This document shows, in pieces, positions 1-37,716 of a DNA stretch of 37,716 bases. Origin of the DNA: Chrysochromulina tobinii (lineage: Eukaryota; Haptophyta; Prymnesiales; Chrysochromulinaceae); contig JWZX01002446.1 of assembly GCA_001275005.1 (NCBI GenBank), positions 1 through 37,716 on the forward strand, given 5' to 3'. Every line of letters starts with the position of its first letter. Position 1 is the stretch's first letter. The translations under genes were made by a program, and so were the position numbers. The notes under the pieces are model-generated. The model did no database searches. It was given only the letters and a program-made list of their open reading frames with translations, and was not told the DNA's origin.

Positions 1-1896
1 CAGAGCGCTCACGCCTCGATCGTCCCGGCAGGTAACGTCCGCCCCGCGCTCGAGGAGCTCCGTGACGACTGCCGCGTGCCCTCCGTGCGCTGCGGCCATA
101 AGCGCCGTCATGCCGCGGCCGTCGGCCTGGTCGATCAGCTCCGGCGTTTCGTCGAGGAGCGCTCGAAGCTCGTCGATCTGCCCAAACTGCGCAGACTGCA
201 CGTGCGGCAGGGCTCCGAGCATGCCTCCCAATGACGGCTGCACGTTTGGGAAGGGCCACAGCCCAATCTTGCTGTCCGCGAGGTGCCGCTCACAGAGGCG
301 CAAGGCCTCCTCCCGCTCGGGCAGGCGGCGGCCCCCAAACGAGCGCTGCAGCACCCCATCGACCTGGCGCCATCGGAGCCGCCGAGTCCATTGGTCCACG
401 TCGGATCGCGGCGGAAAGTACCCGCCGTGCTCTACGTGGCAGTGAGGGTGCGCATCACGGCCGCAGGCCTGAAAGCACAGCCAGCAGAACGCCACGTGGC
501 AGCTGCTGCACGTCATCGCGATGCAACCATCTGGATCCGGGTCGCAGAACACCCCGCAAGATGGGCAGCTGAGGTTCAGGGCCTTATGGAGCTCTGGCTG
601 AATCGACTCGGGAGTGTGAACCTCTCCCTCGTCTGGCGTCTCCGTCGTCTCCATCGTCTCAAGGTAGAGCCGCAGCCCATCTCCAAAGAGGAGGGGCTCA
701 ACCATGCTGCGGCAAAATGGGAATGGGTGCTGGTGTTCGCCGAGGCAGTCGAGGGCGCCATTCGAGCTACGCAGCTTCGCCGAGCCAGCGAGGCTGCAAA
801 TGTACCCCTGAAGGCATGCCGAGCAGATCAGGTGGCCCTCGGGGCAGGCGAGCCCGCGGCGCGTGCTGACCTCCTCGAGGCAGATGAGGCACAGTGCTCG
901 CGTGGCGGCCGCTTCTGTAAAGGCCGAAGCAGCCGTGATGAGCACGCGAAGGCGGGACCAGCGCTGCGTCGCAGGCGGCAGGTCTCCTGCAGGCGCCGTG
1001 GAGGAGTCCAGCACGCTCATGCGGAAGACGTCGGCGAGCTTGGCGGCCACCTCGTGCATCGTGAGCTCGAGTGCCTCGCACCTGGGTGCCAGCTCCAGCA
1101 GCGCCACGCTCACAGCACGCGGGGCCGATGCTCCGGCGCTGCCGAGCTCGTGGAGGAGTCGGCCAACACCGCGCAGGTCGGCATCGCGTGCGAGCGCTTT
1201 CTCGCCCAGCGTCGCTGACCCGGATGATGGACGCACGTGCAGGCTGCCACACGGTAGCAGCCACGCGCTCCCATCATAGCGGACGCCAACAGCTGCGGGT
1301 GTCACCGCGCCGTGCGCCTCTCCCGCCCCGTGCAGAGCGCACAGGCCCACCGCGACTCCGTAGATCACGGTGAGGAGTGTCTGCCAAGGGTGGCGTGCGA
1401 ACCATGGCCCAGAAGCGTCTGCGTCCGCAAAGGTGCCAAGTTCCGGCCACCCGAAGAACAATGCGCTCTTTTGGTCCACCGGATGGCGGGCGACCGCGCA
1501 GAGCCGTGCCATGTGCGGAAGCAACCCAAGCGTGTGCAGGCGGTCGATGGAGACGTCGTCGATGCGCTCGCTCAGCACCATAGGTATCAGGGGCGCCGAG
1601 CTCGGATAGTGGAGGAGGCTGGGAAGATGCAGCTGTGCGCCTTCGGGCGATGCTCGAAGAGCCTCCTCTGCAACTCGCCACGGGACTTGCTCGCAGACGA
1701 TTGTACTGCGATGAGCCACGATGGACTCTGGGGGCATACGCCGCGATGGATGCGCCGGTTCGGAGCGCAACCGCCGCAGCGCCGGTGGGCTGATCGTGGC
1801 TTCCCGTGGAGCGGGGACGGTGGCGGCCCTTTGGGGGAGCAGGGGCACTGGAGCGCCAGAATCTGCTCGTTCGGCGTCGCGTTGCAGCGCCGCCAT
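1..1896 (-). CDS. Kinase-like / RING-IBR-like / ankyrin protein, probable E3 ubiquitin ligase (3' end outside window)
   Basis: The minus-strand frame is open from the ATG at 1896 to the window edge (632 codons, no stop), so the C terminus is missing. Residues ~90-230 resemble a protein kinase fold: a LARLCAVARHP-like stretch, then GLCALHGAGEAHGAVTPA, where the catalytic loop would be. HRD and DFG are absent, so it is probably a pseudokinase. From ~336 there is a RING-like cluster (CLICLEE, then CPEGHLICSACL). From ~445 there is an IBR-like cluster (CPSCGVFC, then CSSCHVAFCWLC and HPHCH). A basic linker follows, and an ankyrin repeat (GMTALMAAAHGGHAAVV, ELLERGADV) begins near 590. The order suggests a substrate-recruiting E3 ligase; this is inferred from zinc-ligand spacing and not from a profile search. 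The frame stays open upstream of 1896 to a TAA at 1980, so an upstream exon is possible. The gene is divergent from the STPG-like gene at 2125. Confidence 0.72.
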   Translation of the reverse strand, partial: MAALQRDAERADSGAPVPLLPQRAATVPAPREATISPPALRRLRSEPAHPSRRMPPESIVAHRSTIVCEQVPWRVAEEALRASPEGAQLHLPSLLHYPSSAPLIPMVLSERIDDVSIDRLHTLGLLPHMARLCAVARHPVDQKSALFFGWPELGTFADADASGPWFARHPWQTLLTVIYGVAVGLCALHGAGEAHGAVTPAAVGVRYDGSAWLLPCGSLHVRPSSGSATLGEKALARDADLRGVGRLLHELGSAGASAPRAVSVALLELAPRCEALELTMHEVAAKLADVFRMSVLDSSTAPAGDLPPATQRWSRLRVLITAASAFTEAAATRALCLICLEEVSTRRGLACPEGHLICSACLQGYICSLAGSAKLRSSNGALDCLGEHQHPFPFCRSMVEPLLFGDGLRLYLETMETTETPDEGEVHTPESIQPELHKALNLSCPSCGVFCDPDPDGCIAMTCSSCHVAFCWLCFQACGRDAHPHCHVEHGGYFPPRSDVDQWTRRLRWRQVDGVLQRSFGGRRLPEREEALRLCERHLADSKIGLWPFPNVQPSLGGMLGALPHVQSAQFGQIDELRALLDETPELIDQADGRGMTALMAAAHGGHAAVVTELLERGADVTCRDDRGVSAL

Positions 1897-2124
1897 CGCG
1901 TTCTTGGCGTCGACCGGGGCTGCAAAAAGCGTGTGAACGTTAACACGACAGACGCGACAGTCGGTGCTACGGCACTGTTACTGCGTGTGTGGGGAGAGTT
2001 TCTAGGATCGAGCGCACGCGGCGCTCTTCGAAAATCAGGCATCGGGGAACAGGCGCCGCCCAATGTACCAAAATCGGCTCGGGTCGTTACATGAAGAGTA
2101 CCATGGTAGTGCGTCGCTCCGATC
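1897..2124. promoter_or_regulatory. Divergent intergenic region (putative bidirectional promoter)
   Basis: These 228 bases separate the start codons of the minus-strand RING/ankyrin gene and the plus-strand STPG-like gene, so both promoters must lie here or inside untranslated exons. I see no clear TATA box. The label rests on gene orientation alone. Confidence 0.3.
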
Positions 2125-3015
2125 ATGCCGCTGTCACCGATCGAGAGGAAGATCATGGCCGAGACGGCTATGGATCTCCGCAGAGACTGTCTCCTCACTC
2201 AGCCGCACTCGGCCTCACTCACCACGAAGCACAAGCCTGTGCCTGCGGCTTTTGGTAAGAACTACGATGGCCGTGCGCTGTTCAGGTCGACGTCTCCGCA
2301 GCGGCCCGAGTGGCAGCCCCGAAAGTTTTCGGACTTCGCCCCAAAGGTCTACCGCGTCCTGGGCTTGGACATCGACTATGGAGGCCGCCCGCTAGGTCCC
2401 GGCGACTACGATACGCTTCATGAAATGAATATGGCCGGTGGTGCTCCGCATGGCGGCGCCGCTGAGTGCGACTTCAAGTCGGGAAGCCCGCGCCAACCGC
2501 GGAGCGCGAAACCGTTGACACATAAGTGCCAGTTCCTGCCCATTGACACGGCGGAGCACACGGTGGTGACTACGCAACCCGTCGTGCCAGGCGCGCACGG
2601 GCGCTCCTTCAACACGTCGCCGCGCAATCCGTCGCCGCCGTACCGCGACCCGGGCTTGAACGAGCAGAGCGACCCTCTCGCACGCTCGCTCGTCGACGAG
2701 GTCAACAAGTCGTCGCGCCTGTACAAGGCCGCATTCCAATCGGGCGTCAAGCGCCTCTCGCTGCCCCGCTCCATGACCAATGAGGAGCTTGGCCCAGGCA
2801 GGTACGCGCCGCGCCCGGGAATGGTCGTGAGGCATGCCGAGTCTCTCTCGCCGATGTTCAAGGTGCCGACCAACTCGAAGCTACAGAGGCGGCCGCGCCA
2901 CCTGACCTCGATGCTCAAAAAGGAGGCGTACGGCGGCGAGTGGATGTCCACAGGCCCACGATGGATTCCGAGGGAACACCCATGGACCTCTCGCGCCGCG
3001 TTTACGTATAAGTAG
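2125..3015 (+). CDS. STPGR (SHIPPO-type) repeat protein, probable flagellar microtubule-associated protein
   Basis: Single-exon frame of 296 residues with no membrane segment. It is basic and rich in proline, glycine and serine. It contains LGPGDYD (about residue 91) and ELGPGRYAPRPG (about residue 221), which match the PGPGxYxP core of sperm-tail PG-rich (STPGR/SHIPPO) repeats. FKVPT and similar short blocks between them fit the degenerate spacing of such repeats. Family members bind the microtubule lattice of cilia and flagella, often as inner-lumen or sheath proteins, so a flagellar role is inferred. The start at 2125 is the first ATG; another in-frame ATG at 2155 gives a 286-residue product and is equally plausible. 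The C terminus (AAFTYK) is intact. No intron is apparent. Confidence 0.6.
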   Translation: MPLSPIERKIMAETAMDLRRDCLLTQPHSASLTTKHKPVPAAFGKNYDGRALFRSTSPQRPEWQPRKFSDFAPKVYRVLGLDIDYGGRPLGPGDYDTLHEMNMAGGAPHGGAAECDFKSGSPRQPRSAKPLTHKCQFLPIDTAEHTVVTTQPVVPGAHGRSFNTSPRNPSPPYRDPGLNEQSDPLARSLVDEVNKSSRLYKAAFQSGVKRLSLPRSMTNEELGPGRYAPRPGMVVRHAESLSPMFKVPTNSKLQRRPRHLTSMLKKEAYGGEWMSTGPRWIPREHPWTSRAAFTYK

Positions 3016-3194
3016 TCGGTTGAGAAGAAGTGGGACGTCATAAAGCACCACACGACGCTCCGTTTGTCGGAGCATCGCCTTCAAGTTTTGGTAACCTTTG
3101 GTGTTCACGCCGGCCTCTCTCATCACGCACGGCGCCTCCGAAGCGCGCCGATCGACGATACATTGCCTATAACGCCGTATAACCATTGCGGGTG

Positions 3195-5867
3195 ATGATG
3201 GGCCCGGGCGCGAATGCGGCCCCGCTAATGGAGCGCGACTGGGGTCACTCGGGCGAGAACCTCTCCGCTCTCGGCGGCGGCGAAAAGGCGACCGTCTCGA
3301 CTCGAGCGACGAGCTATACGGGGCAGCTCGTGGCGTCGATCGTGCTGATCATCGCGATCGGGGTCGAGGACAAGAGCACGCAGTACTGGGGGTACACCAT
3401 CGCCGTGGGCGCCGTCTCAGCCGCCATTGCTCTCACCGAGCTGCTGCTCCTTGCCTTCCAGAAGTCGGACAAGATTCTGTTCGTCGCCCCGGTGCTCGGC
3501 GACATGACCGAGAGCGGTGTGCTCGCGCTCTTCCTGCTGGTGTGGTGGGGCGTCGGGACGTACGTGATCACCTTCATCGCGCCCTTCACAACCACCTCTA
3601 ACGGCTACTTTGCCGCCTGGATGGGCTTCGTGTGCAGCGTCGGCAGTGCCGGCGCCACCCTGCCGCGGCTTGCGGCGTCTGGGATCGCTCAGTTTTCGAG
3701 TACGAGCCTGATCGGTCTTGGCGTGTGCGCGGTCGTGGTCGCCCTGGAGCTGGGCGACGAAGGTGGACTCTCGCACCAGATGGTCTACGGCATGATCGTG
3801 TCCGTGCTCACCTTCTCGCTGGTCGCGGTCACGCTGCTCCAGGAGCTTGCAGGCGCGCCGCTCGATGCAACGCTCGCTCGCTCGCTGCACATGGTGATCA
3901 CGTTGCTCTGGGGGTTTGCCGCCCTGTGGCTGACCAGTACCGGACCTTTCGCGGCAACGTCCAATGCCTACTTTGCCCTCTGGGCTGGGCTCGTGTGCGC
4001 GAGCCGATTGGTGCTTGATGTGCAGAAGGCGTCCGGCGTCGTGGCCGCCCTCGCCAACGAATCGTTCGCCGCGCTGTGGGGGCAGTTCGTGGCGGCGAAC
4101 GTGCTGCTCTTGGCGGTGAGCGCCCTCGACGTTGAGAACACCGTGAACTGGGGGTATGCCCTCGCAGTCGCTATTGTGGCCGGGGGACTTGCGCTCATCT
4201 CCGCTCTCCTTTTCGAGAACCCGGCGGGCCGGTAAGTACCTGCCTCAGATCTCCGACTGATCTCCCTCTGATCTCCTTTTCGAGAACCCGGCGGGCCGGT
4301 AAGTACCTGCCTCAGATCTCCGACTGATCTCCCTCTGATCTCCTTTTCGAGAACCCGGCGGGCCGGTAAGTACCTGCCTCAGATCTCCGACTGATCTCCC
4401 TCTAATCTCCGAGTGTGCCTCCCTGTGTGCAGCTTGCCCCTCGGTAGCTTCCCCCTCGGCCCCGGGCGCTACGGCACGCTCGCCCTCAACGACATGCTCG
4501 CCCTCTTCTTGTTCACATGGTGGGCTGTGGGTACCGGGGTCCTGACCATCCAAGGCCCATTCGTCGATACGGTCTTCAAGGCCAATGCTTACTTTGCCCT
4601 GTGGACTGGCTTTGGGTCTTCACTGCTTGGGATCGGGCTCACTCTCACTCGCACGCAGGTGAGTGCGTCTGAGTGCCGCTGAGTGCCGCTGAGTGCCGCT
4701 GAGTGCCTCTGAGTGCGTCTGAGTGCGTCTGATTGCGTCTGATTGCGTCTGAAACTTGAGCCCACGCTCTCGCGCACGCAGCAAGAGGCAGCCGCCAACA
4801 CGGCGCACTTTTACAGCGCGTGCCTCGCTGTCTGCTCCGTCGTCGTCATGCTCTCCTCGTGCCCCGAACTTGCCAATGGCAACATCGGGCGCCGACCGGC
4901 CATCTACGCCATGGTCGTCGCGAGCTTCACGCTGAGCCTCTGGCTGAGCGAGTTGTGGACTGCCGCCTTTCGGCCGCAAGCCATCGGATCCACACCAAGG
5001 ATCAAGCGCTTCCTCGCTGTGGTGCGATTCGTACAGTGGGAGTGCTCGGATTGCCTCGTGATTGCCACTGATTGGCTTTCTGATTGCCTCCCTCATCAGG
5101 TGCGATTCATACAGTGGGAGTGCTCTGATTGCCTCTTGATTGCCACTGATTGGCTGTCTGATTGCCTCCCTCATCAGGTGCGATTCGTGCAGTGGGAGTG
5201 CTCGGATTGCCTCGTGATGGCCACTGATTGGCTGTCTGATTGCCTCCCTCATCAGGTGCGATTCGTACAGTGGGAGTGCTCTGATTGCCTCTTGATTGCC
5301 ACTGATTGGCTGTCTGATTGCCTCCCTCATCAGGTGCGATTCGTACAGTGGGGCATCGTGGCCTCGTGATTGCCACTGATTGGCTGTCTGATTGCCTCCC
5401 TCATCAGGTGCGATTCGTACAGTGGGGCATTGTGGCCTCGTGGACAACCTTTCGCGGCCCGTTTGACCTCACGGGCAACGGCTATTTCTTCTCCTGGGCT
5501 GGCGTCGCCTTCTCCGCGTTCCTGCTGCTCTCAAGTTTCCCACAGCTGAGCGGGCCCCTCGAGCGCCTTCGTGACGAGGTGGGCAAGTCCCCACACCCAC
5601 CACTGATGCATGCTAGAGCTTCTCTGATCGCACGCTGATTGCCTCCCTCATCAGGTGGGCCATTCCCCACAGCCGCCACTGACCCTCGAGGGGGGGCTTG
5701 CGGACATGGGGAGCGTGTACCCACCCCCAGCGTACCCGCCGCTGGGGGTGGGCGCCATGGTGGGCACCCAGCCACTCGACGCGTCGTCCATCACGACGCT
5801 TCCCGCCATCGGGGGTGCCGAGAGCTTTCCCACAAGCGGTTCGGCGGCCAGTGGCACGTGGGAATGA
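3195..5867 (+). CDS. Internally repeated polytopic membrane protein, five exons with repeat-filled introns
   Basis: Inferred exons: 3195-4231, 4433-4658, 4782-5021, 5408-5578, 5655-5867; all phases agree. The product has many hydrophobic helices and a module repeated at least four times, ending in a motif like GPFxxTxNGYFAxWAG (APFTTTSNGYFAAW, GPFAATSNAYFALW, GPFVDTVFKANAYFALW, GPFDLTGNGYFFSW). I do not recognise a named family with known function; similar W/PF/NGYF modules occur in proteins of algae with secondary plastids. The tail after the last helix is soluble, proline-rich and ends GTWE. Intron 1 has three copies of a 67-bp unit, each with a GTAAGT donor. Intron 2 is made of 10-bp repeats, intron 3 of ~78-bp repeats, and intron 4 begins with a copy of exon 5's start. 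ATG 3195 and ATG 3198 are adjacent; the first is used. Unspliced reading would stop at 4235. Confidence 0.68.
4210..4410 (+). repeat. 67-bp tandem repeat x3 spanning an exon end and its 5' splice site
   Basis: Three consecutive near-identical 67-bp units begin at 4210, 4277 and 4344. Each holds the last coding bases of exon 1 (TTTTCGAGAACCCGGCGG) followed by GTAAGTACC. The polytopic-protein gene therefore has three equivalent donors, at 4232, 4299 and 4366. Use of the second or third would add in-frame or frameshifting copies, because 67 is not divisible by 3 and each copy brings a TAA just after the donor. Confidence 0.93.
4659..4781 (+). repeat. Intron 2 of the polytopic protein, composed of TGAGTGCCGC / TGATTGCGTC 10-bp repeats
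   Basis: The intron opens with GTGAGTGCG and runs through about nine 10-bp units (TGAGTGCCGC, TGAGTGCGTC, TGATTGCGTC) before ending CGCGCACGCAG. The last exon bases before the donor (CTCGCACGCAG) nearly repeat the acceptor end of the intron, as a local duplication would leave them. Confidence 0.8.
5022..5407 (+). repeat. Intron 3 of the polytopic protein: ~78-bp tandem repeat, five units
   Basis: Units begin at 5022, 5100, 5178, 5256 (78 bp each) and 5334 (74 bp). Each starts GTGCGATTCGTACAGTGG and ends CTGATTGCCTCCCTCATCAG. The downstream exon at 5408 starts with the same GTGCGATTCGTACAGTGG, so every unit junction reads CAG|GTGCGA and could serve as both donor and acceptor. Removing 5022-5407 restores a continuous frame (RFLAV joined to VRFVQW). 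Confidence 0.9.
5579..5654 (+). repeat. Intron 4 of the polytopic protein, with boundary duplication
   Basis: The intron starts GTGGGCAAGTCCCCAC and exon 5 starts GTGGGCCATTCCCCAC, a 16-base imperfect direct repeat across the intron. Its last 34 bases plus the next 9 exonic bases match intron 4 of the PPPDE gene (14226-14268, minus strand) at 41 of 43 positions. Confidence 0.82.
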
Positions 5868-6534
5868 GGCGCGCGGGCTCACGCGGGTATGGGGAGGGAG
5901 GAAGAGACCCCTCCGAGGCACTTGCATGCAAACGTGGGGGGGGGCGAGGGATGCCCATTAAATAGAAGGACAATGCGGCGAGTTAGGCGGAACGATGGTG
6001 CACGGAGCGCGGCGAGAGTCTCTGGCTGGTCTCTGGGTGGATGGAATGAAATCAGCTATAGGGGGATCTTCGGATCCATCTCTAATCTCACGAATAACGA
6101 AAGTACGAAACTGCAAACTTGAAAGCTCGAAGCTGCGGGGAATCCCCGTTCCCCCGTCCCCGGGACGCATGCCGGGACGCCCGGGACGCGACGGGTCGCA
6201 GACCCACGCCAGTCCCTTTCGAAGACACACTTCTGGCAGACGATCGAACGTCATGCCGCGCCTGTATCACTGTCCCGCTCGGCTCTTACATATGGATCTC
6301 ACTGGTGAGGTTACAGCCGGTGGGCGCCACCTCTGCTCCACCTTCGTGCACTGGGGCGCAACTTCCCACATGGTCGAATCTTATACGAACATGCGCGAAC
6401 AATCAATGCGCCCCGCCAAGCACCCGTCAACCGTTCTGTCTCTGTGTCCAACGCACCCGTATGCCCAGTCGGCGTCACCTGCGCCCAGTCGGCGTCACCT
6501 GCGCCCAGCCGGCGTCACCTGCGCCCAGTCGGCG
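5868..6534. other. Convergent intergenic region, no supported gene
   Basis: This stretch lies between the ends of the polytopic-protein gene (plus) and the cation-channel gene (minus). I found no coding frame with recognisable content. It includes a G-run near 5935-5945 and, at its right end, the 20-bp repeat array at 6463-6552. Some of it is presumably 3' UTR of both genes, and further channel exons could lie here. Confidence 0.5.
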
Positions 6535-6552
6535 TCACCTGCGCCCAGCCGG
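6463..6552 (-). repeat. 20-bp tandem repeat with repeated CAG|GTGACG donors
   Basis: About 4.5 copies of a 20-bp unit, read on the minus strand as GTGACGCCGACTGGGCGCAG. Every junction is CAG|GTGACG, a plausible 5' splice site. The array sits exactly at the predicted end of the channel coding region, so it may be either the start of another repeat-built intron or the C terminus and 3' UTR. Confidence 0.9.
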
Positions 6553-8353
6553 CGGTCGGTTCTTCTCGGTCTCGCGAGACGACCGGGAATCTACCCGGGA
6601 ATCTCCACGAGATCGCTCGGAGTAGACGAGTACGCCTTTGTCTTTGATGAGCTGATCGAGCTTGACTTCCATGGCCATACACCTGTGGCGCAATCAGCGG
6701 CAATCAGACGCAATCAGACGCAATCAGACGCAATCAGACGCAATCAGACGCAATCAGAGCCATGCACCTCTCGACGGCCCTCTCCGTGCGCATGGCCCGC
6801 TGATCCATGCGCTCGACGAGTCGGAAGAGCTGCGCCTTGGTGTAGTCTGTCGGAGGGACCGTCGTCGGGGAGGGCTCTGCTCGGTTTGGATCCATCTCTT
6901 CATTTATTGAGGAGATGAGTTGCGTCACCTGCTCGTCCGTCATCTCGATTGACGATGGAGGCTCGGAGAACTTGTCGAGAAGCACCGCGACGACGACGTT
7001 GGTCATCACCATGCCCGTCAGGATGATGAAGGAGACGAAGAAGAAGCTCACGAAGATTGCGCTCCGCTGGTAGAGGCCAAACGTGAGTGGCCTTGCGAGC
7101 GCCTCAAAGTTCGAGTCGCCCGTCATCGTCTCGAAGAGCGTGTACATCGCGCGCGAGTAGGTGCCGTAGTACTCGATGCCGTTTGTGTAGCCGCGCGGCG
7201 TCGTCGAGTCCACAATGTGCCTGCTGCTGCCGAGGTCGTCTGTCATGTAGGTGCCGTTGATGCCAAAGTCGCGGAAGAGCTCAACGGCGAGGATGGCGTA
7301 GATGCAGTAGAAGATAAAGAGGATCACGAAGGCGTTCGCGACGCCCGGAATGGACGCGAGCAGCGCCATGATGATCCTGTTCAGCGACTGGATCCGCTTG
7401 AAGAGGCGGAAGACGCGGAACGCTCGTAGCAGCTTGAGCTGAGAAATGGGGCCTGAAACGCCTGCCAACAGGATGACGCCCACCCCGGTGATGATCGTGT
7501 CGAAAACGTTCCACCCCGAGCGCCAAAACGCTGGGCCGAAGCCGTAGCCGTACAGGTTGGCCAGCAGCTCGACCAGGAAGATGGCATTGAACGCGGTGTC
7601 GAATCCGTCCCAGAGCGGCTTCATCTTCATCTCGTTCGGGTCCGGATCGTACTCCTTCTCGAGGATGTTGACGATGAAGTTGCCGATGATCACGGCTGCG
7701 ACGCTCCAGACGACGATGGGATTGGTGTAGATGGCTCGCACCTCCCGTTGGTAAGGCAGGGGCTTGTTCTTGCCCCGGAGGGAGTCGTTCCACCACGGCT
7801 CACGCACTAGCCTGACGTCGATCGTGGCCTTGAGCTTCGCAAACCCGAACACGTCCACCGCATCACAATGGCCGTCGGAGTCCACGAGTCCCTGATTCTC
7901 ATTCAGGAGTGGGCCACACTCAGCGATCAACCGCCTTGCCTGGCGATTCGTCACGCCCCGTTGAAACTCCTTGAGGCATTGCACCATTTCCTCCGCTTCA
8001 ATGACGCCACTGTGATCCTTGTCGATCTTATTAAAGGCCTTGTAGACGTCCAGCGCGATGCCCTCCGGGGGTCCTTTCTTGATTTTCCCCCTGGCCCTCT
8101 CATGGGCGGCGCGAGTGGCGGCGGCGGAAGACACTCTTGATGCAAACGTAGCAAACATGTCCAAAGAGGGCATCGCCTTTGAAGGCTCCCCATTTTTGCG
8201 CGCAAGCACTCTGCGACTGTGCAGGCGATATCTGTTTTCGATGGCTATGGCGGCCTCCTCCTCGCTCATTACCCGCGGCTTCCGCACTTGGGGAGGTTCC
8301 TTGAAACTCACCTCGTCGGATGGGCGCTTCTTCCGCTCTCGGAGCCGCTCCAT
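6535..8353 (-). CDS. Single-domain voltage-gated cation channel with N-terminal EF-hand
   Basis: Inferred exons 8353-6768 and 6682-6535, giving about 577 residues. The cytoplasmic N terminus carries an EF-hand loop DKDHSGVIEAEE (111-122; ligand positions 1, 3, 5 and 12 are acidic or Ser). Six hydrophobic segments follow from ~212 to ~460. S4 is QLKLLRAFRVFRLFKR (305-320) with arginines every third residue. The pore loop is TLFETMTGDSN (405-415), before S6 ILTGMVMTNVVVAVLLDKF. One six-helix domain would assemble as a tetramer, as in bacterial NaChBac-type or protist single-domain channels. A Ca2+ or Na+ flux role in flagellar signalling is inferred. Coiled-coil-like sequence follows S6. Intron 6767-6683 has donor AG|GTGCATGG and acceptor CAG|GTGTATGG. 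Unspliced reading ends in repeat-encoded residues at 6734. The terminal exon may splice again at 6540. Confidence 0.8.
6691..6760 (-). repeat. 10-bp tandem repeat (CAATCAGACG) x7 inside the channel intron
   Basis: Seven consecutive units on the plus strand (CAATCAGCGG, CAATCAGACG and so on, ending CAATCAGAGC). On the sense strand this reads CTGATTGCGT repeated, the same word found in the introns of the polytopic and PPPDE genes. It occupies nearly the whole 85-bp intron. Confidence 0.93.
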
Positions 8354-8572
8354 GCCAAACCTTTACCAAAAGTGCCGAAGATGGCAGCTTGCAACGCCTA
8401 AATATGCCAAAAACATGAGATTTCGCTGAAAAGGCAAACCTTAAGCGGCGCGTCGTTTGCGGTGGTAGGCCCCAAGGGGGGTCACTGCCAATGAGAGAAT
8501 TCCTACAGATTCCTACGTCAAGTTGTCTGGACTTCAAGATACGCTTGTCGAGGAAGCCGCCGGCAGTGAGGC
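8354..8572. promoter_or_regulatory. Divergent intergenic region between the channel and bestrophin-like genes
   Basis: Only 219 bases separate two opposite start codons. The region is more AT-rich than its surroundings near 8390-8450. I see no defined promoter element; the assignment comes from gene orientation. Confidence 0.3.
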
Positions 8573-10276
8573 ATGGCTCGGTGCAGCCTATTGCTCGTGA
8601 CCGCAGCGGCGGCGCTGCAGCCACTGCCACTGCACACGCCGCTGCGGACATCCGCGGCGCCGCGCGTCATCTGCTTGCGCGAGAGCCCGTGGATGTCGCC
8701 CATCACTGTAGAGGCGCCCGGACTCAACGGAGGCGACCTCTGGGCGGGCGCTCGCGGCTCGGACGAGGAATTCGAGTACGCCATCTCGGAGGCCATGAGC
8801 ATGACCATCACTGCCCCAATCATCCCACAGTTTTATCCCCAGAGGAGGTGGTTGTGGCGGAAATGGCGAGGGACGATCTTACCGCGCGTGCTGCCACGCG
8901 AGGTCGCTTTCAACGTCGGCTTCGCCATCGCGTGCGTGCTACTCGCACGCTTGCCGGCCACGGTCGCCGAGGCGCCGGCCGCCGCGCAGATCCTGCGAAC
9001 GATCTCTGGAAATCTGAGGACGGTTGACAAGGTGTGGCTCCTCACGAGCGGGCTAGTCTCGTTCACACTCTCCTTCTTCCTCACGCAGTCGTACGCCTTC
9101 TGGCGCTCGGTGTACTCGAGCACACGCAAGGTGCAGGGCCGCCTCAACGACATCGGGCTGCTCTGTGCCGGCGCGGCCGAGCGCGACAGCCGCGGCGAGT
9201 ACACCGAGAGCGCAGAGCAGTTGCTGAGCGTGCTCGGCCGGTACGTGCGCCTTTACTCGATGATGCTCTACAGCAGCTGCACCACGCGCTTCGCCGTGTT
9301 GCAGACTCCGCGTGGCCTCGGCGCGCTCGTGGACTGCGGCGCGCTGACCACCGCTGAGCGCACCGCGATGCTGCAGACCGGTATGGGCTCCAATGCGGTG
9401 CTTATGTGGATGTCCACACTACTCAACTCGGGGCTGAGTGACGGGCGCCTCGGAGGCTCCCCTACGGGAGGACAGCCTCTTGGTCTACAGCTCGCTTTCC
9501 AGCAGTGCTTCACCGAGCTCAGAGGCTGCAGTGCGTCGATCGCCGATGAGCTCACCGGCCGCATGCCGCTCGCGTACACGCAGCTGGTCCAGATCATGGC
9601 AGACCTTCTGATCGCCGCCACCCCCTTTGCTCTCCTCCATTCCGTGGGAGGCGTCGGCGCCGTCGTGGGCACCGCGCTGGTCACCTTCTTCCACAGCTCC
9701 ATCCTCTACCTGGCCAAAATGTTCCTCGACCCACTGAACAATGACCAGTACTCGAGCGACATGGGGATCAACGTCGCCACGCTCATGCAGGAGACGAACC
9801 TGGGCAGCGAGCGATGGCGCAAGTCCGCCCAGTGGGTCCCTGAAGCGACGCTACCCCGCGACAGGTCGCGTACCAATGAGGAGGAAGAGCGATGGCGAAT
9901 GGGGGGTGGACGGCTAGCGAGCAGCAGAACTAATGAGGGGGGCAATCAGGTGCAATCCGATGCAATCCGGTGCAATCAGGTGCAATCAGAGGGGGGTGGA
10001 CGGCTAGCGAGCAGAACGGATGCCGCCACCGCCCCCAACCTCGCTGGCGCCGCCAACGCAGAGCCAACGCCGACGCCAACGCCGCCAACGAGTGCATCGG
10101 CGCCGGCGCCGGCAGCGGCCGACAGCTTGAGCGGCATCCAGCTTCTTGGCAAGGGCAACGTGCCGCTCGAGCTCTTGGGACTGAGTGCTCTGCCTGCCGA
10201 CTGCTCCGCCGACTGCTCCGCGGCTCCGGCACCGATGGAACCACCGATGGAACCACGGGGGGGTGGGGCGTCGTGA
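8573..10276 (+). CDS. Bestrophin-like membrane protein, likely plastid-targeted
   Basis: Frame of 567 residues. The N terminus (MARCSLLLVTAAAALQPLP) looks like a signal peptide followed by a Ser/Ala/Arg-containing transit-like region. Hydrophobic helices lie around 111-132, 153-170 and 345-385. Between them, LTQSYAFWRSVYSSTRKVQG and later FLDPLNNDQYSSDMGINVA fit the shape of bestrophin-type (RFP-TM) anion channels, where a conserved dPF/DG block follows the last helix. Thylakoid bestrophins (VCCN1-like) would explain plastid targeting. The match is by pattern only. The C-terminal 130 residues are low-complexity, including a stretch (9901-10014) with a 24-bp direct duplication around CAATCAG repeats, which is probably an in-frame intron rather than protein; both readings keep the frame. 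The start is the first ATG, and the frame ends TGA at 10276. Confidence 0.5.
   Translation: MARCSLLLVTAAAALQPLPLHTPLRTSAAPRVICLRESPWMSPITVEAPGLNGGDLWAGARGSDEEFEYAISEAMSMTITAPIIPQFYPQRRWLWRKWRGTILPRVLPREVAFNVGFAIACVLLARLPATVAEAPAAAQILRTISGNLRTVDKVWLLTSGLVSFTLSFFLTQSYAFWRSVYSSTRKVQGRLNDIGLLCAGAAERDSRGEYTESAEQLLSVLGRYVRLYSMMLYSSCTTRFAVLQTPRGLGALVDCGALTTAERTAMLQTGMGSNAVLMWMSTLLNSGLSDGRLGGSPTGGQPLGLQLAFQQCFTELRGCSASIADELTGRMPLAYTQLVQIMADLLIAATPFALLHSVGGVGAVVGTALVTFFHSSILYLAKMFLDPLNNDQYSSDMGINVATLMQETNLGSERWRKSAQWVPEATLPRDRSRTNEEEERWRMGGGRLASSRTNEGGNQVQSDAIRCNQVQSEGGGRLASRTDAATAPNLAGAANAEPTPTPTPPTSASAPAPAAADSLSGIQLLGKGNVPLELLGLSALPADCSADCSAAPAPMEPPMEPRGGGAS
9901..10014 (+). repeat. 24-bp direct duplication flanking GCAATCAG repeats (probable in-frame intron)
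   Basis: The 24-base segment at 9901-9924 recurs at 9991-10014, 90 bp apart. Between the copies lie five variants of the decamer GGTGCAATCAG/GGTGCAATCC. Removing an interval such as 9906-9989 (GTGGAC...CAATCAG) keeps the frame. It has the same boundary-duplication design as the introns of neighbouring genes, but the exact splice sites cannot be fixed from sequence. Confidence 0.75.
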
Positions 10277-10908
10277 CGGGCGCGACGGCTATACCACGGC
10301 TGGACATCACGGGCGCCATGATGAGCATGGGCGCCATGATGAGCACTGGTGGACTGCTTGCGCTCGCATGGCGCCCATCATGGCGCCTGAGTTTGGACGC
10401 AATCAGAGGCGCCTGAGTTTGGAGCCCACGAGCGCACTCTGCGACAGGACAGTAGCGCATGCCCGCGAGCAATGCCGTGCTCGGCATCATAGAGGCTAGG
10501 GTAGCCGCCCGCACGGGCGCGGACCGACGAGGAACGAAGGCGCACAGAGATCACACCATCTGGCCCATCTCAAGCGTGCTAGAATAGCCACATGTGAGTA
10601 GCACATGGGGTCGGCCTGATGCATCAAAGGCAAACGATGCCATGGTCACCCTGTGTGCTGGGAGAGACCGACCCTCACTAGCGAAATTGAGTAGCCCGAG
10701 CGAGCGAGTACTCAGTACTTGTGTTGACCGAGGGGAGCGGAGCCGTCCTTTGAGACGGTGGTGTGGAGTGAGCGCGGGGGGACCGCGATGAAACTGACTG
10801 ACTGACTGACATGGTGGGTCACGCGCTGCACCATTTTACTTAGTAACTCTGCATAGAAACTCAGCGCTCGGGGGTTTTCATGTTTCGAGCGAAATCAAGT
10901 CAATTCTC
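10277..10908. other. Intergenic region with short direct duplications, no supported gene
   Basis: This stretch contains a 17-bp sequence duplicated 18 bp apart (10311-10345) and a 16-bp sequence at 10382 repeated at 10408 around a GCAATCAGA word. It also has a CACATGTG palindrome at 10589 and a short GACT repeat at 10794-10810. The part near 10850-10908 presumably contains the promoter and 5' UTR of the next gene. I see no coding frame with recognisable content. Confidence 0.5.
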
Positions 10909-11721
10909 ATGAAGCTCCATTACGCTTTGCTTATTGCCGCACTCGCCGTGGCCGCCGCGCAGGACGATCTGGCCTGGCACGAGAGGGCGAAAAAGGCCGC
11001 TGAAGACGCCTCAAAAGCTGTCAAGGAGGCCAACGATAAGGCCTCACAGGCGTTTGTCGAAAGCGGCGCGAAAGCTAAGCTCAACGAGACTGCAAGGCAC
11101 GCTCAACGAGAAGCTCAACGAAACTGGGTGTTCCTGACGGAGGTGAGCGATAAGGTGGCTGCAAACGCGGAAGATGCCGTGGAGAGGCGCATGTTCGACC
11201 TGCAGCAGCAGGCCTTCAACTTCTTTAAGCTCAGCGACGAGATGATCAAAACCTTGGAAGAGATGGCGTGGAACTTGTTGCAGATTGCCATCCTGCTGCT
11301 GGCGACTCGCTACTTCTCTGCAGACTTGATGCTCCTCATTTTGGGCATCGTGCTCCTCTCCGGCTCCGGCCTGATCACATGCTTTCTCAAATTTGTTTGG
11401 TTCTTGCTCTGGCTCGCGGCGATGGCGCCGCAAATCTTCCTTCTCTTCCTCTTCGTCGCGCTCTTCGTGCGATCGCGCACGCGGGGCGTGCTGATGAGGG
11501 CGTGCGGCATCGAGGACGACGCTCTCTCAAAGGTCTCCGGCACCATGTCCGACGCCTGCTTGGACGCCTGGAAGCTAGCGGCGTCTAAAACGACATTCAT
11601 CAGGATCGAGGACCTTGGGGACAACTCGAAGGATGCGGCGCTCGACCCGGCGATGGCGACGCGGCTCAACGAGATCGAGGCCAAGATCGACGAGCTGGCC
11701 AAGCGAGTGCGCGTGCCGTGA
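10909..11721 (+). CDS. Secretory-pathway coiled-coil membrane protein, function unknown
   Basis: Frame of 270 residues. The N terminus MKLHYALLIAALAVAAAQ is a clear signal peptide with cleavage probable near residue 17. Residues 25-120 are charged, Ala/Lys/Glu-rich and heptad-like (coiled coil). Strongly hydrophobic segments at about 122-137, 140-158 and 161-190 follow, ending in an RSRTR positive stop. The C-terminal ~75 residues are soluble and end in another short amphipathic helix (LNEIEAKIDELAKRVRVP). I do not recognise a family. Endomembrane or plastid-envelope location is inferred from topology only. No intron is needed. The sequence around 11085-11125 repeats CTCAACGAGA/GCTCAACGA three times, a small local duplication within the coding region. 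Confidence 0.65.
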   Translation: MKLHYALLIAALAVAAAQDDLAWHERAKKAAEDASKAVKEANDKASQAFVESGAKAKLNETARHAQREAQRNWVFLTEVSDKVAANAEDAVERRMFDLQQQAFNFFKLSDEMIKTLEEMAWNLLQIAILLLATRYFSADLMLLILGIVLLSGSGLITCFLKFVWFLLWLAAMAPQIFLLFLFVALFVRSRTRGVLMRACGIEDDALSKVSGTMSDACLDAWKLAASKTTFIRIEDLGDNSKDAALDPAMATRLNEIEAKIDELAKRVRVP

Positions 11722-12097
11722 ACATGGGTGCAAAGGGGGCCGCCACAGTGGGCGATCGTCACAGCGCGTAACGGCTCGTTGTTCGGTGTTGCGACGCCGA
11801 CGGTCGTGCTTTGTGCACTCGGAGGACACGAACCGACATGTGTAGCACATGTAATTGCTCATAATCGCGCGTCCTAAGCCTAGCGCTACGGTCCTCCTAC
11901 AGGAACGGACTCGACTCCCTAGTACCTGGCGTGGACCCGCCGGGCGCAGCGGCCGGCGCGCACAGCAGCCGAGCCGGCAGCCCATCGACCGGCCGCGCCC
12001 TCGTTACGCAGGACTTCCCACTACGGTGCCCCGAGAGAAGAGGACGACCGGGATAGAGGGTCAAGAAGCGACTGGTTTACCGAAATACTGTCTATGC
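11722..12097. other. Convergent 3' region between the coiled-coil and V-ATPase genes
   Basis: No coding frame with recognisable content. Two ACATGT hexamers at 11836 and 11847 form the short inverted-repeat-like sequence ACATGTGTAGCACATGT. The region must contain both 3' UTRs. Confidence 0.45.
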
Positions 12098-12863
12098 TCA
12101 CGCCTTGGAGGCGAGGATCAGGCCGACGATGAGTCCGTACAAGCCGAGCGCCTCGGCGAAGATGAGGATGAGCACCATGCCAACAAAGAGTTTGGGCTGC
12201 TCCGCCGCCGCTCGCGTGCACGTGTCGCCGACAATGCCGATCGCCAGGCCAGCCGCGAGGCCACTCAACCCGCACGCGAGCCCGCCACCGAAGTGCGCCA
12301 TCGCCGAGCTGCGGGCACGCGGAACGTGAAGCGCGACGGTTGGCCGGGTCGCGAGCAGGCGTCGTGGGGGCGGACGGCAAGGGCACGCGGGCACGCATGG
12401 GGAGTATGTGGAGCCAAGGCGAGGGAGGTCTGGGGTGGGCGTGGCCTGGCGCGTACAACATGCCGTACGCTGGCCGGCCCTGCTCGACGCCCGATACGGC
12501 GTTCGCGATAATCACCGCGATGATCAGGCCGTAGATGCCCAGCACGCCCGCCATGACAACCTGCACAGGCGCAGCATCACGAGCACGCGCACTGCTGAGA
12601 CACTGCGAGTCCTTGTCGGCCATTACGAGAGAGATTTGGCGCGAAGGGCACCATCCACTGGCAGCACACACCGGCACAATGCTCTTCATTACGAGCTCAG
12701 GCTTGCCGACGCCGAGTGCGGAAATGCCCATACCGGACTTTCCCGTGCCGTACGCGGCACCCAGATTGGAGAAGATGAGGGCAAACGCCGCGCCCATGAA
12801 CCCGAGCAAAGGCGCGTTCATGTCGTAGTACTCCATCTCCTCGATGGTCAAAGGAGCAGGCAT
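12098..12863 (-). CDS. V-type H+-ATPase proteolipid subunit c
   Basis: Three inferred exons (12863-12672, 12560-12457, 12308-12098) give a 168-residue, four-helix proteolipid, the usual length for eukaryotic V-ATPase subunit c. It forms the rotating membrane ring that carries protons in acidifying vacuoles and endomembranes. Diagnostic segments are [16 protein letters not shown] in helix 1-2, [18 protein letters not shown] starting exon 2, and [19 protein letters not shown] in helix 4, whose glutamate is the conserved proton-binding residue. Intron 1 (12671-12561) has GTGTGT...GTGCAG. For intron 2, several GT donors give the same phase; the one after ATGTT (intron 12456-12309) aligns best with the family (AYGMF joined to SAMAHF). 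Both introns lack tandem repeats or boundary duplication, unlike those in adjacent genes. The start follows the short N terminus [14 protein letters not shown]. Confidence 0.95.
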
Positions 12864-13431
12864 GGAAGTCGCCCGAGGAGAGCCTTTCACACTTTCTCAG
12901 TGGCTGTGAACACGCGGAGAAGCGACAAAAGCGCACGCCTCGAGAAATGAACACTTAAGGGGGGCAGCACGAATGCCTACATGTACCAAGGAGGAACCCT
13001 CCGTCCTCACATGACGAGTCTCGGGAGGACCTTCAACTCCATTCTTTGCGTCAAATCCCCGTTGAGCATGTGACTCCCTTACTTTTACGAGCGACGCATT
13101 CGATTCTTTGCATGCGATGCACTCGGAGTACATGAGGATGTGACACATGTCGAATTACATTGTACTCCTACCGCCTAGCTCGTTCCTCTGCCTGCTCTCC
13201 TTACGTACTCTACCATGCTGTCGCGCACTACCGTGTACCAGACCGATAATACTGCATACTCCTAGTGCGCGACGGAACTCTCTAAGTCTGATAGCTCGCA
13301 AACAAGTTTCGAAATGTTCGGTTGATCATGATCGCTGTGTCGCGAGAGCAGCCAGGGGCGCGCCCCGCGTGTGCCCGGAGCGTGCCTGCCGTGCGCCGTC
13401 TTCCGTCTACTGAGAGCGCTCTCCCCGTCTC
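12864..13431. other. Intergenic region upstream of the V-ATPase c gene
   Basis: It contains the promoter and 5' UTR of the minus-strand V-ATPase gene, and on its right the possible end of the PPPDE gene. It has a TACATGTA palindrome at 12978 and an ACATGT at 13145. It is relatively AT-rich around 13070-13330. No gene was found. Confidence 0.45.
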
Positions 13432-16065
13432 TTATGCCTTGCGCGTTCTCGTGCTCCGCCATCGATTCCAACGATCCCGAAGACCGATGGGCGGCTCGCA
13501 CCCTTCATCGTCCTCCCCCGATGATGACCCCCGCTGATGAGCCCGATGATTGCGCCTGATTGCCACCGATGTGCGGCTCGCACCCATCATCGTCCTCCCC
13601 CGATGATGACCCCCGCTGATGAGCCCGATGATTGCGCCTGATTGCCACCGATGAGCGTTTTCGCACCCTTCATCGTCCTCCCCCGATGATGACCCCCGCT
13701 GATGAAGCCGGTGATTGCGCCTGATTGCCACCGATGAGCGGCTCGCACCCTTCATCGTCCTCCCCAAACGCCTCGCTACGGCCGTTGGCACGCGGCGAGT
13801 ACTCGCCGTCGTAACGGCCATACCCATGCCCAGCTCCCAGCGCGGCCACCAGTCCTAACCCTGATCGTCGGGGCTCCGTCCATGGCGCTCGATACGGCGC
13901 CACGCGGCACGGGTCCGTACGCCGCGGCGAGCGCTCACCATGGCGTTCGCTCGCTGTCGAGGGCGCCGTCGCATCTGCGGTCGATAGTTCACTGTGGCTA
14001 CGCGCCGTATCGAGCGCTCTCGCACCCAGAGTCGCCTGAGAGGCGTCGTATCGAGCACCCAGAGTCGCCTGAGAGGCGTCGTATCGAGCACCCAGAGTCG
14101 CCTGAGAGGCGTCGTATCGAGCACCTAGAGTCGCCTGTGTGGCGTCGTATCGAGCGCTCGATACGGCGGCGCATGGCGGCCTCGAGTCGATGCCGGAGAA
14201 GAAGCGGAGCAGCTCGGTCGAGCGGATGACCCACCTGATGAGGGAGGCAATCGGCGTGCGATCAGAGAGGCAATCAGAGAGAGCATGACTCGGATGACGC
14301 ACGAGGGCGGTGGTCGATGAGGGAGGCAATCAGAGAGAGCATGACTCGGATGACGCACGAGGGCGGCGGCTGCACGCCGAGCACGCTCGCGGCGACGAAG
14401 GACCAGTGGTGGCAGTTGTGCTCGAGGACGTCGTACCTGATGAGGGCGGCCATGAGCGAGGCCATGAGGGAGGTCATCAGCGAGGCGATTGGGGAGGTCA
14501 TCAGCGAGGCGATTAGGGAGGTCATCAGCGAGGCGATTGGGGAGGTCATCAGCGAGGCCATGAGGCAGGTCATGGGCATACGAGCTCGCAGGCCATTCGG
14601 GTGCCATTCGGATTGGGGAGGTCATCAGGGAAGTCATCAGCATCATCAGCGTCATCAGCGTACGAGCTCGCAGGCCATTCGGATGCCATTCGGATTGGGG
14701 AGGTCATCAGGGAAGTCGTCAGCATCATCAGCGTCATCAGCATACGAGCTCGCAGGCCATTCGGGTGCCATTCGGATTGGGGAGGTCATCAGGGAAGTCG
14801 TCAGCATCATCAGCGTCATCAGCGTACGAGCTCGCAGACCATTCGGGTGCCATTCGGATTGGGGAGGTCATCAGGGAAGTCATCAGCGTCATCAGCGTCA
14901 TCAGCGTACGAGCTCGCAGGCCATTCGGATGCCATTCGGATTGGGGAGGTCATCAGGGAAGTCATCAGCGTCATCAGCGTCATCAGCGTACGAGCTCGCA
15001 GGCCATTCGGGTGCCATTCGGATCAACTTCTCGTGAGAGGCGGCCGCGGAGAGCACACTGCGGCCGAGGAGGAGCTTGCAGCGCAGCGGCAGCGTCGCCC
15101 GCCTCTCCTCGTCCTCGTAGTACGGCACGTGCCGAATGACTCCGGAGCCGTGGCAGCTCGCGATGTTGTCAAAGGTGTACTCGATGCCCTGCACAGGATG
15201 CCCGGGTGGCACATCACGCGTCGAGTTGAGCGCACATGAGGATTCGTCATCAGAGGTCATCAGAGGTCATCAGAGGTCATCAGAGGTCATCAGAGGTCAT
15301 CAGAGGTCATCAGGAGGCAATCAGAGGCCATCATCACCTGGATGAGGATGCCCGAGTGGTACACGCCGATGCCCAGCCAGTGTGCGCAGAACGTGTTGCA
15401 CGGCGCGGAGAGGTCGTACCTGCGGGATGGGGTCGCCGTGCTGAGCACTTGCACGCCGCGCAGAGCACGCGTGGCACGGCGCGGAGAGGTACGAATTCGA
15501 ATTCATAGACGTACAAGGTCAGGTAGACATGTGGTGAGTCGAGATGTTCCCAGGGAACTCCCGGGAGGAAGGAGAGCACGCCGCCCTCGCAGGAGGGGAC
15601 CGGCGAGATCTTGCACTTGGCCGGCTCGGCGCCGACTGGCCGCACGCCCTGCGGCATTCGCGCCTCGATGGCCATCCGGAGCATCGAGCCCGTCCTCTTG
15701 AGCGGCGGCGCGGCGCTCGGCGGCGCGTGGGTGCTGCCGTGGTGCCGGTTGCGCCGCTCGACCCAACTCGAGGACCCGCTGCACTCGCAGTCGAACGCGG
15801 AGCTGCCGTGCACCTTCGGAGCGCGCTTGTTCCGCCGCACGAACCAACTCGAGCTGTTCATCGCTGCAAGCTCCTTGGGCGTCATTGTTTCACTGGCGCC
15901 GCTGATGAGGCCACGGTCGCGCCATGCCTGCACGACCCATGGGACGCCAGCATCCGAGTCTTGCCGCAAGTTCTCGACGCTCTTGCTCAACTTTGTGCTG
16001 GGTATCTTGCTGCTCTGCGCCGAGGAGCACGCCGCCGTGGAGATAGGATTCCTTTGCTCGGCCAT
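13432..16065 (-). CDS. PPPDE/DeSI-type thiol isopeptidase, five or six exons with repeat-built introns
   Basis: Inferred exons: 16065-15515, 15419-15338, 15188-14992, 14436-14359, 14234 to about 13670, then possibly a last short exon ending 13432; phases agree through exon 5. After a ~170-residue N-terminal extension comes a PPPDE domain: VYLTLYDLSAPCNTF, GIGVYHSGILIQ (catalytic His ~205), GIEYTFDN, LLLGRSVLSAA, and SSYDVLEHNCHHWSF (catalytic Cys ~285). Family members (DeSI-1/2) remove SUMO or ubiquitin from proteins. The N terminus has no obvious signal, so the protein is probably cytosolic or nuclear. The C-terminal exon contains an 11-residue repeat (ARYDASQATLG) and then low-complexity sequence. 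Unspliced reading of exon 5 stops at 13670. Every intron except intron 2 shows GTNNN repeated at the next exon start. Confidence 0.75.
13500..13775 (-). repeat. 82-83 bp tandem repeat at the 3' end of the PPPDE gene
   Basis: The landmark TCCTCCCC recurs at 13511, 13593, 13676 and 13758 (spacing 82, 83, 82). Each unit contains GCAATCAGG, CATCAG and a GAGGACGATGAAGGGTGCGA-like block that is also coding in exon 5. Because the period is not a multiple of 3, unspliced reading shifts frame in each copy; a sixth intron is likely but its ends are ambiguous. Confidence 0.9.
14030..14150 (-). repeat. 33-bp coding tandem repeat (ARYDASQATLG x ~4)
   Basis: Four near-perfect 33-bp units, in frame within exon 5 of the PPPDE gene, encode an 11-residue repeat ARYDASQATLG (first copy ARYDATQATLG). 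Being a multiple of three and following PPPDE homology directly, it is probably translated. Confidence 0.85.
14235..14358 (-). repeat. Intron 4 of the PPPDE gene: duplicated donor unit and shared introner-like 3' end
   Basis: The sense strand starts GTGCGTCATCCGAGTCATGC at 14358 and repeats it from 14302. The intron ends GATTGCCTCCCTCATCAG, and exon 5 opens GTGGGTCATCCG, so the donor sequence is copied downstream of the acceptor (11 of 12 bases). Bases 14268-14226 match the 3' end of intron 4 in the polytopic-protein gene at 41 of 43 positions. Confidence 0.85.
14437..14991 (-). repeat. Intron 3 of the PPPDE gene: 82-bp tandem repeat plus 24-bp repeat
   Basis: The block CGAGCTCGCAGGCCATTCGG occurs at 14581, 14663, 14745, 14827, 14909 and 14991, exactly 82 bp apart. 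Each unit copies the last ~30 bases of exon 3 and its donor (sense GAGCTC|GTACG). Exon 4 starts GTACGACG. From about 14446 to 14575 a different 24-bp unit (GAGGTCATCAGCGAGGCGAT) is repeated about four times. The intron ends GCCGCCCTCATCAG. Confidence 0.92.
15189..15337 (-). repeat. Intron 2 of the PPPDE gene with CAGAGGTCAT decamer array
   Basis: The intron runs GTGATGATGG to CTGTGCAG on the sense strand. Six perfect copies of CAGAGGTCAT lie at 15251-15310 on the plus strand, next to a GGCAATCAGAGG word. The downstream exon does not repeat the donor here. Confidence 0.85.
15420..15514 (-). repeat. Intron 1 of the PPPDE gene with duplicated exon-2 start
   Basis: The sense-strand intron contains GTACCTCTCCGCGCCGTGCC followed by a CGCGTGCTCTGCGC block. 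This nearly copies the beginning of exon 2 (GTACGACCTCTCCGCGCCG, then CAACACGTTCTGCGC). The donor is TT|GTACGT and the acceptor GCAG|GTACGA; the splice restores LTLYDLSAP, the expected PPPDE start. Confidence 0.8.
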
Positions 16066-16288
16066 TACGACGCCGAAGCGTCAACGAAACTCCGCGCGGG
16101 TGACGTCAAATTAAATTGAACCCGAAGAAAATGATTGCGAGGTGTGGCTGTGGTGTCTGAAATTCGAGCTAGTGCTTGACTTTACCCGAGCACCCGAGTT
16201 TCCCCACACTCCTCGCTCAAGAAGCCCCCAAAAGACCGAGCAGGCCGCCCGACGGCGCACATTGAAAAGGCCCCAGAGCCAAGCCACC

Positions 16289-17356
16289 ATGATTCGGCCG
16301 CAGCTTAAGGACTTGTATCAGGGCGGGCACGATATATCCATGGGAGGGAAGGACGCAAAGAAGCTGCAGCCGCCGATGAATGCGTCGCCGGGCGAGCTGC
16401 GTCTCTGGCGCAAGCTCAATGGCGTGCTCGATGATGAGGAGATGAAGAAGGACGACCTCGAGCACGGCAAGGCGAGGAGCCGCCAGATGAAATATCCGGG
16501 CACCAAGGAGCGCCAGGCGGCCGCGGAGAAGGCCAAGGAGATGCACGAAAAGGTGACCGTCGTCAGCAACAGCAGGGACCTGTACGGCGAGAACAAGCGG
16601 CAGCCCAAGATGGACGAGTCGCAGATGTCGGAGGAGTCGTCGAAGCCGAGCGAGGCGGGCGCGCGGCGCGCGAGCATGCCGCCGCCGCGCGCGCCCGCCC
16701 CCAAGAAGGCGCCGCCGAAGCGCGCGAGCAGCAATGGCGGCGGCTCGGGCACGTCGTCGAACCAAGCTTCGCCGCAGAGCTCTCCTCGCGCCGAGCGGCC
16801 GCCGACGCCGAAGCGAAAGCCCTCGCCCGCCAAGCCGCGCGCCGAGGACGCTGCCGCTAAGCCGAAGGCGCGCAAGCCCTCGCCCCGCAGCAGCTCGCCG
16901 CGCGCCATGCCGCCGCGCGCGCCACCGCCGCGCGCTCCGTCGGCGGCCAAGCGACCGCCGTCGCTCGCGTCGACAAAGAACGAGGAGGCGTACGAGGAGG
17001 AGGAGCCATACGATGAGAACGAGGACGCGTACGACGACGAGGGCTCGAGTGCGCCCAAGGGGGGCTCTGGCCGCTCCGTCCAGGAGGAGTACGAGGAGGG
17101 GTACGAGGAGGAGGAGCCATATGAGGAGGAGCCCAAGTCGAAGACGCCCACGCCCGAGCGGCCGACGGGTCAGGCGGACAAGTCGCGCGGCAAGCGGGCG
17201 CGTGCGGGCGGCTCGGACGGCAATGGGCGTGAGGCGCTGTCGCAGATCGAGGAGCTCTTGCCCCAGCTCTCACTCGAGCACAAGAAGGAGCTCCAGGAGC
17301 GTATTGCGGAGCTCATCGAGATGCATGAGCTCCGCTCGATGATCAATCAGCGATGA
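16289..17356 (+). CDS. Low-complexity Pro/Ser- and Glu/Tyr-rich protein, function unknown
   Basis: The ATG at 16289 sits in a good context (GCCACCATGA) and gives 355 residues; the frame is open 49 codons further upstream without another ATG. Residues 1-110 are charged and moderately ordered (RLWRKLNGVLDDEEMKKDD). Residues ~120-240 are basic and rich in Pro, Ser, Ala and Lys. Residues ~240-300 carry two acidic repeats of the type EEAYEEEEPYDE and EEGYEEEEPYEEE. The last ~40 residues are predicted helical (IEELLPQLSLEHKKELQERI). No membrane segment or targeting signal is seen. I recognise no family; the composition suggests a largely disordered scaffold or nucleic-acid- or tubulin-binding protein, which is speculation. 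Confidence 0.6.
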   Translation: MIRPQLKDLYQGGHDISMGGKDAKKLQPPMNASPGELRLWRKLNGVLDDEEMKKDDLEHGKARSRQMKYPGTKERQAAAEKAKEMHEKVTVVSNSRDLYGENKRQPKMDESQMSEESSKPSEAGARRASMPPPRAPAPKKAPPKRASSNGGGSGTSSNQASPQSSPRAERPPTPKRKPSPAKPRAEDAAAKPKARKPSPRSSSPRAMPPRAPPPRAPSAAKRPPSLASTKNEEAYEEEEPYDENEDAYDDEGSSAPKGGSGRSVQEEYEEGYEEEEPYEEEPKSKTPTPERPTGQADKSRGKRARAGGSDGNGREALSQIEELLPQLSLEHKKELQERIAELIEMHELRSMINQR

Positions 17357-18698
17357 GCTCCGAGTCGAGATCGGACGGATCTCGAATCGGAGCACCTCTC
17401 TCTCGTGAGCGCCACCCTTCGTAGGTGGCGCCCGAGGCGGCTGTGTGTGAGACATGTACATATGTGGTCATTGGGGCGGTGGCACAGCGTCGTCGGTGAC
17501 GCGCGCACGGCGGAAGGCCTTGGAAGCCTCTCCGCCGATGCGGCGCGCGCCGCGACTGGCACGCGCCACAGCTGCTGGCCCCGAACGCGTATTGGTCTCC
17601 AGCACTGAGACCATCCTTTGTGCATCAGATGCGTGCGTGTGTGTGTTTGTGCATGCGTGTGGCTGGTGGAAGGTGTCCCCTTATGTGTACCCTGCGGCGG
17701 TCAGCGGCTCTCAGCGCAGACCGCGGCGGGTGAGTCTGAGTGGTGGAGCCCCAGCGTGGCATGTGTGGACGTGAGCGTCGTGCTCCGTTGGGCGGCGTAC
17801 GTGTATTTGTGCCGGGCGCGCGCGGTCGGTGACGGTGTGTTTCGCCGGCCGGGGCGCAGCCGGTGCGTGCGCCGGACGCCCGGACCCGGACCAGGGTGCG
17901 TCGAAATGCGCGCCTAGGCTGTGCGCAGCGCCTGTCGCGTCTGCCGTCTCGGCTCTCGCCGGTCCGGCGCTCGGGGCTTGTGGTTTCGCTCATCAATGCT
18001 TTTTCGCGATCCGTAATGTTTTGTGCGCGACCGTCGTCGCGGTGCGGATCGGTCACCTCAGCCGTCAGCGCGCACGTCCACACTATCTTTCAGTCAGTCA
18101 GTTTCGTTTACAGTTTCGTCGCGGTCCCCCCGCGCTCACCCACAAGCCACATTCATAAATCGCACCCGCCTGCGTGTGGCACCCCCCTACAACGGTTCAA
18201 CGCACAGTAAACCCTCTGGAGATTCTGACTTTCTGACATGGTTGCTTTCTGAGGGCTGAGCTCAAGATTCTCTGAAAAACACCGGCGACGTGCACACTGC
18301 ATCACATCACTCTTCGCATCGATCGTCGAAGAGTTGAAACGGGGGAAAAGAGTCAGCCCAGCCACACAAGGCTTGGTGTACATGTGATACATGTGAGTTG
18401 TGACAGCGAACTCAGTGGGTTCTAGCACGATAGAGCGAAAGATTGGTTGTCTTCAGGGATGAACAACGTCAAGGGCGGCATTAAGGGCGGCAGGCGCTGA
18501 GGCGCATCAATGGCTCGATGTGAGCTACAATAGTAGATGCGCCGGCGGGCGGGGAAAACCATTTACTAGTAAGGAAACCATTACCTGAATGCTGTGCATA
18601 TGCATGCAATCCGTAGCAATCTGTGAGTACCGGCCAAAACATGCCCAAACATCTTGGGATTCCACGAGTCGGCATAAAAAGAGTGCCAGGAAAGACCG
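17357..18698. other. 1.3-kb intergenic region, no supported gene
   Basis: It lies between the low-complexity gene and the sulfatase. I see no frame with recognisable content on either strand. It contains a GT/TG-rich patch (17630-17670), a GTCA repeat (18090-18103), and ACATGT hexamers at 17452, 18380 and 18389. No tRNA or snRNA signature was recognised. Confidence 0.5.
18672..18680 (+). promoter_or_regulatory. TATA-like element upstream of the sulfatase start
   Basis: GCATAAAAA lies 19-27 bases before the sulfatase ATG. It resembles a TATA box, but the spacing to the start codon would leave almost no 5' UTR, so it may be coincidental. Confidence 0.2.
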
Positions 18699-20687
18699 AT
18701 GCCGCCCAACATCGTCCTCTTTGTCGCCGATGACATCCCACGCAACATGTTGGGTGCGTACGGTGCGCGCTCGGACTTGTCGCCCAATCTGGACGCGCTC
18801 GCTCGCGAGGGCGTGGTCTTCGAGCGCGCGTTCACAACGGCTCCACTGTGCACACCCAGCCGCTTTGCGCTCCTCACCGGCCGGTATGCGAGCAACGCGA
18901 GCTCGATCGTGTCGCACCGTCCATGGAACATGGTGGCCTTCAACACCTTCCTGACGGGTGCGGAGCCCACGCTCGCTGCGCGGCTGCGCCGCGCGGGATA
19001 CGCCACCGGCTTCTGCGGCAAGTACCACCTGGGCTTTCCGCTCTCCAAGGGTCCGCAGAGTGCCAAGGCGCGTGGGCGCGCCAAGTTTGGCGGCGGCGGC
19101 CGTGGCCTCTCGTACGAGGACATGGTCGAGTCCGTGCGCACGTACGGTGGCTTCGAGGAAGTTGTGAGCCTGTGGGGCGGCAACAAGCAGACGGCGCAGA
19201 GCCCCCACAATCCAGAGTGGATGGCTGCGCAGGCGGTGGGCTTCGTACGGCGCGCGGCTGGGGCGCAGCCCAGGGGTGGCGCCGCGGCGGGTGCTTCTTC
19301 GAGTGCGACGCGCCCATCACGGCGCCCCTTTTTCCTCTATTTTGCCGGCACGGTGCCGCACACGCCCTTCAGCCTGCCCGCGTCCTTCGAGGTGAATGTC
19401 ACACGCACCCCCGCAGGGGCAGTGCCTTATGAGCCCTCCTGGGAGGCCCAGCGGCAGCGGCTGCTCGCGCGCCTGAGGCCTCTCGGCCTCATCTGTAAGG
19501 ACTACCGCGAGTGCCACCGGCTCCACTACGCCGGCGCCAACGGCGCCAAGGACGCCCACAACGACGCGTACCACCGGCCCTTAGCTCTGAGTGACACGTG
19601 GCTGGACGGAACGTGGCTGTACTCGGAGCCAAATTTTGAGCAGGGGCGGCTCGCGAGGCTCTTCGCAGTGGGGCTAGCATGGCTCGATGACTCGATTGGC
19701 ACCGTCATCAAGTCGCTGCACGAGTACGGACTGCGACAGAGCACTGTGCTCATCTTCACAGCCCTCGCGCATGCAAGTGCTCACCACGACGCCCCGCCAC
19801 TTCCCCACAGGTACGGACTGCGACAGAGCACTGTGCTCATCTTCACAGCTGACCACGGCGCTTCGTTCCTTGGGAAGGGCCACGTGTACGAGGCTGGCGT
19901 GCGTGTGCCCCTCATCGCCAGCTGGCCCGACGGCGCCGCCGGTGCCGCCAGCGCCGGTGACGTGGCGACTCCTCGGCGCTCGACTCGACGCTCGTCTGCC
20001 AACGTCGCCCTGATCGACCTTGCACCCACTCTTCTCATGGCCGCTGGGGCGGAGGTGCAGGCGGAGGCGGCCAGCCTTCATGGGCAAAGCTTCTTATCCC
20101 TCGTGGCCCCGCACGCCGCCGAGGCCGCCGCCGCTCGTGCCACTCGTGCCGCCGCCGATGCTCGCACGGGCGCGGCCGGTGCGGGCGCCGTCCTGAGCGC
20201 CGTCCTGGGCGCCACCGGTGCGGGCGCCGTCCTGGGCGCCACCGACATGGACACGTGGCACTCGCGCCCGATCTTCATCGAGATTGGGTATGGGCGCGCC
20301 GTGATACGCGGCGTGTGGAAGCTGCTCGTCATCAACGACCCCATCGACAGGTGCCGCGCCGCATCGGACGGCACGTGCCGCAACTTGCATGCGGAGTCGA
20401 TCGACCGTTACCAATGCAACTTCACGGCCAACGGTCATCTGGGCAACCGGCTGGTGTGCAACATGACGTACGACGCGGTCGCGCGCCATGCGGGCTTCTG
20501 CGACCGGCGCCAGCTGTACAATCTCGAGGCGGACCCTCTGGAGCAGCGCAACGTCGTCGCTGAGCACCCGAATCTCTATGGTGAGCTGCTCGCCCTCATC
20601 GTGGCGCATGTGCGACACGTGGAGGCGGGCAACCCGGCCGTTGCCAACCGGACTCCCAACCAGTGTTCACTGCCCGCTCGAAAATAG
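18699..20687 (+). CDS. Sulfatase (type I, formylglycine-dependent)
   Basis: The full frame is 662 codons; removing an inferred 87-bp intron (19724-19810) leaves 633 residues. The start PNIVLFVADD supplies the metal-binding aspartates. LCTPSRFALLTGR (Cys 51) is the CxPSR signature whose Cys is oxidised to formylglycine. GFCGKYHLG matches the conserved GKWHLG lysine/histidine, and IFTADHGASFLGKGHVYEAG supplies the second Asp/His metal and substrate residues. Type I sulfatases hydrolyse sulfate esters of polysaccharides or glycosaminoglycan-like glycans; the substrate cannot be told here. There is no clear N-terminal signal peptide from this ATG; an upstream exon could supply one. Ala/Gly-rich insertions occur near 190 and 470-510. 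The intron is a 39-nt perfect direct duplication; without splicing, the YGLRQSTVLIFTA segment would appear twice. Confidence 0.9.
   Translation: MPPNIVLFVADDIPRNMLGAYGARSDLSPNLDALAREGVVFERAFTTAPLCTPSRFALLTGRYASNASSIVSHRPWNMVAFNTFLTGAEPTLAARLRRAGYATGFCGKYHLGFPLSKGPQSAKARGRAKFGGGGRGLSYEDMVESVRTYGGFEEVVSLWGGNKQTAQSPHNPEWMAAQAVGFVRRAAGAQPRGGAAAGASSSATRPSRRPFFLYFAGTVPHTPFSLPASFEVNVTRTPAGAVPYEPSWEAQRQRLLARLRPLGLICKDYRECHRLHYAGANGAKDAHNDAYHRPLALSDTWLDGTWLYSEPNFEQGRLARLFAVGLAWLDDSIGTVIKSLHEYGLRQSTVLIFTALAHASAHHDAPPLPHRYGLRQSTVLIFTADHGASFLGKGHVYEAGVRVPLIASWPDGAAGAASAGDVATPRRSTRRSSANVALIDLAPTLLMAAGAEVQAEAASLHGQSFLSLVAPHAAEAAAARATRAAADARTGAAGAGAVLSAVLGATGAGAVLGATDMDTWHSRPIFIEIGYGRAVIRGVWKLLVINDPIDRCRAASDGTCRNLHAESIDRYQCNFTANGHLGNRLVCNMTYDAVARHAGFCDRRQLYNLEADPLEQRNVVAEHPNLYGELLALIVAHVRHVEAGNPAVANRTPNQCSLPARK
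19724..19849 (+). repeat. 39-nt perfect direct duplication forming an 87-bp intron in the sulfatase gene
   Basis: Bases 19724-19762 and 19811-19849 are identical and begin GTACGGACTGCGACAG. The first copy starts at the inferred donor (CACGA|GTACGG) and the second directly after the acceptor (CCCCACAG|GTACGG). Splicing restores HEYGLRQSTVLIFTADHG without loss. Confidence 0.92.
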
Positions 20688-20813
20688 CCGAATTCGAATT
20701 TTTAACGTCCTCTATTGGGTAAAGGCTGGGGATTTCGCGCGAATCAGCCGTTGTCACGCTAAAAAAGGCGAATCAGCCGTTGTCCTCAAAACAAAACCGA
20801 ACCATCTCGTACC

Positions 20814-22461
<1,648 letters not shown>

Positions 22462-22776
22462 GCGTGCTGCCGCCCGGCCGTCTTGGCGTCTTGCCTCGGG
22501 CTCTGTTGCGCACTGCTGAACTATTGTGCGCACCCAACACACGTCGCGCGCGCGCGCGCTGCCGGACTACGGGCGTGTGTAACCGTCATCCCATGCAATC
22601 AGCTACTGTCGTACAATCAGCTGTGTGCTGAAGCGTGATCCGAGACAGACATGCGTAAAATACGTGTAGTAAAGGAAAGCCGTAGCGAGGACCGTGGCGG
22701 TGCTGCACGCGAATCCCGTTCCCTGGGCATGCGATGTGTTGCACTGTGGGCGAAACAATAAACGACACGCGCAGGC
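22462..22776. other. Tubulin 3' region, with AATAAA-like signal
   Basis: Intergenic region between alpha-tubulin and the ARM/EF-hand gene. AATAAA occurs at 22757-22762, only 15 bases before the first ATG of the next gene, so it may be the tubulin poly(A) signal or chance. A CG dinucleotide run lies at 22547-22560. Confidence 0.35.
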
Positions 22777-25467
22777 ATGCATCTACCTTTCGCAAAAGTC
22801 GCATTTCGACACCAAATTAGCATGGCAGGGACACATGTGGTCGAGCTGCCGGCAAGGATAGTCCAGGTCCCTGGCCTCATCGCCTTGCATATGCGGCAAC
22901 ACGAAATGGACGAGAACACTCAGATCAGCTGCTGCGATGCGCTCAGCCAGATCGCGAGGGGCAACGACGTTCAACGCCACGAGGTGCTCAAAGCTGAAGG
23001 GCACGTTTCGGTTGTGGATGCGATGATACGGCACCGGGCAAATGTGCGGGTGCAGCGGGCGGGGAGCGCCGCGCTGGCGAGCATCGCGTCGGGGAACGAG
23101 GAGGGCAAGAGCGCAATACTCGCAAAGGGCGGGCTCCGTGCGCTGGTCCTCGCGTTGGACCTTCACGGCGGCGATTTGAAGCTGCTCTTCATCGCGTGCG
23201 GCGCGCTAAGGTATCTCTCCACCGGCGACGCACGGCGCAAGCGGCTCCTGCTTGGGTCCGGCCTGCCGTTGGGGTACACGTGGACGGATAACCCATCGAG
23301 TGCGGTCGTCATCAGCGACGTCTTCTCGTCGGCGCTAGTCGCGCGCTTGGTCGCCGGCGAGCCGCTCGCATTCACGCTCGAGGAGCTTGAGGAGCTCAAA
23401 CAGCGCTCAACGTCGGGCGGCTCGCAGGCGGCCAATTTGAGGCCGAGCGATTGCATCAAGGGCTACGCCCCCGGGGCTGTAAAGTACCTTTTGAGTGAGC
23501 CTTGGTCACTGAAGGATGCGCTCCTGCGCTCGTCGAGCCGCGTCGAGACGCTGTTCAAGGCGTGGGACAAGGACCAGAGCGGCACCCTCGACAAGACGGA
23601 GTTCTATCGGGCGGTGCGCGCGCTCGGGTTCGCCGTCGAGCAGGCTGATTCGGATGCCCTCTTCGACACGCTCGACGCCGACGGCTCGGGGGCGATGGAG
23701 TACTCGGAGCTCGACATGATGTTGCGCACGACGGAGGGAAACGAGGCGCCCCTCGGACTCCGATTCCGGGAGGTGATCAAGCCTCCTACGGACGCGCACG
23801 AGATCGTCAACGATCAGCTCTCGAGCGCGCTCCAATCGAGCACCTCTTCCGAACAGCGTGAGTTTACGCATCGAGAGCTCGCGAGCTTTGGGGTGTCCGC
23901 AAGCGTAGTGCCCGCTAATAAGGGGGCCTTCGTGCGAGCGCGCGCGCCGCCGAGCCCGGTGTACTTCAAGCCCGCGCTCGACGGACCCCTCGGCCTCAAG
24001 TGGACGCAAGTGGACTCGCCCGAGCAGCCCGCCGGCACGGAGCTGATCAACGGGGCGATGTCGAGGGCCCTTGGAGACAGGGACAGGGATGCGGACACAG
24101 GCGGAACAGAGGAGCTGAGTGCGGACGAGTTTGTCAGGTTCTGCGCGCGCGGCATCCGGCACGACAGCTTCGTCAGGTCGTGGGCGCCCGCGGACCAGGT
24201 TCTCTTCCGCGTGGCGAAGCGCTCCCCGCTCGACAAGCACGGAAGGCCCATTCTACAAGCGGAGCACGCGCATGACCTTGGGCGCACATGGCGCCAGATG
24301 CCGCCAGGCGAGCTCAAGGGGTGGGGACTTTTGGGCGCAGGCGAGCTGAGTCATGCACCGCTCTTCCGGATGCTGCAGGGGAAGATGGCCGCCATACAGC
24401 GGAAATCGTATGAGGACCAGAGCGCCGCGGAGCGACTGGGCGAGATCGAGCTCTCGGATGCTGAGATCGCGCACCTCGACCTGCCGCCACTGCATGCCAA
24501 CAGCTTCATCGCCACGTGTGTCCAAGGGACCGAGCGCTACTTCAAGCCGCTCAGCGCACTCGGCGCGACTGTGGCGGCAATGGAGCGCTACCCAAGCGAG
24601 ATCGATGTGCAGCTCAAGGCTGTGGGAGTCCTGAGCAACCTGGCCTGCGGCGACGAGGCTTGCCAAGTAGCGATCGTCACGTCGGGGGCGCTGGCGGCGA
24701 TCATGGCGTCGTTGCGGCTGGATGCGGTCGAGGTACGCCGCTGCGGCTGTGCCGCGCTCGCCAACCTGACGTACAGTAATGGAATGCTCAAGCAGGCTAT
24801 CGTAGCGGCCGGCGGCGTGCGGGCGCTCGTGGCCACGATGAAGGTCAGCCCTGGCGACGCGACCGTGCAAACCGCCTCGATCAGTGCGCTCGCGAACCTC
24901 GCTCTTGGCGATTTGAACGAGAGAGACGAGAGCGAAGAGCGCAAAGACGACGTTCTAAAGAACCCCAAGATGAGCGAGAAGCTCATCTACCTCCTCAAGA
25001 TCATGACCATCGCGTCAAGAGCGCCCCGGAAGGCACAGACGTCCGAGGCGCAGAAGGTGCCGAAGCTCTCATGGGCAGCCACCCGCAGGCACGCAGTGCT
25101 GTCCGCCGGTGCGGCGGAGGCCGTGGTCGCGGCCATGCAGCACCGGTACGCCGACGAGGCTCAGCAATTGCGTGTCGTGCGGGCCGGCTGCTCGGCGCTG
25201 CAAGTCTTCGCACTCGGCAAAGACGGGGGCGAAGACGAGACGGCTACAAGAGCGCGCGAGGCAGTCGTGAGCGCGGGCGGCGTGAGTGCCGTAATCGAGG
25301 GTATGAGGAACGCTCGTGACGATGTGGTCATCAAGGGCCGCGGTTTTGGGGCGCTCAACTGCATTGCGAGTGGCGGCGACGACTCTAACCAAGCGGTCGT
25401 CTCGGGAGGTGGCAAGGCGTGGCGAAGCCAGCCACTGGTGCCGCTCGTGAAGGCATTTGTTGATTGA
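22777..25467 (+). CDS. Armadillo-repeat protein with central EF-hand pair
   Basis: Single frame of 896 residues. Residues ~40-150 form ARM-like helical repeats (DALSQIARGNDVQR, SAALASIASGNEEGK). A canonical EF-hand pair follows: DKDQSGTLDKTE (264-275) and DADGSGAMEYSE (300-311), both with complete ligand sets. Two related short blocks, APLGLRFREV and GPLGLKWTQV, flank a linker region, and a third acidic loop-like segment (DRDRDADTGGTEELSADEF) lies near 430. The second ARM array runs from ~600 to 880 (GVLSNLACGDEACQ, ALANLTYSNG, ALANLALGD). This suggests a Ca2+-responsive scaffold, possibly flagellar; that role is inference. ATG 22777 is used, but ATG 22822 (MAGTHVVELPARI) is an equally good start and leaves room after the AATAAA at 22757. 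No introns are apparent. Confidence 0.75.
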   Translation: MHLPFAKVAFRHQISMAGTHVVELPARIVQVPGLIALHMRQHEMDENTQISCCDALSQIARGNDVQRHEVLKAEGHVSVVDAMIRHRANVRVQRAGSAALASIASGNEEGKSAILAKGGLRALVLALDLHGGDLKLLFIACGALRYLSTGDARRKRLLLGSGLPLGYTWTDNPSSAVVISDVFSSALVARLVAGEPLAFTLEELEELKQRSTSGGSQAANLRPSDCIKGYAPGAVKYLLSEPWSLKDALLRSSSRVETLFKAWDKDQSGTLDKTEFYRAVRALGFAVEQADSDALFDTLDADGSGAMEYSELDMMLRTTEGNEAPLGLRFREVIKPPTDAHEIVNDQLSSALQSSTSSEQREFTHRELASFGVSASVVPANKGAFVRARAPPSPVYFKPALDGPLGLKWTQVDSPEQPAGTELINGAMSRALGDRDRDADTGGTEELSADEFVRFCARGIRHDSFVRSWAPADQVLFRVAKRSPLDKHGRPILQAEHAHDLGRTWRQMPPGELKGWGLLGAGELSHAPLFRMLQGKMAAIQRKSYEDQSAAERLGEIELSDAEIAHLDLPPLHANSFIATCVQGTERYFKPLSALGATVAAMERYPSEIDVQLKAVGVLSNLACGDEACQVAIVTSGALAAIMASLRLDAVEVRRCGCAALANLTYSNGMLKQAIVAAGGVRALVATMKVSPGDATVQTASISALANLALGDLNERDESEERKDDVLKNPKMSEKLIYLLKIMTIASRAPRKAQTSEAQKVPKLSWAATRRHAVLSAGAAEAVVAAMQHRYADEAQQLRVVRAGCSALQVFALGKDGGEDETATRAREAVVSAGGVSAVIEGMRNARDDVVIKGRGFGALNCIASGGDDSNQAVVSGGGKAWRSQPLVPLVKAFVD

Positions 25468-26007
25468 TGAGTGTGTTGGTGCTGATGCCCGCGGATCTGC
25501 GAACCGGCGCCTGTTGAGCGAATGTAGCCACTGGTTACCCAACCCAGCCACCACGGGGTGGTCCCGGTGGCGGTGCGGGACCGGGGCTGCGTCGAATCCG
25601 TAGAGGAAATAAAAGGAGCACGTCCTTGCTCCTTGCGCGAGCGTCAAACCACAAACGGATCGAAAACTGCAAACTCTCGAATACGAAACTCTCGGGGTCC
25701 CAACCCTCACCACGCTCGACTTCTGATACTGACAAACATGTGTAGCGGTTTGTGGCTAGTCCGCAGCTCCGCACGCTAGATTGAGTGACGCACCGAGTCC
25801 ACAGACGACACCACACTCAGGTGCGCGGCGGATGCTATCTGATTACTAGCATTAGGGTCAGGGACGGAAGTGGTCACCAGCGCACAACAAGGACAGTTAT
25901 ACGCGTGTCGCAGATCGCAATCGCCGCGCGAGGCACTTCTGCGCATCACATTACACCCCGGACACGAGGCGGCCTACTCTAGCCTATATACTCGAAATGG
26001 GAAATGC
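25468..26007. other. Convergent intergenic region, no supported gene
   Basis: It lies between the ARM/EF-hand gene (plus) and the SGNH-like gene (minus). It contains an ACATGT at 25736 and a TATATA at 25985. I see no coding frame with recognisable content; both 3' UTRs should be here. Confidence 0.45.
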
Positions 26008-27891
26008 TCAGATGGTTACGTGAAGGCAGGACGAGGTGTTAGCGAAGCATGCCGCGCCGACATGCCCTGGCTTGCCCGCCCTCCATCCATCCACACATTC
26101 AGCACGCACCTGAACACCGATAGCCCTCGTGTGCGTGCCCTTTTTGGCCAACAGGCAGTGCTGCAAGCAGCTCGCGACGCGCAGCCCGAGCCGATCGATG
26201 CGCACGTGCGACCGATTGAGGTTCGCAAGGCGAGGGGCTCGACGAGGCGTCGGCGACGGATTTGAGGCATGCGTCACGTTCACGTAGCAGTCGCCGGTGC
26301 GCTTGTGCAGCAAGAAGGAGGTTGTGGAGGAGATGGTTGCATGCAAATTCGGATTCCACGTGTCCACTGTTGGGAATGGTGCCACAACCGACCTGCGATC
26401 TTGCGATGACGTGCCTGCGAGTTCGTAGCACGCGCAACCACGCCCGCATGCAATCGAAAAGCGGCCACTCTCGGGCCGCCACGACAGCATGTAGCCAAGC
26501 GCCACCTCGAGCAGCGCGCACGTCACATGTGGCGCAATCGGCCCGAGGGTGAGGACGTGAGTGTTGTGGGTGTGGAGCTGGCTCTCATGCGAGCCGTACT
26601 TGGCGGCTGCCCGATCGCCCATCTCCGTGCCATGCACCACCTCGAGGTAAGATTCATAGCCGAGCTTCTCGACACCAGGGTTGTCCACGCCGCCATCGTT
26701 GACCAGCCTCCACGTGCCGTGGTGGCCGTCGGACGCCCCGAGCTGGCCCGAAGAGACCGGGAATGAGACCGGCATGTCGGCGGCACTCGTGTAGCAAACC
26801 TCTTCGTGATGCAGCAACAGCATGTCATCAGTTGCGTCCGATGGCAGCACAGTTCGTACACTGCCCCACGGCGCAGGGACGTCAACCTCCACTGCATCAT
26901 GTTCAAGGTCCGCACCGCTCTCGTTTACGAGCGCTCGTGCCCTTTCGCGACGCAGGCGCTCAATCAGAAAGCTTGCCACTGCCCTGCCCATCAACGCATG
27001 CCCGGCACAGTTGGGATGGGCCTTGTCGGCGTGGAATCCGCCGTCACCCTCGCCCTCGCCCATGCTATAGTTGCGCTCGAGGAGAGGGCGCATCACCGAG
27101 CGCAGGAGGAGGACGTCGAGGTTCACCGACGGCGCACGAGGTGCACTGAGCAGCCCGCGCTCAAAAGTGGAGACCCATTCCGGAGGGATTGTGTTCCAGC
27201 CGTCGTGTGGTGCGGATGGCGGCCAGCCAATGAAGGCGACAGCGCTCTTGGGTGCAGCGCGGCGCACGCCTGCAACGAGCTCGGCAATGTCGGATAACCC
27301 GCGAGGGCCTTTGAGAACGGCGCTGTTCTCGAGCTCGAGCAGAACGATGTTGGTGTTTGCCTGCAGGCCAAAGCGTGATGGGCACTGCTCAAAGTAAGAG
27401 GCATCGACGGCCGATTTCCCAAAGAGCCCCACATGCACTTCGACACCGCGTAAGCTCTGCTGCAGGCTATCACTCAAGATGAGGCCCCAGGAGGTTTCGA
27501 TGCTGCAGGCGGTGCTAACTGCTCCTGCATGACAAGCCGACGTCGCGCCGCAGCCGCCAGTGACTGAGCCGCCAAGAACCAACACCCGCAGAGGCGATGC
27601 GTACGCCGCACGCTGCCACCGCCAGTCGAGTTCGTTCAGTGCCGCCGCTGCGAATGCATCAGCGCCAGCGCGCCACAGTGGCAAATCGCTGAGTGAATGG
27701 ACAGTGGCGTTGGCGCGCTCGTAGGGCGCGCCCCACACCCAGAGCCCCATCCACTGCACCTCAGAGCGACGTACGGCGAGAAGAAGCCTGGGTGGGCTTC
27801 ACGTTGTTCGCAGTATCCTCCCCAGGAGGCGCTTCGTGCACACCTGTGACCGCTGACTCAGGAGCCTGGCCAGGCGGGGCGGGGCATTCAT
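26008..27891 (-). CDS. SGNH-hydrolase-like protein, probable extracellular or Golgi glycan esterase
   Basis: The main exon is 27753-26008 (about 582 codons). RVLVLGGSVTGGCG (residues ~57-70 of this exon) is the GDS-like nucleophile block of SGNH hydrolases, and FHADKAHPNCAGHALMG near 245-260 provides the DxxH Asp/His. The second half is Cys-rich with N-glycosylation sequons (NVTHAS, NRSHVR) and may be a separate carbohydrate-binding or lectin-like region. SGNH enzymes remove acyl groups from polysaccharides or lipids; the substrate is unknown. I infer a first exon 27891-27844 (MNAPPRLARLLSQRSQ) joined through a 90-bp GTGTGC...GTGCAG intron, with matching phase. Without it, translation could start at ATG 27750. 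The N terminus is thus uncertain. Confidence 0.6.
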
Positions 27892-28160
27892 GTTAGGATA
27901 ACGTTCTAGAAACTATTTGAGTTTTCTTCGCTTCGTCATTAAACGTGCATGTCAACGCACCAAGACAAGTCAGTGCGCCCAGTATGCACCGCAGTACCCC
28001 TCAGGTACATGTACCAGAAACTGGCACCCGGAAAATAATCCAGCCGTGACGGCCGAAATCTTTCGCAGTGCGATACGTTGAACGTTCGAAAGCCAAGCCC
28101 TCTCCCAGTTTATGGAAATGACTCACTCTCTGGCGGGGCGCCTCCCCTTTGGCTTTGCCC
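27892..28160. other. Intergenic region between two minus-strand genes
   Basis: It holds the 3' end of the coiled-coil gene and the promoter of the SGNH-like gene. It contains the 12-bp perfect palindrome GGTACATGTACC at 28004-28015. Confidence 0.4.
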
Positions 28161-29657
28161 TTAGCCCCCCCGTGACTTCGACCTCGAGTTGTCGACGGGC
28201 TCCCCGATGGACTCACCCTTGAGCGCTTCAGCAACTACAATGCCGCCAGCAATCAGATCGAGCAGCAGCTCAAATGGATCGCTGTTCTCCTTCGCTGCTG
28301 TCGGCACACCGACAGCATGTTCGACAGGCACAGCGGCAGCCGGCGCTCTCTGGCCAACGCTCCGACCGATCCTGTCTTGTACCTCCTCCGCCACTTCCGC
28401 CTCCTCAACAGCTGCCGCCTCTACCTTGATTGGCATCTCTACAGCCTCCGTCTCCTTCACGGGCTCATTAAGCGCCTGCGCTGCATCAATGCCCGTGCCC
28501 TGCGGCGCCTCCGCCTCGTTCACCGCCTCGTTCACCGCCTCGTTTACCGCCTCGTTCACCGCCTCGTTCACCGCCTCCGCTGCTTGAATGCCCATGCCCT
28601 GCACGTTAGTTGAAGGCGACAGCTGCTGAGGAGGCGGAAGGTGATTCGTCACTTCCAACACCTCCGCCTCTACCACTTTCTCCGCCTCCGTCGTTGGCAT
28701 CGCCCTGGTGCCGTCTTCAGCGGCCGCCGCGGGCACCACCTCGCGGGCACTGAGCGGCTGGAGCCCCGTGGAAGCCTGTGGAACCCTCTGGAGCCCTGCC
28801 GCTTCCAGCGCCGTCTCCACAGCGGCGAGGGCATAGAACGGCGCGTCGGCGAGTGACGGCTCGATTTCCGCCTGCGGGGCGTTGGCCGTGGGTAGCGCAT
28901 CCAGCGGCTTGCCGTCGCGAGCGGCGGCTTTCGAAATCAAGTCGGTCTCTGTTCGAATATCTTGGATGAAGGAGTCGAACGTGGACGGGGAGAGCAACAG
29001 AGAGGCGGAGATCAAGACCTCCTCCTCCTTCAGCTGAGCCACGCGTGCCTTCTCTTTCAGCACGGCGGCTTGAACATCGGCGAGCACACTGCGCTTTTCG
29101 AGCTCCGCTTTCGTCTCCGACACCTCCTGCAGAAGCGACTTCAGCATGGCACTCTTTGCCTCGGCCGCCTCGGCACGAACGCGCAACTCTTGTGCACTCA
29201 GCTCGTCCATCAGCTGATCTGCGACTTGCGCCACGGCCCGACGACGCTCGTCGAAGTACGACAAAATCTGAGACTGCTCAGTGCAGTAACGCGAGACCTT
29301 GGACGCAACCTTGCCAACGTGACCAAGCAAATTGGAAATAAAGCGGTCGCGTGTCCGCATGAGCGCGGTCGCGAGGCGCCAGGCAACCAAGACCAGCGCC
29401 AAGCGCCACACAATTTTGAGGCTCACGCCAAAGAGATCGAGGGCGACAAAGGCGGCCGAAGGTGAGGCCATGAAGCCATCTTTTAGATGCCACATGGCGA
29501 ACCCGCGGTGCGCTATTGGCAGCCACTCAAGTGCGAGCTTTGGCGTACACGTCCTGCGTAGCTGCGGCCTTCCCGTAGCCATTCTGAGTTCCCAACTTGA
29601 GGTCATGATGATGCCATGGGCCGTGGAAGCCAACAGAAGAACGACCGCCCCGCGCAT
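28161..29657 (-). CDS. Signal-peptide coiled-coil membrane protein with AVNE repeats, function unknown
   Basis: Frame of 498 residues. The N terminus MRGAVVLLLASTAHGI is a signal peptide, followed by a basic region (RMATGRPQLRRTC), which together resemble a bipartite plastid presequence of secondary algae. A hydrophobic span lies at about 68-100. Residues ~105-240 are charged and heptad-like (coiled coil). The C-terminal half is acidic, Ala/Glu/Val-rich and includes five in-frame copies of AVNE encoded by a 12-bp tandem repeat. I recognise no family. A plastid membrane or envelope tether is one reading of the topology, unproven. The start codon is 320 bp from that of the divergent low-complexity gene on the plus strand. 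Confidence 0.6.
   Translation of the reverse strand: MRGAVVLLLASTAHGIIMTSSWELRMATGRPQLRRTCTPKLALEWLPIAHRGFAMWHLKDGFMASPSAAFVALDLFGVSLKIVWRLALVLVAWRLATALMRTRDRFISNLLGHVGKVASKVSRYCTEQSQILSYFDERRRAVAQVADQLMDELSAQELRVRAEAAEAKSAMLKSLLQEVSETKAELEKRSVLADVQAAVLKEKARVAQLKEEEVLISASLLLSPSTFDSFIQDIRTETDLISKAAARDGKPLDALPTANAPQAEIEPSLADAPFYALAAVETALEAAGLQRVPQASTGLQPLSAREVVPAAAAEDGTRAMPTTEAEKVVEAEVLEVTNHLPPPQQLSPSTNVQGMGIQAAEAVNEAVNEAVNEAVNEAVNEAEAPQGTGIDAAQALNEPVKETEAVEMPIKVEAAAVEEAEVAEEVQDRIGRSVGQRAPAAAVPVEHAVGVPTAAKENSDPFELLLDLIAGGIVVAEALKGESIGEPVDNSRSKSRGG
28512..28571 (-). repeat. 12-bp in-frame tandem repeat (AVNE x5)
   Basis: GCCTCGTTCACC on the plus strand recurs five times with one C-to-T change, encoding Ala-Val-Asn-Glu on the minus strand. 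Copy number may be polymorphic. Confidence 0.9.
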
Positions 29658-29977
29658 GTCTTCTTGAAACGTGCGACCCGAGAACAGTACCGGGAACAGA
29701 TTGCGTCAGGGTCGGAGTGCCTTTGGTCGGGCCGGGAAGTCTGGTGTCACCCCTGTGGTTGGCAGCAAATGCATATCGGGGATCGAGAATCTCCCGACGA
29801 ACTTGCTTTTCCAATTTCTGATCAAGTAATGTAATTGTAACCACAAAGTCTTTCTTGGCCCCCCTACAGATTGCGGCGTCTCAGTCCGATGCGCTCGGGC
29901 TTCGTCCAAAAAAAGCCGGCATCGGCGAGCGACGGCGTCGGATTTTGGGCGCAGTTGCGCGAGCGCGCCCGTCCTCA
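29658..29977. promoter_or_regulatory. Divergent intergenic region, possibly with an upstream exon
   Basis: It separates the coiled-coil gene (minus) and the low-complexity gene (plus). It contains a possible exon with Cys/Trp pairs (CLWSGREVWCHPCGW) and a polypyrimidine-plus-CAG acceptor ending at 29869. Promoter content is inferred from orientation. Confidence 0.3.
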
Positions 29978-31621
29978 ATGCCTGCCCCGCGCCTTCCACC
30001 AGGATGGGGTGGCCCCAAAGAGGGTTACGTGAGCAGCCCCGCAAAGCAGCAGCCGACGCCCGGTTCATCGTTTACGTCCGGCTCGTCGTCCCTTCTCTCG
30101 GCCACCGAGCCTCCAGTGCCGCCATGCGTGGCTGGTCTCGAGCATGGTGTCGTGTACTATGAGCATCCACACGCGCCGGCATTCGACCCGCGACTGCGTT
30201 CAAAGCCCGAGCGCGTTGAGGCCATTAAGGCCAAGGTGCCGTCTCTCGATTTCACCAAGCTTCGCGGCGGCCACCGCAAGCCTGCCGCTCCAGTCGCGCT
30301 GGCAGCGTTGAAGCAGGTGACGGCGAGTGGTGGGCAGCCCAAGCCGTCGGTGGGCTTGGCTGCCAAGATGGCAGCCAATCCGCCGTCGCCGAAGCCGCCG
30401 CCGCCGCCGCCTGTAAACATGCAGCCCGCGATGCCGAGCTTTGCCGAGATGATGGCAAAGCCCAGCTTTGGCGCGGTGCTGCCCGAAATGGTCGAGGCCA
30501 AGGCGGTTTGGCCGGCAGCGTCGGCCGTGGCGGCATCGCCAGCGAAACCCGCTGCTACTGCGGCCGCGAGCGCTACGCCGGGTTCCGCCTACACCCCCTG
30601 GGGGACGCGCAAGCCCGTGGGCACCACCAGCGCAGCAGAGATGCTTCGACAGCTCGCCGAGGCGGAGCAGTTTGCCGAGACTCCGGCCTCGGCCTTTGGG
30701 CACATGGGCGCCGCCCCGCCCCGGCCGCCGCCGAGCAGCCAGAAACATCAATCGCAGATGCCCGCATCGAAGCGGCCGCCGCGCGCCAAGACGGGCGGCA
30801 TCGACTTCCTCGCGCGTCTCGAGCAGCTCGAACAGGAGCCCTTGTCGGAGCCGAGCGCGGCTGCTCCGTCTGCGGTGAATCCTCCGTCTGCTGTGGCTCT
30901 TCCGTCAGCTGCGGCCTCCGCCTCGTCGTCGCATGGAGCGAGCGTTGAGTCGGCCGGGCTAGGAAACGGGTACGCAGAGCTTGCCGCCGCTCCCATCGAC
31001 TTTTCGCAGGCCGCGCCGCCCGCACTCGCGGCGACGCTAGCGCACGCACACGTAGCGACGCCATCCAAGCAGCCCGCGACGACGCTAGCGCAAGCACACG
31101 TGGTGACGCCATCCAAGCAGCCTGCCGCGGGCGCCGACGAAGCTGGCTACAGCAGCAGCGACGGTGGCGCGTCGATCGCGTCTTCGGATGCGACGTCTTC
31201 GAGCGAGCCCGCGTGCACCGGCGACCAGCCGTCAGGGCCAGGCCTGGCCAAGGCGCACAAACGGTCGCCACAACGGTCCAGCCCAGCGCACGTGACGAAT
31301 GGAGGGCCGCGCCGGCTGCAGCTGGGTGGGAGCCCCGCCCCTGGCCCCGCCCCGACGAACGCGATGCTCAATCGTGTCTCGCCCTTGCGTGCGGGTGTCC
31401 TCGCGGGCGGCAACGCCTTCGAAACACGCATCTCGAAGGCGGCGCTGATGGGCGCGTCGCAGCCGCAGCAGGTGCGCGCTGCCGCCGTGCCGCGCGCCGT
31501 CATGGGCACCCCCCCGATGCGAGCGGGCTCGCCACTGCTCGGTGGAGCGCTCAGCCGCTCGCTCAACGCCGTGCAAGCCGCGCAAGCGGGCGGCGGCACT
31601 CGCCAGCGCGGCCTGTGGTGA
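29978..31621 (+). CDS. Low-complexity Ala/Pro/Ser-rich protein, function unknown
   Basis: The first ATG at 29978 gives 547 residues. Early segments GLEHGVVYYEHPHAPAFDPR and PSLDFTKLRGG are the most ordered; the rest is Pro-, Ala- and Ser-rich, with a PPPPPP run near 140, a GIDFLARLEQLEQEP helix near 280, and a duplicated block HVATPSKQPA/HVVTPSKQPA near 370-390. The C terminus ends TRQRGLW. No membrane segment or targeting signal is evident. I recognise no domain. The frame is open upstream to a strong acceptor (CT-rich tract ending CCCCCTACAG at 29869). It could join in frame to a 70-codon plus-strand ORF from 29616 through a 44-bp intron, but that exon would overlap the start of the divergent gene, so I do not include it. 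Confidence 0.5.
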   Translation: MPAPRLPPGWGGPKEGYVSSPAKQQPTPGSSFTSGSSSLLSATEPPVPPCVAGLEHGVVYYEHPHAPAFDPRLRSKPERVEAIKAKVPSLDFTKLRGGHRKPAAPVALAALKQVTASGGQPKPSVGLAAKMAANPPSPKPPPPPPVNMQPAMPSFAEMMAKPSFGAVLPEMVEAKAVWPAASAVAASPAKPAATAAASATPGSAYTPWGTRKPVGTTSAAEMLRQLAEAEQFAETPASAFGHMGAAPPRPPPSSQKHQSQMPASKRPPRAKTGGIDFLARLEQLEQEPLSEPSAAAPSAVNPPSAVALPSAAASASSSHGASVESAGLGNGYAELAAAPIDFSQAAPPALAATLAHAHVATPSKQPATTLAQAHVVTPSKQPAAGADEAGYSSSDGGASIASSDATSSSEPACTGDQPSGPGLAKAHKRSPQRSSPAHVTNGGPRRLQLGGSPAPGPAPTNAMLNRVSPLRAGVLAGGNAFETRISKAALMGASQPQQVRAAAVPRAVMGTPPMRAGSPLLGGALSRSLNAVQAAQAGGGTRQRGLW

Positions 31622-32072
31622 GGCTCCCGCTAGGCTCCTGCTAGGCTCCTCAGCCGCGCGTGCTCCCGGTGACGATGCCAACGCGCCGCCGCCTTAGCTC
31701 GCTGCGGAGCTTTGGAGGCGACTGCGGGCAGCGTCGGCATCGCGCGAGCGACGCGCAGCTTCCCGGGGGCACGTGGATGTGGGCATGGCGCATGTGCATG
31801 CGATGTGAATATGGGGAAGATAGTGCAGATACGAGTGATGATGATGTCCCAACAAGTGTACGGGCTCATGTGCATGCTCACGTGGATGTGACGGGTACGC
31901 AAGTACACCAGATAGCGGATTTGTGCAGCGATAGCGTCTTGCGAAGCGTTTGTACCGAATCTGTCTTTCTTCCCTTGCCAAGCCTCGTCTGCTGGCGTGA
32001 ACCTGTTTCCGCACAGGAACCGGCAAAGTCCAGGAAAGTGCAAATCCAGGAGAAAAGCGGTCTCGAGATTGA
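31622..32072. other. Intergenic region upstream of the GPX gene
   Basis: No supported gene. The left part carries a short GGCTCC(T/C)GCTA duplication at 31622-31645 and CATGTGCATG-type palindromic patches at 31790-31880. The right part should contain the GPX promoter. Confidence 0.4.
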
Positions 32073-32770
32073 ATGCTGCGACTTCTTGCCGCCGGGACGC
32101 TCTTGGTCTCATCGGCGAGCGGGTTCGCACTCAGCTCGGCTAGCCATGCGTCGGTCTCTTCGCGACGTGCAGTCGATGCGGTCGTCATGAAGGGCGCGTA
32201 CGATTTTTCCGCGAAGCGCCTGGGCACAGACGCAACGGTCAATCTGAGTGAATTTGAGGGCAAGGTGGCATTAATTGTCAACGTTGCATCGAAATGAGGT
32301 TTGACGGACACGAACTACAAGGAGCTCCAGTCGATGTACCAGCGGCTGGGCCCGAAGGGGTTCGTGGTCCTCGGCTTTCCTTGCAACCAATTTGGCGGGC
32401 AGGAGCCCGGAACGCCAGCAGAGATCAAGGCGTTCACCGACGGCTACGGCGTGACTTTCCCCTTGTTCTCCAAGGTGGATGTCAATGGGCCGAACACCCA
32501 CCCACTCTTCGCGTACCTGAAGAAGCAAAAGGGCGAGCTGCTGGGCGACGACATCAAATGGAACTTTGTAAGCCCGCAGCTGCTTGCCGCACTCAGCACT
32601 GCTGCCACTGCCTGCCCGCCTGTGCTGACCCGTCTCCGGTTCACCTCTCGTCGCAGGCCAAGTTCCTGATCGGTAAGGATGGCACCGTACTTCAGCGCTA
32701 CGGGCCGCCGCAGAGCCCGTCTGCCATCGAGAACGATGTAGTCAAGGCCCTCGAGAAGGTGTTCGTCTAG
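32073..32770 (+). CDS. Selenocysteine-containing glutathione peroxidase, GPX4-like
   Basis: Exons 32073-32567 and 32657-32770 give 202 residues if the in-frame TGA at 32295-32297 is read as selenocysteine (residue 75). The context VALIVNVASK-U-GLT is the GPX active-site motif, and the remaining tetrad is present: Gln110 (CNQFGGQEPG), Trp163 and Asn164 (IKWNF). Downstream FLIGKDGTVLQRYGP and the C terminus are intact, so this is not a pseudogene. The enzyme reduces hydroperoxides, including lipid hydroperoxides, with thiols. The N terminus MLRLLAAGTLLVSSASGFAL is a signal peptide with an FAL cleavage context, followed by a Ser/Arg-rich transit-like region, which suggests plastid targeting. The intron (32568-32656, GTAAGC...GTCGCAG) is conventional, without boundary repeats. 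A candidate SECIS lies ~80 nt past the stop. Confidence 0.92.
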
Positions 32771-32848
32771 GCGTAGAGCTGCCGTGCTTGCAGCGCAGCT
32801 CTCGCATGTCTCACCCCGTCCCCGTGCCATGCCGTGCTACCGAATGAT

Positions 32849-32918
32849 CGACCTCTAGATGATGGCGCCCGCAACTGAGCTCCCAGAGAGTGAGCGGATG
32901 CCGGAGAAACCACTGTCG
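32849..32918 (+). promoter_or_regulatory. Candidate SECIS element in the GPX 3' UTR
   Basis: ATGAT at 32859-32863 precedes a 9-nt arm GGCGCCCGC (32864-32872). It can pair at 8 of 9 positions, one a G-U wobble, with GCGGATGCC (32894-32902). The far arm is followed by GGAG, giving the UGA/GA non-Watson-Crick core. AA at 32873-32874 opens the apical loop as expected, and a small CUG/CAG pairing inside it suggests a form 2 SECIS. CGAC (32849) and GTCG (32915) can close the lower stem. Folding was done by eye. Confidence 0.5.
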
Positions 32919-32937
32919 AACATGCATAGCACAGGCT

Positions 32938-32943
32938 AATAAA
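32938..32943 (+). terminator. AATAAA-like polyadenylation signal of the GPX transcript
   Basis: AATAAA occurs 168 bases past the GPX stop and just after the candidate SECIS, which would place the SECIS within the mature 3' UTR. Use of this hexamer in this organism is unproven. Confidence 0.3.
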
Positions 32944-33292
32944 CACGGTGGAGATAGCCAATAGCGACACGTGAACGCACAATATCAGCCGCGTTACACA
33001 GCACCGGTGGCCGGGTACGCGCAGCTGAATCTTCTGTAGTTTCCAAGGGCGGCGGGGCGGCGCACAGACAGGCCTCGCTCAATTTAATACCATACACACT
33101 AGGGCGAAAGCACACGCGACGGCCGACGCGCCTGCTCCACGTGCTCCTCGAGGCAACTGCGATTTGTGTAGCGAAAGCTGTCAAGCTGCCTCTCCTTCGT
33201 GGTAGCCGAATGCGCAGCGTCTACGCTCGCGTCTCGCAGCCCTCTTGCCTCTGCACACAGCACACGACGCGGTGGTCGCGTCGCCTCGACCC
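32944..33292. other. Convergent 3' intergenic region
   Basis: It lies between GPX (plus) and the lipoyl/Kgd4-like gene (minus). No coding frame or repeat of note was seen. Confidence 0.4.
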
Positions 33293-33994
33293 TCACCAGG
33301 TGTAGCCAGCCCCACCCATCTCGACGGCCTCTATCTCTTCCTTGCTGAGCGGCTTGGGGCGGAAGCGCTTCGGCAGCTCCGCGAAGGTGATCGTGCCGGG
33401 CGGCGACGGCTTGCCGTCCTCGAAGCGCGAAGACAGCGGCAGTGCCGCCGCGGCCGATGCGGCGACGGGCTTGGCCTTGGCAGCAGCGATGGCCGCAGCA
33501 CCACGTGGTGGGAATTTGATGAGCGAAGGCCGACCGCCGGGGTGCAGGCGCACACTGGTAGCGATGGCTGCAGCTGCAGGCGATGGGGCTGACGGGGGAG
33601 GTGGTGGCGACGCCGCCGCAGCGGGCTTCGGTGGCGGTGTAGTAGCAGCGGAGGCTGGAGCGGTGGCGGCAGCGCCCGCTCCGCCAGCGCCCACATCAAT
33701 CTCGACTAGATCGGCTCCGACGAGCACGTTGTCATTCGGATTGTAGAAGAGGGCTTTGATCGTGCCCGACGCGGGCGCCCGCACCTCGACGGTCACTTTA
33801 TCAGTCTCAACCATGGCGAGGAGCTCCTCAATCGCAACGTAGTCGCCGACCTTCTTGTGCAGCGAGAGCAGCGTGCCCTCGGTGATACTGTCGCCCATCG
33901 TGGGCACCGGAAAGCGCTGCGTCGCGAGCGCTCGCGACGCGATCCGCCAGGGAGACAACAGCGCCGCGCCGCTCCTTGAGAATGAGCGCAACAT
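33293..33994 (-). CDS. Mitochondrial lipoyl-domain protein fused to a Kgd4/MRPS36-like tail (2-oxoglutarate dehydrogenase complex)
   Basis: Frame of 233 residues, no intron. MLRSFSRSGAALLSPWRIAS is a basic amphipathic mitochondrial presequence. Residues ~27-102 are a lipoyl domain of the E2o type (VPTMGDSITEG, ETDKVTVEVRAP, lipoyl Lys 66). A Pro/Ala-rich swinging-arm linker follows (103-150). There is no peripheral-subunit-binding or acyltransferase domain. Instead the end carries RPSLIKFPPRG (155-165) and ELPKRFRPKPLSKEEIEAVEMGG (206-228), which match the two conserved blocks of Kgd4/MRPS36 (PLIKFPDR and LPxKYRRKxxSxEEMExIxxGG). Kgd4/MRPS36 tethers E3 (dihydrolipoamide dehydrogenase) to the 2-oxoglutarate dehydrogenase core. 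I infer one subunit combining an E2o-type lipoyl arm with the E3 tether; the acyltransferase core would be encoded elsewhere. The ending GYTW* is followed by GTGAGG, so a further exon cannot be excluded. Confidence 0.82.
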   Translation of the reverse strand: MLRSFSRSGAALLSPWRIASRALATQRFPVPTMGDSITEGTLLSLHKKVGDYVAIEELLAMVETDKVTVEVRAPASGTIKALFYNPNDNVLVGADLVEIDVGAGGAGAAATAPASAATTPPPKPAAAASPPPPPSAPSPAAAAIATSVRLHPGGRPSLIKFPPRGAAAIAAAKAKPVAASAAAALPLSSRFEDGKPSPPGTITFAELPKRFRPKPLSKEEIEAVEMGGAGYTW

Positions 33995-34164
33995 GAAAAC
34001 CCTCGACTCTCGGTGATTACATGTACTCGGTGGCCATCAGCGTGCGTCGCAAAAAGAATCTTCACACGCATTCTAAAAGAGGTCCAACCGATTGTCGTAC
34101 TTGTACATGTAGAAGCACACTTCACGAAATCCGATCGCGACATTTCCGCTAGGTCCCTATCGAG

Positions 34165-34676
34165 ATGCGTGCGTTGTTGGCCGCCGCTGCTCTAGGTGCG
34201 GCGAGTGCTTACTCACCAGCACCGACTGCATCTCCGTGCGCAACGCTGCCTCGACGAGCCGCCGTCGATCGCCGTGCCATTTTCATGGAGATGGAGGTGC
34301 GCCATGCGTCCAACTGAGGGTGCCCCACTAGTGCCTCAGGAATCACCTGGCGCTCGAACGCATTGTGCAGGAGCTCGAGTTCATCATCCACGCTGACGGA
34401 CGCGTGGAGGAGCGTGTACGCGGCATCAAGGGCGTGGACTGCCAATCGGTGACTGCTGAGATCAACAAGGCTCTCGGAGAGGTGATACAGTCGAAGCCGA
34501 CGCAGGAGATGTTTGAGCAGAAGGTAACGGCCCTGAACCGGCCCCATCTCACATGCCTGCCTCATCTGACAGGGACTGTAGCACATCGGCAGGTCGAGCT
34601 GTCGGTCGGCGTCGAAAACACGGTCTCCGAGACTTGGGGCAATGGCGGGAGCAGCGGCTCTTCGAAGGAGTGGTAA
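34165..34676 (+). CDS. DUF2997 protein with plastid-type presequence
   Basis: Inferred exons 34165-34296, 34371-34523 and 34593-34676 give 122 residues. MRALLAAAALGAASAYSPAP is a signal peptide followed by a Ser/Arg transit-like stretch with an RRAAVDRRAI basic patch. The mature core LEFIIHADGRVEERVRGIKG, then CQSVTAEINKALGEV, matches the small DUF2997 family of cyanobacteria and plastids (pattern xIxFxIxxDGxVxxxVxGxxG, then C, then LxxxLGxV). Its function is not known; in cyanobacteria it is often found near ycf35-like genes. A plastid location fits both the presequence and the cyanobacterial family. Intron 1 is 74 bp. The second interval (34524-34592, GTAACG...GGCAG) is 69 bp and in frame, so retention is possible; splicing joins FEQK to VELSVGVENT. 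The C terminus is Gly/Ser-rich. Confidence 0.72.
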
Positions 34677-35223
34677 ACTGAGGAGTGCTCGTACACATGT
34701 TGTTCAACCATATCGGACACCATATGTCCCAGGGTGGCGGAGTCGGCAATGGAGTGAGCCGTCCCCTCACACGCCAGTCACAACGATGCATCGCGAAGAC
34801 GCCATCCGAGATGGACATCCCAAAACACGGGCCGGTTGTGAGGTCCGCACATCGTTGTGCTCGGCTGACGGGTGACCGGGCTCACGGCTGGCCCGCTCTA
34901 GCCTCGTGAGTTGTTGGTCTTTAATCTCCGCGAGCAAATATGTATCCATATCTACGGTGTCGACATGAATCACTGGTCCACTTCTGATGTTAACTTCAAT
35001 GGTTAACTTCTGAATCTCGTCATTGTACGAGAAACTTTTTAGAAATTTTGTGACGAGACATCTCGCTGACCCCGCGCCGACCGATCCCAGGATCCGCCGA
35101 TCTCGCCGCACGCCACGCCACGCCGCCACCACCCCTCCGACCGGCCCGCGGTCCGGACAACACGTGGTCGAACGGTGCGGGTCGTGCCCATGTGAAACCA
35201 TGTGGCCATTTTCGTGATGGCTG
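34677..35223. other. Convergent 3' intergenic region, no supported gene
   Basis: It lies between the ends of the DUF2997 (plus) and HemK (minus) genes. A CGCCACGC-type patch lies at 35108-35125, an ACATGT at 34695, and AT-richer sequence at 34920-35050. No gene was recognised. Confidence 0.45.
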
Positions 35224-36231
35224 CTATGTGCGCGCTATGTGCGAGGCCGTGTGCCCAATCTCGCAGAATCGCGGGCGTCCATAGGCGTCGCGCATCCATC
35301 GCACCATTTGGAGCCCTAACGCCGCCTGCTCGCCCAGCCAGCGCTCAATGACGGGTGGGTGGCTCGTATCGACCTCGAGCCAAATGGAGCGTGGACCATC
35401 AGCGCGCAGCAGGCGCGGCGTGGCGAGCAGCAGCTCACGCACCACGTCTAGCCCGTCGCTGCCGCCGCACAGCGCTCCGGCGTCCTCGTGCCACGCGACC
35501 TCCGGCTCGAGCGTCGCCATGTCGGCACGGGGGATGTAGGGCGGGTTGGAGACGATCACGTCGAAGCGGCGAGGCGCGAGGTCGCAAGCAGCGATGCCGC
35601 CGTCGACCAAAAGGGACTCGTACCGCGCGCTCAGGCCGCAGCGCTCGGCATTCGCTTTGGACAGAGCGTGTGCCGTTGGACAGATGTCGATGCCGACGCA
35701 GCGAGCGTTTGGCAGACGGTTCAGCAAAGCCAAACCAATGGCGCCAGTTCCACAGCCGACGTCGAGGATATCGATATCGCTGCTGCGCCGTGCACCGCGA
35801 CCCCCGGTGCGATGGTCGTCGCCCAACGCCTCGAGCACGTGCTCCACAAGTTCTTCAGTCTCTGGCCGAGGGATTAGAACTGGCGGCCGCATCTCAAGCG
35901 TCAGGTCGTGGAAGTCCCAGTCGCCCAGGATGTACTGCACGGGCACGCGCTCGAAACGGCGTTTGCACATGCATTCGAAGGCTCGCGCGGCGGCCTCATC
36001 GAGCGGCTCGGATGCGTGCAGCGTCAGCTGCTTGCGATCGTTGCCAAAGCCAGCACATCGGGTCAGCAGGTGCTCGGCAGAGAGAGCTGGCTCGGGCACG
36101 GCTGCAGCTACGAAGGCTTCGGTCGCCAGCTGGAGCGCCGCGTTGAGTGGCGTCGTTGCCGGCAACTGGAAGCTGTTGACCGCCGCGCTCGAGGCGATCG
36201 AGCATAGGAGACGGAGTGGTCGCCTTATCAT
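35224..36231 (-). CDS. HemK/PrmC-type peptide-chain-release-factor glutamine methyltransferase
   Basis: ATG 36231 gives 335 residues. The N-terminal helical domain (AEHLLTRCAGFGNDRKQLTL, then FERVPVQYILGDWDF) is typical of PrmC/HemK. The SAM-binding Rossmann motif ILDVGCGTGAIGLALL (155-170), an acidic motif GIDICPTA, and NPPY (229-232) with PPYIPRAD are all present. RPPVLIPRPETEELV is the family-diagnostic segment preceding the SAM fold. The enzyme methylates the Gln of the GGQ motif in class I release factors. MIRRPLRLLCSIASSAAVNS suggests an organellar presequence, so the target is probably a mitochondrial or plastid release factor. The frame runs 17 codons upstream of this ATG without another ATG. 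It is divergent from the SAP-NusG gene; the start codons are ~118 bp apart. No intron is seen. Confidence 0.93.
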   Translation of the reverse strand: MIRRPLRLLCSIASSAAVNSFQLPATTPLNAALQLATEAFVAAAVPEPALSAEHLLTRCAGFGNDRKQLTLHASEPLDEAAARAFECMCKRRFERVPVQYILGDWDFHDLTLEMRPPVLIPRPETEELVEHVLEALGDDHRTGGRGARRSSDIDILDVGCGTGAIGLALLNRLPNARCVGIDICPTAHALSKANAERCGLSARYESLLVDGGIAACDLAPRRFDVIVSNPPYIPRADMATLEPEVAWHEDAGALCGGSDGLDVVRELLLATPRLLRADGPRSIWLEVDTSHPPVIERWLGEQAALGLQMVRWMRDAYGRPRFCEIGHTASHIART

Positions 36232-36348
36232 CGTTTGTGAATGGAAGCCTTTGTGTTTGGAGCCTGTACGGCCGTCGAGCAACTGAGGCGGGAGTGCTCA
36301 CCTATTCTGAAAGTCGTTGTGATCTCCCTTGAGGTTGCGTCCCCTGTG
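36232..36348. promoter_or_regulatory. Very short divergent region between hemK-like and nusG-like genes
   Basis: Only 117 bases separate the two preferred start codons, so transcription must start within it or within the opposite coding region. An ATG at 36241 is in frame with the NusG gene but would leave 9 bp between the genes and place 36 non-signal residues before the signal peptide, so it is less likely as the start. Confidence 0.35.
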
Positions 36349-37410
36349 ATGACAACGATGCCGAGCCGGCCAATCTGTCTACTTGCGTTGCTGCCCGTCG
36401 CCGCGGCGTGGCTGCTGCACCTTCCGCCTGCAAATGGGCGCCCGGCGGCCGCCACAACAGGTGTGCAGGTCGGCTGGACTCGTGACCACCTCGCGTACGA
36501 TTTTTCCGCGAAGCGCCTGGGTTCACCAGCTCTGAAGTTTGACCTTGAGCTTCCTGACGATGACGAGGACGAGGACAAGGCGGACGAGGACAACAGCGCG
36601 CTTGCAGAGGACGAATACGAGATCAATATCAGCCAAACACCTGCCGTGAATATGACTGTCGAACAGTTGAGGACGCAGCTGAAGATGGTCGGGCAGAAAA
36701 GCTCCGGGACCAAGAAAGAGCTGGTCGAGCGCGTCCAAATGCTACAACGACGGCATGCGCTCAATCTTCCGGTGCACGACCTGCAGGTGCAAAATCAGGA
36801 GGAGTTCCGATGGTACATGCTGCAGACGGCCAACGGCTTCGAGCGCGCGGTGGAGCGCACGATCAATATGGCCGTAGTGGCGCAGCGGCTCACGAACAAA
36901 ATTGAGCGCGTCTTCGTGCCCGTCCTCGAGGGCGAGACGTCGGTGCGCGAGAGCTCCGTCATGCCGCAGTACATCTTCGTCCGCATGCGCATGGACCCGA
37001 AGCTGCACTTCTTCATCACGAACATGCAGTACGTGATCAACTTTGTCGGCGCCGACCGTGGCGGCCGAAGCGCGGCCGGTCAGATGGCTGGCAACCGCGG
37101 CTTTGTGCGCCCGATGCCGATGACTGACGAGGCCTTCGAGAAGATTGTCGCGCTCACGCGCGCCAAAACGATGCCCACGGCCGACGAGGGCGCCGTCGGC
37201 AAGGTTGATGTCTCGAGCATCGCCATTGCAGACGTCGTCGAGGTATGCGAGGGTCCATTCAAGGGGATGCAGGGCCCTGTTCTCGAGCGCAGCCCGCTCG
37301 AAGGCGAGGCTAACGAGCAGGCACTCACCCTCGTACTCTCCGTGATGGGGCGCGACACGCCAGTCACCGTCCCTGAGCGCCACTGCGCCAAAATAGCCCA
37401 AGCAGTGTGA
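36349..37410 (+). CDS. NusG-family transcription factor with SAP domain, probably plastid-targeted
   Basis: The preferred start at 36349 gives 353 residues. MTTMPSRPICLLALLPVAAAW is a signal peptide followed by a transit-like region that includes the AYDFSAKRLG motif shared with the GPX presequence. After an acidic linker (DDDEDEDKADEDN) comes a SAP motif (MTVEQLRTQLKMVGQKSSGT and KKELVERVQ, 102-130), a putative nucleic-acid-binding helix pair. The NGN domain starts FRWYMLQTANGFERAVERTI (153-172) and contains RVFVPVLEGE and MPQYIFVRMRM. A KOW motif lies near 300 (VEVCEGPFKGMQGPVLE). NusG/Spt5 NGN domains bind the RNA polymerase clamp and support elongation; a plastid role with the bacterial-type plastid polymerase is inferred from the presequence. 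ATG 36358 is an alternative start. No introns are seen. Confidence 0.88.
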   Translation: MTTMPSRPICLLALLPVAAAWLLHLPPANGRPAAATTGVQVGWTRDHLAYDFSAKRLGSPALKFDLELPDDDEDEDKADEDNSALAEDEYEINISQTPAVNMTVEQLRTQLKMVGQKSSGTKKELVERVQMLQRRHALNLPVHDLQVQNQEEFRWYMLQTANGFERAVERTINMAVVAQRLTNKIERVFVPVLEGETSVRESSVMPQYIFVRMRMDPKLHFFITNMQYVINFVGADRGGRSAAGQMAGNRGFVRPMPMTDEAFEKIVALTRAKTMPTADEGAVGKVDVSSIAIADVVEVCEGPFKGMQGPVLERSPLEGEANEQALTLVLSVMGRDTPVTVPERHCAKIAQAV

Positions 37411-37716
37411 ACACGCACAGTCGAGTCTAGGCGCGGCCGCGTTACATCTTACAAGTCGCGATTCGGTATTGCCGCGGAGACCGGAGTAAACGGAAAACGG
37501 TCAACTTCGCAAACGTAAAGACTGAGCAGCCACAGGAGTTTATCTCGCAGATTGTGTCTCCATGTGAGCACTGTATGTTTATTCACCAAGGCGATCCGCT
37601 GCCGGGTTCAGGTGTACTTCGTGCGTAGCACATGACGTTCGTCGCGTCCCTGCGTATACACAGCGTCGGGTGCGTATACGCAGGTAGGTGCGTATACGCA
37701 CCCGACGCCGCGTTTA
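37411..37716. other. 3' region downstream of the NusG gene
   Basis: It contains the 3' UTR of the NusG gene and the inverted repeat listed separately. No coding frame of note was seen before the window edge. Confidence 0.4.
37663..37708. repeat. Perfect 20-bp inverted repeat with 6-nt spacer
   Basis: The left arm 37663-37682 (GCGTCGGGTGCGTATACGCA) is the exact reverse complement of 37689-37708, with spacer GGTAGG. Each arm itself contains the palindrome TGCGTATACGCA. A related TGCGTATACAC lies at 37651. It could form a strong hairpin or cruciform, or be the end of a small inverted-repeat element continuing past the window. Confidence 0.95.

What the first reader, a model, noticed from the sequence alone, without database searches (positions are those of the whole stretch)
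5579..14358. Introns of two unrelated genes share a 43-nt 3' end: an introner-like element
Bases 5621-5663 (intron 4/exon 5 of the polytopic-protein gene, plus strand) and 14268-14226 (intron 4/exon 5 of the PPPDE gene, minus strand) match at 41 of 43 positions, ending across the acceptor CTCCCTCATCAG|GTGGG. The genes are unrelated and on opposite strands. Intron 3 of the polytopic gene ends with the same GATTGCCTCCCTCATCAG. Shared intron ends in unrelated genes are the hallmark of dispersed intron-creating elements (introners). Such elements are known in some algae, but this tandem-repeat form is unfamiliar to me.
Basis: partly seen in the sequence, partly recalled or inferred. Interest (0 to 1): 0.88.

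Follow-up and report, generated by a model that had tools for sequence, protein, structure and literature searches.

The report
Introns that copy into new genes
In this alga's genome, pieces from the ends of existing introns appear to have been copied into the coding parts of unrelated genes, each time with a short duplication of the landing site that lets the new piece be spliced out, so that new introns could arise from old ones.

Summary
The match is real: 41 of 43 bases, ending across CATCAG|GTGGG. It belongs to a large dispersed family: the 18-mer GATTGCCTCCCTCATCAG has 991 exact copies in the 53-Mb genome, reversed control 0; 799 of 991 are followed by GT or GC. Typical cases are X-E-X: a copy of the downstream exon start (X, 14-50 nt), an array of CTGATTGCCT-like units (E), then exon X. 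Removing one X+E restores the gene. AG|GT lies in register in both X copies in 30 of 66 catalogued cases, against 0-11 at shifted registers. Spliced FtsZ and L-asparaginase align with known proteins across such introns. Two inserts carry sequence of another gene: the asparaginase intron holds 24 nt of a gene on contig C395 plus its E, 58 nt identical; the FtsZ intron shares 70 nt with one on C1396, 7-9 nt of it C1396's own duplication. So resident introns seed new ones. The introner reading is partly right: no discrete transposon was identified, and template switching during break repair fits somewhat better. Splicing is inferred; no RNA-seq was available.

The parts
5579..5654 (+). Intron 4 of the polytopic-protein gene (GT...CATCAG), the finding's first copy
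   Evidence: spliced reading frame; direct repeat
5579..5606 (+). X copy 1: intronic duplicate of the downstream exon start, supplies the GT donor (24 of 28 identical)
5607..5654 (+). Insert E: TGCATGCTAGAGCTTCTCTGATCGCACGCTGATTGCCTCCCTCATCAG, branch-point-like CTGAT units (branch-point reading recalled, not tested) and acceptor
5655..5682 (+). X copy 2: start of exon 5
5022..5407 (+). Intron 3 of the polytopic gene: five tandem X-E units of 74-78 nt, each ending GATTGCCTCCCTCATCAG
4659..4781 (+). Intron 2: 10-bp unit array (TGAGTGCCGC/TGATTGCGTC) between CTCGCACGCAG and CTCGCGCACGCAG
4232..4432 (+). Intron 1: 67-nt repeats of exon end plus donor plus CTGATCTCC units
14235..14358 (-). PPPDE gene intron (the finding's second copy); X copy 1 GTGCGTCATCCG at its start, exon GTGGGTCATCCG after it (11 of 12, score 9, below the threshold of 10 used for counting)
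14437..14991 (-). PPPDE gene intron with 82-nt unit array; donor GTACG, exon starts GTACG (5 nt only)
15189..15337 (-). PPPDE gene intron with (CTGATGACCT)n array
9901..10014 (-). Another X-E-X in the window, 24/24 identical X copies around CTGATTGCAC units; no AG|GY in register
13483..13765 (.). 82-nt unit array downstream of the PPPDE gene, apparently not in an intron

Best explanation
New introns in this haptophyte-like genome are made by copying the 3' part of a resident intron (a run of CTGAT units, which look like branch points, plus pyrimidines, often ending CATCAG) into an exon, with duplication of about 14-50 bp of target. Because one X+E unit is excised, the gene is restored whenever AG|GY falls in register in the two X copies: either the insert brings the AG and X begins with GY, or X itself contains AG|GY. 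Shown: the X-E-X anatomy, the register, restoration of conserved proteins, dispersal, and transfer of donor-gene sequence in two cases. Inferred: that they are spliced in the cell. Inferred mechanism: repair of a staggered break, in which the broken strand pairs by a few bases (AG|GTxx) with an intron-exon junction elsewhere and copies back into that intron, then rejoins; later unequal exchange multiplies the X-E unit.
For: Dispersal: 991 exact 18-mers, control 0; 799 of 991 followed by GY; a 42-mer with up to 3 mismatches at 11 places on 6 contigs. Direct repeats: 26 of 46 unit clusters score 13 or more against about 0.4 expected from swapped flanks; 23 of 48 acceptors score 10 or more against 18 of 318 control probes; in both sets some are tandem arrays. 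Catalogue of 66 X-E-X, median X 24 nt, 28 with identical X copies. AG|GT in register 30 of 66 against 0-11 at other shifts. Frame choice: exact excision scores best in 23 of 30 AG|GT cases, 6 of 25 without AG|GY, chance 1/3 (90-nt flanks). FtsZ spliced aligns to bacterial FtsZ, E 1.6e-97, with no gap at the first junction, and to relatives' FtsZ; asparaginase, E 6.3e-80. Donor tags: C395 to asparaginase, 58 nt identical of which 24 are C395's X; C1396 to FtsZ, 70 nt. Unit number differs, one against two, between near-identical copies on C1363 and C1926.
Against: No RNA-seq. With GC donors allowed the register contrast is weaker: 40 of 66 in register against 1-27 at other shifts. 26 of 66 catalogue cases have no AG|GY in register, some plainly not introns. 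A simple open-frame test did not discriminate (18 of 65 spliced against 19 and 20 for shams). Two of four 5'-segment searches found no donor (against 73, 74). One of the four 42-mer places read, on C1532, has only a 9-nt repeat (score 6) and no clean frame. The asparaginase tag also has an unread match with 2 mismatches on C449. The right-junction microhomology is only suggestive (P 0.044 for the two firm pairs, 0.004 for four; null pairs not independent). Only 24 of 66 catalogue cases come from stretches not picked for the 18-mer.
Confidence: 0.7

Rival explanations
1. Target-primed reverse transcription: excised intron RNA, or a SINE-like RNA with this 3' end, is copied at a nick by LINE machinery, giving variable target duplications and 5' truncation.
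For: Constant 3' end and variable 5' end of the 18-mer inserts; X about 14-36 nt in most cases; 26 RT-domain matches in the genome.
Against: By the rule, 24 of 40 splice-competent cases have AG|GY inside X (20 after setting aside those with CATCAG before both copies), and many of these inserts end within the array rather than at CAG (listing). Donor and target share 3-6 nt past the CAG, which excised intron RNA lacks, but this is statistically weak. No LINE 3' end was read.
Confidence: 0.2
2. Non-autonomous DNA transposon introners with target-site duplication, as described in other algae.
For: Dispersed copies carrying a 3' splice site with the 5' splice site from the duplication, as in PMC9860276 Fig. 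2B (legend).
Against: Duplications of variable length 14-50 nt rather than a fixed 3-9; no fixed 5' end; donor-gene sequence inside inserts.
Confidence: 0.08
3. Old introns whose interior expanded as minisatellites; similarity reflects splicing constraint plus slippage, and the direct repeats are chance or tandem duplication of exon pieces.
For: Arrays clearly expand (one against two units); tandem duplication across an intron-exon boundary can make an intron (PMC4974935, abstract).
Against: 58- and 70-nt identities between unrelated genes with donor-gene sequence; direct repeats in register with AG|GT; FtsZ, a gene of bacterial descent, is interrupted.
Confidence: 0.1
4. Assembly artefact at repeats.
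For: A fragmented draft (2253 contigs) rich in repeats.
Against: X copies have diverged in 38 of 66 cases, and conserved proteins are recovered by removing the extra copy.
Confidence: 0.02

Closest known systems
Introners (Gozashti et al. 2022, PMC9860276; abstract, sections 7, 8, 15, 17, 23 and passages read)
   Same: Dispersed sequences that create many introns; 3' splice site carried and 5' splice site taken from the duplicated target, as in their Fig. 2B; an introner family is reported there for a Chrysochromulina sp. (TARA MAG)
   Different: Their text speaks of 3-9 bp duplications and, in that Chrysochromulina sp., 4 bp with the 5' splice site carried; here 14-50 nt, unit arrays, no fixed 5' end, donor-gene fragments. 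Families rich in short repeats were filtered out there (section 17).
[quoted passage not shown] potato case PMC4974935, abstract)
   Same: AGGT-bearing duplicated exon segment supplies splice sites; duplication across an intron-exon boundary explains the X-E-X-E-X arrays
   Different: Here an insert lies between the two copies and, in the two traced cases, comes from another gene's intron
Intron gain in double-strand break repair (Daphnia, PMC4202315, abstract and passages; PMC11782384, abstract)
   Same: Direct repeats at the two ends of new introns, attributed to staggered breaks
   Different: In Daphnia the repeats shared by neointron and exon are 4-12 bp, and the passages seen name no recurrent insert family; here the repeats are mostly longer and the insert family recurs
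Intron transposition (concept, reviewed in PMC3443670, passages)
   Same: An intron gives rise to an intron in another gene
   Different: By reverse splicing a whole intron would move without duplicating the target (my reading of the model); here only its 3' part moves, with target duplication

Membership tests
Introner | Many similar introns at unrelated positions in one genome | tested here: met
   991 exact 18-mers, 799 before GY; 42-mer on 6 contigs
Introner | Similarity running to both intron ends (criterion of PMC9860276 section 15) | tested here: not met
   3' ends shared, 5' ends differ: where X is found, the intron begins with its own gene's X
Introner | Not low-complexity (section 17 filter) | tested here: inconclusive
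   Many are unit arrays, but segments of 53-70 nt that are not simple repeats are shared
DNA-transposon introner | Fixed short target duplication | tested here: not met
   14-50 nt, median 24, with a floor of 14 set by the search
DNA-transposon introner | Terminal inverted repeats | not tested
   No systematic search made
LINE/SINE-type insertion | Mobilising element with matching 3' end | not tested
   RT domains exist, their 3' flanks were not read
Tandem-duplication intron gain | AGGT in the duplicated exon segment | tested here: met
   AG|GT in register in 30 of 66; for scale, AGGT in 9% of random windows of the same lengths
Tandem-duplication intron gain | The two copies adjoin, with no insert | tested here: not met
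   Inserts of 28-141 nt between copies; the catalogue excluded pairs with less than about 15 nt between them, so adjoining copies were not counted
Spliceosomal intron | Removal from mRNA | not testable with these tools
   No RNA-seq; FtsZ of relatives labelled as transcripts lacks the first segment

The most novel reading that the evidence does not exclude
Introns in this genome are self-propagating through splice-junction microhomology alone: because so many 3' ends read CAG|GT and exons contain AG|GT, a broken exon end pairs with the intron-exon junction of another gene and copies that intron's branch-point array, so splicing signals themselves guide intron spread without transposase or reverse transcriptase; each new intron can keep a fragment of its parent gene, giving a readable pedigree.
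Probability: 0.4. Interest if true: 0.92.

Novelty: new variant of a known kind. Interest (0 to 1): 0.8.

Why it matters
Where new introns come from is an old open question, with few cases whose parent intron can be named. Here two parent-daughter pairs can be named, because a piece of the parent gene travelled along, and the landing-site duplication shows how splice sites arise. A survey that filtered out repeat-rich candidates (PMC9860276 section 17) would probably have passed over such introns, so the kind may be commoner than known.

Tried and rejected
Open-frame test of excision against excision shifted by 1 or 2 nt: not discriminating (18, 19 and 20 of 65; unspliced 1 of 65); replaced by the codon-score frame choice, whose codon table was trained on long frames of the same stretches. 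Sense-over-antisense coding score around 44 clusters: upstream flank 35, downstream 26, both 24; weak. First acceptor scan with TCATCAG alone in the twenty stretches: 88 acceptors, 14 with a unit nearby. Search for the motif in viral contigs: 0 hits, twice. Searches for donors of polytopic intron 4 and of an L038 intron: only themselves. Polytopic intron 3 from a C1363-like donor was considered but rests on 5 nt (AGTGC), and the C1532 copy shares part of it, so it is not counted as firm. Pfam on ten spliced proteins, nine made from ten of the 40 translations picked by eye plus the polytopic protein: 4 of 10 reach a cut-off, and those matches cross the junction (junction positions); two are below cut-off; four have none, the polytopic protein among them. 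Literature searches on template switching, microhomology and Chrysochromulina with introner failed to run, so absence from print is not claimed beyond the searches that ran (one search returned nothing). Supplementary tables of PMC9860276 could not be read. The species name is inferred: 53.15 Mb and 63.5% GC in the sampled stretches resemble Chrysochromulina tobin, 59 Mb, 63.4% (PMC4580454, passages); not proven.

Full report
Observation. The two segments exist at the stated places and match at 41 of 43 positions, running from inside each intron across CATCAG into GTGGG of the exon. Both intervals behave as introns: excision leaves a 628-residue frame in the polytopic gene (introns 4232-4432, 4659-4781, 5022-5407, 5579-5654) and a Peptidase_C97 domain at 2.1e-18 in the PPPDE gene (introns 15337-15189, 14991-14437, 14358-14235), whereas two pieces read on into the introns give no family hit and a hit of E = 0.022. 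Five homologues of the polytopic protein that reach its later part (P0004-P0007, P0009; 37-56% identical) align across all four junctions; there are short gaps near the first two, and after the fourth the tail is poorly conserved and about 13-15 residues longer here. The other four of the nine hits stop earlier.

Genome context. The genome has 53.15 Mb in 2253 contigs and the sampled stretches 63.5% GC; this resembles Chrysochromulina tobin (PMC4580454, passages seen), and named close FtsZ relatives include the haptophyte Prymnesium, but the species is not established. The sample is the first 10 kb of twenty contigs taken at steps from C20 to C770, without regard to the motif. TGATTGCC occurs 77 times in these 200 kb, its reversal never. 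The 18-mer has 991 exact copies genome-wide, and 799 of 991 are followed by GT or GC; of the roughly 100 places listed there I count 20 with GC. In held sequence, 40 distinct copies are followed by GT in 26 and GC in 5. A 35-base piece of the finding's segment has 62 matches with up to 3 mismatches.

Anatomy. Many introns of this kind begin with a copy of the exon that follows them. Among 46 clusters of three or more units in the twenty stretches plus the window, 26 have a flanking direct repeat scoring at least 13, against about 0.4 for swapped flanks; clusters in reversed sequence: 0. The clusters came from 8 of the 20 stretches and the window, so the distribution is uneven, and some of the 26 are tandem arrays. 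Beside 48 acceptors of the 18-mer type, 23 have a repeat scoring 10 or more, five of them tandem arrays; control probes 18 of 318 (the controls were drawn from the same loci). A catalogue of X-E-X cases (at least two units, spacing up to 160, no third X) holds 66; X is 14-50 nt, median 24 (14 is the search floor), 28 pairs identical. Of the 66, 24 come from stretches not picked for the 18-mer; a few entries overlap or are arrays rather than introns.

Splicing logic. Excising X+E restores the target only if AG precedes and GY begins at the same place of the two X copies. That holds with GT in 30 of 66; with the donor shifted by 1 to 12 bases either way it holds in 0-11. With GC allowed too the contrast is weaker, 40 against 1-27. 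AGGT is in 9% of random windows of the same lengths. Sorting the 40 AG|GY cases: acceptor from the insert 14, AG|GY inside X 24 (8 of them GC, weaker), donor from the insert 2; 26 of 66 have none. Four of the 24 have CATCAG before both copies and may be arrays. A codon-score test asked which of three joins is best: exact excision in 23 of 30 AG|GT cases and 29 of 40 AG|GY cases at 90-nt flanks (AG|GT 22 of 30 at 60, 23 of 30 at 120, 19 of 29 at 150), but 6 of 25 cases without AG|GY (5, 8 and 7 of 25 at the other lengths); chance is one third. A plain open-frame test failed to separate true from sham excision.

Conserved genes. FtsZ on C107 (L051) has two such introns, the first a three-unit array whose first X copy is only partly repeated. 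Spliced, it matches bacterial FtsZ at 1.6e-97 with no gap at the first junction, DFAD|VRAVM. Of ten FtsZ relatives aligned, nine run through that junction without a gap, three of them labelled as transcripts (P0011, P0014, P0020), and the tenth, a genomic frame, ends there; after the second junction (SFD|VPPEAV) only P0010 keeps the same residues and the other tails diverge. Since bacterial genes have no spliceosomal introns (established knowledge), the first was gained after the gene's bacterial past. L-asparaginase on C19 (L002), spliced, matches L-asparaginase I structures at 6.3e-80, with a two-residue gap a few residues after the junction. Of ten spliced proteins given to Pfam, four reach a cut-off and those matches cross the junction; two are below cut-off and four have no hit.

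Who copies whom. A 42-base segment, with up to 3 mismatches, is at 11 places on 6 contigs. Four of these contigs were read besides C107 and the window. C1363 and C1926 carry nearly the same gene piece, with one unit in one and two in the other and a 22/22 identical X. C1532 has only a 9-nt repeat and no clean frame. The FtsZ insert and the C1396 intron share 70 identical bases, and the 25-mer GAACTCCGCCAGCTGTCTGATTGCC was found nowhere else in the genome with up to 3 mismatches; its GAACTCCG follows C1396's own exon within its repeat (after a 2-base insertion) and not FtsZ's exon, 7-9 nt in all because TG is common to both. In asparaginase, the insert holds TGACGGAACTCGAAAGGATCCGGA; the core of that string stands three times on C395, the last time outside the intron array and running on into unrelated sequence, and 58 bases are identical up to CATCAG. 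C395, or a relative of it, is therefore the source side; a further match with 2 mismatches on C449 was not read. Two other 5' segments gave no donor: donors for 2 of 4 tested.

Mechanism. Donor and recipient exons share a run past the CAG: 6 (C395/asparaginase), 3 (C1396/FtsZ), and, for two looser pairs, 4 (C1363/polytopic intron 3) and 5 (the finding's own pair). Random pairs of GT-starting exons reach 6 in 0.9%. The sum test gives 0.044 for the two firm pairs and 0.004 for four; the pairs in the null are not independent, and the four were found partly by eye. This, and inserts that end inside the array when X holds AG|GT, favour a template that extends past the intron, so copying at a break primed by the junction itself, over reverse transcription of excised introns. 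I hold the copying of intron 3' parts with target duplication at about 0.7 and the junction-primed route at about 0.4.

Comparison. Introners (PMC9860276) are the nearest kind; a Chrysochromulina sp. there has a family with 4-bp duplications that carries its 5' splice site. Repeat-rich families were removed there by eye (section 17). Tandem duplication and break repair (PMC3443670, PMC4974935, PMC4202315, PMC11782384; passages or abstracts) each explain part. I saw no description of donor-tagged introns in the searches that ran (listings, and passages of a few papers); four further searches failed.

Noticed in passing
L055 and L057 (contigs C1363, C1926): Near-identical gene pieces whose intron has one X-E unit in one and two in the other; alleles, haplotypes or young paralogues.
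   Followed up: partly
window 6694-6762 against 4684-4752: A (CGCAATCAGA)n array at the 3' end of a long minus-strand frame (ion-channel-like by eye, not searched) is the inverse of the array in polytopic intron 2 (69 nt, 84%).
   Followed up: no
P0003 and P0046: Near-identical frames from other assemblies end with different residues where the introns begin here, so intron sequence seems to vary between closely related genomes.
   Followed up: no
window 12561-12671, minus strand: A gene that looks like V-ATPase subunit c (by eye, recalled) has what looks like an ordinary intron without units or repeat, so not all introns are of this kind.
   Followed up: no
one search list: About a fifth of the listed places have GC rather than GT after CAG, suggesting that GC-AG introns are common here.
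   Followed up: partly
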